The translations under genes were made by a program, and so were the position numbers. Below, in pieces: positions 1 to 49,110 of a stretch of 49,110 nucleotides of DNA; position 1 is the first letter of the stretch; every line of letters begins with the position of its first letter. Location of the stretch: positions 1 to 49,110 of the forward strand of contig CACIWI010000006.1 of assembly GCA_902590355.1 (NCBI GenBank), in the 5' to 3' direction. The stretch is from an uncultured Prochlorococcus sp. (lineage in GTDB: Bacteria > Cyanobacteriota > Cyanobacteriia > PCC-6307 > Cyanobiaceae). The notes beneath the pieces were generated by a model, which saw nothing but the letters and a program-made list of their open reading frames with translations, was not told the origin of the DNA and ran no database searches.

Positions 1-1
1 T

Positions 2-499
2 AGATCGAATGTACCAGCTGACAAGCTTATTGCTCTGACATGGCAAGAAGAAATTAAAAATTCTCTAAAAGATTGCATAGATATTGAACTCAATGGGGTT
101 GAATCTACAACGGTTTATAAGAATTTAAGTTTAGGAATTTATACAGCAGTTATTCTCGATTGGACTGGAGCTTATTCAGATCCAGAAGCCTATCTCACTC
201 CACTTTTAAGTTGTACTGAAATAGTTGATGGCATATGTAAAAAAGGAGAATCAGTTTACAGCGGTAGTTTTTGGGGATCTAATAAAGTGGAAAGTTTATT
301 TATTGAGAGTGAAAAAATAAGTGGAAATAAAAGATTAGAAAAACTTGTTGAAATTGAAAAAATAGCAGCAAGTTCAATACCTTATATTCCTATTTGGATC
401 TCCTCTCAAAAAGCATGGTCACAAAATAAAATATCAAAACCTATTTTTAATGGCGCAGGAATAATTTCATTGAGTGATCTTGAGTTTATTTATGAGTAG
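2..499 (+). CDS. ABC transporter substrate-binding protein, peptide/SBP_bac_5 type (3' part only)
   Basis: The reading frame is open from base 2 to the TAG at 497-499, so this is the C-terminal part (about 165 residues) of a gene that begins outside the window. It shows features of family 5 solute-binding proteins: a WTGAYSDPEAYL stretch around the ligand-binding cleft and a C-terminal segment IPYIPIW that resembles the closing part of DppA/OppA-type proteins. Such proteins capture oligopeptides or related solutes in the periplasm and deliver them to a membrane permease. The next gene, a DppB-type permease, overlaps its stop by 8 bases, so the two are one transcription and transport unit. The substrate cannot be read from this fragment. 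Confidence 0.85.
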   Translation, partial: RSNVPADKLIALTWQEEIKNSLKDCIDIELNGVESTTVYKNLSLGIYTAVILDWTGAYSDPEAYLTPLLSCTEIVDGICKKGESVYSGSFWGSNKVESLFIESEKISGNKRLEKLVEIEKIAASSIPYIPIWISSQKAWSQNKISKPIFNGAGIISLSDLEFIYE

Positions 500-1514
500 A
501 AATTTAAATAAACTATTAAATTATTCCTTATTAAAAATTTCATTAATACCGATAATGTTGTGGATAATTTCTTCATTAGTTTTTATTTTATTAAGAGTTG
601 CTCCCGGCGATCCTGTCGATGCCATACTTGGATCTGGTGCAGATGAGGTTTCTAGGGAATTTCTAAGAAATAAATTGGGGCTTGATGAACCTTTAATAAA
701 TCAATATTTTTCATATATTAAAAATATATTGCACTTAAATTTTGGCCAATCTCTTAGTACCCAAGAGCCAGTCCTTAATATTATTATAAAGTCGTTGCCT
801 GCAAGTCTTGAGCTTGGATTCTTTTCAATATTAAGTGCCATACTAATAGGATTTCCATTGGGAATAATTGGCTTAAGAAATAGAGGGAAAAAGACTGATT
901 ATTTTGCGAGAATATTAGGAATTGCTACATATGCGATCCCTCCTTTTTGGGGTGCAATGTTAGCTCAATTATTATTTTCTGTATTTTTTAATATTTCCCC
1001 AATTGGAGGGAGATTTCCTATATTTCACCAAAAACCCCAAATTACAGGTTTTTTAGTTTTAGATAGTATTCTTTCAAATAATATCATTGCCTTGAAAGAT
1101 AGTCTTTATCATCTTGCACTTCCTTCGATTACCCTTGGCTTTTTATTAAGTGGTATATTCAGCCGCTCATTAAGAGTAAATTTGGATAAGACATTAAAAA
1201 GTGATTATGTAAATGCTGCTATATGTAGAGGAATATCGAGGAAAAAAATATTTTTAAACCATGCATTGCCTAATGCTCTATTGCCAATTGTCACTATTTC
1301 TGGCTTGACTATGGCCTCTTTAGCAGGAGGTGCTCTTTTGTTCGAGGTGACTTTCTCATGGCCAGGTATAGCTTTAAGATTACATGAAGCTATTTCTCAA
1401 AGAGACTATACCTTGGTTCAAGGAATTGTAATTTTTACCTCTATGCTCATAGTCTCTTTAAATCTATTCGTGGATATTTTAATCGCATATTTAGATCCAC
1501 GAATAGAGTACTAA
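492..1514 (+). CDS. ABC transporter permease, DppB/OppB type
   Basis: Inner-membrane permease of the peptide/nickel ABC importer family, 340 residues. An N-terminal membrane helix is followed by the family sequence RVAPGDPVDAILG and a multi-helix core. The EAA-type loop that contacts the ATPase lies near the C-terminal third (NAAICRGISRKKIFLNHALPNAL). I chose the ATG at 492, which overlaps the upstream stop (ATGAGTAG), over a GTG at 474 that would overlap the binding-protein gene more deeply. It would form the pore for the solute bound by the upstream protein. No second permease or ATPase gene follows: the next gene is on the other strand and overlaps the last 4 bases, so the remaining subunits must be encoded elsewhere. 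Confidence 0.9.
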   Translation: MSRNLNKLLNYSLLKISLIPIMLWIISSLVFILLRVAPGDPVDAILGSGADEVSREFLRNKLGLDEPLINQYFSYIKNILHLNFGQSLSTQEPVLNIIIKSLPASLELGFFSILSAILIGFPLGIIGLRNRGKKTDYFARILGIATYAIPPFWGAMLAQLLFSVFFNISPIGGRFPIFHQKPQITGFLVLDSILSNNIIALKDSLYHLALPSITLGFLLSGIFSRSLRVNLDKTLKSDYVNAAICRGISRKKIFLNHALPNALLPIVTISGLTMASLAGGALLFEVTFSWPGIALRLHEAISQRDYTLVQGIVIFTSMLIVSLNLFVDILIAYLDPRIEY

Positions 1515-3061
1515 TTTTCGGAAATTTCTTTTATCGTTTCAAGATCTAAAAGATGGAAGTCAAGTCCCAAATCTCTTTGGTTTTTAACTACATTAGGGAT
1601 CTTTTGGTCTTTAATATTTTTTAAAAATTCAACTATAAATTTAGTAGATAAATCTTGTACTAATATTGGCTCTGAACCAATAAAAGATTCACTTATTTTG
1701 AAGAGGTCATTATTTTCTTCATAGCTTTTATTTATTCTTATTGGAGAGAAATGACTTGCCCCTTCAATAATTAGAAATCTATTTGATGGATTATCTAAAG
1801 CATAAAAAACTCTAAATTGTTCATTCACTAACGGTGTAATAAGGTCATAAGTACCACCTATTAGAAGAGTTGGAGCTTTAATGCCTGTACTATTTTCTTT
1901 TGGCCAAAGTAAACTGCCAAATGAATTAAAACCTATAATCGCGCTGGCGTTATTAGTGTTATTTTTCTTAGGGAATGGTATTTCGCTCAACTGACATTGA
2001 AGTAATTTAGATAAGTTTGTTACAGCAAAGTCTTCTAATGCCGAATCACATTTGTCCTCTAATTGTTTAGTAGGTTTATTGCCTTCATGTAAAAGTGCTA
2101 TTAAAGCACCAAGTGAATGTCCCATCAAAATATATGACTTATTAGGTAAACCAAATTCTCCATTTTCATGAGCTTTCAATACAGCATCTAAATCTTTAAT
2201 TCTATATAAGAAAAAGTCTGCACTTCCTGGTATTGTTCCCTTACCTTCAAGTACTTCTTTGAATGATTCTAAATTACTCCCTCTATGATCTATGAATAAT
2301 ATTGGCCAACCTCTTCTAGCCAATTCGTTGCCTATCCATTTGAAATTATTAATTTCGCCCCCAAGTCCTGGCATAAAAATTATCAGTTCTTTATCATCAT
2401 TTGTTTTGTTGCTTTTCGATATTTCAATTTCAAAGGGTTTCACTCGGTGAGGAGCATAAATTTTTTTATCAATTTTTATTAGATCTTGAGTTGATTTCTT
2501 TTCAGTATTTTTAAAGGGATTTTGGTTCGTTCTTTCCAGTTGATTTAATTTGGTTAAAAGTTCTTGTTGCATTGCTAATTCATTTTTCCAAGATGAAATT
2601 ATTAAAATTAAATTATCAATATCTAGTGAAATTTCTTCTGATGGTAATGCCTTTATGATGTCTAAAGTTGAAACTTCTTCTTTTTGATCTAATAAATTTT
2701 CTATAGTGTTATATATTTCTGTTCCATTATTCTCATTTGGAACTTTAATACTTTTGCTTAATTCTGTAAGAATATTACGCCCTATCCAACTTCTTAATAT
2801 TTCTCTATTTAATCCCTCTTCTTTAAAAACTGGAAATTCTAAAAATTTAGATAATTCAAAAATTCTTATAAATCCATTTTTTTTTAACCAATCTATTAAT
2901 TCTGTTGAATCATCTTTGTATTTTTCTAATTTTGATAATTGTTCTATAGTAAGAGGGATTTCCATCTCTTCAAATTTAATATTTATCTTTTCAGCAGCCC
3001 TTAAACCATTATTAAAAAATAAACCACAAAAACTAAAAAAAATTATAAAAATGTATTTCAC
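1511..3061 (-). CDS. Secreted alpha/beta hydrolase with DUF1400 domain
   Basis: A 516-residue protein with an N-terminal signal peptide ending near RAAEK, then a DUF1400-like region (about residues 25-110, pattern of short helices around IPLTIEQLSKLEKY), a linker, and an alpha/beta hydrolase domain from about residue 205. Visible catalytic features are the nucleophile elbow GHSLG (Ser316), a likely acid in GGTYD (Asp406) and the histidine in GASHF (His437), with PGLGG as oxyanion region. This arrangement is typical of cyanobacterial DUF1400 hydrolases, whose substrate is unknown to me. The start is GTG at 3061, two bases from the divergent MFS gene; the signal peptide right after it supports this start. 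Confidence 0.85.
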   Translation of the reverse strand: MKYIFIIFFSFCGLFFNNGLRAAEKINIKFEEMEIPLTIEQLSKLEKYKDDSTELIDWLKKNGFIRIFELSKFLEFPVFKEEGLNREILRSWIGRNILTELSKSIKVPNENNGTEIYNTIENLLDQKEEVSTLDIIKALPSEEISLDIDNLILIISSWKNELAMQQELLTKLNQLERTNQNPFKNTEKKSTQDLIKIDKKIYAPHRVKPFEIEISKSNKTNDDKELIIFMPGLGGEINNFKWIGNELARRGWPILFIDHRGSNLESFKEVLEGKGTIPGSADFFLYRIKDLDAVLKAHENGEFGLPNKSYILMGHSLGALIALLHEGNKPTKQLEDKCDSALEDFAVTNLSKLLQCQLSEIPFPKKNNTNNASAIIGFNSFGSLLWPKENSTGIKAPTLLIGGTYDLITPLVNEQFRVFYALDNPSNRFLIIEGASHFSPIRINKSYEENNDLFKISESFIGSEPILVQDLSTKFIVEFLKNIKDQKIPNVVKNQRDLGLDFHLLDLETIKEISEN

Positions 3062-3063
3062 TA

Positions 3064-4293
3064 GTGATTAGTCCTAATAGTTTACAAATTAGCCAAAATT
3101 GGTGGATTCAATTTCCATATCATTTGAGGTTAATAACCAAGATAAGATTTTACGCTGCATTTGGAGCAGGAGGTGTTATTTATTTAACATCACTTATTTT
3201 TAATAACTTAGGATTATCGGCAACAGATATTGGCTTAGGGTTTACCATTTCAGCAATAATTGGAACCATAACAAGACTCTTTACAGGAAATTATCTTAAC
3301 AAAACAGGGAAAATCCAATTTCCTATCGTTAGTTCTTCAATACTAAGTATTGCAGCAAGCTTATGTCTCATTTTTTCAAGAGACACTTTTTTGTACATAA
3401 TTGGACAAGCACTTGTTGGGGGTGCTGCAGGAATATATTGGCCTGCTGCCGAGTTTGGGGTACCCTATTTTTGCCATCCTATCGATACACGAAAAGCGTA
3501 TGCTCTTGTAAGAAGTTCGGAAGCATTAGGAATATTTCTAGGGGTATTCTTAGGGGGTTATATGACGAATTTTTTGTATTCAAAATCAATATTTATAAAT
3601 GATATATTTTGCATGTTAGTTATCACTTATTTAATATCTAGAAATAGTTCTTCTATAAAAAGAAAATTAGAAAATTTCCAAAAAAAATTAGTAGATCCAA
3701 TTAATCAGGGACAATTGAAATGGAATAAAAATTCAACAATAATAATTTTAACTATTTTATTGATAACTACCTCTTTAGCCTTGATACAAGTAACTTTACC
3801 TCTGGATCTTGTTAAAGGTGGAGTATATCGCAATGCATTAAGCAAAGAAATTATTAGTCTTATAATTTCTATTCAGTTAATTTTATTGTTGTTTTTACAA
3901 TGGCCTGTCGGTTCTTGGATATCTAAGAAAGAAAGATTATTTGGCTTGAAATTTAGTTTAATAAATTTCTCTTTCGCTTCATTTTTATTATTTATTTCTA
4001 GTTATTTAAATATCCCAGCGTTTTATCTAATTTCTTTGGCATTGATTTTAGTAAGTGTAGGGACTGCTTCATTTCTTCCAACATCAACAGATGTCGTTTT
4101 CAGAATAGCTCCTTCAAATAAAAAAGGTTTCGCACTTGCTCTACTATCACAATGTTTCGCTATGGGTTATTTTTTTGGACCATTTATTTCAGGACGCATA
4201 TTAGATCTATTTGGTTATGCTTCAATAATCTGGCTTTCAATTTCTTGTTGTTGCTTTATTGCCTTTACAATTCTATTTAAGAGATTATTTTAA
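3064..4293 (+). CDS. Major facilitator superfamily transporter
   Basis: A 409-residue polytopic membrane protein with about 12 hydrophobic segments split by a basic central loop (around residues 195-220, rich in Lys and Arg). Glycine-rich helices and the GRILDLFGY end are typical of MFS carriers. The substrate is not recognisable. The assigned start is GTG at 3064, only two bases from the start of the divergent hydrolase gene; an in-frame TTG at 3124 is an alternative and would give more room for regulatory sequence. Its last 4 bases overlap the end of the converging DUF2834 gene. Confidence 0.8.
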   Translation: MISPNSLQISQNWWIQFPYHLRLITKIRFYAAFGAGGVIYLTSLIFNNLGLSATDIGLGFTISAIIGTITRLFTGNYLNKTGKIQFPIVSSSILSIAASLCLIFSRDTFLYIIGQALVGGAAGIYWPAAEFGVPYFCHPIDTRKAYALVRSSEALGIFLGVFLGGYMTNFLYSKSIFINDIFCMLVITYLISRNSSSIKRKLENFQKKLVDPINQGQLKWNKNSTIIILTILLITTSLALIQVTLPLDLVKGGVYRNALSKEIISLIISIQLILLLFLQWPVGSWISKKERLFGLKFSLINFSFASFLLFISSYLNIPAFYLISLALILVSVGTASFLPTSTDVVFRIAPSNKKGFALALLSQCFAMGYFFGPFISGRILDLFGYASIIWLSISCCCFIAFTILFKRLF

Positions 4294-4661
4294 TTAATCT
4301 TTTCTAATTCAATAATTCTTCTCTCTCTTAGAAATAAGAAAAAAGGTGCAGAGAATGCGAAGGCTATAAGAAAAGTTCCAATGTATACAACCCACATATT
4401 CTTCATGTTTAGTTTTTTTGATTCATTTACTATCCATATAAAAATAGCGCTTGCACCTACTAATAAGTCTCTAGAAATTGACTGAGCTGCAGGGTTTGCA
4501 TTCGCTAAAGAAATGAAGTTATTTATATCAAAGCTGTTTCCATATTCCCTAGCAAATTCGAAATTTGCCAACATTGGCAGAACAGCTCCCAAAATTGATA
4601 GAAAAAGGTAAAGAAAAGATAGTATCTGTTTATTATCTTTTAAAATGTTAAATGAATTCAC
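4290..4661 (-). CDS. DUF2834 family membrane protein
   Basis: A 123-residue protein with three to four membrane segments. The pattern of a first helix with LGAVLPM, a central DLLVGASAIFIWIV helix and a C-terminal helix ending in FLFLRERR fits the DUF2834 family of small bacterial membrane proteins, for which no function is established. It lies convergent to the MFS gene and divergent from the PfkB kinase. Identification rests on remembered family pattern, so moderate certainty on the family and none on function. Confidence 0.7.
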   Translation of the reverse strand: MNSFNILKDNKQILSFLYLFLSILGAVLPMLANFEFAREYGNSFDINNFISLANANPAAQSISRDLLVGASAIFIWIVNESKKLNMKNMWVVYIGTFLIAFAFSAPFFLFLRERRIIELEKIN

Positions 4662-4702
4662 TTGTCAAAAATATTTATTTTAATAATAGTATTTAAAAGC
4701 TT

Positions 4703-5572
4703 ATGGTTGTTGACAAGAATAATAAAGTTGAAGACTATAAATTTAAAAAAGGAAATTTAAATTTTGCCGTTATTGGTCATGTTGAGTGGATAAATTTTTT
4801 AAAGGTTGATCAATTACCAAAACCCGGAGTTATTTCTCATTCTGAAAAGTCACTTGAGTATCCAGCTGGTGGTGGATCTATTATCGCGAAAGTACTTTCT
4901 GATTTAACTTTAAACCAAATTCATTTTTTTACGTCATTAGGTAATGATGATTATGGAGATAAGTGTTTCAAGATTCTCTCAAATATGGGAATTAAGTTGC
5001 ATGTAGCTTGGCGTGATAAACCAACTAGAAGAGGATTTAGTTTAATTGACTCTCAAGGTGAAAGAGCAATAACAGTTATTGGAGAAAGGTTAGCTCCAAC
5101 TCATAAAGACAATTTAGAATGGAACATTTTAAAAAAAATGGACGGAATTTTTATTACTGCATCTGATTCAGAGATTTTTAAAATGGCTAGATCAGCTTCA
5201 ATACTTTGTACAACACCAAGGGTAGGATTAAATACAATTAATAATTCAAATGTTCTTTTAGATGGATTAATTGGCAGTAATCTTGATCCCGGAGAAGTTT
5301 TTTCTTTTTCTGAATTATCGTTAAAACCGAGATATACTATTAAAACCGAGGGAGAGAAGGGAGGCATAATATTTCCAGGAGGAAGATATAAGGCTCTTAA
5401 AAACAAAAAATTAAAGGTTGATTCTTATGGATGTGGTGATTCTTTTGCCGCGGGCATTCTTTATGGAATGGCATCTAAATGGGATATAGATAAAAGTTTA
5501 AATCTTGCTAAAGTAATGGGAAGGGACGCTAGTGAATTTTTCGGACCATATGCAAATATTGATGAAAAATAA
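4703..5572 (+). CDS. PfkB/ribokinase-family sugar kinase
   Basis: A 289-residue kinase of the PfkB family, which phosphorylates sugars or nucleosides with ATP. The N-terminal glycine pair motif (YPAGGGSIIAKVL, about residue 52) and the C-terminal PfkB signature (VDSYGCGDSFAAG, with the catalytic base Asp near residue 246) are both present. The usual DTxGAGD has become DSYGCGD, a mild deviation that keeps the anion-hole glycines and the Asp. The specific substrate cannot be deduced. A 63-aa and a 117-aa gene follow closely on the same strand and may be co-transcribed. Confidence 0.88.
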   Translation: MVVDKNNKVEDYKFKKGNLNFAVIGHVEWINFLKVDQLPKPGVISHSEKSLEYPAGGGSIIAKVLSDLTLNQIHFFTSLGNDDYGDKCFKILSNMGIKLHVAWRDKPTRRGFSLIDSQGERAITVIGERLAPTHKDNLEWNILKKMDGIFITASDSEIFKMARSASILCTTPRVGLNTINNSNVLLDGLIGSNLDPGEVFSFSELSLKPRYTIKTEGEKGGIIFPGGRYKALKNKKLKVDSYGCGDSFAAGILYGMASKWDIDKSLNLAKVMGRDASEFFGPYANIDEK

Positions 5573-5588
5573 TTGAATTAACACTTAC

Positions 5589-5780
5589 ATGAGCAATCTA
5601 GATAATAAAAATAAAAATATTCTTATAGAAAACATTATTGTTTTCTTTTTATTTACTGTTTTCTTGGTTTTTAAATCTTTGAAAACTTTATCTAGAATTT
5701 TTACTTATGGAATCTTAAGAAAAGAAATATTAACTACTAAAAGTAACTTAGGGGTAGATATTAAAATAAAAATTAAATAG
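5589..5780 (+). CDS. Small single-helix membrane protein, unknown
   Basis: A 63-residue protein with one hydrophobic segment (IIVFFLFTVFLVF, about residues 16-28) and a basic C-terminus. It begins 16 bases after the sugar kinase stop and is followed after 3 bases by another small membrane-anchored gene, so the three probably form one transcript. I do not recognise a family. Confidence 0.55.
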   Translation: MSNLDNKNKNILIENIIVFFLFTVFLVFKSLKTLSRIFTYGILRKEILTTKSNLGVDIKIKIK

Positions 5781-5783
5781 TTA

Positions 5784-6137
5784 ATGAATATATTTTTATT
5801 TTTTCTAATTTTAGGATTTATTTTTTTAGTCTATAAAAAAATTAAATATAAAAAACCAAAGAACCTAAAATTAAACAAATTTAAAAATAAACTTCAAAGC
5901 ACGCAAACAAATATTGAAAGAATTTTTTTAAGAGAGGAAGAAAAAACCTTTTCAAACCCTAATATAAATATATATATTGGGAGTTATGATAACGAAGAAA
6001 ATATTAATAGGAAATCTAATATTCACAGAGCAAGGCTTTCAAAATTTAAGAAATCCAAATTAAATGGTGAAATGATATTTCAAGATAATGAACAGAGGAT
6101 TTATAAATTTAATAATGGTAAGAAAGTTTATTTATAA
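5784..6137 (+). CDS. Small membrane-anchored protein with Lys-rich tail, unknown
   Basis: A 117-residue protein: an N-terminal membrane helix (residues 2-18), then a very basic, probably cytoplasmic tail with many Lys and Asn. It follows the preceding 63-aa gene by 3 bases, suggesting translational coupling. No catalytic motif or known family was recognised. Confidence 0.6.
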   Translation: MNIFLFFLILGFIFLVYKKIKYKKPKNLKLNKFKNKLQSTQTNIERIFLREEEKTFSNPNINIYIGSYDNEENINRKSNIHRARLSKFKKSKLNGEMIFQDNEQRIYKFNNGKKVYL

Positions 6138-6160
6138 AGAGTTTACTTATAGTTTTTGTT

Positions 6161-6679
6161 TTAACTACACTCAAGACTTTCTCTGGTTGAAACTCCTGTT
6201 GTTGGATTGATCCCATCAGCAATTTCACAAAGATTTCTTTGATCTTCGCTGTCAAGAATAGCGTAAGAAAAATCTGCTCCTTCTATTTGAGCTCCTGCAA
6301 AACTGCTACCTGATGCGATCATATTTATTAAAACAGCATTTCTAAGATCTGTTTTTTGGAAATTAACTCGATCAGAAAGAGTATCGGTCAGGTCGATTCC
6401 ATTTAAATTAGAACCTTTTAGATCAGATAGGGTTAAGGTTGTCCCATGTAAATCAACGTCACTAAAATCTGCATCTCTCGCAACTGCTCCAGCTATAGAT
6501 GACAAATGAAGATCCTCTCCATGGAAATCAAATCCTGTAATATTAGATCTTACATAACTTGGAACTTCATCTCCCTCGCCCTTAACAGCTACATTTGCCC
6601 CAGCAAAAACTGGAGAGGATAAAACTAAGAAAGAAAAAGTTATGCATAAAAGATATTTTAAAAATCTGAAAAATTTCAT
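6161..6679 (-). CDS. Lumenal pentapeptide-repeat protein
   Basis: A 172-residue exported protein. A signal peptide ends near VFAGA; the body has consecutive A(D/N)LxX pentapeptides (for example ADFSD, VDLHG, SDLKG, SNLNG, IDLTD) that should fold as a right-handed quadrilateral beta-helix. The C-terminus carries two cysteines in a CEIADGINPTTG...TRESLEC context, the ending shared by thylakoid-lumen pentapeptide proteins of cyanobacteria and plants. The location is therefore probably the thylakoid lumen, with a disulfide between the two Cys. The role of the family is not established. Confidence 0.85.
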   Translation of the reverse strand: MKFFRFLKYLLCITFSFLVLSSPVFAGANVAVKGEGDEVPSYVRSNITGFDFHGEDLHLSSIAGAVARDADFSDVDLHGTTLTLSDLKGSNLNGIDLTDTLSDRVNFQKTDLRNAVLINMIASGSSFAGAQIEGADFSYAILDSEDQRNLCEIADGINPTTGVSTRESLECS

Positions 6680-6762
6680 ACTAGAAAATTCGAATATTAT
6701 TATTTTATAACAATTAGATAATTTTTTGAATCGATGAATAAATTTAGAATCCCTTTTTAAGA

Positions 6763-7284
6763 TTATTTAACACTATAAATTTTAAATCTAGGTTCTAAAT
6801 TAGTTATACAATCTAGAAGTTTTTTATTATCTTTGCTATTAGTAACTTTGAATTCAGATTCAACTGTACCTTCTTTATCTCTTATAGCTTGATTTAAAAC
6901 TATGGAACCGTTTTCGTCAGATACTGATCTATGAAAAGTTCCTCTAGGTATTCTTAGAATATATCCACAAGATTCTAATCTAACTTTATAAAAAGGATAA
7001 TCCCAGCCAAAATTGACAAGAAAAAATGTTCTTCCCCCAGAGATAGCCAATAGATTATCTTCTTGATTGTGATGTATGTAAAATTGCCAATTATTAAATT
7101 CTTCATTATTTGGCGGACTAACTGCAGGACCACTGTGAATAACTAGATCTCTATAGTTTGATTTATTAACACTAATATCAAAAAATCTTACATCTTTTGT
7201 ATCGCGAAATTTTTCATAACTTATCAATTCAAACATTTTCGATTTGTTTGATTTGATAACTGGAATTTCTAAACTTGAGTTCAA
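6763..7284 (-). CDS. Cupin-like protein, function unknown
   Basis: A 173-residue soluble protein whose middle reads like a cupin barrel: a first motif with HHNQEDNLLAISGG (about residues 71-84) and a second with a glycine, IPRGTFHRSVS (about residues 112-122). Histidines at both motifs could bind a metal. The usual GX5HXHX3-4E spacing is not perfect, so metal binding is uncertain. It lies upstream in orientation of nothing obvious and precedes the transglutaminase cluster on the same strand with a 125-base gap. Specific reaction unknown. Confidence 0.55.
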   Translation of the reverse strand: MNSSLEIPVIKSNKSKMFELISYEKFRDTKDVRFFDISVNKSNYRDLVIHSGPAVSPPNNEEFNNWQFYIHHNQEDNLLAISGGRTFFLVNFGWDYPFYKVRLESCGYILRIPRGTFHRSVSDENGSIVLNQAIRDKEGTVESEFKVTNSKDNKKLLDCITNLEPRFKIYSVK

Positions 7285-7409
7285 TTTTCTTTAAAGATTA
7301 CACAAATGAAAACAGATATATTTATCCAAGAACGTATCAATTAACACTAAAAAAGAAACATATTGTTATTTATATTTTCTTGTTATTTAAAAGATTAAAA
7401 ATTTAGTAT

Positions 7410-8267
7410 TTATTTTATTTCAAGAGGTTTGATTTCCCAGGATAAAGTATTATCTAAATTATTTTTTCCTATAAAGTTTCCTGTAATTACAGAAGTTAAA
7501 TTAGATTTTGAAGAGGATACTAATGTTAAATATCTATCATCTATTAATCCTTTTCCGCTTGGATCAAAACCTCTCCAACCAGCGCCTGGAATATATAATT
7601 CAGCCCAAGCGTGTAAATCCAACCCAGAGGGTAACGGATCTTCAAAATGATAACCACTTACAAACCTACTTGGGATACCTATAGATCTACAAGCTTCTAC
7701 CATCAGCATTGCTAAATCTCTGCATGAACCTATACGTTCTCTAAGCGTTCTACTTGCCGGCCATGCTGGTCCTGTATGTCTTTTGGTATATTTAACCCGA
7801 TCTTGAATAATCTCTATTAGCTGGTAGGTAAATGATAATGCGTTATTAATGCTTCCTGCTAAGGCTTCTTGGGCAAGTTCTACTGCAGAGGGATCGTGTT
7901 GTCCATTAGGCATCCATCCCTCTAATGCTCCCTGTAAATCTCTGTTAATAATGCTTCTACAAAAAGGTAATGTTAAATCTCTATTTTTAACTCCATCAAT
8001 AATGTTTGGATGTTTAATAGTTTCAACTTCACTGATTGATTCAATAATTAAATTATCTGTTAATCCATTGAATCTGATTCTATTAATCTCTTCTCCGCTG
8101 GCAGCAAGTAATGGATAAATAATTTCTGGTTCTGGGGTTATTTTTAATTCAAAATTCTTTAGCTTTTGGAATCCATTTGACCTTGGCTTTATACATAACC
8201 TATGTTCGCCTAATTGAACGGGGTCTTCGTATTTATATTCAAGTTTGTGAATGTATTTAATTCTCAT
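7410..8267 (-). CDS. Transglutaminase-like cysteine protease (ATP-grasp/alpha-E cluster)
   Basis: A 285-residue protein with an N-terminal beta-rich bacterial transglutaminase N domain and a C-terminal transglutaminase-like core. The catalytic triad is readable: Cys182 in RIGSCRD, His219 in LDLHAWAE and Asp235 in WRGFDPS. Members act as peptidases or amide-forming enzymes. It is the last gene of a three-gene minus-strand operon with an alpha-E protein (12 bases upstream) and a circularly permuted ATP-grasp protein. That trio is conserved across bacteria and was proposed by comparative genomics to make or process a peptide; the product is unknown. Confidence 0.9.
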   Translation of the reverse strand: MRIKYIHKLEYKYEDPVQLGEHRLCIKPRSNGFQKLKNFELKITPEPEIIYPLLAASGEEINRIRFNGLTDNLIIESISEVETIKHPNIIDGVKNRDLTLPFCRSIINRDLQGALEGWMPNGQHDPSAVELAQEALAGSINNALSFTYQLIEIIQDRVKYTKRHTGPAWPASRTLRERIGSCRDLAMLMVEACRSIGIPSRFVSGYHFEDPLPSGLDLHAWAELYIPGAGWRGFDPSGKGLIDDRYLTLVSSSKSNLTSVITGNFIGKNNLDNTLSWEIKPLEIK

Positions 8268-8278
8268 TAATAAACTAA

Positions 8279-9220
8279 TTAATTAATAAAATATTTTTCT
8301 TGAATGAGATCATTTAATTTATTTAAATCCATTTGCAATGAATCGATTGCCTCATGTAAACCATCATTGATTATATCTTCAATTCTGATATAACTCCACT
8401 TTGCTTTAAGCAAACCTCTCATGCATTCTAATTCTGAAGGATTTTCAGTAGATGGTGAGGTATCTATCGTTTTAAGTGTATTGCTTATCCCATCAAGACA
8501 GTATCTTACAGATCTAGGGAAAATTGGATCAAGTAAAAGAAATCTCGCAACTGAATTAGGCTTTATAGAATTTTGCACTGCTTTCCTAAACATTTGATAA
8601 GCTCCAGCTGATCGTAAAAGTGCTATCCATTGCAGCTCATCAAGAACTCCTCCAAGTTCATCTAAGCTGGGTAGGAGTAAATAATATTTAACATCTAAAA
8701 TTCTTGATGTTTTGTCAGCTCTTTCGATTAATCTTCCAAGAATGCTAAATCTCCAGGCAAGATCTTTGCTTAGAGTCGCATCTGTAATTCCATAAAAAAG
8801 CTGACATTCCCTCCTTATTTCACTTAATTGTTCTTGTCTTGGTTTATTCCATATTGCCTCTCCTTCTTGCATATTCCAATATAAAATATTAATCTGTTCC
8901 CACATTTCTGTGGTCATGACATCTCTGATTTGTCTTGCATTTTCTCTTGCCATTTGAATGCAAGAAATTATACTATTTGGGTTTAAACGATCTCTTATTA
9001 AAAAATTAATAACGTCATCAGGTTTTTTCTCTGGGAATCTCTTATCAAAAGATTCTCTGTCACTCGAAGCATCAATTAAAGGGAGCCAAGGTTCGGCACT
9101 TCCTGGTGGACAATCTAATGACATAGCTTCGCTTACTTCCACGAAACGAGATATGTTTTCCGCACGTTCTAAATAACGATTGATCCAATAAAGAGATTCT
9201 GCTACACGACTTAAAAGCAT
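8279..9220 (-). CDS. Alpha-E domain protein (formerly DUF403)
   Basis: A 313-residue all-alpha protein beginning LLSRVAESLYWINRYLERAEN, the hallmark of the alpha-E family, with further conserved segments (RENARQIRDVMTTEMWEQIN, FSILGRLIERADKTSRILD). It is of full family length. It starts one base beyond the stop of the ATP-grasp gene and precedes the transglutaminase gene by 11 bases, so the three are tightly coupled. The biochemical role of alpha-E domains is not known; association with ATP-grasp and transglutaminase enzymes is the main clue. Confidence 0.92.
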   Translation of the reverse strand: MLLSRVAESLYWINRYLERAENISRFVEVSEAMSLDCPPGSAEPWLPLIDASSDRESFDKRFPEKKPDDVINFLIRDRLNPNSIISCIQMARENARQIRDVMTTEMWEQINILYWNMQEGEAIWNKPRQEQLSEIRRECQLFYGITDATLSKDLAWRFSILGRLIERADKTSRILDVKYYLLLPSLDELGGVLDELQWIALLRSAGAYQMFRKAVQNSIKPNSVARFLLLDPIFPRSVRYCLDGISNTLKTIDTSPSTENPSELECMRGLLKAKWSYIRIEDIINDGLHEAIDSLQMDLNKLNDLIQEKYFIN

Positions 9221-9221
9221 A

Positions 9222-10664
9222 TTATTTACCTACAACCCATGTATCTTTGCATCCTCCGCCTTGAGAAGAATTAACGACTAATGATCCTTTTTTTAATGCT
9301 ACTCTCGTAAGCCCGCCTGGGCTAACCCATGAATCTTTTCCTCTTAAGATATATGGTCTTAAATCAACATGACATGGATATAGTTCTCCCTCACATAACG
9401 ATGGCACAGTAGATAATTCTAATGTAGGTTGTGCTATGAAATTTCTAGGATTATTTTTAATTTTATTAGCGAATTCTTCTATCTCACTCGTTGTTGAGTG
9501 AGGGCCAATTAACATTCCATAACCACCAGCTTCTGAGACAGACTTAACAACAAGTTTTGATAAATTTTCTAGAACATATTCTCGATCCTTTTGATAATGA
9601 CAAATATAAGTTTCTACATTTTTAATAATAATTTCTTCATCAAGATAATATTGAATCATTTTTGGAACAAAAGAATAAATCATTTTGTCATCTGCTATTC
9701 CAGTCCCAGGTGCATTTGCTAAAGCAACATGACCTGCCTTAAAAACATCAAGTAATCCGCTAACACCAAGGCAGGAATCTTTTCTGAAATTAAGTGGATC
9801 TAAGAAATCATCATCAATTCGTCTGTAAATGACATCTACTCTTTTTAATCCAGAGGTAGTTTTTAAATATACATAATCATCATTACAAACCAAGTCATGA
9901 CCTTGAACTAGTTGTATTCCCATTTCTTGAGCTAAATAACTATGTTCAAAATAAGCACTATTAAAAATTCCTGGAGTAAGTAGAACTATCTTGGGAGTAT
10001 CTGTCCAAACTGCAAGTTCTTGAAGAGTTTTTAAAAGATATGATGGATATTCATCGATAGGTTTTACTATTCTGCCTGAGAAAAGATTAGGGAAAATATT
10101 CTTCATGACTAATCTATTTTCTAAAAAATAAGCAACACCAGAAGGGCACCTTAAATTATCTTCTAAAACATGCCAATCTCCTTTTCTATCTCTTATTAGA
10201 TCAAGTCCTGAAATTTGACACCATTTATTTAGTGGAGGTTTGAAACCTATCATCTGAGGTCTCCAACCTTCTGAACTCTCTATTAATTCTCTTGGAATTA
10301 TTCCATCATTAATTATTTTTTGAGAATTATAAATATCATCTAGGAATAAATCAATTGCCTCAAGCCTTTGTTTTAGTCCTTTTTCTAAAGTTATCCAATC
10401 ATCTTTACTTATTATTCTAGGAAGTGGATCAAAAGGTAATATTCTCTCAGTACCTTTTAAACCAGTATCATTTAATCTAAAAGTTGCACCATGTCTTAGT
10501 AATAATTTTTTTGCGGCAGAATGATTCCTGTTTAACTCCTCAAGTCCCATATTATCTAAGGATGAAAGAAGTGGAATCAATATTTCTCTAGCAGAGTTAA
10601 CATTATCCTTAAAGTATTCATCAAAACTATTTTTAGGCTGATAACTTGAAAACATATATTTCAT
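9222..10664 (-). CDS. Circularly permuted ATP-grasp protein (DUF404/DUF407 type)
   Basis: A 480-residue enzyme of the circularly permuted type-2 ATP-grasp family. Recognisable stretches are ERILPFDPLPR near residue 75, DLIRDRKGDWHVLEDNLRCPSGV near 155-177, the YRRIDDDFLDP segment near 280 and GGYGMLIGP near 380, which supply ATP and metal contacts. ATP-grasp enzymes ligate a carboxylate to an amine through an acyl-phosphate. It is the first gene of the minus-strand operon with alpha-E and transglutaminase genes, and probably catalyses amide-bond formation in an uncharacterised peptide pathway. The promoter should lie in 10665-10792, shared with the divergent 78-aa gene. Confidence 0.92.
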   Translation of the reverse strand: MKYMFSSYQPKNSFDEYFKDNVNSAREILIPLLSSLDNMGLEELNRNHSAAKKLLLRHGATFRLNDTGLKGTERILPFDPLPRIISKDDWITLEKGLKQRLEAIDLFLDDIYNSQKIINDGIIPRELIESSEGWRPQMIGFKPPLNKWCQISGLDLIRDRKGDWHVLEDNLRCPSGVAYFLENRLVMKNIFPNLFSGRIVKPIDEYPSYLLKTLQELAVWTDTPKIVLLTPGIFNSAYFEHSYLAQEMGIQLVQGHDLVCNDDYVYLKTTSGLKRVDVIYRRIDDDFLDPLNFRKDSCLGVSGLLDVFKAGHVALANAPGTGIADDKMIYSFVPKMIQYYLDEEIIIKNVETYICHYQKDREYVLENLSKLVVKSVSEAGGYGMLIGPHSTTSEIEEFANKIKNNPRNFIAQPTLELSTVPSLCEGELYPCHVDLRPYILRGKDSWVSPGGLTRVALKKGSLVVNSSQGGGCKDTWVVGK

Positions 10665-10792
10665 CTTTTAATAACTTTTACTTTAGCTTTATATCTTTAT
10701 TCGTATTTATGGCTACCAAAAATAATATCTCTTGACTCGATCTATATCATTATTTTGATGATTGAAGTATATTTTTTAAAAATCTAAAGAGC

Positions 10793-11029
10793 ATGAATTC
10801 TAGTAATTGGCAATTTGTTTTTTTTAGATATTTTGCAAGCTTTCTTTTTATCCTCTCTCACAGTTTGCTGGTTCTTGATCATCTGCCAGTAGGGGCAGCA
10901 CTTCATGGACTTGGAGAAGTTTTTATTGCGCCTTGGGCTTTTAGGGAAAGAGCATGGGATCTTGTTGTAATTGCAGTTTTATTTTTCTTCTTCGATATCT
11001 GGGGACTGATAAACACACCTTGGAATTAA
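10793..11029 (+). CDS. Small two-helix membrane protein, unknown
   Basis: A 78-residue protein with two hydrophobic segments separated by a loop containing HGLGEVFIAPWAF. A TATATT-like -10 element lies about 25 bases upstream of the ATG. It is transcribed away from the ATP-grasp operon. Well-formed loop residues (His, Gly, Glu, Pro, Trp) suggest a constrained family, but I do not recognise it. Confidence 0.7.
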   Translation: MNSSNWQFVFFRYFASFLFILSHSLLVLDHLPVGAALHGLGEVFIAPWAFRERAWDLVVIAVLFFFFDIWGLINTPWN

Positions 11030-11072
11030 CTGATATTATTTATTTAATAATTTTGGGAAAATCATAATAAAA

Positions 11073-11294
11073 ATGAACTCTTATTTTTACCAAATTTATA
11101 AAATAATCTTTCTTTTATTACTTTCGAGTATTTCAAATTTATATGCACATAACTTATTTAATGGTGGTTGCAAAGAACATTGTGGGCAAAAAGTTAAAGT
11201 AACAAGTAATAAAAATAAATTAAAAAATATTGATGATCAAATAAATATTGAGAGCAAAAATTCTTGTTTAAATAAATCACTATGTAGAGGTTGA
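11073..11294 (+). CDS. Secreted small Cys-containing protein, unknown
   Basis: A 73-residue protein with a signal peptide ending near LYAHN, followed by a mature part of about 48 residues carrying four cysteines (GGCKEHCGQ, NSCLNKSLCRG). Two disulfides are possible in the periplasm or lumen. It follows the 78-aa membrane gene by 43 bases on the same strand. No family recognised. Confidence 0.6.
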   Translation: MNSYFYQIYKIIFLLLLSSISNLYAHNLFNGGCKEHCGQKVKVTSNKNKLKNIDDQINIESKNSCLNKSLCRG

Positions 11295-11318
11295 CCTCTC
11301 GAGATTTTTTAAATTGTT

Positions 11319-11594
11319 TTATGAAAGTGTTTCTTTGGTAATTATGATTAAAATACTATTTGCTTGATAATTTTTATTAGGAGGATTTATTTGATTTTTA
11401 ATTAAAAAAATAAAAGTATATATCAACGGTAGAAGTAATGATGACGCTGCAACTAAAGCAATTATCTGGTTCAACCTAATAAATGGTTTTTTTACAAGAT
11501 CCTCTCCGCACAAGCCACAAATCAAATTACCTTTTGAGGATTGTTTTTGAAATTGATATTTAGGATTGCAATATGGGCAATAATATCTAACCAT
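11319..11594 (-). CDS. Zinc-ribbon membrane protein
   Basis: A 91-residue protein: an N-terminal zinc ribbon formed by CPYC (residues 6-9) and CGLC (27-30), then one membrane helix around residues 46-66. Small zinc-ribbon plus helix proteins are frequent in picocyanobacteria and have no assigned role. It ends convergently with the secreted Cys-rich gene, 24 bases apart. Confidence 0.7.
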   Translation of the reverse strand: MVRYYCPYCNPKYQFQKQSSKGNLICGLCGEDLVKKPFIRLNQIIALVAASSLLLPLIYTFIFLIKNQINPPNKNYQANSILIIITKETLS

Positions 11595-11650
11595 TTTAAA
11601 ATTTTATTGCTTTAATCATTATCTATAAAACTAGAATAAAGTCATCTTAT

Positions 11651-11681
11651 AAAAAAAGAGGGCTTATTTAAGCCCTCTTTT
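11651..11681 (-). terminator. Strong intrinsic terminator (minus strand)
   Basis: A 12-bp perfect stem (11654-11665 with 11670-11681; core GAGGGCTT / AAGCCCTC) closes a four-base loop. Read on the minus strand it is followed by seven T residues. On the plus strand only four T follow, so it serves mainly minus-strand transcripts arriving from about 11.7-12.1 kb, where no convincing protein gene lies on that strand. Confidence 0.85.
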
Positions 11682-11689
11682 ATCTCTTA

Positions 11690-11965
11690 CTTATATTTTT
11701 TACTGAAGTTAATAACGTACCTAAATCATGGATCCTTGTTGCTAACTTCTATTAAGCTAATGCTCACCAAAATTAACTAATTGTCTTTAACTGGGGCAAA
11801 AACTCTAGAATTAAGCTTGTTTCTTAAAGGGCACCTAAACGATGCAGAAGAATGAAGCTTAGACATTAATAAAAAATAATTGGAGCAGTTAATTAAATTA
11901 GTTCGGTTTATTCCGAAATTTCAGGCAGGCTATCGATCATTTTGAAAGACCTCCTAGAACTCAAC
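11690..11965 (-). ncRNA. Probable structured ncRNA (6S-like candidate)
   Basis: The stretch 11595-12152 lacks a convincing protein gene but ends, on the minus strand, in a strong terminator. On that strand TATATTG near 11974 and TATAAA near 12011 look like -10 elements. A pairing CTAAGCTTC (11862-11854) with GAAGTTAG (11749-11742) would enclose about 120 bases containing a TGGTGAGCA stretch and a small GAGC/GCTT hairpin, which recalls the central part of 6S RNA. The 5' part carries a perfect AGGAGG (11955-11950), a ten-codon ORF (11940-11908) and a TTCGG/CCGAA hairpin. Length and 5' end are estimates, and the 6S identity is a guess from remembered patterns. Confidence 0.35.
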
Positions 11966-12152
11966 AATATAAAATTAGGAAAATATTTCTCTAAAGACAA
12001 TCCGTTTTTATACGCATTGCTTTTTAATTAAAAATGTCCGAGAGTAGTAATCAATCGTTCTAATTTTTTTGAGATATTTTTAGTAAGTTTTGCTTATTTC
12101 CTTTGATATTTAATTCGTCTATCTTAATTTTAAATAATTGAGGAAATCTTTT

Positions 12153-12308
12153 ATGAATCATTCGAAAGAAGTTAGTAAAACTGATAAATCTAATCCCATA
12201 GACGAATATTTTCAATGTCTTTCATATTGCGATATTCACCCAAAAGGGATAGATAATGACTGTGAGGTTATATGTATGGAAAGACATTTAAAAGCTAACT
12301 ATTGGTAA
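12153..12308 (+). CDS. Small Cys-rich conserved-type protein, unknown
   Basis: A 51-residue ORF, ATG at 12153, with GAGGAA eight bases upstream as a ribosome binding site. It has four cysteines in the pattern YFQCLSYCDIH...DCEVICMERHLK, which resembles a family of short picocyanobacterial proteins built on two CxxxC pairs. That spacing suggests a helical hairpin pinned by disulfides or a metal site. Function unknown. Confidence 0.65.
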   Translation: MNHSKEVSKTDKSNPIDEYFQCLSYCDIHPKGIDNDCEVICMERHLKANYW

Positions 12309-12326
12309 TTAATAAATTTTTACTTT

Positions 12327-13400
12327 TTACTTAAATCCCTTTGAAAAAAGGTTAGTACGAACTTTAAATTTCCATACATTTACAACACCTTTTGCATTGA
12401 CTGCTGCAAGTGCACAATCATCAGGTCTCCAAGATATTGCCCCTACTAAATCTCCTGCGAATGCAGCCCCAACGGGATCACCATTACCGTCATTTTTGAG
12501 AAAACTTGCGACAACAGAACCATCCCTAGATCCTGAGGCTACAAGCATACCTTTATTTGAAAAGGCTAGGCTCGAAATGGGTTCTGTATGGTGACATAGC
12601 TCTCCTGGCATAGTCCCTTCTGGACCATTTCCTATAAAGCTCCAAACTGTAATTCTTTCACTGCCACTAGTTGCTAATAATTTTCCGCTGTCATCAAAAG
12701 AAAGATGACTTGGTTTACCAGGGTATCCAGTCATTTCAGCATCCATTCCTGTTGATCTTCTCCAAAAATGAACTGAATTGTCTTGACTCCCACAGGCGAC
12801 TATATCTCCATCAGGGCTTAATTCCATAGATACCAATGATCCTTGCCATTCGAGTTTTTGATTCGTTTTATTATTAACTATGTCAAAGAATGTCACTCTT
12901 CCATAGCAAGCAGTTGCTAGCTCATTTTTATTTGACCACGTTATTGCACTTACTGTGCTTGGATGGTCTTCTGAGATCCATTTCTCTTCACCAATTTCAT
13001 TAAAAACATATACTTTTTTTGAGGAAGCTATCGCTAGAAATAAACCATCATTAGACCACTTGAGGTGTTCTACCCAACCTTTGCCAAGATCAAGTGTTTT
13101 AATAACTTTACCTTCATGGCAATTACAAATTTGAACATTTCCATCCTGACCTGATGTTGCAAAAATTTCACCCTCTGGATGAATTGCCATTGCTAGTAGA
13201 CCACCAGAGTGAGTATTTTCTTTTTTCCAAATAATTTTTCCAGTATCTCCTTCGAACGAAAAAAGACCTCCTGCTACGTCGCCAACAATAAATTGTTTTC
13301 CTTTAAGAGCCCAGCCACATGCTATGGCGTAATCGTTAACTTCAGCAGTCCATCCTTCATGGAACATGCCTCTTGGGCTAAATGGTTCTATATCAGGCAT
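12327..13400 (-). CDS. WD40-repeat protein of the zinc island
   Basis: A 357-residue beta-propeller made almost wholly of WD40 repeats, with repeated units of the type GLLAMAIHPEGEIFATSGQDG, SLVSMELSPDGDIVACGSQD and ISSLAFSNKGMLVASGSRDG; about seven blades. There is no signal peptide, so it is probably a cytoplasmic scaffold. Its start overlaps the last 13 bases of the COG0523 GTPase gene, indicating translational coupling, and both lie in a zinc uptake island. A role with the GTPase in zinc delivery is an inference from this arrangement. Confidence 0.85.
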   Translation of the reverse strand: MPDIEPFSPRGMFHEGWTAEVNDYAIACGWALKGKQFIVGDVAGGLFSFEGDTGKIIWKKENTHSGGLLAMAIHPEGEIFATSGQDGNVQICNCHEGKVIKTLDLGKGWVEHLKWSNDGLFLAIASSKKVYVFNEIGEEKWISEDHPSTVSAITWSNKNELATACYGRVTFFDIVNNKTNQKLEWQGSLVSMELSPDGDIVACGSQDNSVHFWRRSTGMDAEMTGYPGKPSHLSFDDSGKLLATSGSERITVWSFIGNGPEGTMPGELCHHTEPISSLAFSNKGMLVASGSRDGSVVASFLKNDGNGDPVGAAFAGDLVGAISWRPDDCALAAVNAKGVVNVWKFKVRTNLFSKGFK

Positions 13401-14737
13401 TTATCAAAGCCTTCTTGCATCTCTTTCTCATTTAAATTTCTACCGATAAAAACAAGTTGATTTCTACGAGGTTCGTTACCCCATTCTTTATCAGGTTGTG
13501 CAGTAAATAACATGTGAACTCCCTGGAAAACTATTCTCCTTGGGTTACCTGAGTAACTTATGAAACCTTTAGTTCTGAATATATCCACTCCTTTTTCTGA
13601 GAGAAGTCTTCCCATCCAAGTATTTAGTTTTTCTGGGTCAACATCTCCAAAACGCTCTATAGCAATTGAGCCTACTTCATCATCATGTTCGTGCTCTGCT
13701 TGCCAGAATCTTTCAGTATTATATGGAATCTCTTTATTTTCGTCACTTTTAATGACTTTCATATTGAATTCTTCAGCAGTGTGCTGTGTAAACAAACCTA
13801 TTTTTGTTGGTTTTTCTATGTTCAGGATGAATGATTTATTTCCTTTATCCTCCAATTTGAGATTTATATGTTCTCCATATGGGATGGTATTTCCAGGATC
13901 TAAACTATTAGCTTTTTCTGCATAAAGTCTCACGGAGGATTCAGCACCATCTTTAAGTTCCTCTTCACTCTCTCCTTGGTTAGCGAGGGCTACTAAGGAC
14001 ATTTCTGGATCGGGTCCTTCTTCTAGCATTAATTCATATTTACCTGCATCAAGATCGTAAACACCTGTCCATTCAAAAGGATATTCTGGTTCAAGGAATG
14101 TTGGCCTGCGTTTAAGGATCTGATCAAGATCAAATGCACTTAGATTTAAGACTGTTTCAATTGGTACTTTGGCATTCTCGGCTCTAATAATTCGTGTCAT
14201 TCGGTTCATATCTCTCAATCTCGATTCAAGAGTGTCTAGTGCATCATCAGAGACTAAATCAGTTTTATTAAGGACAAGAACATCTGCAAATGCCACTTGT
14301 TCTGAACTTTCGTCACTCCTGCCTAACTGTTGATCAATGTGGGCAGCATCAACTAAAGTCACAATTCCATCAAGAGTGAATTCAGAACTAATCTCTTCAT
14401 CCATGAAAAATGTCTGAGCAACTGGGCCTGGATCAGCTAATCCTGTTGTTTCTACTAAAACATAGTCAAACTTATCTCTTCTTTTCATAAGGTTGCCAAG
14501 GACCCTTATTAAATCACCGCGAACAGTACAACAAATGCACCCGTTTGACATCTCAAACACTTCTTCATCGGCATTAATTACGAGACCTTGATCTATACCC
14601 ACTTCACCGTATTCATTTTCAATTACTGCTATTCTTTTCCCGTGCTCTTCACTCAATATTCTATTAAGCAAAGTAGTCTTCCCTGAACCTAAAAATCCAG
14701 TGAGAATAGTAACGGGAACTTTATCTTGGATGCTCAT
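13388..14737 (-). CDS. COG0523 (CobW-type) GTPase, probable zinc chaperone, with inserted domain
   Basis: A 449-residue G3E-family GTPase. Visible motifs: P-loop GFLGSGKTT (residues 14-22), Walker-B-region VETTGL (95-100), the metal-binding CICC (67-70), NKTD guanine specificity (157-160) and a CobW C-terminal domain from about residue 355 to the end, preceded by a His-containing EHEHDDEV. Between the two lies an extra domain of about 105 residues (about 220-325: FEWTGVYDL ... DPEMSLVAL ... GLFTQHTAEEF) whose pattern also occurs in ZnuA next door. COG0523 proteins of this context deliver zinc to target enzymes under zinc limitation. It is coupled to the WD40 gene downstream. Confidence 0.88.
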   Translation of the reverse strand: MSIQDKVPVTILTGFLGSGKTTLLNRILSEEHGKRIAVIENEYGEVGIDQGLVINADEEVFEMSNGCICCTVRGDLIRVLGNLMKRRDKFDYVLVETTGLADPGPVAQTFFMDEEISSEFTLDGIVTLVDAAHIDQQLGRSDESSEQVAFADVLVLNKTDLVSDDALDTLESRLRDMNRMTRIIRAENAKVPIETVLNLSAFDLDQILKRRPTFLEPEYPFEWTGVYDLDAGKYELMLEEGPDPEMSLVALANQGESEEELKDGAESSVRLYAEKANSLDPGNTIPYGEHINLKLEDKGNKSFILNIEKPTKIGLFTQHTAEEFNMKVIKSDENKEIPYNTERFWQAEHEHDDEVGSIAIERFGDVDPEKLNTWMGRLLSEKGVDIFRTKGFISYSGNPRRIVFQGVHMLFTAQPDKEWGNEPRRNQLVFIGRNLNEKEMQEGFDKCLI

Positions 14738-14814
14738 TTACTGATTTTTACAAAATAAACAATAGTTTAATAATAGTAATAACTAGAAATGAAAACCGTT
14801 TTTATTAGAAAAAT

Positions 14815-16350
14815 TTAATCTGAAAGTTTGTACCATTCAGACTCAAGATTGGAGCCAGATTCTTTATCGCAGCTTCCACCTAATGAATCAACAATTGTAC
14901 AAGTGTTGTGTACAGCTACTGAAACAGTATTACCATCCATCATCAATCCATCAACAAATATTTGATTAGGAGAAATAGGAATAGAACTTTGTCTGCTTAG
15001 ATTTCTTAACAGTTTGGAAGCAGGTTTTTGCTCTGGGAAAAGAGCCAAAACATTATCTTCTTTAAGTTCTTTAAGTACGGACTTTATATTTTCCGGTCTT
15101 AAGCTTGAGGAGTCTCCAAGAAAGTCAAGTAAACTAATGGTTTCAAAACCAAAAGCATCTCCGTAGTATTCCATCGCCTTGTGTTTAGACACAATTACTC
15201 TGTTCTCCTCAGGAATGGAGCCTACTTGTTCGACGATCCAACTATCCAAGTCTTCCAAGATAGAATCAGCCTTTTCAAATCTTTCATTAATTTGCTTTCT
15301 TATGCTTTTCTTAGAAGCATCCTTCTTTAAACTTTCGTTTATAACATTTCCCATTTTTATAATGTTATGAGGATCATGCCAGACATGAGGATCTAGTCCT
15401 CCATGGTCATGATGATGATGCCCCTCTCCTTCATCTGGTACTTGTGCTATGGGCTCTACATCATTATTCAATGCGTCTTTAAAAAAGTGCTCATTTGCCT
15501 CAAACTCAAAAGGCATGTGTTCAGTAAAAAATGTGTACTGACCATCTTCTTTAATTTCCACGTTGAAAACTGTGCTTTCTTTTCGTTGATCGAAGTTAAG
15601 CACAAAAGCTTTATCACTTGCTTTAAGAGTCCCATTATTATTTCTCCTTGTTGAGAATCTAGATCCTAATAGTTCTTTAGCTAAATCTTCCGATCCCTCT
15701 ATGTCATTAGATTTTAGAATTACCATTTTCATTGCAGGATCTGCATATTCGCCATCAACTTTTGCGAATGACCATTTGTAGGATCCTTTAGATAACTGGA
15801 ATTTACCTGCCCATTCGAAAGCTCCTTCAGCGTGGTCATCATGTCCACCATGATCTGAGTGATCATCGTGACCTCCATGATCAGAGTGATCGTCATGACC
15901 TCCATGATCAGAGTGGTCATCTACCTTAGCTGAATGTTCAGCGTGATCATCATGTCCCGCATGATCAGAGTGGTCATCTACATTTATTGCGCTAACACCT
16001 ATAACAACTGTTTGCTTTTTGCTTTCCCAATTTCTCATACTTGGAGTCATTTCTTTACCAAGAGTGAATACTTTATCGGCGTTATTAAGTAATTGAGCTT
16101 GTCTTGGATTGATCTTAAAGTCATGAACATCCTGCTTTCTATCTACTAAGCAAGTAACTTCGTCAGAAGGTAATGCAATTGATTTAACTAAATCACAAAC
16201 TAGTGGTTCTACTGCTACGTATGACTTTCCCTTAGCCAAAACATCCTGCCCAAAACCAGAAAATATTATTGTTCCTGCTATCAGGGAATTTTTGATAATT
16301 GAATTACTTGAACTTGTTTTATTTGTTAAAAGTCTTTCCAAAATTGACAT
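14815..16350 (-). CDS. znuA: Zinc ABC transporter binding protein ZnuA with His-rich loop and inserted domain
   Basis: A 511-residue periplasmic zinc-binding protein, far longer than the roughly 300 usual for ZnuA. After a signal-like N-terminus (cleavage near VLAKG) the ZnuA fold begins; probable ligands are His76 (DVHDFK), His322 (DPHVWHD), His390 (SKHKAM) and Asp467. Between the first two is a His/Asp-rich stretch (about 125-175) with three exact DDHSDHGGH units, then a 110-residue domain (about 177-287: FEWAGKFQL ... DPAMKMVIL ... FFTEHMPFEF), then HHHHDH. The added domain matches an insert in the adjacent COG0523 GTPase. It is transcribed divergently from znuC across a Zur-box-like site. 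Confidence 0.93.
   Translation of the reverse strand: MSILERLLTNKTSSSNSIIKNSLIAGTIIFSGFGQDVLAKGKSYVAVEPLVCDLVKSIALPSDEVTCLVDRKQDVHDFKINPRQAQLLNNADKVFTLGKEMTPSMRNWESKKQTVVIGVSAINVDDHSDHAGHDDHAEHSAKVDDHSDHGGHDDHSDHGGHDDHSDHGGHDDHAEGAFEWAGKFQLSKGSYKWSFAKVDGEYADPAMKMVILKSNDIEGSEDLAKELLGSRFSTRRNNNGTLKASDKAFVLNFDQRKESTVFNVEIKEDGQYTFFTEHMPFEFEANEHFFKDALNNDVEPIAQVPDEGEGHHHHDHGGLDPHVWHDPHNIIKMGNVINESLKKDASKKSIRKQINERFEKADSILEDLDSWIVEQVGSIPEENRVIVSKHKAMEYYGDAFGFETISLLDFLGDSSSLRPENIKSVLKELKEDNVLALFPEQKPASKLLRNLSRQSSIPISPNQIFVDGLMMDGNTVSVAVHNTCTIVDSLGGSCDKESGSNLESEWYKLSD
15841..15921 (-). repeat. Three 27-bp tandem repeats encoding DDHSDHGGH
   Basis: Within znuA three successive nine-codon units encode DDHSDHGGH, flanked on both sides by degenerate copies (DDHSDHAGHDD, DDHAEG). 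Base differences between units are mostly synonymous, so selection appears to keep the protein repeat. His/Asp loops in ZnuA proteins gather and sense zinc; copy number of such repeats can change by slippage. Confidence 0.85.
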
Positions 16351-16374
16351 AAAAAATTATTAAATACTTAAAAA

Positions 16375-16389
16375 TGATAATCATTTTCA
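16375..16389. promoter_or_regulatory. Putative Zur operator between znuA and znuC
   Basis: TGATAATCATTTTCA is a near-perfect 7-1-7 inverted repeat (TGATAAT, centre C, ATTTTCA) matching the Fur/Zur-type consensus TGATAATNATTATCA except for one base. It sits 25 bases upstream of the znuA start and 97 bases upstream of znuC, whose TATAAA -10 element is near 16456-16461. The site could repress both divergent genes when zinc is ample. The assignment to Zur instead of Fur rests on the gene neighbourhood. Confidence 0.75.
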
Positions 16390-16485
16390 TTATTCAAAGC
16401 AAGTAAAGGTATCAAATGTTATGAAAATAATATGAAACTTGTATTATTGGTAAGCTTATAAAGTGACTTTTTTAAAGATTAATTA

Positions 16486-17256
16486 ATGGCTACTTTAGTC
16501 GCGGAAAATTTAACCTATTCATACACAAAAAAAAGTAAGCCAGTTTTAAGTAAGGTATCGGTTGAGATTAAACCGGGTACTCTAACAGCGCTAGTTGGTC
16601 CAAACGGAGCTGGCAAATCTACTCTTTTAAGAATATTGCAGGGACAATGTATTCCTGATAATGGCCAGATAACAATTGACGGGGAGAAGTTAATTAGACA
16701 AAGATCTCAAGTCTCACTTATGCCACAAAGAAGCTCTATGAATTGGAAATTTCCAATAACTGTAGAAAAACTAGTTTCATTAGGACAAATAAAATACTCA
16801 AAATCAAAAAGTAGTAGTCCTTTTCAAATAAAAGCTCTTCTTGCTAACCCTAATGCATGGATTAATAAATGCTGTGAATTGGAGGCCACAATGCAAAGAG
16901 TCGGCATTGCAAATATTGCTAAAAGAAGGCTTGATTCTTTATCTGGTGGACAACAACAAAGAGCTCTATTAGCCAAAACATTAATGTCTCCAGCAAAAAT
17001 TTTCCTTCTTGATGAACCTTGTGCAGCTTTAGATCCACCTGCAAAGGAGGATTTTCTAAAAATTGTTCGTCAACTTGCTGATGCTGGTCTTTCTTTAATG
17101 GTGAGCAGTCATGATTGGGGTACCTCGTTAAATAGTTATGATCAAGTTATTGTTTTGGATAAAGCTGTATTGGCCTGTGGAAGCCCTGATTCCATAAAAG
17201 ATAAATTAGAGGATATAAATATCAGCTCTATTGAGGATAATAATTGTTGTGATTAA
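16486..17256 (+). CDS. znuC: Zinc ABC transporter ATPase ZnuC
   Basis: A 256-residue ABC ATPase with Walker A GPNGAGKST (about residues 38-46), the Q-loop MPQRSS, signature LSGGQQQR (about 155-162), Walker B IFLLDEP and the switch His in SSHDWG. It would energise the zinc importer with ZnuA and ZnuB. The ATG at 16486 follows the divergent promoter with the Zur-like box. Its stop is 14 bases from the converging end of zur, so znuC and znuB are separated by an opposite-strand regulator. Confidence 0.92.
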   Translation: MATLVAENLTYSYTKKSKPVLSKVSVEIKPGTLTALVGPNGAGKSTLLRILQGQCIPDNGQITIDGEKLIRQRSQVSLMPQRSSMNWKFPITVEKLVSLGQIKYSKSKSSSPFQIKALLANPNAWINKCCELEATMQRVGIANIAKRRLDSLSGGQQQRALLAKTLMSPAKIFLLDEPCAALDPPAKEDFLKIVRQLADAGLSLMVSSHDWGTSLNSYDQVIVLDKAVLACGSPDSIKDKLEDINISSIEDNNCCD

Positions 17257-17270
17257 AAAAATATTTAGTT

Positions 17271-17705
17271 TTAACTTTGTGCTTGATAGCAGTTCTGGCA
17301 AAGTCCGAAATACTCCAGAGTATGGAACAACAATTGGAATTTCTTTGGATTTGTTTTGGGTGTATGAATATCTTTTACAGGGCACCCTTCCATTTTTGAA
17401 GTCTCACCACATTGAACGCATGTCAAATGATGAATGTCTCTATCTACGGGAGTGTAAAGAACCTCTCCTGTTGGGAGATGTCTAGAACGTATTAAACCAT
17501 GCTTTATAAGAACTTGAAGATTCCTGTATACAGTTGTCAGTCCCATAGCTTTTCCGCTTTCAATCAATTGTCTATGCAACTCTTGACCGCTCAGTTCATC
17601 TTCACATTTATTAAGTTCTTCAAGAAGTTGTTCTTGTCTTTTGGTAATGTCAGACTTAGTTACCATTGTTTCCGAAATCTTTTTTTGTCCCGTATTTTTG
17701 ATCAT
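17271..17705 (-). CDS. zur: Fur-family regulator, probably Zur
   Basis: A 144-residue Fur-family repressor. The DNA-recognition helix region reads GLTTVYRNLQVL (about residues 55-66); CVQC (about 96-99) and CQNC (138-141) give the structural zinc site; HLTCVQCG and the CPVKDIHTP segment supply regulatory ligands. Context inside znuA-znuC-znuB makes zinc the likely corepressor. The ATG at 17705 is assigned, but an internal ATG at 17666 (MVTKSDITKRQEQ) gives a more typical N-terminus. It lies on the opposite strand between znuC and znuB, with its start 17 bases from that of znuB, so both may respond to one control region. Confidence 0.88.
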   Translation of the reverse strand: MIKNTGQKKISETMVTKSDITKRQEQLLEELNKCEDELSGQELHRQLIESGKAMGLTTVYRNLQVLIKHGLIRSRHLPTGEVLYTPVDRDIHHLTCVQCGETSKMEGCPVKDIHTPKTNPKKFQLLFHTLEYFGLCQNCYQAQS

Positions 17706-17722
17706 ACCGAATCAATAGATTA

Positions 17723-18508
17723 ATGTCTTTTATTAATAGCAGTTGGTGGCTTGTTCCTTTAATAATAACTATTTTTTCAGGAATTCTATGTCCAGCTATG
17801 GGAACTGTATTAATAACACATAGGAGATTACTTCAAGTAAATTTAATCTCTCACTGCGTTTTGCCAGGGCTTGCTTTAGCATTGGCGCTTGGAATTCATC
17901 CTTCAATTGGTGGGGTTATCAGTGGTCTTTTAGGTTCTGTAATTGCAGAAAGTTTAACTAATAAAAAGAGTGAAAACTATGAAGCAATAATGAACACAAT
18001 ATTAGCCGGAATGCTTGGGTTTGGAGTCCTTATAATCCCTCTACTCGGAATAAGGATTGATTTGGAGGCAGTATTATTTGGCGATTTATTGACAGCAAAT
18101 TTTGGAGATTTACTTAGAACAATAATTGCTTTTTTAGTATTTATACTTTTAATGACTTTTGGATATGAAAAGGTTGTTTATGTTGGATTAGATCCAGAAG
18201 GTGCATCCGCAAGTGGTATAAACGTATCTTTATTAAATCTTGCTTTGAGTTTTACAACGGCATTAGTAATTGTTAGTTCAATGTCAGCAGTGGGAGTGAT
18301 TCTTGTTATTGCTCTTCTTTCTACCCCAACACTGTTAGGGCTTAATAAGGCTCATAGTTTAAGAATTGGAATGATGAGGTCTTCATTTTTTGGATTATGT
18401 ATATCACTTCTGGGCTTTATTCTCTCTATAGTCTTTAATTTGTCGCCTGGACCTGCAATTAGTGTTATTTGTGTCGCATCTCTTTTGATTCCTAAACTTC
18501 GTAAATAA
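17723..18508 (+). CDS. znuB: Zinc ABC transporter permease ZnuB
   Basis: A 261-residue permease of the ABC-3 family with about eight membrane helices; RRLLQVNLISHCVLPGLALA near the start and the GLDPEGASASGI segment in the cytoplasmic half are typical of ZnuB/MntB proteins. It forms the channel for zinc delivered by ZnuA. It starts 17 bases from the divergent zur gene, so its promoter overlaps the zur 5' end; no clear TGATAAT palindrome was seen in that gap. Confidence 0.92.
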   Translation: MSFINSSWWLVPLIITIFSGILCPAMGTVLITHRRLLQVNLISHCVLPGLALALALGIHPSIGGVISGLLGSVIAESLTNKKSENYEAIMNTILAGMLGFGVLIIPLLGIRIDLEAVLFGDLLTANFGDLLRTIIAFLVFILLMTFGYEKVVYVGLDPEGASASGINVSLLNLALSFTTALVIVSSMSAVGVILVIALLSTPTLLGLNKAHSLRIGMMRSSFFGLCISLLGFILSIVFNLSPGPAISVICVASLLIPKLRK

Positions 18509-18655
18509 TTAAATCTTAAATGTCCAATCAGAGTTTAATGCTTGAGCTTCTGGATTGTTTTTTAAAGCTACTTCCATAGCCTCTTTTTTATTATTAGCTA
18601 TAACAACTTCATCAAATTCCTTTCCATTTTTTTTGAGACTTACTTTGAAACGCAT
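18509..18655 (-). CDS. Small conserved-type cyanobacterial protein, unknown
   Basis: A 48-residue ORF (start CAT complement at 18653-18655) beginning MRFKVSLKKNGKEFDEVVIA and continuing with a helix KKEAMEVALKNNP. The beta-beta-alpha pattern resembles short picocyanobacterial proteins of the same design (MRFxVxLxxxGxxxxExVIAxN). It starts at the very end of znuB, stop codon adjacent and convergent. Role unknown. Confidence 0.7.
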   Translation of the reverse strand: MRFKVSLKKNGKEFDEVVIANNKKEAMEVALKNNPEAQALNSDWTFKI

Positions 18656-18740
18656 AAAAAAATTTTTTAATTATTCAAAAGTTAACCACTAAGCAACTAG
18701 ATTTAAATACTTTTAAAAGTTAATTGATGAAATAGAAACT

Positions 18741-18989
18741 TTAGTTATTTTGAAGTTTTTCTACTACAGATTCTTTCTCAATTTTAGCTACATCCTGTAA
18801 TCCATTAGCATCAAACCAAGGAGCGTTTTCCCAATTAAATCCTTCACCAAACGTATTATCGGGAGCAGCTACGTACCAGTGACATGACGAATCGGGAACA
18901 TCTACAGCACATTTTGACCAGTCAGCTTCCCACTGTGGAACTTGTACCCACATCACAGATGCTAATAAAAAAGAAAAAATAAAATTCAT
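18741..18989 (-). CDS. Small exported Trp-rich protein, unknown
   Basis: An 82-residue protein with a hydrophobic signal-like N-terminus (MNFIFSFLLASVMWVQ) and a mature part rich in Trp with two cysteines (SKCAVDVPDSSCHWYVAAPDNTFGEGFNW). A disulfide is likely outside the cytoplasm. Base composition and a well-formed ORF support it as a gene; no family recognised. Confidence 0.65.
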   Translation of the reverse strand: MNFIFSFLLASVMWVQVPQWEADWSKCAVDVPDSSCHWYVAAPDNTFGEGFNWENAPWFDANGLQDVAKIEKESVVEKLQNN

Positions 18990-18998
18990 AATTATCGG

Positions 18999-19142
18999 TT
19001 AGCAAAATTTTGAAAGATTTTTTTCACATTCTTTCTTTCTTTTCTTCCAGTAATTCTCAAGTATTTGATATTTATGCTTATTTTCAAATTGACTTAAATG
19101 AATATTATTCTGATTCAGAACTGAAGTATTTTTGATTTTCAT
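18999..19142 (-). CDS. Small protein with EN-YWKKRKKECEKN motif, unknown
   Basis: A 47-residue ORF, ATG at 19142. The C-terminal half (QILENYWKKRKKECEKNLSKFC) resembles the conserved core of very short picocyanobacterial proteins of the form LLxYWxxxCxxNPxxxxC. It lies 9 bases downstream in the transcript order from nothing clear, between two other short minus-strand genes. Function unknown; translation not proven. Confidence 0.5.
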   Translation of the reverse strand: MKIKNTSVLNQNNIHLSQFENKHKYQILENYWKKRKKECEKNLSKFC

Positions 19143-19218
19143 GACTCAAACTGTCTATGTAGAACATATTTAAGACACTTTATAGATTTTTTGAAGTGAA
19201 TTTATACTTAATTTTGTC

Positions 19219-19353
19219 TTACTTTTGTGTAGGTAAGTATTTTTCGGGATTATTTTCAATATAAGTAAGCGAATATTTGACAATACCGACTATTACTGAA
19301 AAAAGAGCAATTGCCGAAATAATAAAAATGATTTTTTTGTATATGCTTTTCAT
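19219..19353 (-). CDS. Small single-helix membrane protein, unknown
   Basis: A 44-residue ORF with one hydrophobic helix (IIFIISAIALFSVIVGIV, about residues 8-25) after a basic N-terminus, and a short polar C-terminus. It is one of three successive short minus-strand ORFs (18741-19353). No family recognised. Confidence 0.5.
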   Translation of the reverse strand: MKSIYKKIIFIISAIALFSVIVGIVKYSLTYIENNPEKYLPTQK

Positions 19354-19439
19354 GAACTTTTTATGTTTTTGATTATTTTTTTCATCAACGCCCAATTTTT
19401 CTGAAAGATTTAAATAATTAGTAATTTATACTGTAGCCT

Positions 19440-19541
19440 TTTAAATTACCTACGGAGTAAATTAGATACATCAGAAACTCCTCACACACTTTTTTCTGAT
19501 AACTTTAAAAGTACTCGACCGCAATGTTTGAGTACTTTTTG
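19440..19541 (+). ncRNA. Yfr1-type small RNA (Yfr1/Yfr10 family candidate)
   Basis: Contains ACTCCTCACAC at 19477-19487, the 11-nt motif that is invariant in the cyanobacterial small RNA Yfr1, which pairs with ribosome binding sites of target mRNAs such as porin genes. A -10 element TATACT lies at 19427-19432, giving a start near 19440. An 8-bp helix ATCAGAAA/TTTCTGAT would place the motif in a loop. A 10-bp stem (19507-19516 with 19530-19539) followed by T residues forms the terminator. At about 100 nt it is longer than classical Yfr1, and no guaB or trxA neighbour is present, so it may be a Yfr1 paralogue (I recall one named Yfr10). No ORF of note overlaps. Confidence 0.75.
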
Positions 19542-19621
19542 TATTTTTTGCGATGTGACAGTTAAGATAGAGGTCTATTAGGCATTACATATTTTGAAAT
19601 TAAGTGTGATATTAAATATGT

Positions 19622-19712
19622 GTGTAGGAGGAATTGATTTATTTCAGTGGAAACAAGGAAACACTTTATATAAATCAATTTTAAAAAGATCTCTCTCTGA
19701 GAGGTCTTTTTT
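19622..19712 (+). ncRNA. Yfr2-family small RNA
   Basis: Contains GGAAACAAGGAAACA at 19649-19663, the tandem GGAAACA loop diagnostic of the Yfr2 (CyaR1) family of abundant cyanobacterial small RNAs. It is enclosed by AGTG/CACT and by an 11-bp helix AATTGATTTAT (19632-19642) with ATAAATCAATT (19670-19680). A terminator follows: AGATCTCTC with GAGAGGTCT and a run of T residues from 19707. A -10-like TATTAA lies near 19610. The 5' end also has AGGAGG. This begins about 80 bases after the Yfr1-type gene, in the same direction. Confidence 0.88.
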
Positions 19713-19850
19713 TTTTTTTTGGAATTTTTAGCAATACATATTAAATTCTGAATATAAAAACATATATGCTTTCTTCCAAAATAATTAGATACGTCATTAC
19801 AAATTAGTAATTTAATTCGTTAGATTATGGTTGGATAAATACTTCTGTTA

Positions 19851-20234
19851 ATGAAAATACTTTTTTTAGCAATTTTAATTTGTTCAAGCTTTTTATTCCC
19901 TTCTTCATCATTTGCCTCACATGTAGAACTAAAACCTTGTGTAGAGATCGCTCATTGTGTACGAGAAGAATGGGAGGTTAACAATATTGAGAAACCTTTT
20001 GAAGAGATTAAAACATTTATCGAAAACACTCCAAGAACTGAGATCATAGAAATTGATGGCGATTATCTTCATGCTGAGGCAACCAGTAAATGGATGAAGT
20101 ATGTAGACGACTTAGAAGTATCGTTTCTACCTGAATCAAGCATTTTATCAATAAGATCAGAATCAAGAGTTGGAGAAAGTGATTTAGGAGTGAATCAAAA
20201 AAGAGTTGATTTACTAAAATCGAAAATGTTTTAA
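19851..20234 (+). CDS. DUF1499-family exported protein
   Basis: A 127-residue protein with a signal peptide ending near SFASH, then a DUF1499-type domain: LKPCVEIAHCVREEW, PFEEIKTFIENTPRTEIIEIDGDYLHAEATSKWMKYVDDLEV and RSESRVGESDLGVNQKRVD are the family's conserved segments. DUF1499 proteins are widespread in cyanobacteria and plastid-bearing eukaryotes, with no settled function. Two Cys near the mature N-terminus could form a disulfide. Confidence 0.88.
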   Translation: MKILFLAILICSSFLFPSSSFASHVELKPCVEIAHCVREEWEVNNIEKPFEEIKTFIENTPRTEIIEIDGDYLHAEATSKWMKYVDDLEVSFLPESSILSIRSESRVGESDLGVNQKRVDLLKSKMF

Positions 20235-20364
20235 GATAAAAAATAATTTGTTTGTATTGTTTTTTGTATAACTTTTCCATTTAAAAAAAAATTTAGCAGA
20301 TAAAAACGTGATAATTGTCATCATGCCTTGATAATGGCAAATTTATTAGATTTCCTCTGAAAAG

Positions 20365-20649
20365 ATGATCATAAATTTTATATATTTATTTTTATCTAGT
20401 TTTGTTTTTTTCTGGTTTTATATAAACATTAAAAAATATGGACTTAAATGGATAATCAAAGGTCTTTTTCAAATTGGAATATTGGTATTATTCATTGGAG
20501 GGTTTTTTAAAATATTTTTCACCTTACCCCCTAATATATTTATAAAAATATTTTTTCTTATTATTTATACATGGTGCACTGTTGGAATAAATGTAAATTT
20601 CATGATCCCTTTGATTAGTTTGATTGATCAAAAAATAGTGAAAAAATAA
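20365..20649 (+). CDS. Small membrane protein with three helices, unknown
   Basis: A 94-residue hydrophobic protein with three predicted membrane segments (about residues 2-20, 33-52, 57-85). A 12-base motif GATTTCCTCTGA lies just upstream of the ATG and recurs in the intergenic stretch near 45.3 kb. No family recognised. Confidence 0.55.
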   Translation: MIINFIYLFLSSFVFFWFYINIKKYGLKWIIKGLFQIGILVLFIGGFFKIFFTLPPNIFIKIFFLIIYTWCTVGINVNFMIPLISLIDQKIVKK

Positions 20650-20699
20650 AACTAAAATAAATCTTTTTGCTTAATCTGCATCATTAAAATTTATAGGAT

Positions 20700-20810
20700 T
20701 TATTTTTTCCCTTTTGAAAGTCTTTTTCTTGTGTACCTAGTCTTTAATGCCAAGTCTGTCATTATGTATATTCCAAATAAAAGAAGAACTATTCCAATAA
20801 AGTATTTCAT
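20700..20810 (-). CDS. Very small single-helix membrane protein, unknown
   Basis: A 36-residue ORF: one membrane helix (residues 4-18) followed by a strongly basic tail (KTRYTRKRLSKGKK). The clean helix-plus-positive-tail design is typical of tiny membrane proteins in these genomes. It is 17 bases downstream of the OsmC gene on the same strand and could share its transcript. Confidence 0.5.
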   Translation of the reverse strand: MKYFIGIVLLLFGIYIMTDLALKTRYTRKRLSKGKK

Positions 20811-20827
20811 TATATTTTTTGTAATTA

Positions 20828-21247
20828 CTATGTTAGAGATTTATCATTATGCCAACTAATTTTAATATCTATTTCTTGAGATAAATTTCTTGTAACTGGA
20901 CATTCTCTGGAAGCTTTTTTCAAAAAATCAATAGTTTCATTAGAAGTGTTCTCTGGTATAAAAATATCTATTATTAGTTCTTTTATCTTCCTCTCGCTAT
21001 TTTGTGTCATTACTTTTTCAATATTTAAATATATACCTTTCAAATCAAATCCTTTCGATTTAGCTTTGATTGCCATAATGGTTAGCAGGCAAGTACCTAG
21101 AGATGTCGCTAATAAATCAGTTGGGGAAAAACTTTCACCTTTACCGCAGTGATCTAAAGGTGCATCAGTTCTAATAAGACTTCCAGATTGTAGATGAATA
21201 GCCTCACAGTTTAAATTTCCTAAATAAGAACATTTAACTTTAGTCAT
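20828..21247 (-). CDS. OsmC/Ohr-family protein, probable peroxide reductase
   Basis: A 139-residue OsmC-family protein. The two redox cysteines are in SLGTCLLTIMA (Cys53) and RECPVTRNL (Cys116), the arrangement used by OsmC/Ohr enzymes to reduce organic hydroperoxides with a thiol donor. The conserved FSPTDLLATSLGTC precedes the first Cys. It lies in a zone of small stress-type and membrane genes. Substrate (organic hydroperoxide or other) is not resolved. Confidence 0.88.
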   Translation of the reverse strand: MTKVKCSYLGNLNCEAIHLQSGSLIRTDAPLDHCGKGESFSPTDLLATSLGTCLLTIMAIKAKSKGFDLKGIYLNIEKVMTQNSERKIKELIIDIFIPENTSNETIDFLKKASRECPVTRNLSQEIDIKISWHNDKSLT

Positions 21248-21374
21248 TTTAGAAAAATTAAATTAGGAAAATATTATTAAAAAAAAATTATGGAACATAA
21301 CAAGATTATTGATGAGAAATTTTTATTTGCATATTAGTGGAGTATTAAGGAAATTCATCATTCAAGTTTTGAAA

Positions 21375-21617
21375 TCAGTTTTTATATCCATATTCCTCTA
21401 AGCAATACTCAATTAATTCAATTGATTTTTTAAGAGTTCTTTTATTTTTATTTTCTAGATCGAAACATTCATTTAAAACACGTACAGATTCGTTTAAGAA
21501 TGATTCTTCTTTATTTTTTATATCTTTAACTTGATTTATATAAATTAATTTTTTAATCCCAATTAGGGAAAATATGATTATTGATATTGTAAAAATTGCT
21601 ATTTTGAATTTATTCAT
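21375..21617 (-). CDS. Small membrane-anchored protein, unknown
   Basis: An 80-residue protein with an N-terminal hydrophobic helix (residues 5-22) and a charged helical remainder with two cysteines (LNECFDLENKNKR, ELIEYCLEEYGYKN). No family recognised. Confidence 0.55.
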   Translation of the reverse strand: MNKFKIAIFTISIIIFSLIGIKKLIYINQVKDIKNKEESFLNESVRVLNECFDLENKNKRTLKKSIELIEYCLEEYGYKN

Positions 21618-21680
21618 ACAATTAGTTATTACAAATATTTAATTTACTTAATATCTAAAAAATTTACATAGCTTATAGAA

Positions 21681-21782
21681 CTAAGTAATTACATATGTAG
21701 CTGCTGTTATTGCGATGGCAGTAATTGAAATGAAGATGTATGGAACAACCTTTAAAGGTATATATAGATTATTTTTAGACAT
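21681..21782 (-). CDS. Very small membrane protein, unknown
   Basis: A 33-residue ORF with a single membrane helix (YIFISITAIAITAATYVI) after a short polar N-terminus. Only the hydrophobic pattern and intact frame support it; it may be a chance ORF in AT-rich sequence. Confidence 0.4.
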   Translation of the reverse strand: MSKNNLYIPLKVVPYIFISITAIAITAATYVIT

Positions 21783-21897
21783 AACTACAACATTTATACA
21801 AAAAATTACATTCCCTTTAAACTTTATAAGTCTTCAAATATACAAATTAATTTTCTTTGTATAAATTCAATCCTTTTAAGGATTAACAAATTTATAT

Positions 21898-22104
21898 TCA
21901 TTGAATTTTCATTAAATAAAGTATCTCTAAATCCTGTCTTGAGTCCGATATTTTTCTTTTTAAAAAGATTAATTCTTCTTGGCTCATTTTTGATTCTTTT
22001 ATCATCAATTCTGCTTGTTCAATAGCATGTTCTATATTTCTAATTTTAATTTCTCTTATTGAGGGATCATCTTTACATGCTTTTTTAGTATTTGCATCTA
22101 ACAT
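21898..22104 (-). CDS. Small coiled-coil protein, unknown
   Basis: A 68-residue, strongly charged and probably all-helical protein (IREIKIRNIEHAIEQAELMI, SQEELIFLKRKISDSRQDLE) likely to form a helical hairpin. No motif for catalysis or DNA binding was seen. Confidence 0.55.
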   Translation of the reverse strand: MLDANTKKACKDDPSIREIKIRNIEHAIEQAELMIKESKMSQEELIFLKRKISDSRQDLEILYLMKIQ

Positions 22105-22161
22105 GTGTACGAAAAAATCACCTTGAATATAATCTAAATTAAAACTTCATTATGCTACAAA

Positions 22162-22249
22162 CGCAAATTTAATTAAAATAAATTATTATCAAGATAAGAA
22201 CTTTAATCTTAGCTAACCCTCTCTTCAATTGATCGAGTGGGTTTTTTTT
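22162..22249 (+). ncRNA. Candidate small RNA ending in an intrinsic terminator
   Basis: A TATGCT element near 22151-22156 is followed about 65 bases later by a hairpin ACCCTCTC ... GAGTGGGT (22216-22241, one T-T mismatch) and eight T residues. No ORF lies between. A separate TATACT element at 22258-22263 can serve the next gene, so this looks like an independent short plus-strand transcript of about 90 nt. Start point is estimated; the family is unknown. Confidence 0.35.
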
Positions 22250-22283
22250 ATGGTGTAATATACTCCTAGCATTTACTATTAAT

Positions 22284-22658
22284 TTGGAAGATTCAAAACT
22301 TAATCCTGAGGAAAATAATTCAATCGAATCGTCCCCCAATTTGAATGAAGACAATAAAGATCTTAATGATGGGAATAAAAAAGAAGAAAATGTAAAGGCA
22401 TTTACAGAATTTCTAGAGAAAGCAAGTAATCAAGATTCTTCAGAAGAAAAAGTAAAACTTGATTCTGGGCAACAAAAACCAAAAATTGACAAGTCACTTT
22501 TTAAAAGATTTCTTAATAATGGATTTGATGGTATTTCAACTAATCCAAACTATAAAATGTTGGCATTATTAATAGTCCTTTTAATTAATCTGTCTCTATT
22601 TTTTGTAATTGGCAATATGGGTAAAGCGTTTTTAAGAAATGCAGGAATTATGGGTTAA
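22284..22658 (+). CDS. Tail-anchored-like protein with acidic N-terminus, unknown
   Basis: A 124-residue protein with a TTG start at 22284, a low-complexity acidic and Asn/Lys-rich N-terminal half, then one hydrophobic helix (about residues 93-112) and a short tail. The TATACT at 22258-22263 leaves a leader of only about 15 bases. The conserved-looking part is the C-terminal third (FKRFLNNGFDGISTNPNYKM plus helix). No family recognised. Confidence 0.6.
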   Translation: MEDSKLNPEENNSIESSPNLNEDNKDLNDGNKKEENVKAFTEFLEKASNQDSSEEKVKLDSGQQKPKIDKSLFKRFLNNGFDGISTNPNYKMLALLIVLLINLSLFFVIGNMGKAFLRNAGIMG

Positions 22659-22755
22659 AAATTATTTATTTCTTTTTGGATATTCATCTTTACAATTTTG
22701 ATTCTTCAAATGAAACTGTGATATTTTCTTGTCAAATTAATATTTAAAAAAAAAT

Positions 22756-22917
22756 TTGGATAATAAAGAGCCAGAAAATCCAGTAGTTTATCTTTCTAAT
22801 TTAGTCAAGAAATTAGATGTAAAAAACAGAAATGGTTTAGTAGCCTTAGCAATAGTAAACCTTTTAGTGATACTTTTATTTAAATTCTATTTGAAAGGAT
22901 CTGGATTATTATCTTGA
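22756..22917 (+). CDS. Small membrane protein, unknown
   Basis: A 53-residue ORF if it starts at TTG 22756; a polar N-terminal part (NPVVYLSNLVKKLDVKNRNG) is followed by one membrane helix (LVALAIVNLLVILLF). The preceding gene has the same overall design (polar region, then helix), and both may be related small membrane proteins. Start is uncertain because no ATG or clear ribosome site is present. Confidence 0.45.
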   Translation: MDNKEPENPVVYLSNLVKKLDVKNRNGLVALAIVNLLVILLFKFYLKGSGLLS

Positions 22918-22935
22918 ATTTAACTGCTGGTAGTA

Positions 22936-23250
22936 TTATTCAGCATTCTCAAATTGTTTTGCTAATCTAAATGCCTTCTTAATTATTAGAAAGCCACCAT
23001 ATGCTCCTGCCAGTAAAGGTAATACTATTAAAGGGTTAGGGGAATAATCTGAATAATTTTTCACACCCTCAACATATTCATAACCTGAACATTTAAGAAA
23101 GATAAAGCTAAAAAATGTGATACTCCAACCAATGATTGATAAAAAGCCACCTTTTTTATCACCTTCGTAGAATCTGTCTAGACCTAAGCCCCAACCTCCT
23201 ATTAGGAATATTCCTCTAACAACAGAATTTTTTTCTTGATTTCTAAGCAT
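22936..23250 (-). CDS. TM2-domain membrane protein
   Basis: A 104-residue protein with the TM2 motif: a first helix GIFLIGGWGLGLDRFYEGDKKGG, where the short hairpin with LDRFYxG is the family signature, then two to three more hydrophobic segments. TM2 proteins are small membrane proteins of unclear function. Length and motif order are normal. Confidence 0.8.
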   Translation of the reverse strand: MLRNQEKNSVVRGIFLIGGWGLGLDRFYEGDKKGGFLSIIGWSITFFSFIFLKCSGYEYVEGVKNYSDYSPNPLIVLPLLAGAYGGFLIIKKAFRLAKQFENAE

Positions 23251-23381
23251 AATAAAAAAATGTTCATTATGAACATAACCTATTTGTATTTAAGATGTGA
23301 GAAGTTTTTATTAAGTAATCTTTAAAATAAATTTTTAATGGTTTTCTCTATAAATTACAAAATTATTATTCAGTGTTTTAA

Positions 23382-24152
23382 TTAATCATTAGAGATTGAA
23401 TTTGAATTCAACAAGGAAATTGAAGGCCTTATATAAATAAAAATAGACCCATACATATCCTGCATAATTCTCATTTCATCGTCTAAATATACTATTGAAA
23501 CCTGGCAATTTGGCGATTCTTTATTCCAAGGTAACTTATTCCATACCTCTTTAACTGGATACCATCTATCCATAAGTAATTCACTAAATAATGGAATCTT
23601 ATTAAGTCCATCAACTTTGGAAACTTTTGTTTTTTGTAGGTTCATATCAAGAAAATTATTTCTTAAAACTAAATCACTTGCTAGGGTTATTACTCTTCCA
23701 CCAAAAGTAGGCAATAGTTTGAACCAACCTAAGATAGGAATAGTTGTAAGCCCAAATATTGTAGTGTCAAATGTAGATATAAATTCTTTTTTTTCAAAAT
23801 CAATCTTTTGAGCAATTCTCCCAATAGTTGATATGCCAAAGGATCCTACTTGCAATTGATGTAATTTAAAAAAAAGATTACTTTTAAATTCATCATTTAA
23901 TGCCTTTTCAATAGCAAGGAAGAAAGGAGAACTTCGAAATAATTCAACATTAGAAAAAATCAATTCCCACTCTCCAGACAATAATTTTTCTGATATTTCA
24001 AAACTAAAGTCTTTAAGAGCATCAATCAATTCATCCATTTCATTAGCTTTTTCCTCATACATAGGAGAAATTAATTTATTTAATCGTTGCCCTCTATCTG
24101 TAACAGCAGCTATTTTATATATATTTGACTTTATCTCTCCAATTTCTTTCAT
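23382..24152 (-). CDS. PAP/fibrillin-family protein
   Basis: A 256-residue protein of the plastid-lipid-associated (fibrillin) family. The N-terminus has the helical lead (IAAVTDRGQRLN), then the lipocalin-like barrel with SGEWELIFSNVELFRSSPFF, GSFGISTIGRIAQKIDF and near the end a YLDDEMRIMQDMYGSIFIYIR segment, the family's C-terminal strand motif. Fibrillins bind lipids or quinones in thylakoids and lipid bodies. A second, shorter family member lies at 26588-27130. Confidence 0.85.
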   Translation of the reverse strand: MKEIGEIKSNIYKIAAVTDRGQRLNKLISPMYEEKANEMDELIDALKDFSFEISEKLLSGEWELIFSNVELFRSSPFFLAIEKALNDEFKSNLFFKLHQLQVGSFGISTIGRIAQKIDFEKKEFISTFDTTIFGLTTIPILGWFKLLPTFGGRVITLASDLVLRNNFLDMNLQKTKVSKVDGLNKIPLFSELLMDRWYPVKEVWNKLPWNKESPNCQVSIVYLDDEMRIMQDMYGSIFIYIRPSISLLNSNSISND

Positions 24153-24237
24153 AACTCCAATACAAGAAATACTTATTAATCTTAGGAATTTAATTTGATG
24201 TTGATGGCAATTTTAATAATGCTGGTAATAAAATCAA

Positions 24238-24420
24238 TTAATATTCTCCCCATCTTTTACCAATATCAAAACCCCATTCAGTGGTTAATTTAATTACTTC
24301 ATCATGATTCTTGCATTTTGAAAGGGATAACTTTTTACCAGGATTATTTTTTATTAGCTCAGCAATTTGATTAAGTTGCTCTATCTTTTTTAGAAAATTA
24401 CTTAGATCTTTATCTGACAT
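24238..24420 (-). CDS. Nif11-like peptide
   Basis: A 60-residue protein with the Nif11 pattern: N-terminal helix SDKDLSNFLKKIEQ, then IAELIKNNPGKKLSLSKCKNHDEVIKLTTEWGFDIGKRWGEY. Nif11-like sequences serve as leaders of ribosomally made peptides in some cyanobacteria. Here there is no double-Gly cleavage site and no core peptide, and no modifying enzyme lies nearby, so it is probably a free-standing member of unknown role. Confidence 0.75.
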   Translation of the reverse strand: MSDKDLSNFLKKIEQLNQIAELIKNNPGKKLSLSKCKNHDEVIKLTTEWGFDIGKRWGEY

Positions 24421-24424
24421 TTAT

Positions 24425-24532
24425 CTAGGAAGTAAATTTTTGATCATAAGTAAATATGTAATAAAGAACCCAGGCAACACCAATAATAAGAATCGCAATC
24501 ATTATATTTACTGACCAAACTACTTCTATCAT
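24425..24532 (-). CDS. Very small single-helix membrane protein, unknown
   Basis: A 35-residue ORF made mostly of one membrane helix (VNIMIAILIIGVAWVLYYIF). Its stop lies 4 bases before the start of the Nif11-like gene on the same strand, so both are probably one transcript. Similar in size and shape to small photosystem or cytochrome subunits, but I cannot match it to one. Confidence 0.5.
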   Translation of the reverse strand: MIEVVWSVNIMIAILIIGVAWVLYYIFTYDQKFTS

Positions 24533-24663
24533 GTAATTTTTTTTATATATTTTTAATATATCCAAAATTTAAATTAAATTAAATTAGCCGTTAATAATTT
24601 AAATCTAGAACAATACACTACTACTACTGGGTATATAGAATAGTCATAAATAGTTTAAAAATT

Positions 24664-24843
24664 ATGGGAGAAGCTAAGAGAAGGGAAGAGTTAGGTTTAC
24701 CACCTAGAGAAAAGAAAAAGGAAAAACAAATATCGAAAAATCAACTAAACAAAATTTTAAATAAATATCCTTATTTACCTTTCATTTTAGGTTTTTCATT
24801 ATTGGCAATATTAATTATCGATTTAGTTAATTACTACAAATAG
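24664..24843 (+). CDS. DUF2839-family small membrane protein
   Basis: A 59-residue protein starting MGEAKRREELGLPPREKKK, the DUF2839 signature of cyanobacteria, followed by a basic stretch and a C-terminal membrane helix (PFILGFSLLAILIIDLVNYY). Function of the family is unknown. The ATG is at 24664. Confidence 0.85.
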   Translation: MGEAKRREELGLPPREKKKEKQISKNQLNKILNKYPYLPFILGFSLLAILIIDLVNYYK

Positions 24844-24929
24844 ATATATAAAAAAGGGGATACTTTCAGCAGAAGATAAGATTATCTTCGCAATTGCAAA
24901 ATTATTTTTCCATAATAAAAATAAAACTC

Positions 24930-25115
24930 ATGAAACCGATTAACACCTCATGTGCCTTAATTTTAGGGACCCTAACTTTGTTTTCAATATCTAATGCGAA
25001 TGCAGGTGGCTGCAGTTCTTATCCTGAGAAGAAGGCAGAAATTGAATGCTTGTCTGATGATAAAAAATGTATAGATATGAAAGAAAAAGAATCACTATAC
25101 AAGGTTGAGGCCTAA
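24930..25115 (+). CDS. Small exported Cys protein, unknown
   Basis: A 61-residue protein from the ATG at 24930, with a clear signal peptide (cleavage after SNANA) and a short mature peptide with three Cys (GGCSSYPEKKAEIECLSDDKKCIDM). An upstream TTG at 24894 would add an implausible extension before the signal peptide. The stop codon directly abuts the ATG of the next gene, so both are co-translated. Confidence 0.7.
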   Translation: MKPINTSCALILGTLTLFSISNANAGGCSSYPEKKAEIECLSDDKKCIDMKEKESLYKVEA

Positions 25116-25418
25116 ATGTTTGATAATCTTGGAACTGCTTTAGTACAGGCATTAGGCTTTTTTGTCGTATTTGGTTTTTTTGTTTATCAAACTTTATTCG
25201 CAGATAGCAAACCCAAAAATTCAAAATTAAATACTAAAAAAACAAAGATTTCCGAAACAAAAGAATCAATTAAAAAGGAACCTAAAAAAGGGTTATTTAA
25301 CAGAAAATCTCAATCTGTTGAAGAGAATTTACCAGTCCAAAAAAAGGGATTATTTGGGAGAAAAAAAGAAGTTATCAAAGAAGAGATTAAACCAAATAAA
25401 AAAGGTTGGTTTAAATAA
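25116..25418 (+). CDS. Membrane-anchored protein with repeated KGLFxRK motif
   Basis: A 100-residue protein: N-terminal membrane helix (residues 9-27) and a basic cytoplasmic tail with three spaced motifs KGLFNRK, KGLFGRK and KGWFK. The spaced aromatic/basic motifs look like short linear binding elements. It starts immediately after the stop of the secreted Cys gene. No family recognised; the repeat design suggests a multivalent tether. Confidence 0.65.
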   Translation: MFDNLGTALVQALGFFVVFGFFVYQTLFADSKPKNSKLNTKKTKISETKESIKKEPKKGLFNRKSQSVEENLPVQKKGLFGRKKEVIKEEIKPNKKGWFK

Positions 25419-25504
25419 GTAAAGATACTTAAACTCATTTTTGATATCTTTTATACAAAAAATTTTTTTAGTAACTTTATAATTTATGGAAGTTAACATT
25501 AAAA

Positions 25505-25639
25505 ATGAACCATAGAGAAATTACAAAAAAATATAGTGAGTTACTCAACAAGGCTGAATATGCTAATGGCCGTAAGGAAGTTGTAGGTCTTCTAAAGAAA
25601 GCTGCCAAATTGAAATCTCAGATTGAAATCAATTATTAG
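25505..25639 (+). CDS. Small helical protein, unknown
   Basis: A 44-residue helix-rich ORF (ITKKYSELLNKAEYANGRKE, VVGLLKKAAKLKSQIE) with ATG at 25505. The frame is amphipathic and charged with no membrane segment. It is probably real given its regular composition, but unrecognised. Confidence 0.55.
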   Translation: MNHREITKKYSELLNKAEYANGRKEVVGLLKKAAKLKSQIEINY

Positions 25640-25723
25640 ATCTAAAATTAGTTTAATTCTAAATGTAAAAAATTTTTTTAAATAAGTTTTTACATGAGAT
25701 AATTTCCATATATTATTTTTATT

Positions 25724-25903
25724 ATGAATAAAAAAGGTTATACAACCGAAAGCGGTGGTAGACAAAATGGTTTCGCAATTGAACCAAAAATTAACCCCAT
25801 ATCTGAAGGCGAATCGAAGAAATCCATATTTTTATTTATTGGAATATTATTACCTTTTCTAATAGGCGGTTTTTATTATTTAAGGACTCTGAATATATTC
25901 TGA
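25724..25903 (+). CDS. psb34: Psb34-like (ssl1498-family) photosystem II-associated protein
   Basis: A 59-residue protein whose start GYTTESGGRQNGFAIEPK matches the conserved N-terminus of the ssl1498/Psb34 family (YTTExGGRLNxFAxEPK), followed by a C-terminal membrane helix (SIFLFIGILLPFLIGGFYYL). Psb34 is a one-helix protein that binds photosystem II assembly intermediates near the CP47 site used by high-light-inducible proteins. The spacing from motif to helix is as expected. Confidence 0.85.
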   Translation: MNKKGYTTESGGRQNGFAIEPKINPISEGESKKSIFLFIGILLPFLIGGFYYLRTLNIF

Positions 25904-25907
25904 TATT

Positions 25908-26087
25908 TTATAAGCCATTTTTAGTAATATATTCTTCTGAACTAACTATATCTTGCATTAAGCTATCTGATGAAGGATTAAATCCATTTTGCTCTAAAAA
26001 AGATTTAACCTTTTCAAATTTTTGCTGAATTTTTTTTGTATATGGAGTAGTCATCAAATAATCATCTTTTTCTGTTGAATAGTTCAT
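25908..26087 (-). CDS. Small soluble protein, unknown
   Basis: A 59-residue ORF, ATG at 26087, polar and helical (TPYTKKIQQKFEKVKSFLEQ, SDSLMQDIVSSEEYI). It ends 4 bases after the convergent psb34-like gene stop. No family recognised. Confidence 0.5.
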   Translation of the reverse strand: MNYSTEKDDYLMTTPYTKKIQQKFEKVKSFLEQNGFNPSSDSLMQDIVSSEEYITKNGL

Positions 26088-26223
26088 TTGATTAACGGAT
26101 TACTTTTATATTTAAATTTTGCAAAATATGCTAATGCTAGTGAAGTTATAAATATTACATAAATAATTTAATAGTAATAAATACTTATAAGTCGTTTTTG
26201 TGAGGTCGATATTGGTTGTTTTT

Positions 26224-26577
26224 TTAAAGAGTACTTATAGTAACTAGTTCCATTAAATCTCTGGACTGCAGATATTTTTGAAATACTTCAGAATAAAATG
26301 CTTTTTTAGCAGCAAATTTTGATTCGAATTCAATTACTAATCCTAACTGCCCTCCATCCCATTCATTTGAGGTTGATTCTTGTATTAAATCTCTTTTTAC
26401 TATTACTCCTCCCACAGATTTAATCCAAGGCAATACTGTCCTTATATATTCCAGGAATAAATCAGCATTTGGAATTGAAATTTTCTTAAGCCAATAGCTC
26501 TTTGTCATCAAATCAACATATTCTGGGTAGAATATAGCACATGGAGGTAAGTATTTATCCTTAGCTATATACTCCAA
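26224..26577 (-). CDS. DUF1330-like ferredoxin-fold protein
   Basis: A 117-residue protein whose core (NADLFLEYIRTVLPWIKSVGG, GQLGLVIEFESKFAAKKAFYSEVFQKYLQSRD) has the beta-alpha-beta arrangement of a dimeric alpha-beta barrel, like DUF1330 proteins. No catalytic residues are evident. It starts 10 bases from the divergent fibrillin gene, so the promoters overlap. Confidence 0.6.
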   Translation of the reverse strand: MEYIAKDKYLPPCAIFYPEYVDLMTKSYWLKKISIPNADLFLEYIRTVLPWIKSVGGVIVKRDLIQESTSNEWDGGQLGLVIEFESKFAAKKAFYSEVFQKYLQSRDLMELVTISTL

Positions 26578-26587
26578 CGTTTATTAA

Positions 26588-27130
26588 ATGGAAACCGAAA
26601 ATGATTTATTAAATTTACTTCTTAAATCTCCAAATTCAGAGAGTATTCGTAATTTTGCCGAACAACTTGAAATTGATCATAATTTTTCCTTTACCAAAGA
26701 TAGAAATGATTTGCAGGGTGTTTGGGAGCTTAGGTGGAGTAGTTCTAATAGCCCTTTTTTAAAATATTCTCCTTTTATTGATAACCTTCAAATTCTTGAT
26801 CCCTTAAATTTAAATGGTCTAAATTTACTTAAACCTAGAGGAATAAAATCAATTATTGGTACTGGCATTTTAATAAGACTTAATTACATAAATGAAAAAA
26901 AAATTGGGGTCAAATTTACACATGCCGGTGTTATTGGTCCTAAATTTGGAAGAAAAAATATAAAGGCTATGAAAGAAATAAATAATGAACAATTAGGGTG
27001 GTTAGAGATAACTTATTTAAGCAATAAGCTTAGAATCTGTAGAGGTGATAAAGGAACTTTATTTGTTTTAAGAAAAATAAATTCACCGACTTTATTCAAT
27101 AATTTCAAGGAATTTATTAAAATCTATTAA
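26588..27130 (+). CDS. Short PAP/fibrillin-family protein
   Basis: A 180-residue fibrillin-like protein: DLQGVWELRWSSSNSPFLKY near residue 41 (the first barrel strand motif), FTHAGVIGPKFG in the middle and YLSNKLRICRGDKGTLFVLRK as closing strand. Probably lipid- or quinone-binding. It is shorter than the paralogue at 23382-24152 and lacks its central insertion. Starts back-to-back with the DUF1330-like gene. Confidence 0.8.
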   Translation: METENDLLNLLLKSPNSESIRNFAEQLEIDHNFSFTKDRNDLQGVWELRWSSSNSPFLKYSPFIDNLQILDPLNLNGLNLLKPRGIKSIIGTGILIRLNYINEKKIGVKFTHAGVIGPKFGRKNIKAMKEINNEQLGWLEITYLSNKLRICRGDKGTLFVLRKINSPTLFNNFKEFIKIY

Positions 27131-27139
27131 AAATAGAAA

Positions 27140-27433
27140 TTAATTCTTTATCCAAATAGACTTTAATACGAAATAAATTGGTAAATATTTAAATGATTCT
27201 TTAGGTATTTCATAACTTAAGAATTTTAGTGCTTCTTCTAACCAGTAACCAATATCAAATCCTAAAAGAATTTTTTCTACAACAAACCAAAATTCTTTAT
27301 CAAATATAATTCTGAAGTTTAAATAAACATATTCCCAATGAAAGGTATTCCAATATTGGGTTAAAAATGAGGATAAAATAAGCCATAGTGATATAAATAG
27401 AAAACTTTTAAGAAATTTATAAAATTTTTTCAT
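27140..27433 (-). CDS. Small membrane protein, unknown
   Basis: A 97-residue protein with one N-terminal membrane helix (residues 8-25) and a C-terminal hydrophobic stretch; Trp- and Phe-rich between. It ends 9 bases from the converging fibrillin gene. No family recognised. Confidence 0.5.
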   Translation of the reverse strand: MKKFYKFLKSFLFISLWLILSSFLTQYWNTFHWEYVYLNFRIIFDKEFWFVVEKILLGFDIGYWLEEALKFLSYEIPKESFKYLPIYFVLKSIWIKN

Positions 27434-27564
27434 ATACCAGCAGCTGTCTTATTTAATTTCAAATATCCCTTAATATTATTTGGATCAAATTTTATTTCTA
27501 TTAAATATATTCAAAAAGATATAAAAATATTGTGAAAATAGTAAATTTTCGTGGCATTAATAAT

Positions 27565-27690
27565 CTATTCTTCTTTTTTTAGATTCTGTGCCTTTAGATT
27601 TTTATTCTTAAGAAAAAATCCTAAAAACAGAAAAGCAGAATATATTAGTAAGCTTATGCCAAAAATTAAAACTATCTTTGAAATATCCAT
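27565..27690 (-). CDS. Very small membrane protein, unknown
   Basis: A 41-residue ORF with one membrane helix (VLIFGISLLIYSAFLFLGFF) followed by a basic tail (KNKNLKAQNLKKEE), ATG at 27690. It is preferred over a 64-aa plus-strand ORF across the same bases, which begins at GTG and has a scrambled composition. Confidence 0.5.
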   Translation of the reverse strand: MDISKIVLIFGISLLIYSAFLFLGFFLKNKNLKAQNLKKEE

Positions 27691-27808
27691 AAATGATTTT
27701 TTTTTAAAATTACAGCAATTTTTTGCAAAGTTTTATCTTTGGTAATGATTTTTCATTTATCACGATAACGAGCTTCAATTATTAAGCTAATAATACTATT
27801 TAAATCAT

Positions 27809-28213
27809 ATGCAAGTAGCTTTTGCCTGGAGCCTTTGTCTATCAGTTGGGGTTGTTTTATTATCAATTATTCCATTAACTATAGGGAGAGTTAAAGCGGG
27901 ATATTCTGTTGAAAATATGTCTGCTCCAAGGGCTTTATTCGATGAATTACCTTCTTTTGGAAAAAGAGCAGTTTGGTGTCATCAAAATTGTTGGGAAAGT
28001 ATTTCTCTACATGCACCCGCATGTCTTCTTTGTTTGATTAGTTTAACTGACTCTAATATTGCAATAATTGCAGCATTGATTCATCCTATTTTTCGTTTTT
28101 TATATATTGGTGCATATATATTTAATATCCCCACAGCTAGGGGTTTAATGTGGGCCTCAGGAATTTTTACAACACTTTTGCTTTATAAAGAGGGCTTAAC
28201 TAAATTGATATAA
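27809..28213 (+). CDS. MAPEG-family membrane protein
   Basis: A 134-residue protein with four membrane helices and the MAPEG-type central motif KRAVWCHQNCWESISLHAPA (about residues 52-71), where the family has RAxxxHxNxxE. Eukaryotic MAPEG enzymes use glutathione on lipophilic substrates; bacterial members are poorly characterised. It ends 5 bases from the converging Mrr-type nuclease gene. Confidence 0.85.
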   Translation: MQVAFAWSLCLSVGVVLLSIIPLTIGRVKAGYSVENMSAPRALFDELPSFGKRAVWCHQNCWESISLHAPACLLCLISLTDSNIAIIAALIHPIFRFLYIGAYIFNIPTARGLMWASGIFTTLLLYKEGLTKLI

Positions 28214-28218
28214 ACTTT

Positions 28219-29088
28219 TTAAAAAATAAATTTTTCTAAATCTTTTAATTGATATTCATTGATTAGTTCCACTTTATTTGATTTTGCTAGTTGATGAGCA
28301 GACTTTGTAAAGCCAGATTTTGAGACTATTATTGCATGTGTACCTTTCCAAAATAATTTACCAGCTGAAATTTCCTGAACTGCTTTATTTCCAATGGCTT
28401 TTTCATGATCTTTGCATTGTATACATATTCGCAAATCATTTATTGACGCAATTAAGTCAACCCCTTGATCTCCTGTAATAGGGGTTTCTTTTACTTCCCA
28501 GCCATTTTGTTTGAGAATTTCCATACAATGATTTTCAAATCTAATACCTTTTTTGTAGTTTCCCTTTTTTTTACTTGAGTAGCTTTTTTCTATTAGGTTT
28601 AAGCATGATTTCTCAATTTGACTTGCTATGAAAACAAACCAATCTTCAGTCTCGAGCTTTCTAATAGATCCAATTATCTCATCATCAATAGTAGGATTTT
28701 CATTACAATAGGATCTCCAATTTTCGAAAAATAATTCCGTACTTCCAAATTCTTTTAAAATTACTTTTTCATAGAAGTATGGTATACCCTCTTTAAATCG
28801 CTTAGATCCATTAAATATATTTTTCTCAATGGCTTTTTCATCAAGAGGTGGATTGCCAATCCATTTTTTATAATCCTCGTTACCGTAAGCATCTATCTCC
28901 CTTAATCTGATCCTCTCCTCTAACAAATTGTATTTGTTATCGTCAATTAATTTATTAATTGTTTGAATAAAGAAATTGGAATTTAAGGCATTTTTTAATT
29001 TTAACTTTTTCTTCTTAATTTGATAATCTCTTACAATTATAAAAATTAAAAAAATGATAAAAATAATTAAAATAAAAAAATTTTTCAT
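28219..29088 (-). CDS. Membrane-anchored Mrr-type restriction endonuclease-like protein
   Basis: A 289-residue protein from the ATG at 29088. It starts with a hydrophobic anchor (NFFILIIFIIFLIFIIV), then a helical region, and a C-terminal Mrr-type catalytic domain: FENHCMEILKQNGW (Glu), ITGDQGVDLIA (Asp) and ICIQCKDH (QxK), followed by the SKSGFTKSAHQLA segment usual in Mrr_cat. The E-D-QxK set makes it a likely active DNase of the PD-(D/E)XK fold. A longer start (29142) overlaps the upstream gene and is less likely. The upstream 83-aa gene ends 19 bases before. Confidence 0.83.
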   Translation of the reverse strand: MKNFFILIIFIIFLIFIIVRDYQIKKKKLKLKNALNSNFFIQTINKLIDDNKYNLLEERIRLREIDAYGNEDYKKWIGNPPLDEKAIEKNIFNGSKRFKEGIPYFYEKVILKEFGSTELFFENWRSYCNENPTIDDEIIGSIRKLETEDWFVFIASQIEKSCLNLIEKSYSSKKKGNYKKGIRFENHCMEILKQNGWEVKETPITGDQGVDLIASINDLRICIQCKDHEKAIGNKAVQEISAGKLFWKGTHAIIVSKSGFTKSAHQLAKSNKVELINEYQLKDLEKFIF

Positions 29089-29107
29089 TAAAGATTTTAT
29101 TTTCCTT

Positions 29108-29359
29108 CTAAAAAGTTTTTGTTTTCCTAATAACAAAATCATTTTTTGTTATTACTGAAGATTCATTTACTTCAAACCCATTAATTGCTGATATTTCTCC
29201 TTTTATGCCTTCTAATGTTAATTGCTCGATAATGCCTTTTATTACTTCATCCTCGACCAATTTTCTATCAATTCTTTCAGGTGTAATATCTGTAAGCCAT
29301 TTTGAGGTCTTTTTTTTTACAACCTCTGTAGGGTTAGTTATTTTTAAGTAAATAGCCAT
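29108..29359 (-). CDS. Small soluble protein upstream of Mrr-type gene, unknown
   Basis: An 83-residue protein of alpha/beta composition (TPERIDRKLVEDEVIKGIIE, GEISAINGFEVNESSVI). It directly precedes the membrane-anchored nuclease in the same orientation (19 bases) and may be co-expressed with it. No family recognised; an antitoxin-like or regulatory partner role is possible but has no sequence support. Confidence 0.55.
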   Translation of the reverse strand: MAIYLKITNPTEVVKKKTSKWLTDITPERIDRKLVEDEVIKGIIEQLTLEGIKGEISAINGFEVNESSVITKNDFVIRKTKTF

Positions 29360-29399
29360 TTTTTAAGTAATTCAGTTGAATTATAAGCAATAAATCTTC

Positions 29400-29597
29400 T
29401 TAACTTTTATTATTGTCATTGCTTTCCCACTCAAGAAATTGAAAAACAAAAATTGCAAAGATAGAGAAAAATACTATAAACAACCCTAACCACCCTATAA
29501 ATTTGTGCTCTGTAAAAAGATTTGTAAGCATTGATTTTTCTTGATATCTTGATTCCATTTCATATTGATAAGAATCAATAACTTGAAATATATTCAT
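29400..29597 (-). CDS. Small membrane protein, unknown
   Basis: A 65-residue protein with one membrane helix (FIGWLGLFIVFFSIFAIFVF, about residues 33-52) between polar ends. It is 40 bases upstream of the 83-aa gene on the same strand, so these genes may form one transcript ending with the nuclease. Confidence 0.5.
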   Translation of the reverse strand: MNIFQVIDSYQYEMESRYQEKSMLTNLFTEHKFIGWLGLFIVFFSIFAIFVFQFLEWESNDNNKS

Positions 29598-29639
29598 AAT
29601 TAGGAAATTAATAAATCGTTCAATTGGCGGATAATAATT

Positions 29640-30059
29640 TCAACCATTTAATTTACTAAAGGCTTCCGATAGGAAATCTGGCCTTTTTCTTATTATAGAA
29701 AAATTCATTTTATTTATTAAGACTAAATTGACTTCAGCAATGGTTAAGATTTCATTCTTCTTGTTATAAAATTTTGATATTATATTAATCCTAGGACTTT
29801 TATCAATATTGAATTCGCTCTCGATTAATATTTTTTCACCAAGAAATAAAGGAGATTTATATTTTATTGAAGTATTGATTAAAGGTAAATCTAAGCCATT
29901 TTTAGTTAGTTCGAAATAACTTATACCTACTTCTGAAAGTGCATTTATTCGGCTTTCTTCAAGCCAATTAAAATATTTACCGTGCCACATTACGCCTGCA
30001 TGATCTGCATGTTGAGGTAAAACAATTTTTTCTATTTTCCAAATTGGTTTTGAGTTCAT
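29640..30059 (-). CDS. Hotdog-fold acyl-CoA thioesterase
   Basis: A 139-residue 4-hydroxybenzoyl-CoA-thioesterase-like protein. The family motif occurs as QHADHAGVMWHGKYFNWLEESR (catalytic Asp in the DHAG stretch), followed by LPLINTSIKYKSPLFLGEKI. In cyanobacteria relatives hydrolyse 1,4-dihydroxy-2-naphthoyl-CoA for phylloquinone synthesis, which is a plausible role here; other acyl-CoA substrates are possible. Full length for the family. Confidence 0.85.
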   Translation of the reverse strand: MNSKPIWKIEKIVLPQHADHAGVMWHGKYFNWLEESRINALSEVGISYFELTKNGLDLPLINTSIKYKSPLFLGEKILIESEFNIDKSPRINIISKFYNKKNEILTIAEVNLVLINKMNFSIIRKRPDFLSEAFSKLNG

Positions 30060-30164
30060 CTTTTATTTAAAAAATATTTTTATTCAATGAAAAAACTTAT
30101 TTTGATATTGTAGATTAATTTTGTTTATTAACATAAGAATCATCAAAACTATATTTATAAAGTT

Positions 30165-30401
30165 ATGTTTAATCGTAAAAAAAGAAGTAGAAAAATGAAG
30201 AAGATTTTTCAATGGGAAGAATATTTAAATTGGAAAAATATGTCAAAGGAACAGAAATTAAATTTCAAGAGGGCGTGCTTATTCCCCTTTCTCGTCTATA
30301 TGGTTTATGTTTTTCTTAATCAGTACTCCTTGGCAATTCTTTTGTTACTAGGTCTTTATTTTTTAATTAGATTTAAAAATAGAAATAAGTTGGGAAGATG
30401 A
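30165..30401 (+). CDS. Small basic membrane protein, unknown
   Basis: A 78-residue protein with a very basic N-terminus, a helix WEEYLNWKNMSKEQKLNFKR, and two adjacent membrane segments (about residues 42-72). An internal ATG at 30195 gives a more conventional start without the RKKRSR stretch. No family recognised. Confidence 0.5.
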   Translation: MFNRKKRSRKMKKIFQWEEYLNWKNMSKEQKLNFKRACLFPFLVYMVYVFLNQYSLAILLLLGLYFLIRFKNRNKLGR

Positions 30402-30502
30402 TTATTTTTTGATTTTGATTTATATAGATTTGTTTTAAAATTCTCTAGTTTTTCTAATTAACTCTATTGGCATATAACAATAGTATTAGATAAATTTTTT
30501 TT

Positions 30503-30739
30503 ATGAAAAGAATTGTTTTGTTTTTATTTGTATTAGTTTTTTCAATATTTTCTAGTGCGAATAATTTATTAGCAAAAGAAATTGAAAATAACATTAAAGA
30601 TAATATTTCTAATGAAATTGAAGAAATTAAGCCTGATAATAAAAAAACTAATATTTCTAATTCTTCGGTAGAAGATATATTTGGTGATGAACAAACATTT
30701 CCATTCGTTGCAGGTTTAGGGAAAAATGCAGCCCATTGA
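30503..30739 (+). CDS. Small exported protein with conserved-looking C-terminus
   Basis: A 78-residue protein with a signal peptide (cleavage near LLAKE), an Asn/Lys/Glu-rich low-complexity middle and a distinct ending VEDIFGDEQTFPFVAGLGKNAAH. The tail looks constrained compared with the middle, and I recall similar endings in picocyanobacterial proteins, so it may be the functional element. Role unknown. Confidence 0.6.
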   Translation: MKRIVLFLFVLVFSIFSSANNLLAKEIENNIKDNISNEIEEIKPDNKKTNISNSSVEDIFGDEQTFPFVAGLGKNAAH

Positions 30740-30784
30740 TATCAACGTTATTGATAATTTAGAAAATGATTTTTTTTAATATTA

Positions 30785-30949
30785 ATGAAAGGTCTTAGGG
30801 TCCTAGAACTTTCTGAAGCACTTAATGTGGATATCTCCGACTTATTAGCTGTTTGTGCAATTCTAAAAATAAAAGCCACATCTAGATTAAGCATGCTTTC
30901 ATTTGAAGAATGTAAAAAGATAACTGATTTCTATGAAAATAAAAATTAA
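30785..30949 (+). CDS. IF2-N-like small protein
   Basis: A 54-residue ORF, ATG at 30785, whose sequence RVLELSEALNVDISDLLAVCAILKIKATSRLSMLSFEECKKI follows the pattern of the IF-2 N-terminal subdomain (RVxELAxxLxxxxxxLLxxxxxLGxxxxSxxSxLxxEE). The motif is found alone in some small cyanobacterial proteins. Possible role in nucleic-acid or ribosome binding is inferred from the fold. It follows the exported protein gene by 45 bases. Confidence 0.7.
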   Translation: MKGLRVLELSEALNVDISDLLAVCAILKIKATSRLSMLSFEECKKITDFYENKN

Positions 30950-30972
30950 ATTTTTTTTTATTAATTATTTTA

Positions 30973-31236
30973 TTATTTAATTTCTTTAATTTCTTTAATC
31001 ATTGATACTAAAGTTGAATGAATTTCTTCTTCAGATATTTCATTTTTAAAATTGATAATTGCTGATTGGCCATCGTAGTTGATTTTTATATAACTATTAT
31101 TAATTTCTTCCATATAAGCATTTTCAAATCTTGATATCTTCCCATAATGAATAAGATATTTGTGCACTGAATCTATGTGATCATTGTTCATGTGATCACA
31201 TACTCTTTTACTTGTTTCTTTACTAATAATTTTCAT
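30973..31236 (-). CDS. DUF2470-family protein
   Basis: An 87-residue protein with the DUF2470 pattern: SKRVCDHMNNDHIDSVHKYL (HxNxDH near the N-terminus) and a C-terminal helix pair. The same domain closes HugZ-type haem-iron utilisation proteins and occurs alone in cyanobacteria, where a haem- or tetrapyrrole-related role has been suggested. The upstream neighbour on this strand, the tRNA-dihydrouridine synthase, ends 27 bases before its start. Confidence 0.78.
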   Translation of the reverse strand: MKIISKETSKRVCDHMNNDHIDSVHKYLIHYGKISRFENAYMEEINNSYIKINYDGQSAIINFKNEISEEEIHSTLVSMIKEIKEIK

Positions 31237-31263
31237 TTAAAAAATAAATTTATTTTAAGCTAA

Positions 31264-32262
31264 TCAATTTTTTTCATTATTCAAAGTTTTAATCATTTTA
31301 ATTATTAAATTTTTAACTTCATTTTTATCAACAGCTCTAACCAAGTTATTTCTCAAATTTGATGCTCCTTTAAAGTCTTTGCATGTCCATGAGATATGTT
31401 TCCTTGCTATTAGCAATCCGTGATCACCTTTTTCTTTCATTAATTCATCAAGATGCTCAATAATTAAATATAGTTTTTCTTCTGTGTTTGGTTCTTTAAA
31501 ATTTTTATTTTCTCTAAGGGCAAAATCTATTTCTCCTATTTTCCATGGGGATCCTAAAATTCCTCGACCAATCATTACACCATCAGCGTTTGTTTTTTTT
31601 AAACAATTAAGAGCGTCATCTGGATTTTTGATATCTCCATTAGCAATTACTGGAATTTCCAACAACTTTTTAAGTCTCCCGATCATTTCCCAATCTGACT
31701 TGCCGGAAAACCCCTGTTTTCTGGTTCTTCCATGAAGTGTAATCATAGTTGCTCCCGCATCTTGAAGTTTAAATAAGAAATCCTCTATATTTTCTTCTTT
31801 ACTATCCCATCCGAGTCGTGTTTTTACTGTAACTGGAATTTTGACAGCTTTTACGACATTTTTGACTAATTCTATAGCAAGTTTTCGGTCTTTAATTAAA
31901 GCACTGCCTCCACCTTTCTTTGCAATTTTTTTAACTGGACATCCCATATTTATATCAATTAAGAAAGCTCCAGAGTCCTCAGCTTGTTTCGCAGCTTCAG
32001 AAACAGCATATGGCCTATTATCAAATATTTGTACTCCAATTGGACCTTCTTCTAAATCTATTTGATTGATTTTTTGTGTGCCATATCCTTTTTTAAGACT
32101 TGTGGCATTTATCATTTCTGTAAAAAGTAAAGAGTTTGGAGCCCATTTTCGTACAAGTCGTCTAAAAATGTTATCTGTAACTCCTGCTAATGGCGATAGC
32201 ATTACCTTACTCGTAATTATCCTGTTAACTCCCCTTCCTTTTAGTTTTATATTTGAAGACAT
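31264..32262 (-). CDS. tRNA-dihydrouridine synthase (DusB-like)
   Basis: A 332-residue flavoprotein of the Dus family. Visible motifs: LSPLAGVTDNIFRRL near the N-terminus, FTEMINATSLKKG, the catalytic cysteine in INMGCPVKKIAKKGGGSAL (Cys108) and the FMN-phosphate region IPVIANGDI...GVMIGRGILGSPW. It reduces selected uridines to dihydrouridine in tRNA with NADPH. Length is typical. No neighbour is functionally linked except the adjacent DUF2470 gene downstream. Confidence 0.93.
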   Translation of the reverse strand: MSSNIKLKGRGVNRIITSKVMLSPLAGVTDNIFRRLVRKWAPNSLLFTEMINATSLKKGYGTQKINQIDLEEGPIGVQIFDNRPYAVSEAAKQAEDSGAFLIDINMGCPVKKIAKKGGGSALIKDRKLAIELVKNVVKAVKIPVTVKTRLGWDSKEENIEDFLFKLQDAGATMITLHGRTRKQGFSGKSDWEMIGRLKKLLEIPVIANGDIKNPDDALNCLKKTNADGVMIGRGILGSPWKIGEIDFALRENKNFKEPNTEEKLYLIIEHLDELMKEKGDHGLLIARKHISWTCKDFKGASNLRNNLVRAVDKNEVKNLIIKMIKTLNNEKN

Positions 32263-32433
32263 ATAATTTTAAATTTATTTTATCTTTGTTTATTATAAAT
32301 TCAGATATTGAGATGATTTTATTTTTTCTATTTATTTCTTAATTTATAATAAGTGCTTTTACTTAAATAAGCCTAATTGATTACTTTTTTTGCTAGTTTA
32401 TGTTGAGTTGAAATTTAAAAGGGAAATTTTTTC

Positions 32434-32826
32434 TTGTTTATATTAGTATCTATTTTTCTTCCAATAATTATTTTTATTGCGCCAATAAATGTAAATGCTA
32501 TGCAAGGTAATTTAGATTTATCAAGTGCTCAAACTTCTGTTGGGAAAAGATTTGCTAAAGTTTTTTGTGATGCTAAGAGGGAAGGTTTAGATTCTGATTT
32601 TGCTAGTGAATATGCTTTGAATAATACATATCTGAAATTTGTAGCATTTCCAGATGACGACGAATATTTGGCTGATTTATGGAATTTCACCCATAATAAT
32701 ATATTAGATAATTGTGGTGAATTTGTAGATATAAATGATTTAAAAGACCTAGAGATTTTTTTTAAAGAAGAAGGTTTAATTGCATCAAATAGGGAACTCT
32801 ATTTACCAACTTTTGAGAATAATTAG
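32434..32826 (+). CDS. Exported protein, unknown
   Basis: A 130-residue protein with a TTG start at 32434, preceded by AAGGGAAA, and a strong signal peptide (cleavage after VNAMQ region). The mature part has TSVGKRFAKVFCDAKREGLDSDFASEYALNNTYL and a C-terminal acidic half with a second Cys. The pattern resembles a cyanobacterial exported family I cannot name. Confidence 0.65.
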   Translation: MFILVSIFLPIIIFIAPINVNAMQGNLDLSSAQTSVGKRFAKVFCDAKREGLDSDFASEYALNNTYLKFVAFPDDDEYLADLWNFTHNNILDNCGEFVDINDLKDLEIFFKEEGLIASNRELYLPTFENN

Positions 32827-32873
32827 ATTAAATTTTTAGCATGTACTAAAATATAAATAGAATATGAAATTTT

Positions 32874-33284
32874 ATGAAACTATTAGGTTTAAATTCACCT
32901 GAAATATTCATAATATTAGTAATTTTGATTTCAATTTTAGGTCCAAAAAGAGTTGAAAAAAGTTTCTTATTATTCAAAAAACTATTAAAGTTCCTCTTAA
33001 GTAAAGATGAAGATCAGAGTTCAGCAAATTCAAAAGTAAAATCAGAGGAACCAGAAGAAAGTGAAGTTAAAGAAGAAACAATAGAGGCAGAGGTAAAATC
33101 AGAGAAACCAGAAGAAAGTGAAGTTAAAGAAGAAACAATAGAGGCAGAAGTAAAATCAGAGAAACCAGAAGAAAGTGAAGTTAAAGAAGAAACAATAGAG
33201 GCAGAGGAAAAAGCAATTAAATCTAAAAAAAGAACTGTTAAAGATGAAATAATAGACGTAGAAGTTGATACTGATAATAAATAA
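32874..33284 (+). CDS. TatA/TatB-like protein with 19-residue tandem repeats
   Basis: A 136-residue protein whose N-terminus has the TatA/B design: short membrane helix (EIFIILVILISILGPKRV) with the hinge LGPKRV, where TatA-family proteins have FGPKKLP, followed by an amphipathic basic helix (SFLLFKKLLKFLL). The rest is an acidic tail containing three copies of a 19-residue unit (VKSEKPEESEVKEETIEAE). A role in twin-arginine export is plausible for the first 45 residues; the tail repeats are unusual. Confidence 0.7.
   Translation: MKLLGLNSPEIFIILVILISILGPKRVEKSFLLFKKLLKFLLSKDEDQSSANSKVKSEEPEESEVKEETIEAEVKSEKPEESEVKEETIEAEVKSEKPEESEVKEETIEAEEKAIKSKKRTVKDEIIDVEVDTDNK
33036..33206 (+). repeat. 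Three 57-bp tandem repeats in the TatA/B-like gene
   Basis: Three head-to-tail units of exactly 57 bases (19 codons) beginning GTAAAATCAGAG, nearly identical at DNA level (units 2 and 3 differ from unit 1 by very few bases). The high DNA identity suggests recent duplication by slippage or unequal recombination and predicts copy-number variation among strains. Confidence 0.9.
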
Positions 33285-33418
33285 GATTTAAAATAAATTA
33301 AAGAATACTAGAAAATCTTTGATCCTAAAAAAAGGAAATTTTAAAATAATTTGCTTATTTTTTAACTAAATAAAAAAGTCTTTATTTTTAATATTTTGAT
33401 TTGAATTATATGAGGTTG

Positions 33419-33898
33419 TTATGAATCTAAAGCTACCTCGATGGCTGCTATTAAGTTTTCGTCAAACGGTTTAACACCTGGTTTAAATCTTGCAATTACT
33501 TTACTATCTTTTCCTATAAGAAACTTCTCGAAATTCCATTCAACATCTCCTTCAGGTTCAACTTTGTTAAGGGTTGTGTATGGTTCTGTGGTGTTGCCTT
33601 TGGCATGAACTTTTTCATAGATTTCAAACTTAACGCCATATTTTGTTGTGCAAAAATCTTTTATTTCTGAGATAGAGTCGGGTTCTTGTTTTCCAAAATC
33701 ATTACAAGGGAATGCAAGTATTCTTAAGCCTTTGCTTGAATATAAATCATGTAGCTTTTGGAGATCCTCATACTGAGCAGTATTTCCGCAATAACTAGCT
33801 ACATTAACAACTAAAATTACTTCACCTGAGTATTCACCAAGTTTTATGGATGATCCGTCTGCGGAGAGAACAGTAGTATTTTGCACGTCAACTTGCAT
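33419..33898 (-). CDS. Glutathione peroxidase-family thiol peroxidase
   Basis: A 159-residue protein with the GPx motifs: the peroxidatic cysteine in VNVASYCGNTAQY (Cys37), FPCNDFGKQEP (second conserved segment with a possible resolving Cys) and EWNFEKFLIG (WNF). Cysteine in place of selenocysteine is usual in bacteria. Reduces hydrogen or lipid hydroperoxides, often with thioredoxin. Full length; monocistronic by context. Confidence 0.92.
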   Translation of the reverse strand: MQVDVQNTTVLSADGSSIKLGEYSGEVILVVNVASYCGNTAQYEDLQKLHDLYSSKGLRILAFPCNDFGKQEPDSISEIKDFCTTKYGVKFEIYEKVHAKGNTTEPYTTLNKVEPEGDVEWNFEKFLIGKDSKVIARFKPGVKPFDENLIAAIEVALDS

Positions 33899-34037
33899 GT
33901 CTAAAAAAAATCACCCTTTGAAGATAGCATTGTATAGACTTTATTGTGTTTAATTTATATGATGATTTTGGTTATTTCTTTTATAAGTTTTAATTTTTCA
34001 TTTATTTAACCCTTTATAATTAATATTATTAATCAGT

Positions 34038-34286
34038 TTGATTTTGGACCCTCTAGACCCACTTACTGAAATTATTAATTCCGGTCAAGTTTTTTCATCT
34101 GCAATTGCTTTAGAAAGAATTATTTGGGCAATGATTGGAGTCTTTTTTTTAGGGGCAATTTCAAGATCAATAACTATTAGTATGCGAAGTAAAAATTGGT
34201 TTGGTAGAAATTTTTTATTTAGTTATTCTAAAGATAAAAAAATTACAGATGATACATCTTCACAACCTTCTGGTGATGAAGAATAA
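34038..34286 (+). CDS. Small membrane protein upstream of purT
   Basis: An 82-residue protein with a TTG start at 34038, one central membrane helix (IIWAMIGVFFLGAISRSITI) and a polar C-terminus. It ends 11 bases before purT and so is likely co-transcribed. No family recognised. Confidence 0.6.
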   Translation: MILDPLDPLTEIINSGQVFSSAIALERIIWAMIGVFFLGAISRSITISMRSKNWFGRNFLFSYSKDKKITDDTSSQPSGDEE

Positions 34287-34297
34287 GTTTTATAAAC

Positions 34298-35473
34298 ATG
34301 AAAGATTCAATTTTTTCTAAAAAAAGAATATTACTGCTTGGTAGTGGCGAGCTCGGAAAAGAATTAGTAATAGAAGCCAAAAGATTAGGATTAGAAGTTA
34401 TTGCAATTGATCGATATGAAAAAGCACCTGCAATGCAAGTCGCGGATTATTCAAGAGTAATTGATATGGGAGATAAAAATATTTTAAAAAATGTCATAAA
34501 AGAATTTAAGCCTGATTATGTGGTCCCTGAAATAGAGGCCCTTTCAATTGAGGCCTTAAAAGAACTAGAGGATGAAGGATTCAATATTGTCCCAAACGCC
34601 AGAACTGTAGAAGTAACGATGAATAGGGATAAAATTAGAGACTTAGCTTCTAGAGATTTAAAAATTAAAACTGCAAAGTTTGATTATATTTTTGAATTTG
34701 ATGATTTAGAAAAAAAAGCAGATGAAATTGGATTTCCACTTTTACTTAAGCCTTTAATGAGCTCTTCAGGCAAGGGGCAGAGTTTGGTTGAAACAAAAAA
34801 TGATTTACAAAATGCCTGGAAACAGTCACAAGCAAATTCAAGAGGAAAGGTTAAAGGTGTAATTATTGAAGAATTTATTAAGTTTGATTTTGAGTTTACT
34901 CTTTTAACTGTAAGAAAAGAAAATGGTGAAAATATTTTTTGTTTACCAATTGGACATCTTCAATCAAATGGAGACTATCAATGTAGTTGGCAACCTATAG
35001 AGATCAACAAGTCCCTAATTATTGAAGCTAAGAGAATGACAAGTAGAATATTAAATAACCTTAATGGAGCTGGGTTATACGGAGTAGAGTTTTTTATAAA
35101 AGGAAGTGAGGTTATCTTTTCAGAATTATCTCCAAGACCACATGACACTGGTATGGTTACATTAGTTAGTCAAAATATTAATGAATTTGAATTACATTTA
35201 AGGGCTTTTTTAAATTTACCAATACCTCGTATAGATCTAATAGAGCCCTCTGCAACCAGAGTTATACTCTCTAATCAAGAGTATCTAAATCCTATTTATG
35301 AGGGTCTTAATGAAGCATTAGAATTTGAAAAGACCAGAGTGCTCATATTTGGAAAGCCAGTTTCCAGAAAAGGAAGAAGAATGGGTGTTGTTCTCTCATC
35401 TAATTCTGACATTAATTTGGCTAGAAAAAATGCAGATGAAGCTGCTCTTAAAATAAAAGTCAGTACTACATAA
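34298..35473 (+). CDS. purT: Formate-dependent phosphoribosylglycinamide formyltransferase PurT
   Basis: A 391-residue ATP-grasp enzyme that uses formate and ATP to formylate glycinamide ribonucleotide, step three of purine synthesis without folate. The start ILLLGSGELGKELVIEA, the ATP-grasp core (PLLLKPLMSSSGKGQS, VIIEEFIKFDFEFTLL), and the EFFIKGSEVIFSELSPRPHDTGMVTL C-terminal motif are all characteristic. Length matches the family. Preceded by a small membrane gene in the same operon. Confidence 0.95.
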   Translation: MKDSIFSKKRILLLGSGELGKELVIEAKRLGLEVIAIDRYEKAPAMQVADYSRVIDMGDKNILKNVIKEFKPDYVVPEIEALSIEALKELEDEGFNIVPNARTVEVTMNRDKIRDLASRDLKIKTAKFDYIFEFDDLEKKADEIGFPLLLKPLMSSSGKGQSLVETKNDLQNAWKQSQANSRGKVKGVIIEEFIKFDFEFTLLTVRKENGENIFCLPIGHLQSNGDYQCSWQPIEINKSLIIEAKRMTSRILNNLNGAGLYGVEFFIKGSEVIFSELSPRPHDTGMVTLVSQNINEFELHLRAFLNLPIPRIDLIEPSATRVILSNQEYLNPIYEGLNEALEFEKTRVLIFGKPVSRKGRRMGVVLSSNSDINLARKNADEAALKIKVSTT

Positions 35474-35566
35474 ATATTAAATAAAAATAACGAAAAAAAT
35501 ACTTATTTCCTTTGTTTTTGTTCTATGTCTCTATGGGTATTATTTGAGTATGTTCTTTATTTCATA

Positions 35567-35767
35567 ATGATAGAAAATTATAAAGGTTGGGATATAAATC
35601 TAAATTGGGATAATAAAGATTATCTTGAGGTGGATACTACTAAAAGTTATTTTATTAACCAAAAGGAAAAATGGATTGGTGTTCACTTAAATGGTAAAAA
35701 AATCTATGGTTCTTCTCTAAAAGAAATTAGGCATATTATTGATTATCCTAGTTTGCATGCAAATTAG
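35567..35767 (+). CDS. Small soluble protein, unknown
   Basis: A 66-residue protein from the ATG at 35567 (IENYKGWDINLNWDNKDYLE, then GSSLKEIRHIIDYPSLHAN). An upstream ATG at 35525 would add a hydrophobic stretch and is less likely. Aromatic-rich beta-strand pattern; no family recognised. Confidence 0.55.
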   Translation: MIENYKGWDINLNWDNKDYLEVDTTKSYFINQKEKWIGVHLNGKKIYGSSLKEIRHIIDYPSLHAN

Positions 35768-35779
35768 GTTAAATGATTT

Positions 35780-35941
35780 TTAATTATCCTGATTATTTTC
35801 ATTATCTTCAATTAGTTCATTAGCAAGTTTTCTTAAATCTCCCTTAATAGAGACCCATGTAAAAGCGATTATAAAAATCGAAGCAGATATTGCAACAGTG
35901 ATTTTTTCGACAGGTGACATTCCAAGCGCAATAGCAAACAT
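35780..35941 (-). CDS. Small single-helix membrane protein, unknown
   Basis: A 53-residue ORF with a membrane helix (ITVAISASIFIIAFTWVSI, about residues 13-31) and an acidic, Asn-rich C-terminus. ATG at 35941. Codon and composition pattern are convincing, but I do not recognise it. Confidence 0.55.
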   Translation of the reverse strand: MFAIALGMSPVEKITVAISASIFIIAFTWVSIKGDLRKLANELIEDNENNQDN

Positions 35942-36104
35942 TTCAAACCAAATACTAATTTTTTATTATATTGAATTTTTTTAAATAGTTAGAATGAAAA
36001 TTTTTTTTGCAATGATATTTAATTATTTAAAATATAATAAATTAAATTTAAATTATTTTTTTTATTTATTGTTTCTGATTTCAATTTTTAAGTAAGATTA
36101 AATT

Positions 36105-36323
36105 ATGGAAAAAAAAAAGTGTCCCCAATGTAAAAATTTAATTTCAAAAACTTCACCAACATGTTTATATTGTGGGAGACCTAATAAATTTATAACCAAA
36201 GAATACGTCAATAAAAAGTGGAATAAAGATAATAGTAAAAATGTATTTGACTATATTTTTATTAATAAGTATCTTGTATTAATTTTATTTTTAATTCTTA
36301 TTATTATTATTATATTCAACTAA
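36105..36323 (+). CDS. Zinc-ribbon membrane protein
   Basis: A 72-residue protein with an N-terminal zinc ribbon (CPQC at residues 6-9 and CLYC at 20-23) and a C-terminal membrane helix rich in Ile and Leu. Same design as the 91-aa protein at 11319-11594, but not obviously homologous outside the ribbon. Role unknown. Confidence 0.7.
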   Translation: MEKKKCPQCKNLISKTSPTCLYCGRPNKFITKEYVNKKWNKDNSKNVFDYIFINKYLVLILFLILIIIIIFN

Positions 36324-36337
36324 ATATTATCAATTAA

Positions 36338-38944
36338 TTATTCTATTATTGCATCTAATACTTCTTTAGTATTTGTTGATAGTTTATTTTTTTTAATCTG
36401 CTTTATTGTTTTTATCATATTACTTTTGTAAGGGTCTGAATAATTATTGTATCTACTAAATACTTTCACAAAACGGGAAATTACGATTGGATTTAATTTA
36501 TCAAAGTCAATTATCTTTTTAGCAATATATTTATAACCTGAACCATCCATTGCATGAAAATTACTATTTCTTGTTACGAAAGTATTTAATATAGCTCTTA
36601 AAGTATTTGGTGATTTTGAATCAAAAAACTTATTTTCAAATAATTTTTCAATGCTGTTTATTGTTTCATCAATTGCTATAGATGAATTGAATGCGAACCA
36701 AGTATCCAGAACGACACTATTATTTTTCCATTTTTTGAAGAATATATTTGAAATAATTTTTCTTTCAGGACAATTAATCCTACTGAAAGAATTCAATGCA
36801 GCTTTTGCCAGCGTCATTGAGTTACCACCGACATAATTAATTATTTTGCTTTTAATTTTCTCATCATCACTGTGCAAGATTAGTTTCCAAATAGTTTCGA
36901 TTAGTTTTCTTTCACTTTTACCATCTGGCCAAACTTTATCTAGATTTTGCTCAATTTCTTTGAGCTTAAAATATAATTCTTTTTTTAATTTGGTACCGAA
37001 TAAATGATTTAATTCGTCAATAGTTTTATATATTTTTAGAGGGTCTATATTTTCCATCTCTGATTCAATTTCAGCAAATGTCGGAATACTTAGCAATTCT
37101 GATAAAAGAGATAAATTCATATCTTTATTTTTTATAAATGATATTAAGGTACTTATTAATTTATTTTCAATTTTATGATCTGGTTTCTCATCTAATCGGC
37201 ATAAAATAATTTTTTTATAAAATACTTTTACAGTTTTTGATAGTGTAAAAAAATCTTTTTCATATTTTAAGATTAAAAAATTTTCATCCAAGGTAGTGTC
37301 TGATTCCCAATCTACTGGTGAAGAGAATTCGCGAAAATAAGTTACTAAGGGGATTTGGAGGTGAGATCTTACATTCCTAAAAATAAATGCTTGCTTTTTT
37401 GTTTTTAAAACAACTGTTTTTTCTATTGTATTATTTTCACCGCAAAATATAGCCAGATTTATAGGAATTATTAGAGGTAAATCATTATATGGGTTCTTCT
37501 TTATTGGATTACTTTGAGAAACCTTAATGGTAAGTTTTTCTTCTGTTTGATCCCAGATTCTCTCGAATTTTACTTTTGGGGTGCCATTTTGCTTGTACCA
37601 GACTTTAAATTCTTTAGGATCAATTTCCTTATTGTGCTCTAAAATTTTTTCTACAAATTGGTCTATTGTTGCAGCCTTACCATCATATGTTGAAATGTAA
37701 TTACTAAATCCTTTATAGAAATTTTCATCTTTTACAAGCTTGTTAAGCATCCTAATTATTTCTGCCCCTTTTTCGTAAATCGTCGTCGTATAGAAATTGT
37801 CTATTTCTTTATATTTTCCTGGCATAACAGGATGTGATGTTGGACCAGAATCTTCCCTAAATTGATTTCTTACAAGAAATTTTGCATCCTCAAGTCTCTT
37901 AATTTCATGATTATGAAGGTCTCCAGTGAATTGTTGATCTCTAAATACTGTTAAACCCTCTTTAAGAGATAATTGAAACCAATCTCTACAAGTAACTCTA
38001 TTACCCGTCCAATTATGGAAGTATTCATGAGCGATCACTCCTTCTATTCTTTCTAATTCTTGATCAGTTGTTGTTTCGGAATTTGCAAGAATTAGTTTTG
38101 AGTTAAAGATATTGAGACTTTTATTTTCCATGGCACCCATATTAAAGTGCCTGACTGCAACTATATTGAATAATGACAAATCGTATTCAAGGTTATATTT
38201 ATCCTCGTCCCATCTCATAGATTTCTGTAATGACCTTATTGCATGTTGAACATATTTTTCATCTCCAGACTCAACATAAATATTTATTTTCACTTTTTTA
38301 TTCGATTTTGTTATGAAAGTGTCTTTTACACAATTAAGTTTCCCTGCTACCAATGCAAATAGATATGAGGGTTTTGGATATGGGTCTTCCCAAATTATTT
38401 CATGTCGATTATTTGTAAGATTATTTTCTGTTACGACGTTACCATTTGAAAGTAAAACAGGATAATCATTTTTATCAGCCTCAATTCTTACGGTGTATCT
38501 GCTAAGAATGTCAGGCCTATCAGCGTGGTAACTTATCCTCCTAAATCCTTCTGCTTCGCATTGGGTAGTTATAATTCCATTGCTCTCATACATACCTAAA
38601 AGGGATGAATTTTCCTTCGGTTTAATTATTCCTTCTATTTTTAATGAAAAACTATCTTTATTTATATTTTTAATTTTTAAGAAATTTTTTTGCTGTATGT
38701 AGTATTCCTTTTCTAAAAGAGAGTTATCTATGAATATTTTTTTAATTAATATATCTGTACCATCAAGAATAAGAATTTTGGTATTCTTAGTTCTTTTTAC
38801 CAATTTAAGTTTCGTTGTAACATAAACAGCATTTTCCTTAATCACGAAGTCCAAAAATATTTCTGGTATTTCATAATCAAAAACTTTGTAGTCTTCAAGT
38901 TTTATATATTTAGAAATATTTTGTTGGTTTTTTGGCTTGTCCAT
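36338..38944 (-). CDS. pepN: Aminopeptidase N (M1 family)
   Basis: An 868-residue zinc metallopeptidase. The exopeptidase motif GAMEN (270-274) and the zinc site HEYFH...E (His306, His310, Glu329; sequence HEYFHNWTGNRVTCRDW, SLKEGLTVF) are intact, with the C-terminal alpha-helical domain complete. It removes N-terminal residues from peptides in the cytoplasm. Length and motif order are those of bacterial PepN. Ends 14 bases from the converging zinc-ribbon gene. Confidence 0.96.
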   Translation of the reverse strand: MDKPKNQQNISKYIKLEDYKVFDYEIPEIFLDFVIKENAVYVTTKLKLVKRTKNTKILILDGTDILIKKIFIDNSLLEKEYYIQQKNFLKIKNINKDSFSLKIEGIIKPKENSSLLGMYESNGIITTQCEAEGFRRISYHADRPDILSRYTVRIEADKNDYPVLLSNGNVVTENNLTNNRHEIIWEDPYPKPSYLFALVAGKLNCVKDTFITKSNKKVKINIYVESGDEKYVQHAIRSLQKSMRWDEDKYNLEYDLSLFNIVAVRHFNMGAMENKSLNIFNSKLILANSETTTDQELERIEGVIAHEYFHNWTGNRVTCRDWFQLSLKEGLTVFRDQQFTGDLHNHEIKRLEDAKFLVRNQFREDSGPTSHPVMPGKYKEIDNFYTTTIYEKGAEIIRMLNKLVKDENFYKGFSNYISTYDGKAATIDQFVEKILEHNKEIDPKEFKVWYKQNGTPKVKFERIWDQTEEKLTIKVSQSNPIKKNPYNDLPLIIPINLAIFCGENNTIEKTVVLKTKKQAFIFRNVRSHLQIPLVTYFREFSSPVDWESDTTLDENFLILKYEKDFFTLSKTVKVFYKKIILCRLDEKPDHKIENKLISTLISFIKNKDMNLSLLSELLSIPTFAEIESEMENIDPLKIYKTIDELNHLFGTKLKKELYFKLKEIEQNLDKVWPDGKSERKLIETIWKLILHSDDEKIKSKIINYVGGNSMTLAKAALNSFSRINCPERKIISNIFFKKWKNNSVVLDTWFAFNSSIAIDETINSIEKLFENKFFDSKSPNTLRAILNTFVTRNSNFHAMDGSGYKYIAKKIIDFDKLNPIVISRFVKVFSRYNNYSDPYKSNMIKTIKQIKKNKLSTNTKEVLDAIIE

Positions 38945-38994
38945 CTTTAATAAAGATTTTAGTTATTGAATTATCTAGGATACTTATCTTGTAA

Positions 38995-39360
38995 TTATAA
39001 GTTTGACCTATTATCTTCTGCTTCACAAGAATGAGTTTTAACTTCCCCAGAAGGAAGTAGTTCGTATAAAGAAGGATTATTAATATTGGGTGATCCGTCC
39101 TTATTAAATTGGTACCTCCAGTCCCATTTTTTATCTGTAAACGAAATGTAATCTTTTCTTAAAGAGTATGGAAGCATAAGCTTTTTTTTATTCCAATTAA
39201 TATTTATAAATGCTCCCGGCTTTAACTCAGAAATCTTTTCAACTATGGAAAAATCACCATTAAAATTATTTCTCATCACAAGATTAAGCTTTGAATTTTC
39301 ACATATATAGCTACTATTTAAAGCTAAAAAAAGTATTGAGGTAATAAAAAATGAATGAAT
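38995..39360 (-). CDS. Exported small protein, apparent ATT start
   Basis: No ATG, GTG or TTG gives a signal peptide, but extending the frame upstream of the internal ATG at 39279 reaches an ATT at 39360, preceded seven bases upstream by AAGGAG. From there the product is 121 residues with a signal-like start (HSFFITSILFLALNSSYIC) and a soluble rest containing ELLPSGEVKTHSCE. The open frame and SD site together favour ATT, a rare start codon. The shorter version starting at 39279 or a missed base in the sequence are alternatives. Family unknown. Confidence 0.55.
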   Translation of the reverse strand: MHSFFITSILFLALNSSYICENSKLNLVMRNNFNGDFSIVEKISELKPGAFININWNKKKLMLPYSLRKDYISFTDKKWDWRYQFNKDGSPNINNPSLYELLPSGEVKTHSCEAEDNRSNL

Positions 39361-39429
39361 TTTTTTACTCCTTTTAAAATAAATTTACTTTCAATTTAAA
39401 TAACTAAATAAATGATCTTTAAGATCAAT

Positions 39430-40152
39430 TTAAATCATAATAGATTGCATACTCTTTAGATCTACAAGATTGCAATTTAATTCATCTTTATAATCCTGAA
39501 CTGAAATAAAATTATTTAAAAAACCTGAATATTTTGCATCTCCGCCCACAGTACTTGAAAGTATATATTTTGGACTGAATTTGTTAATCAATTTAGGTAT
39601 CACATCAGCACCTTTTACAAAAGGACCAACGAGAGGTAATTCTAAGTTTTTTGTAGGAGTAATGACCGCATCAAGATTTTGTTTGTTTAAATTTTCATCA
39701 AGATATCCATGAGGTTCTATATAAAACCCATTATCTTGATCGTCTTTAACAATATATCCATTTTCTATTTGTGGTACTGGAGCCCCAGCAGTAGCTTCAA
39801 AACTTAAATCAAATTGCATCGTCTTCTCATTTGGCTTAAGCATTTTAATTGAACTAAAACCAATTTTTTCTAATGTTTCAACAGCACTTTTAGGGCAAAT
39901 TATAGGAATATCCTTTCTGAACATTTCTAATGTTGGAACATGACAGTGGTCAGGTAATCCTTGGGTTAATAAAATGATATCTATTTTTTTATCTAATGAA
40001 ATTTCTTCTTCTAAAGATCCTTTAAAAAACCACTCACCTGGAGGGAAGATTAAATCTCCCTTGAGCCAAGGATCAATAATTAAATTGGTTTTTATAAAAT
40101 TTATAAACCAACCATTTGACCCAAGGTAGGTAGCTTCAAAAGTCATTATCAA
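39430..40152 (-). CDS. Metallo-beta-lactamase-fold hydrolase with degenerate metal motif
   Basis: A 240-residue MBL-fold protein. The fold pattern is present (LIIDPWLKGDL, then the strand-loop IILLTQGLPDHCHVPTL), but the canonical HxHxDH is altered to TQGLPDHCH, keeping only DH. I recall the same change in related cyanobacterial and plant proteins. It therefore may bind one metal or none and could have a different role. Cys- and Gly-rich C-terminal half resembles UPF0173-type proteins. Confidence 0.78.
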   Translation of the reverse strand: MIMTFEATYLGSNGWFINFIKTNLIIDPWLKGDLIFPPGEWFFKGSLEEEISLDKKIDIILLTQGLPDHCHVPTLEMFRKDIPIICPKSAVETLEKIGFSSIKMLKPNEKTMQFDLSFEATAGAPVPQIENGYIVKDDQDNGFYIEPHGYLDENLNKQNLDAVITPTKNLELPLVGPFVKGADVIPKLINKFSPKYILSSTVGGDAKYSGFLNNFISVQDYKDELNCNLVDLKSMQSIMI

Positions 40153-40212
40153 TTAATTGTTTTACTAGACTATAGGGTAATTTTGGCTTTATTGAGAAGT
40201 TACTAATTTGTA

Positions 40213-40515
40213 TTAGTTTGCTTCATTTAAGATTTGAAATGACTTTCTTTTTAGATTAAATATTAAAACTTGTTTATCTTTATAACTAATTCTAAAGTTT
40301 TCTTTTTCTAGCATTTGTATTGGTATTAGAGCTAATCCTCCTGTTCCTGAAAATATAATTGGCATGGTGCTATTTTTAGTCCCATGCATTTTTTGTAAGT
40401 CAATAGCTTGAGAAATTATTTTTCTGGCTTTGTCAAATCCGTAATCTTCTATTAATTTTGGCCATAAAAAGTTAACTGATTCATATTTTGAAAACTCAAT
40501 TTGTACTGTTTTCAT
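40213..40515 (-). CDS. Small alpha/beta protein, unknown
   Basis: A 100-residue soluble protein with a helical N-terminal half (YGFDKARKIISQAIDLQKMHG) and a C-terminal beta-rich part. It may lie in one transcript with the upstream 61-aa gene (40559-40744). No family recognised. Confidence 0.55.
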   Translation of the reverse strand: MKTVQIEFSKYESVNFLWPKLIEDYGFDKARKIISQAIDLQKMHGTKNSTMPIIFSGTGGLALIPIQMLEKENFRISYKDKQVLIFNLKRKSFQILNEAN

Positions 40516-40558
40516 TAAAAAATAATATATATAGTGATTAATTAATAAAGATATAAAC

Positions 40559-40744
40559 TTAATTACTGTTTTTAAACCTATCCATGACTAGTTGCAGCAT
40601 ATCCACTACATCACCATCAGTTAAATTTAAATCCTTCTTTAAATCATTACAAGTTAAATTCATTTCAAGTGCTGCTTCTGCCATGTGATTAACTTTTGGG
40701 TTATCACCGCCTAATGAAATAAAGGGATTGAAATTTTCTATCAT
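40559..40744 (-). CDS. Small helix-turn-helix-like protein, unknown
   Basis: A 61-residue mainly helical protein (KVNHMAEAALEMNLTCNDLKKDLNLTDGDVVDMLQLVMDRF). The helical spacing is compatible with a small DNA- or protein-binding domain, but no definite HTH can be asserted. Family unknown. Confidence 0.5.
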   Translation of the reverse strand: MIENFNPFISLGGDNPKVNHMAEAALEMNLTCNDLKKDLNLTDGDVVDMLQLVMDRFKNSN

Positions 40745-40851
40745 TTAATACTTGTTGTTACCACCTATTTCTAGCTAAGAAATAAACAATTATCATTTAT
40801 TTATAAAGAAGCTTATAAATATGTTATTTAATATTCATAAAGTTTTTATTT

Positions 40852-41232
40852 TTAAACTAGAGATATTGATATACCTTTTGAAATCAATGCGAATCTTCTA
40901 GCTCTGACTAGTAAAGGAAATATAAAATTTGTTCGTTTATTTGATTTAAACACTCTAGAAAGTAACAAAAGTAAATTACTTGAGGGATTATTTATCTGTT
41001 TGCAAATAGTATTAATTGCATCTGCCCCATGAAAGATATCTTCATCTTTCAGGAGAATAGCTCCCTTATCTAGATCATAACCTTTCTCTAATAGGGATTT
41101 AATTAGAGTTAAATTTTTGCGACCATCAAGAATTTTAATATTAGTTATCTTACTTTTGATCTCAAGGAGCTCAGCAAAGTGATTACAGAATGGGCATTCT
41201 CCATCGTAAATAAAGGTATAGTTGGAGGTCAT
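40852..41232 (-). CDS. DCC-family thiol-disulfide protein (DUF393)
   Basis: A 126-residue protein starting with the DCC signature YDGECPFCNHF (Cys13, Cys16), followed by the thioredoxin-like fold segment IKILDGRKNL and the G(A)DAINTIC stretch. These proteins are thought to act as oxidoreductases. Typical length; substrate unknown. Confidence 0.88.
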   Translation of the reverse strand: MTSNYTFIYDGECPFCNHFAELLEIKSKITNIKILDGRKNLTLIKSLLEKGYDLDKGAILLKDEDIFHGADAINTICKQINNPSSNLLLLLSRVFKSNKRTNFIFPLLVRARRFALISKGISISLV

Positions 41233-41431
41233 TAGAACAAAAAGTTTTGATGGTCTTAAAGAGCACTAACAAAATAATAATGACTTGATAATAAAACAAA
41301 TAATAAATATTTTGTGGATTGCTAATAGAGCGATTTAGCACTGAAATTCTCTAATTACAAAGAAATGTCTCAATATAGGTATATTTTTCATAAAAATCTG
41401 TATGCTTACTCGGAGATATTATGTTTAAATC

Positions 41432-41569
41432 ATGAATTTATTAGCTTCTTTTGCTTTAGGTGGTTTCAATCCTTGGGCAGCAGGCTTCGGAATTGGTTCT
41501 TTAGTCCTTTTTGGCCTTGTTGGACTTGTTGCGGGTCCAAACCTTAAGAATTTTGACCCTGATGCATAA
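41432..41569 (+). CDS. Small Gly-rich membrane protein, unknown
   Basis: A 45-residue protein with a Gly- and Phe-rich helix (AAGFGIGSLVLFGLVGLVAG) and a short polar C-terminus (PNLKNFDPDA). It is followed by a terminator hairpin, and it replaces an out-of-frame 60-aa ORF on the same strand, which has an implausible Trp/Phe/Cys composition. The shape resembles a small photosystem subunit, but I cannot assign one. Confidence 0.6.
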   Translation: MNLLASFALGGFNPWAAGFGIGSLVLFGLVGLVAGPNLKNFDPDA

Positions 41570-41593
41570 ATCTTCAACTTTAATATAAACTTT

Positions 41594-41618
41594 GAAAAGA
41601 CTCATTTGGGTCTTTTTT
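41594..41618 (+). terminator. Intrinsic terminator after the 45-aa gene
   Basis: A stem AAAAGAC (41595-41601) with GTCTTTT (41610-41616), loop of about 8 bases, followed by a run of T. It lies about 25 bases after the stop codon of the 45-aa gene. Confidence 0.65.
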
Positions 41619-41675
41619 TATGCGATTTTTTAAATTTATTTTTAGAATAGAATTTCTTTATGCCCCACCAAAGAA

Positions 41676-41945
41676 ATGTTGTTAAATCCTTTTTATCCAT
41701 TTACTTTTTTGAAAATCTCTTCTCTTAAAGCCACTATTATTTTTTTATCAATACTTTTAATTAAATCAAATTTGCTTAGATTAAAAGGTGGACTAATAGG
41801 AGCCCTTTTTGCTTTGATACTCATATCGGGGATTTTTGCCTCTAGTACCATAGCCTTAGGATCTTTAGTTTATGCTTATCGATTAAAAAAGAGATCCAAT
41901 TCTGATAATAATCAAATGCAGGATTTAGAAACTGTTAATGTTTAG
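41676..41945 (+). CDS. Two-helix membrane protein, unknown
   Basis: An 89-residue protein with an N-terminal hydrophobic stretch and a second, longer membrane helix pair (GGLIGALFALILISGIFASSTIALGSLVYAY) and a polar tail. ATG at 41676. No family recognised. Confidence 0.5.
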   Translation: MLLNPFYPFTFLKISSLKATIIFLSILLIKSNLLRLKGGLIGALFALILISGIFASSTIALGSLVYAYRLKKRSNSDNNQMQDLETVNV

Positions 41946-41977
41946 GATATTCTGTGTATCAAGTTCAGTTGGATAAC

Positions 41978-42094
41978 CTAAAAAGGAGTTCCAGGAACAA
42001 AATGCAAGACTAAAAATCCAAAACCGGCAGCAAAAACTATTGATACTGCGATGATAAGAAGGCCAGATGCCATCCCCCCTTCGTTGAACGCCAT
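41978..42094 (-). CDS. Very small single-helix membrane protein, unknown
   Basis: A 38-residue ORF, ATG at 42094, nearly all one hydrophobic helix (GLLIIAVSIVFAAGFGFLVL) with a short polar start (MAFNEGGMAS) and end (VPGTPF). The length and helix are like small subunits of photosynthetic complexes, but identity is not established. Confidence 0.55.
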   Translation of the reverse strand: MAFNEGGMASGLLIIAVSIVFAAGFGFLVLHFVPGTPF

Positions 42095-42164
42095 TTAGTT
42101 AGTTATTTGTAAATTAATAATAGAACATATTTGTTCCCAGGTAATAGTTCTAATTACTCATATA

Positions 42165-42344
42165 TCATCCAAATTTATTATTTATAGTGAATAAAAGTAA
42201 AAAGATAGAAGTTAATGAGATTATGAAACCAAATATTATTAATGGTTTAGATTTGACGTTTTCTTCTTTCTTAAGCTTATTTTTTGAAGAAGAAAAATTT
42301 CTATCTTTTTTTTTATAAATAAGATTGGAAAAAGGTTTAATCAC
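42165..42344 (-). CDS. Small membrane protein, unknown
   Basis: A 59-residue ORF with GTG start at 42344: a basic Lys/Ser/Asn-rich N-terminal half and a C-terminal membrane helix (LIIFGFIISLTSIFLLLF). Evidence is the intact frame and hydrophobic pattern alone. Confidence 0.45.
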   Translation of the reverse strand: MIKPFSNLIYKKKDRNFSSSKNKLKKEENVKSKPLIIFGFIISLTSIFLLLFTINNKFG

Positions 42345-42367
42345 GATAATTTTTAGATTTAAGCTAA

Positions 42368-42685
42368 TTACCCTAAAGTTTTGAACAAATTTTTATGGTA
42401 ATCAACAACATTTTGACAACTTATTACAGGTGTAAATTCCATGTGAATGCCAAATTTGGCCCTCCATGGAGCAAAATGCTCAAAAATTTCTTTATCACTC
42501 TGTGCCTTACATAAACAAACTACCCTGCCCTCTCCTGGAGCATGAACTCTAAATAACATCTCAAATTTATCTGTTTTATCTGATTTTGCGATTTCACCGT
42601 TTTCCCAAGATTCTACAAATAATTGATAAGCTTTCACTTGATTATCAATATCTGGGAATTGGCAGTCAGCAAGAAATAATTGCAT
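42368..42685 (-). CDS. DUF3303-like protein
   Basis: A 105-residue protein (LFLADCQFPDIDNQVKAYQL, GEGRVVCLCKAQSDKEIFEHF, PWRAKFGIHMEFTPVISCQN) with a ferredoxin-like alpha/beta pattern typical of DUF3303-type proteins; no catalytic residues are evident. Cys residues at the VCLC stretch are notable. Function unknown. Confidence 0.65.
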   Translation of the reverse strand: MQLFLADCQFPDIDNQVKAYQLFVESWENGEIAKSDKTDKFEMLFRVHAPGEGRVVCLCKAQSDKEIFEHFAPWRAKFGIHMEFTPVISCQNVVDYHKNLFKTLG

Positions 42686-42776
42686 TAGAGTAATCTTACG
42701 TTTTTACTCATTATCCCTCAAATAGTTATTTATTAATGGTACTGTTTGAATTTGAAGATCAGAAAAGAATATTTTG

Positions 42777-42926
42777 CTAAATAATATGAGAAGTGAGAGT
42801 CTCAAGGAATTTCCCAATATCTTTTTTATATAAACTATCTGTGATTTTTAAAGAGAATAATTCATGATCATTTATATCTTTTTTTTTATCAAAATTAATA
42901 TTTCCCTTTAATGATATTTTTTTCAT
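42777..42926 (-). CDS. Small polar protein, unknown
   Basis: A 49-residue ORF, ATG at 42926, with no membrane segment and a charged, partly helical sequence (KITDSLYKKDIGKFLETLTS). It may be a chance ORF, since no homology or ribosome site supports it. Confidence 0.4.
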   Translation of the reverse strand: MKKISLKGNINFDKKKDINDHELFSLKITDSLYKKDIGKFLETLTSHII

Positions 42927-43045
42927 GATTTTATAGATCAATATTTAAAATTTAAACAAATATAAGTAAAAGACAAATTTCTTTACATTATGTTTTTTAT
43001 TAGAGAAATTTCTAAGGCTAATAGAAAATAATAAATTTATTTAAT

Positions 43046-43369
43046 TTAAGAGTTAATTAATTTTCCAAGGATATATAAAAAAGAATTAGTTAAAGAAAAA
43101 ATTACAGTTAATAGAGATGCAATAACGGGTAATAAATTGAACCACAATTGCGAAGTTGTCATTTTTGAATCAATAGGCAGAAAATTGGTTCTTTTTTTAA
43201 TTCTTATTTGTAACCAAAAAATTGATAATGGATAAATAATTCTTGAGAAAGTAATTATCATTGAAGGCAAAATACCTTGGTTTGAATAAAGTATAAATCC
43301 TGAAAAAAAGTATAACGCCCAAACTATAACCCTTTGAATCAGAATTAATCCCTTGCTTTTGCCAGACAT
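43046..43369 (-). CDS. Membrane protein with three helices, unknown
   Basis: A 107-residue hydrophobic protein (ILIQRVIVWALYFFSGFILY, IITFSRIIYPLSIFWL and a C-terminal helix). It starts 6 bases after the stop of the GNAT gene on the same strand, so co-transcription is likely. No family recognised. Confidence 0.6.
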   Translation of the reverse strand: MSGKSKGLILIQRVIVWALYFFSGFILYSNQGILPSMIITFSRIIYPLSIFWLQIRIKKRTNFLPIDSKMTTSQLWFNLLPVIASLLTVIFSLTNSFLYILGKLINS

Positions 43370-43375
43370 TATTAA

Positions 43376-43846
43376 TTAATTAATTTTTATAATTTTAGTC
43401 ATTTTATATCTTTCAAAAAAAATGTTATTTATAATAACTTTTTCTTTACGTATAATTTTCCAGTCGTTTTTAAGAAATAATTCATAACTTATTAAGCTCG
43501 CTTCAGTATAAAGAGAATCTAAACCTTCTTTCTTCGCTTCATCTTCTAATTTATAAAGTAATTTAGAGCCGCAACCTTTTCTTTGGAATTTACCTTTACA
43601 GTAAAATAAAGCAATTCTATCGGTGGGATATCTTGTTGCAAAAGCAATAATAATTCCTTGTTTACTTATAAGCCATCCTTGTCCTTTAATTATCGACTTA
43701 TCAAAATTTGGGTTATTCCAAGCTTGACTTGACCAGGCTCTTTTTTGTTCTTTACTATAAATTTTTTCATCTAAAGATTGAATTGAATCAAAATAAACCT
43801 TCTTTAATTCCAGTTGATCTTTAGTGGTAATTTGTCTTAAATTCAT
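43376..43846 (-). CDS. GNAT-family acetyltransferase
   Basis: A 156-residue N-acetyltransferase. The acetyl-CoA site is the KGKFQRKGCGSKLLYKLEDEA segment (R/QxxGxG/A), with flanking strands LISKQGIIIAFATRYPTDRIALFYC and SLYTEASLISYELFLKNDW. Substrate unknown. It is divergent from the peptidase E gene (20 bases between starts) and may be followed by the membrane gene as an operon. Confidence 0.87.
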   Translation of the reverse strand: MNLRQITTKDQLELKKVYFDSIQSLDEKIYSKEQKRAWSSQAWNNPNFDKSIIKGQGWLISKQGIIIAFATRYPTDRIALFYCKGKFQRKGCGSKLLYKLEDEAKKEGLDSLYTEASLISYELFLKNDWKIIRKEKVIINNIFFERYKMTKIIKIN

Positions 43847-43866
43847 TTATAAATATTTTATTTGAC

Positions 43867-44547
43867 ATGCCTAGTAAAAATATAGTCGCAATTGGGGGAG
43901 GAGGGTTTGGACGTTCATTAGGTTCTCTTGAAATTGAAAGATATATAGTTTCTTTAAGTAATAAAAAAAGACCAAAAATTTGTTTTATTCCAACAGCATC
44001 TGGCGATAGTAGTTTGTACAAACTAAATTTTTATAGAGCATTTTCTAAACTTGATTGTATAACAAGCCATATTGATTTCTTCTCTAGAACAGAAAACTTA
44101 GACGAGAAAGTTTTAACTCAAGACATCATTTATGTTGGCGGAGGAAATACAAAAAGTATGTTAGCTGTTTGGAAAGAATGGAATTTACATAAAATTTTGC
44201 GAAATGCTTATGAAAAAGGAATTGTAATGAGTGGTGTAAGTGCTGGGGCTATTTGTTGGTTTGATAAAGGCATAACAGATTCTTATGCTAAAGAATTAGC
44301 CATAATTGATTGTTTAGGGCTAGTTGAAGGTATTGCCTGTCCGCATTTTGATGAAGAGAAAGACAGGGAACCTTACGTTAATGATGTTATTCAGAGAGGA
44401 ATCATTGAATCTTGTATATGTATTGAGGGCAATTGTGCCTTGCATATTAAAAATGATTTTGACTATTCCTCAATCGATTTTGGTAATGGTAGAAAATGTT
44501 TTAGAGTCACTAGGGAAAATAATATTACAAAGAAAGAAATTCTTTGA
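43867..44547 (+). CDS. Peptidase E-like protein (S51 family)
   Basis: A 226-residue protein of the S51 dipeptidase E family: IVAIGGGGFGRSLGS at the N-terminus, IYVGGGNTKSMLAVW and the nucleophile elbow GVSAGAICWF (Ser125). A His (HFDEEKDR) and a Glu in the C-terminal half may complete the site. Family enzymes hydrolyse Asp-X dipeptides or cyanophycin-type peptides. An out-of-frame ORF shares the 3' end but has no meaning. Full length. Confidence 0.87.
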   Translation: MPSKNIVAIGGGGFGRSLGSLEIERYIVSLSNKKRPKICFIPTASGDSSLYKLNFYRAFSKLDCITSHIDFFSRTENLDEKVLTQDIIYVGGGNTKSMLAVWKEWNLHKILRNAYEKGIVMSGVSAGAICWFDKGITDSYAKELAIIDCLGLVEGIACPHFDEEKDREPYVNDVIQRGIIESCICIEGNCALHIKNDFDYSSIDFGNGRKCFRVTRENNITKKEIL

Positions 44548-44571
44548 AAAGAAAATATTTTTTAATATATT

Positions 44572-44976
44572 TTAAATCTCATCATTCTTCGAGATAGAAG
44601 TAAATTCAATCCCTTTGTATTTTACGAAAGATGCAGTCCATACTTCTTTTGAGAGATTACCAAGGTATTTTAGAAACTGTTTTGTATCTCCGTCTCTTAT
44701 CCATTCAGATTTAATGAATGGAAGCTCTTTCTGCATTCTTTTAGGATGCATATGAACCAGTAGCAAACCTTTTTCTTCAGAAGCCCTTTTTAAAGCACCT
44801 TCATCACTTCGTTGAAACACTCTCATTAGAAGATTTAAAATTACCTCTTCTCCAAGCTTCTTGAAATTTTCTGATTCCTCTAAATTATCTTTAATTTCTT
44901 TACCTCCAAGAGGCATTGCCCTAACTAAGTTTTGCTCTATTAAAGCTATTGCAATCAGATAATCTTGGCTAGCCAT
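44572..44976 (-). CDS. Helical protein, unknown
   Basis: A 134-residue soluble helical protein (SQDYLIAIALIEQNLVRAMP, LGEEVILNLLMRVFQRSDEG, MHPKRMQKELPFIKSEW). No catalytic motif recognised. Inverted repeat CATGAAA/TTTCATG at 45018-45034 lies about 40 bases upstream and might be an operator. Confidence 0.6.
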   Translation of the reverse strand: MASQDYLIAIALIEQNLVRAMPLGGKEIKDNLEESENFKKLGEEVILNLLMRVFQRSDEGALKRASEEKGLLLVHMHPKRMQKELPFIKSEWIRDGDTKQFLKYLGNLSKEVWTASFVKYKGIEFTSISKNDEI

Positions 44977-45407
44977 ATTCTAAAATAATACTTTTTTGAT
45001 ATTCTAACCTCTCGAGTTCATGAAAATCTTTCATGGATTAAATATGTGCGATAAGAAGAAAGGAAATAATTTATTAATAATTTCCCTATAAAATAAATCC
45101 TTTGTTTTTTATTTATATTAATTAGGAAAGTTAAAATTATTTGTTAGGAGGGTTTTGTTCCTATTTTTAGGAATTTTTGAAGTCTTTTATTTATCATTGT
45201 CCTGTTTATTAAGCCATAAAATTGGAATTTTTTAATGAAATTAATGCAAAATCCGCTGAAGATAAAATTTTTTAATAGCTGCATTGGAGATTTCCTCTGA
45301 GGTATTTGCTAAATGCTAAGAATAAACAAAACGTATTCATAAATATGAATCGTAGCAGATGCGTGTTTTCGTTAATATGTAATAGGAGGAAATTTGAATA
45401 CTAAATA
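44977..45407. other. 430-bp intergenic region with hairpins and strong SD-like sites
   Basis: No convincing protein gene is present. It contains an inverted repeat CATGAAA/TTTCATG (45018-45034); an imperfect 24-base palindrome at 45062-45085; AGGAGG at 45146-45151; a TTCCTA/TAGGAA stem followed by five T (45158-45178), like a plus-strand terminator; GATTTCCTCTGA (45289-45300), also seen upstream of the gene at 20365; ATTCAT/ATGAAT (45335-45350); and AGGAGG (45384-45389) just before the MTHFR-like gene. A small RNA ending near 45178 is possible. Confidence 0.4.
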
Positions 45408-46211
45408 ATGAACAATAATGTACGATTTGAATTGTCATTTAAAAATATTGCTCAGTTAGAAAATAAACTTAATTTCTGTAAATTAAACAATATAAAAAAT
45501 ATCAATATTCCATGCAAAGGACTTATAAAGAAGGATTTATTTAATTCGACTATTAAATATATATCTAAAAACTATAGTGAATTTAATGTGACATATCACT
45601 ATAGTCTTTATCATCAATATTCAAAAAATAAAGAAAGATCGTATCAGGATTTTTTAGATTTTGTTAAAAATTCTCACATTAATAGAAATTATGAAATTCT
45701 TCTTGTGTCGGGATCTAATAAGAAAAAAAACTTTGACTCAGTTGATGTATTAGCTTATTTAAAAAAAGAAAAAAATTTAAAAGTTAAATTAGGTATAGCT
45801 TACAATCCATACTTGAAAAAACATTATAATATTTCTTCAGAAAGAGAAAGGTTCGCAAGAAAAATTTCAACTGGATTAATAAATTCAATTTGGTTTCAAT
45901 ATGGTACTGATATTAAAGTTCTTCAGACTGAGGTGACTTATCTCAAGAACATAGCAAAAGATAAAAAATTAAGTTTATTTGGAAGTTTATTTATTCCTTC
46001 TAAACAATTTATAGCGCGGTTTAAATTCCGTCCTTGGAAAGAGGTATACATATCAGAAAAGTGTTTATATGCCTTAGATAATTTTTTTGATTTCACAAGT
46101 GATCTTGTTAGTTTTTATAAAAAAAATAATATTACTCCTGTAATTGAATCTGATTTCTCAACATCAGAGAAACTTGGCTCTGTTTATGATTTTTTAGAAA
46201 ATGAAAGATAA
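45408..46211 (+). CDS. MTHFR-like TIM-barrel protein
   Basis: A 267-residue protein that follows the layout of methylenetetrahydrofolate reductase: LLVSGSNKK near the position of the folate/FAD loop, KLGIAYNPYLKKHYNISSERERFARKISTGLINSIWFQYGTDIKVL matching the E-R-K-G-(x)-Q barrel segment, LFGSLFIPSKQF like the conserved GILP strand, and ending near residue 260. Several usual MTHFR residues are changed, so it may use another substrate. The ATG at 45408 overlaps the stop of a possible four-codon leader ORF. It is followed after 20 bases by an FAD-dependent oxidoreductase. Confidence 0.7.
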   Translation: MNNNVRFELSFKNIAQLENKLNFCKLNNIKNINIPCKGLIKKDLFNSTIKYISKNYSEFNVTYHYSLYHQYSKNKERSYQDFLDFVKNSHINRNYEILLVSGSNKKKNFDSVDVLAYLKKEKNLKVKLGIAYNPYLKKHYNISSERERFARKISTGLINSIWFQYGTDIKVLQTEVTYLKNIAKDKKLSLFGSLFIPSKQFIARFKFRPWKEVYISEKCLYALDNFFDFTSDLVSFYKKNNITPVIESDFSTSEKLGSVYDFLENER

Positions 46212-46231
46212 TTTCTTTCAATATTAAACCC

Positions 46232-47398
46232 ATGAAAAGTGATTTTACATATGACTTATTAATAATAGGAGGAGGCATATCTGCTTGTGTTTTCGCTTCA
46301 AAGTATCTGAAAAATAATATTACAAAAAAAGTTGCATTAATTGAAATTGGTCGTGGACTTGGAGGAAGATCCAGTACAAGAATAAGCAAAAGATTTAAAG
46401 GATGGAAACTAAATCATGGTTCTCCAAATTTTAATATATCTAATAGTAAAAATAATCTTCTTTTAAAAAGTTATATTGATGAATTATTGGAAAATAAATA
46501 TATAAAAATTGATGACTCAGACATATTTTTTTTAAATGAAGATTCTCATTTAGAAACCATCAAAAATTCTGAATTTTCTCGTGGAGTTAATTATCTATCT
46601 TCAGATTCCATGAGTGAATTATCGCAAAAGATAATTAACTCAAATAATTTAAAAGAGAAAATTGATTTTTTCTTTGAAACTTTAATAGTTGATATGAAGT
46701 TTAATGATGAGGAATGGTTGCTAACATCAAAAAATGGGGACAAATTCAAGTCTAAATATATAATTTGTTCAACTAATTTGTTGTTACATAAGAGGTCTTT
46801 AAAAATATTAAACGTAAATCAAATTCCATTAAGAAAAGCTATTCCTATTAATAATGATAAAAAAATAGATTTAATATTAAATTTCTTAGAAGAACAAACA
46901 TTTATTCCTAGGTTAACTTTTTTAATTTATACAAATGAAAATTATAGTTATAAAGATTTTTATTCTAAAAAACAAAGGTATTTTTATTTAAAAAATAATT
47001 TAGAAAAAAAATATAGATTTGAAAGAATTATTTTTCAGCAGCAAGATAATAATAAATTAGGAATTGTAATACATTCAAAAAATGCAGAGTTAATTAATTC
47101 TTATATAAGTGCAAAGGATGAAGAAGTTTTTAAACAAAAAATAATTACAAATTTCAATAAACTGTTTGAAGAGAATTCCATAGTACATAAATTAACTTTT
47201 GATGAAAAAATATCTATTATGAAATGGAGAGCTTCACAGCCTTCTGGACTTGCCGTACCATTATCTTTACAATTTAGTAAAAAATATAGAATTGGATTTT
47301 GCGGAGACTGGTTTGAAGGAGACGGATTTGGCAGAATTGAAGGCTCAATTTTAAGTGCTTTAATTTTAGAGAAAAAAATTAAAGACTTAATTAAATAA
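46232..47398 (+). CDS. Renalase-like FAD-dependent amine oxidase-type protein
   Basis: A 388-residue flavoprotein with an N-terminal Rossmann motif DLLIIGGGISACVFASKYL, the dinucleotide region GRGLGGRSSTRISKRFKGWKLNHGSPNF, and the C-terminal FAD clasp IGFCGDWFEGDGFGRIEGSILSA. The pattern matches renalase-like NAD(P)/FAD oxidoreductases. It is the second gene of a unit with the MTHFR-like gene; a joint redox pathway is an inference. Its last 12 bases overlap the converging uridine-kinase-like gene. Confidence 0.82.
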   Translation: MKSDFTYDLLIIGGGISACVFASKYLKNNITKKVALIEIGRGLGGRSSTRISKRFKGWKLNHGSPNFNISNSKNNLLLKSYIDELLENKYIKIDDSDIFFLNEDSHLETIKNSEFSRGVNYLSSDSMSELSQKIINSNNLKEKIDFFFETLIVDMKFNDEEWLLTSKNGDKFKSKYIICSTNLLLHKRSLKILNVNQIPLRKAIPINNDKKIDLILNFLEEQTFIPRLTFLIYTNENYSYKDFYSKKQRYFYLKNNLEKKYRFERIIFQQQDNNKLGIVIHSKNAELINSYISAKDEEVFKQKIITNFNKLFEENSIVHKLTFDEKISIMKWRASQPSGLAVPLSLQFSKKYRIGFCGDWFEGDGFGRIEGSILSALILEKKIKDLIK

Positions 47399-47983
47399 TT
47401 TTTTCAGAATCTGATCTATATTGGTGTTTTTTTCAATAATGAATTTATTTTTATTATTTTTTATGCTTTTAGGTTTGGATTTTTCGTAATAAATGCTCCA
47501 TGATTTTAAGAAATCATTCTCAGCTTGTTTTTTATTCTTGCCCCTTTCTTTTATATCTCTTTGGACAACTCTTTTCATGCACAGATTTTTTTTAATTTTT
47601 ATTTCTAAAAAAATATAATCCTTATTATTTAATGTTTTTGAGAATTCTTCAGCAAATATACCTTCAACAATTAAAAAACTAATATTATTTGTTTCGTTTA
47701 AGATATTTTTGATTGTTTTCTTTTTGAAATTATAATAACGTTCACAAATTGAAATTCCATTCTTATAAATAAAATCAAAATCTTTTTTGAATAGTTTGTT
47801 ATTAAAACTAATACTTCTATCAAAATAACCTTCTACAAATTTTGGTAGTAACTTACTTATTAATCCTGTCTTATAGTAATTGTCGGTTTTTAATACAATA
47901 CCATTCTTATTTTTTTTTATTATTTGATTTGATAAAGTTGTTTTCCCGCTTCCGGAAGGTCCACTTATAAAAATAAGCTTCAT
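47387..47983 (-). CDS. Uridine kinase-like P-loop protein
   Basis: A 198-residue P-loop kinase with GPSGSGKTTLS (residues 8-18), a TDNYYKTG segment typical of uridine kinases (Asp base), and IVEGIFAEEF and the arginine-rich lid KRVVQRDIKERG. It should phosphorylate a nucleoside or similar substrate. Its end overlaps the oxidoreductase gene by 12 bases. Exact substrate unknown. Confidence 0.8.
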   Translation of the reverse strand: MKLIFISGPSGSGKTTLSNQIIKKNKNGIVLKTDNYYKTGLISKLLPKFVEGYFDRSISFNNKLFKKDFDFIYKNGISICERYYNFKKKTIKNILNETNNISFLIVEGIFAEEFSKTLNNKDYIFLEIKIKKNLCMKRVVQRDIKERGKNKKQAENDFLKSWSIYYEKSKPKSIKNNKNKFIIEKNTNIDQILKKLFN

Positions 47984-48238
47984 TTTTATTATCTGTTCTT
48001 TAATGAGATTTTAACTTTACTATTAATAAATAACTTTAAATTTTGAATATACATTTTATCTTTTTTTTAGTTTTTAAAATAATTTATAAAACCTTGCAAT
48101 GGCTCGTAAGCTTGCATAAATATTAAATGTGTGTCTTTATATAATTGTAAATAAAAATTAGTTATTTTCTAGTTATTAATTCCTCTGGAATTTGATAAAA
48201 TTTAAATAAAGAGCTAATTTTATTACTTATATATTGTA

Positions 48239-48556
48239 ATGATTTCTAAATTTCTCAGCAAACTAAAATCAATTTTATTTAAAAGTGCAGTAACTCCTGA
48301 AACTCCTTTAAAGAAAGAGAAAAAAGCAGCAAAGTCTGTAAAAACAAAATCAAAATCAAAATCCAAAACGGTAAATTCTAAAAAAAATATAGAAACTTTG
48401 ACTACACTTCCAGGTGTTGGAGCAAAAAGCGCAAAAGCTTTGTATGAGGCGGGATTTAAAACAACAAAGGCAGTTATTGCTGCTGATGAAAAAGATCTTC
48501 TTGCTGTGTCAGGAGTTGGTATAAATCTTGTTAAGAAGCTTAAAAAGCTTAAATAA
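48239..48556 (+). CDS. Helix-hairpin-helix protein with basic N-terminal tail
   Basis: A 105-residue protein: a Lys/Ser-rich, probably disordered N-terminal half, then a tandem helix-hairpin-helix core (LTTLPGVGAKSAKALYEAGF, DLLAVSGVGINLVKKLKKLK) with two GVG hairpins. HhH modules bind DNA non-specifically through the backbone, and the basic tail would add affinity. A nucleoid or repair role is possible but not shown. Confidence 0.8.
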   Translation: MISKFLSKLKSILFKSAVTPETPLKKEKKAAKSVKTKSKSKSKTVNSKKNIETLTTLPGVGAKSAKALYEAGFKTTKAVIAADEKDLLAVSGVGINLVKKLKKLK

Positions 48557-48628
48557 TTAAATTTTTTAAAACTCTATAAAAAATTAATAATATTAAAAAT
48601 TTACAAAGACTTTATAAGTTCTAGGATA

Positions 48629-48805
48629 TTATCTTCTTCTTGCTTTTCTTCTCTGTTGTAATTTTCTTTTGTATTTTTCAATAGGAGTTTCGTGATGCCT
48701 AAGTCTTTTTAAATCTGCAAAGATTCCAGATTTAGATACCTGTCTTTTAAATCTTCTAAGGGCTGACTCAATCCCCTCGTTCTCTCCAACTGTTACCTGT
48801 GTCAA
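48629..48805 (-). CDS. rpsU: Ribosomal protein bS21
   Basis: A 58-residue protein: [38 protein letters not shown] followed by a basic tail ([15 protein letters not shown]). This is the family sequence of bS21 of the 30S subunit, which helps base pairing of the 16S anti-SD region with mRNA. The start is TTG at 48805; no ATG exists nearby in frame. Monocistronic by position. Confidence 0.92.
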
Positions 48806-48891
48806 AATTTTCTAAATAAACAATATTCTAGCATCTTAATAGATAAATTTAAAATTCAAACTTCAAATAAAGAATTGATGGTTTAAATAGC

Positions 48892-49110
48892 TTATTTTTT
48901 TGCCCACTCAACAAATCTTTTTTTATTACTTTTTATATCTTGTAATGATTCAAAATAATATTTTTCCCAATCATCTTTTGGCAGTCCAAGAAATAGCATT
49001 AGATTTAATGGGTATTGATTGCTATCGGAACAATTTCTAAAATCATCTCTGAATAAAAAGATTTCTTTTTTTAGAGCAATTGCGATACCTAATTCAATCA
49101 TTACACCTTC
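48892..49110 (-). CDS. Nucleoside 2-deoxyribosyltransferase-like protein (5' end outside window)
   Basis: The frame remains open to the window edge (bases 49108-49110 encode Glu), so this is the C-terminal part (72 residues) of a longer gene. GVMIELGIAIAL resembles the conserved GTxxELGxA active-site segment of nucleoside 2-deoxyribosyltransferases, followed by FLFRDDFRNCSDSNQYPLNLML and KDDWEKYYFESL, also family-like. Such enzymes swap bases between deoxynucleosides. Identification is from a fragment. Confidence 0.7.
   Translation of the reverse strand, partial: EGVMIELGIAIALKKEIFLFRDDFRNCSDSNQYPLNLMLFLGLPKDDWEKYYFESLQDIKSNKKRFVEWAKK

Follow-up and report, generated by a model that had tools for sequence, protein, structure and literature searches.

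The window analyzed here is a 49,110-nucleotide stretch of DNA from an uncultured Prochlorococcus sp. (contig CACIWI010000006.1), in which genes for a WD40-type protein and a COG0523 GTPase adjoin a znu-type transporter locus (Table 1). The open reading frames that the initial annotation had drawn for the GTPase and for ZnuA are both borne out, and the limits that it had given for an extra domain within each protein (residues 220 to 325 in the GTPase and 177 to 287 in ZnuA) are close to those found here.

Table 1. Features of the znuA-GTPase locus in the window
Feature	Position	Strand	Basis or remark
WD40-type protein	12327-13400	-	ORF; overlaps the stop of the GTPase gene
COG0523 (G3E family) GTPase, 449 aa	13388-14737	-	ORF; Pfam cobW and CobW_C
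Inserted domain of the GTPase, residues 219-330	13748-14083	-	Profile match at 13751-14083
ZnuA-type metal ABC transporter substrate-binding protein, 511 aa	14815-16350	-	ORF; Pfam ZnuA
Inserted domain of ZnuA, residues 176-289	15484-15825	-	Profile match at 15484-15822
Zur-box-like palindrome	16371-16389	.	Between divergent znuA and znuC; sequence
znuC, ABC transporter ATPase	16486-17256	+	ORF; named from sequence and context
Fur-family regulator, possibly Zur	17271-17705	-	ORF; named from sequence and context
znuB, ABC transporter permease	17723-18508	+	ORF; named from sequence and context

The GTPase has the COG0523/CobW architecture, with a cobW nucleotide-binding domain (PF02492, E = 2.4e-61, residues 8 to 184) followed by a CobW_C domain (PF07683, E = 2e-24, residues 356 to 448). 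Residues 6 to 214 align with residues 3 to 214 of Escherichia coli YjiA and residues 351 to 444 with YjiA residues 220 to 313, leaving residues 215 to 350 as an insert whose YjiA counterpart consists of residues 215 to 219 alone. The insert lies between the GTPase and C-terminal domains, where relatives have an inter-domain linker; among related COG0523 proteins (8 aligned of 31 found), the linker at this point is either short and of the HEHD type or long and rich in His. The segment with the HxH residues that follow the insert is also present in insert-free relatives. CxCC, the metal motif of COG0523 GTPases (PMC9010474), is present in the translation as GCICCT. The linkage to WD40 and znuABC genes is that of COG0523 subfamily 5. 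A WD40 homologue adjoins the insert-bearing GTPase gene in 15 of the 16 loci examined and is thus its usual partner, and the homologues of this neighbor in Paraburkholderia and Pantoea match Pfam WD40.

The ZnuA-type protein matches PF01297 above the gathering score (E = 2.1e-42) in two stretches, the better of which spans residues 287 to 486. Its insert separates the two ZnuA lobes; Asp/His-rich repeats stand ahead of it, and HHHHDHGG and then the motif DPHVWHDP come after it. In other strains, the ZnuA encoded at the same locus lacks the domain (frames of 371 to 411 amino acids) and has Asp/His repeats there instead; the window's ZnuA has the domain and His repeats together. Some ZnuA proteins carry two tandem copies of the domain, and in one of these (L023) the 40 residues before the first copy are devoid of His. 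Another frame (L144, from genome G270) contains two ZnuA domains separated by a run of X, which is an assembly gap, and was not counted as tandem.

PF01297 also takes in proteins for metals other than zinc, and the first five solved chains that a sequence search matched to the window's ZnuA carry the name manganese ABC transporter lipoprotein. The protein reached the cutoff of no NCBIfam equivalog, the best being AztC (107.6 of 350 bits), and the other zinc-named models scored 48.9 of 268 bits (ZnuA) and 46.3 of 700 bits (AdcA). These models may not cover the picocyanobacterial branch, and their scores do not bear on membership of the wider substrate-binding protein family. Zinc specificity is therefore assigned from context, and this ZnuA is putatively specific for zinc. 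The ZnuA cluster described in PMC8786288 is stated there to be almost absent from Prochlorococcus.

BLASTP of the GTPase against ZnuA alone gave an E value of 3e-4 over a 49-column stretch, and a search of the ZnuA insert against its own genome recovered the GTPase insert at E = 0.0116 with 30% identity (query positions 3 to 109). The two inserts are about 26% identical, and the similarity of the pair taken alone is marginal, as would be expected if the inserts were unrelated and alike by chance. However, profile-profile comparison with hhalign of 9 GTPase inserts with 4 Prochlorococcus-type ZnuA inserts gave a probability of 98.7% (E = 1.7e-16, 103 columns), whereas 50 column-shuffled control profiles gave at most 1.3%, and an intermediate sequence (L025) matches both inserts (1.9e-6 and 3e-23). 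Because of this similarity between the group profiles, we regard homology as settled and local chance similarity as a negligible explanation. This upholds the proposal of the initial annotation, which had named an absence of profile-profile similarity as the outcome that would refute it, that the two adjacent proteins share a module. The sequence comparison confirms that both contain the same domain of about 112 residues, and it supports one homologous domain in hosts expected on opposite sides of the membrane, ZnuA in the periplasm and the GTPase in the cytoplasm.

We propose the name FEW domain for this module. Neither insert matched a Pfam model above the curated cutoff (DUF4885 at E = 0.025 and FAP42_B3 at 0.015 were the best listed) or an NCBIfam model above its cutoff (NF005913 at 2.7e-4 and 19.7 of 382 bits, in 3 of 20 members). 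The PHROG search gave no credible insert match (best, 0.017 in 1 of 20 members), and neither did the PDB sequence search for the domain. Profile searches with the inserts and with the 20 family members listed no ZinT model at E ≤ 1, and the PDB sequence search did not find ZinT either; a remote kinship with ZinT may nevertheless exist. The initial annotation had known of no published description, and our literature search likewise found none in a scope that lay mostly outside subscription papers; we therefore treat the domain as undescribed.

No match to the domain occurred in 355 of the 386 genomes in the phylum sample, and in the scan of genome contigs the best 80 of 310 relatives were all Prochlorococcus or uncultured Synechococcaceae; it also occurs in GTPases of other cyanobacteria. 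A tblastn search of plasmids yielded 11 records with the domain. Three are COG0523 GTPase genes, from Pantoea agglomerans, Paraburkholderia (the protein lacking its N-terminal part), and Pantoea soli (the gene being broken). Four encode haloarchaeal ZnuA-like substrate-binding proteins, three encode haloarchaeal near-stand-alone proteins that are scarcely more than the domain, and one encodes a protein of Alicyclobacillus (Bacillota) that was judged to be a membrane protein from its hydrophobic stretches. Since the spread outside cyanobacteria is known from plasmid records, it represents a lower bound. The haloarchaeal and Alicyclobacillus proteins, too, have His-rich sequence beside the domain. 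The domain is thus found in salt-loving archaea and in other bacteria as well, and it may therefore be a portable part for metal-ion handling. The sets of 171 and 24 domains used here leave out incomplete and disrupted copies (Pantoea soli, another place in Haloarcula halophila, and pieces at contig edges).

Some of the host proteins are recorded as hypothetical, one of them beside urease genes and another near cation transporters. The assignment of the Alicyclobacillus host as a NicO-type transporter was rejected, as its joined flanks had no Pfam match even at an E value of 10. Weak matches at E = 0.09 to 0.78 in G013, G005, G029, G054, G037, G040, and G047 were not accepted as instances of the domain. 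In viral contigs, four scans gave pattern matches in a few places with no relative confirmed, and no relative was found by tblastn of phages.

A tree built from 24 domains separates the group of ZnuA inserts (support 100/100) from that of the GTPase inserts (92/91), and the domains from haloarchaea and Bacillota lie on the ZnuA side; the branches are long, and the support of 92/91 is moderate. The initial annotation had suggested that the module moved between the two proteins. The adjacency of the two genes and the tandem duplication of the domain known within ZnuA would suit a recent copying from one neighbor into the other in this lineage. However, besides the separation in the tree and the grouping of the ZnuA domains with archaeal and Bacillota domains, the GTPase insert, only about a quarter identical to its neighbor's, is far closer to the GTPase insert of another cyanobacterial family (domain E = 3e-23) than to the ZnuA insert. 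Because the domains group by host protein and not by genome, local transfer between the neighbors is unsupported, and we consider such a recent event very improbable. The domain would instead have reached ZnuA and the GTPase long ago, by separate routes.

Six residues (E, G, D, H, E, and F) are invariant in 24 of 24 nonredundant full-length domains, whose mean column identity is 46% and which were found with a profile already containing these residues; a W is nearly invariant. The E, D, H, and E are possible metal ligands, but the invariant Glu, Asp, and His could also be structural. An AlphaFold2 model of the GTPase insert, built on an alignment of 28 rows (of 62 picked and 112 distinct) from the window and related loci, is a beta-sandwich with one helix and is weak (pLDDT 65, pTM 0.56); the full ZnuA modeled without an alignment was unusable (pLDDT 34). 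Foldseek with this weak model gave no match at E ≤ 0.001. The best VIA-align score, a Z of 6.0, stood among many ordinary beta-sandwiches, Z values below 8 not being discriminating. These matches included p24 GOLD domains (Z = 5.8 and 5.1), SEC14-like proteins (Z = 5.9 to 6.0), which have a GOLD part, and a carbohydrate-recognizing cellulosome module. The ordinary character of such matches would fit a domain that itself binds no metal and acts as a docking or spacer beta-sandwich, whether to protect the His-rich loop, make it more rigid, or hold it in place, or to engage partners that differ between the compartments; on this view, the core of the fold could include the near-invariant W together with the invariant F and G. 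Against this, four invariant polar residues across very different hosts are hard to ascribe to packing alone, and the two types of host whose role is assigned are both metal proteins. We regard this explanation as unlikely, although it deserves consideration. Since the two hosts are expected in different compartments, a single partner serving both is also unlikely.

Upstream of znuA, the sequence TGATAATNATTNTCA has a single exact match within the window, at positions 16375 to 16389. With two mismatches allowed, the Zur-box pattern was not enriched in the window (13 found versus 11.4 expected), and the candidate site used here is the exact match to the Zur consensus. With one mismatch, a Zur-like box lies upstream of 71 of 74 znuA genes from close relatives, compared to 7 of 400 random 150-base pieces. 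In Synechococcus WH8102, znuC, znuA, and two more genes of the cluster are upregulated without Zur, and oligotrophic marine cyanobacteria live in an ultra-low-zinc habitat, according to the accessible part of PMC9337993. A metal-related role of the domain is plausible because of the invariant E, D, H, and E, the His-rich surroundings, and the Zur-like box before znuA.

We propose, with a probability of roughly 55%, that the FEW domain is a portable and probably metal-binding beta-sandwich, acquired separately by its hosts, that relays an ion to the site in its host, the metal probably being Zn(II). In both hosts the domain sits in a flexible loop where relatives have His/Asp-rich sequence, and it would work alongside the His-rich loops or stand in for them. 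The invariant Glu, Asp, His, and Glu would form a site for metal binding or exchange, most likely of Zn(II); together with the His residues that directly follow it, the domain would capture the metal and hand it on to the high-affinity site of the host, which would be the cleft in ZnuA and the CxCC site in the GTPase. Such a relay would benefit the cell at very low zinc. Against this reading stand the weak model, the possible structural role of the invariant residues, the HxH segment of insert-free GTPase relatives, the coexistence of domain and His repeats in the window's ZnuA, the L023 copy with no His ahead of it, and the many sampled genomes that lack a match; the manganese names of the solved chains, the missed NCBIfam cutoffs, and the statement in PMC8786288 speak against zinc in particular. 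More tentatively, the domain may be a dedicated metal-relay part that is plugged into His-rich loops of unrelated proteins (an importer's substrate-binding protein, a GTPase chaperone, a membrane protein, and a free lipoprotein, the last label judged by eye from the N terminus) on both membrane sides and in bacteria and archaea. It would then serve in place of poly-His loops as a structured part with greater selectivity, its single-ion site being formed by the four invariant candidate ligands (E, D, H, and E).

The domain occupies the His-rich loop of ZnuA for which, in Synechocystis, a regulatory role has been proposed (Wei et al. 2007, as cited in the accessible parts of PMC10957091 and PMC8786288). 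It could thus be a metal-sensing gate, in which metal binding opens or closes the host, by slowing the loading of ZnuA or switching the GTPase, with no handing on. A gate should depend on the fold of its host, yet the domain occurs in unrelated hosts and nearly alone, and we find this explanation quite improbable. The sharing of the domain bears on the handover of zinc from an importer to a cytoplasmic client. A domain common to the capture protein of an importer and a metal GTPase of one locus is a small, expressible target, for which the E, D, H, and E provide a residue-level prediction, and strains whose ZnuA naturally has no copy, a single copy, or two copies form a ready comparison set. 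The FEW profile also helps to annotate bacterial and archaeal proteins now recorded as hypothetical.

Several known systems resemble this arrangement in part. The second domain of AdcA is ZinT, which is C-terminal and of another family, and AztD has a beta-propeller fold. GOLD-type beta-sandwich domains rank near the top of the structural comparisons made with the weak insert model, but the PDB search by sequence gave no match to the FEW domain. In Synechocystis ZnuA (PDB 1PQ4), the His-rich loop, which PMC8786288 says raises zinc near the cleft, lies at the same site of a protein of this family; the difference is that a conserved domain is added here within the loop. COG0523 subfamily 5 (Haas et al. 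2009) likewise clusters with WD40 and znuABC genes, sometimes with Zur sites, but the accessible part of that paper (PMC2770081) does not mention an inserted domain. AdcA of streptococci, as covered in the accessible part of PMC7858048, is similar in being a zinc-recruiting, two-domain lipoprotein with a second domain on one chain, but unlike that C-terminal accessory domain, the FEW domain lies inside a loop of the substrate-binding protein and is common to the GTPase. AztD hands zinc directly to the ZnuA-type protein AztC (accessible part of PMC6689063), as we propose for the FEW domain; in contrast to AztD, a separate protein, the FEW domain is part of its host's chain.

The COG0523 GTPase and ZnuA of the window carry the same inserted domain of about 112 residues (the FEW domain; GTPase residues 219-330, ZnuA residues 176-289), as the initial annotation had claimed. 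Pairwise evidence for this homology was weak. BLASTP of the GTPase against ZnuA alone gave an E value of 3e-4, and the ZnuA insert matched the GTPase insert at 0.0116 in a search within their own genome, that of a Prochlorococcus-type marine picocyanobacterium (946,674 bases, 42 contigs, 59% complete). A linking sequence, the GTPase insert of locus L025 (genome G048, from another cyanobacterial family), matched both inserts, with E values of 1.9e-6 for that of ZnuA and 3e-23 for that of the GTPase. Profile-profile comparison of 9 GTPase inserts with 4 ZnuA inserts gave 98.7% (E 1.7e-16, 103 columns), compared with a best value of 1.3% in 50 column shuffles. The domain reached no cut-off in Pfam or NCBIfam and had no credible match in PHROG or among PDB sequences; NF005913, the top-scoring listed family, gave 2.7e-4 in 3 of 20 members, but its score was 19.7 bits where the cut-off is 382. 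The accessible portions of the literature on ZnuA (including that of Prochlorococcus and haloarchaea), COG0523 (including the diatom proteins), and Synechococcus Zur contained no account of it, although an earlier mention may exist.

The WD40-type, GTPase, and ZnuA genes follow one another on the minus strand, with znuC and znuB divergent and a Fur-family gene also at the locus; these last three were named from sequence and context. Pfam places cobW at GTPase residues 8-184 and CobW_C at 356-448. Escherichia coli YjiA residues 3-214 and 220-313 align to GTPase residues 6-214 and 351-444, and the break in this alignment indicates that residues 215-350 are extra sequence within the interdomain linker. 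ZnuA consists of an N-terminal part, Asp/His repeats, the extra domain, HHHHDHGG, DPHVWHDP, and the remainder. No NCBIfam equivalog scored above its cut-off for this ZnuA, and the first five solved chains closest to it by sequence are named manganese-binding proteins; its assignment to zinc rests on context.

In several Prochlorococcus strains, the ZnuA frame at the same locus (371 to 411 aa; L150, L152, L155, and L232 were aligned) is free of the domain and has Asp/His repeats in its place, and the GTPase alongside has the insert. One genome (G340) has two ZnuA genes, one of 390 aa without the domain beside the GTPase (L152) and one of 525 aa with it elsewhere (L151). Five genomes (G023, G032, G213, G595, and G606; the first three hold L023, L024, and L149) encode ZnuA with a tandem pair of domains, in frames of 615 to 623 aa. 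In L149, the only tandem ZnuA aligned, the first copy occupies the place of the Asp/His repeats of the others. Of 31 GTPase relatives found, eight were aligned. The closest that lack the insert, at loci L234 to L237, share 58 to 63% identity over the GTPase domain and have a short HEHD-type linker. In the four more distant relatives aligned, the insertion point is occupied by a long His-rich linker. In haloarchaeal substrate-binding proteins (SBPs), the domain precedes a DPHFW motif and is flanked by His/Glu-rich sequence. His clusters also adjoin it in a membrane protein and in haloarchaeal proteins scarcely larger than the domain (near-stand-alone proteins). At least two His residues lie within 40 residues downstream in 24 of 24 nonredundant domains; in the GTPases, these are part of the family's own HxHD segment. 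The domain thus sits in or next to a His-rich stretch in unrelated hosts.

The nonredundant set was obtained from 343 domain matches in the loci examined, reduced to 171 distinct full-length domains and then to 24 at 80% identity (12 GTPase, 5 Prochlorococcus-type ZnuA, 3 haloarchaeal ZnuA, 3 near-stand-alone, and 1 membrane protein). Mean column identity was 46%. The Glu of FEW, a Gly, the Asp of DP, and the His, Glu, and Phe of FTxHxPxEF were invariant in all 24, which had been collected with a profile containing these residues; a Trp, a Gly, and a Leu were conserved at 96%. Glu, Asp, and His are natural metal ligands, and the invariant Glu, Asp, His, and Glu are inferred to bind metal. An AlphaFold model from a 28-row alignment has three strands, one helix, and five strands (pLDDT 65, pTM 0.56). 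Its structural matches are many ordinary beta-sandwiches (best Z 6.0), the top ones including p24 GOLD domains, SEC14-like proteins, and a cellulosome carbohydrate-recognition module, and Foldseek returned no match at an E value of ≤0.001. A beta-sandwich fold is plausible from this model.

Across the cyanobacterial phylum, the domain was detected in 31 of 386 sampled genomes (E ≤ 0.01), and a second search picked out the same 31. Within the window's family, where 90% completeness was asked for and the window's own genome was included, it was detected in 99 of 250 (E ≤ 0.001); 63 of these share the window's genus, and the other 36 belong to different genera. Three same-genus genomes among those listed had no match, nor did 131 further family genomes. 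Two or more matches were present in 82 of the 99 and one in 17; in four of the latter (G024, G403, G268, and G304), the domain sits in the GTPase. Every strong cyanobacterial match beyond the family is a GTPase, with complete frames in G048, G083, and G095, a frame cut by the contig end in G060, and one that loses its C-terminal domain in G085. A tblastn search of plasmids with a GTPase insert returned 11 records, and three more queries retrieved 6, 11, and 11 of those records. The set comprises GTPases of Pantoea agglomerans, Paraburkholderia (without the N-terminal part), and Pantoea soli (a broken copy), four haloarchaeal ZnuA-like SBPs, three near-stand-alone haloarchaeal proteins with a putative lipoprotein signal ahead of the domain, and one Alicyclobacillus membrane protein. 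No relative was confirmed in phage and viral collections. The urease adjacency of one near-stand-alone protein (L164) hints at nickel besides zinc.

Coordinates of features in the window and in related loci (L numbers) and a plasmid (W01)
Feature	Location	Strand	Remarks
Three-gene run	window 7410-10664	-	taken to resemble a circularly permuted ATP-grasp, alpha-E, transglutaminase-like set
WD40-type gene	window 12327-13400	-	
COG0523 GTPase gene	window 13388-14737	-	449 aa
znuA	window 14815-16350	-	511 aa
Zur-box-like site	window 16375-16389		between znuA and znuC
Membrane protein	L157:4788-5699		Alicyclobacillus; HSxxPDHW motif; domain within His-rich loop; nearby genes annotated as cation transporters and metal-sensitive regulator
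Near-stand-alone protein	L164:3875-4426		Natrinema versiforme; directly 3' of urease gene cluster
Second domain copy, broken	W01 (NZ_CP119561.1) 362290-362633		Haloarcula halophila plasmid
Two genes annotated as GTP-binding proteins	L156:1-2438; L163:1-1458		upstream of domain-bearing haloarchaeal SBP; domain looked for in them and not found
Insert-free COG0523 GTPase	L237:1501-2541 (G286)		shortened C-terminal region; continues into WD40-partner-like sequence (by eye); possibly a fusion

The insert-bearing GTPase adjoins a homologue of the WD40-type gene at 15 of the 16 loci inspected; the window's own family accounts for nine of these, and Paraburkholderia and Pantoea for two. The one locus without such a neighbor, L143, encodes the GTPase whose C-terminal domain is lost. 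Three haloarchaeal SBP loci were also inspected and showed no WD40 homologue. The WD40 gene is also paired with insert-free GTPases (L234 to L236), indicating that the partnership is independent of the insert. COG0523 subfamily 5 was reported in PMC2770081 to cluster with WD40 and znuABC genes.

The Zur-box-like site is an exact match to a pattern that, at two mismatches, is no commoner than chance. A site differing from its core by one mismatch precedes 71 of 74 znuA genes from close relatives (two mismatches in one, six in two) and occurred in 7 of 400 random pieces. In Synechococcus WH8102, znuC, znuA, and two neighboring genes of unknown function go up when Zur is absent and when zinc is low, according to PMC9337993.

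The initial annotation had suggested that the module moved between the two neighboring genes. A maximum-likelihood tree of 24 hand-picked domains, a set other than the nonredundant one, spoke against a recent copy, as it clustered domains by host protein rather than by genome (support 100/100 for Prochlorococcus ZnuA, 92/91 for GTPases, 99/97 for near-stand-alone proteins, and 87/87 for haloarchaeal ZnuA). The ZnuA domains of the window's lineage join the haloarchaeal and membrane-protein domains, away from the GTPase domain of their own genome; finer joins are unsure because several branches are long. The adjacency of the GTPase and ZnuA genes is therefore more likely to reflect shared function and regulation than recent domain copying.

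The simplest reading is that the domain is a folded metal-handling unit; a docking module is a somewhat unlikely alternative, and a sensing gate an improbable one. The unit would capture metal, which might then pass by way of neighboring His residues to the cleft in ZnuA or the metal site in the GTPase. It would stand at the entry point where zinc SBPs carry a His-rich loop, which is said in PMC8786288 to raise zinc near the cleft.
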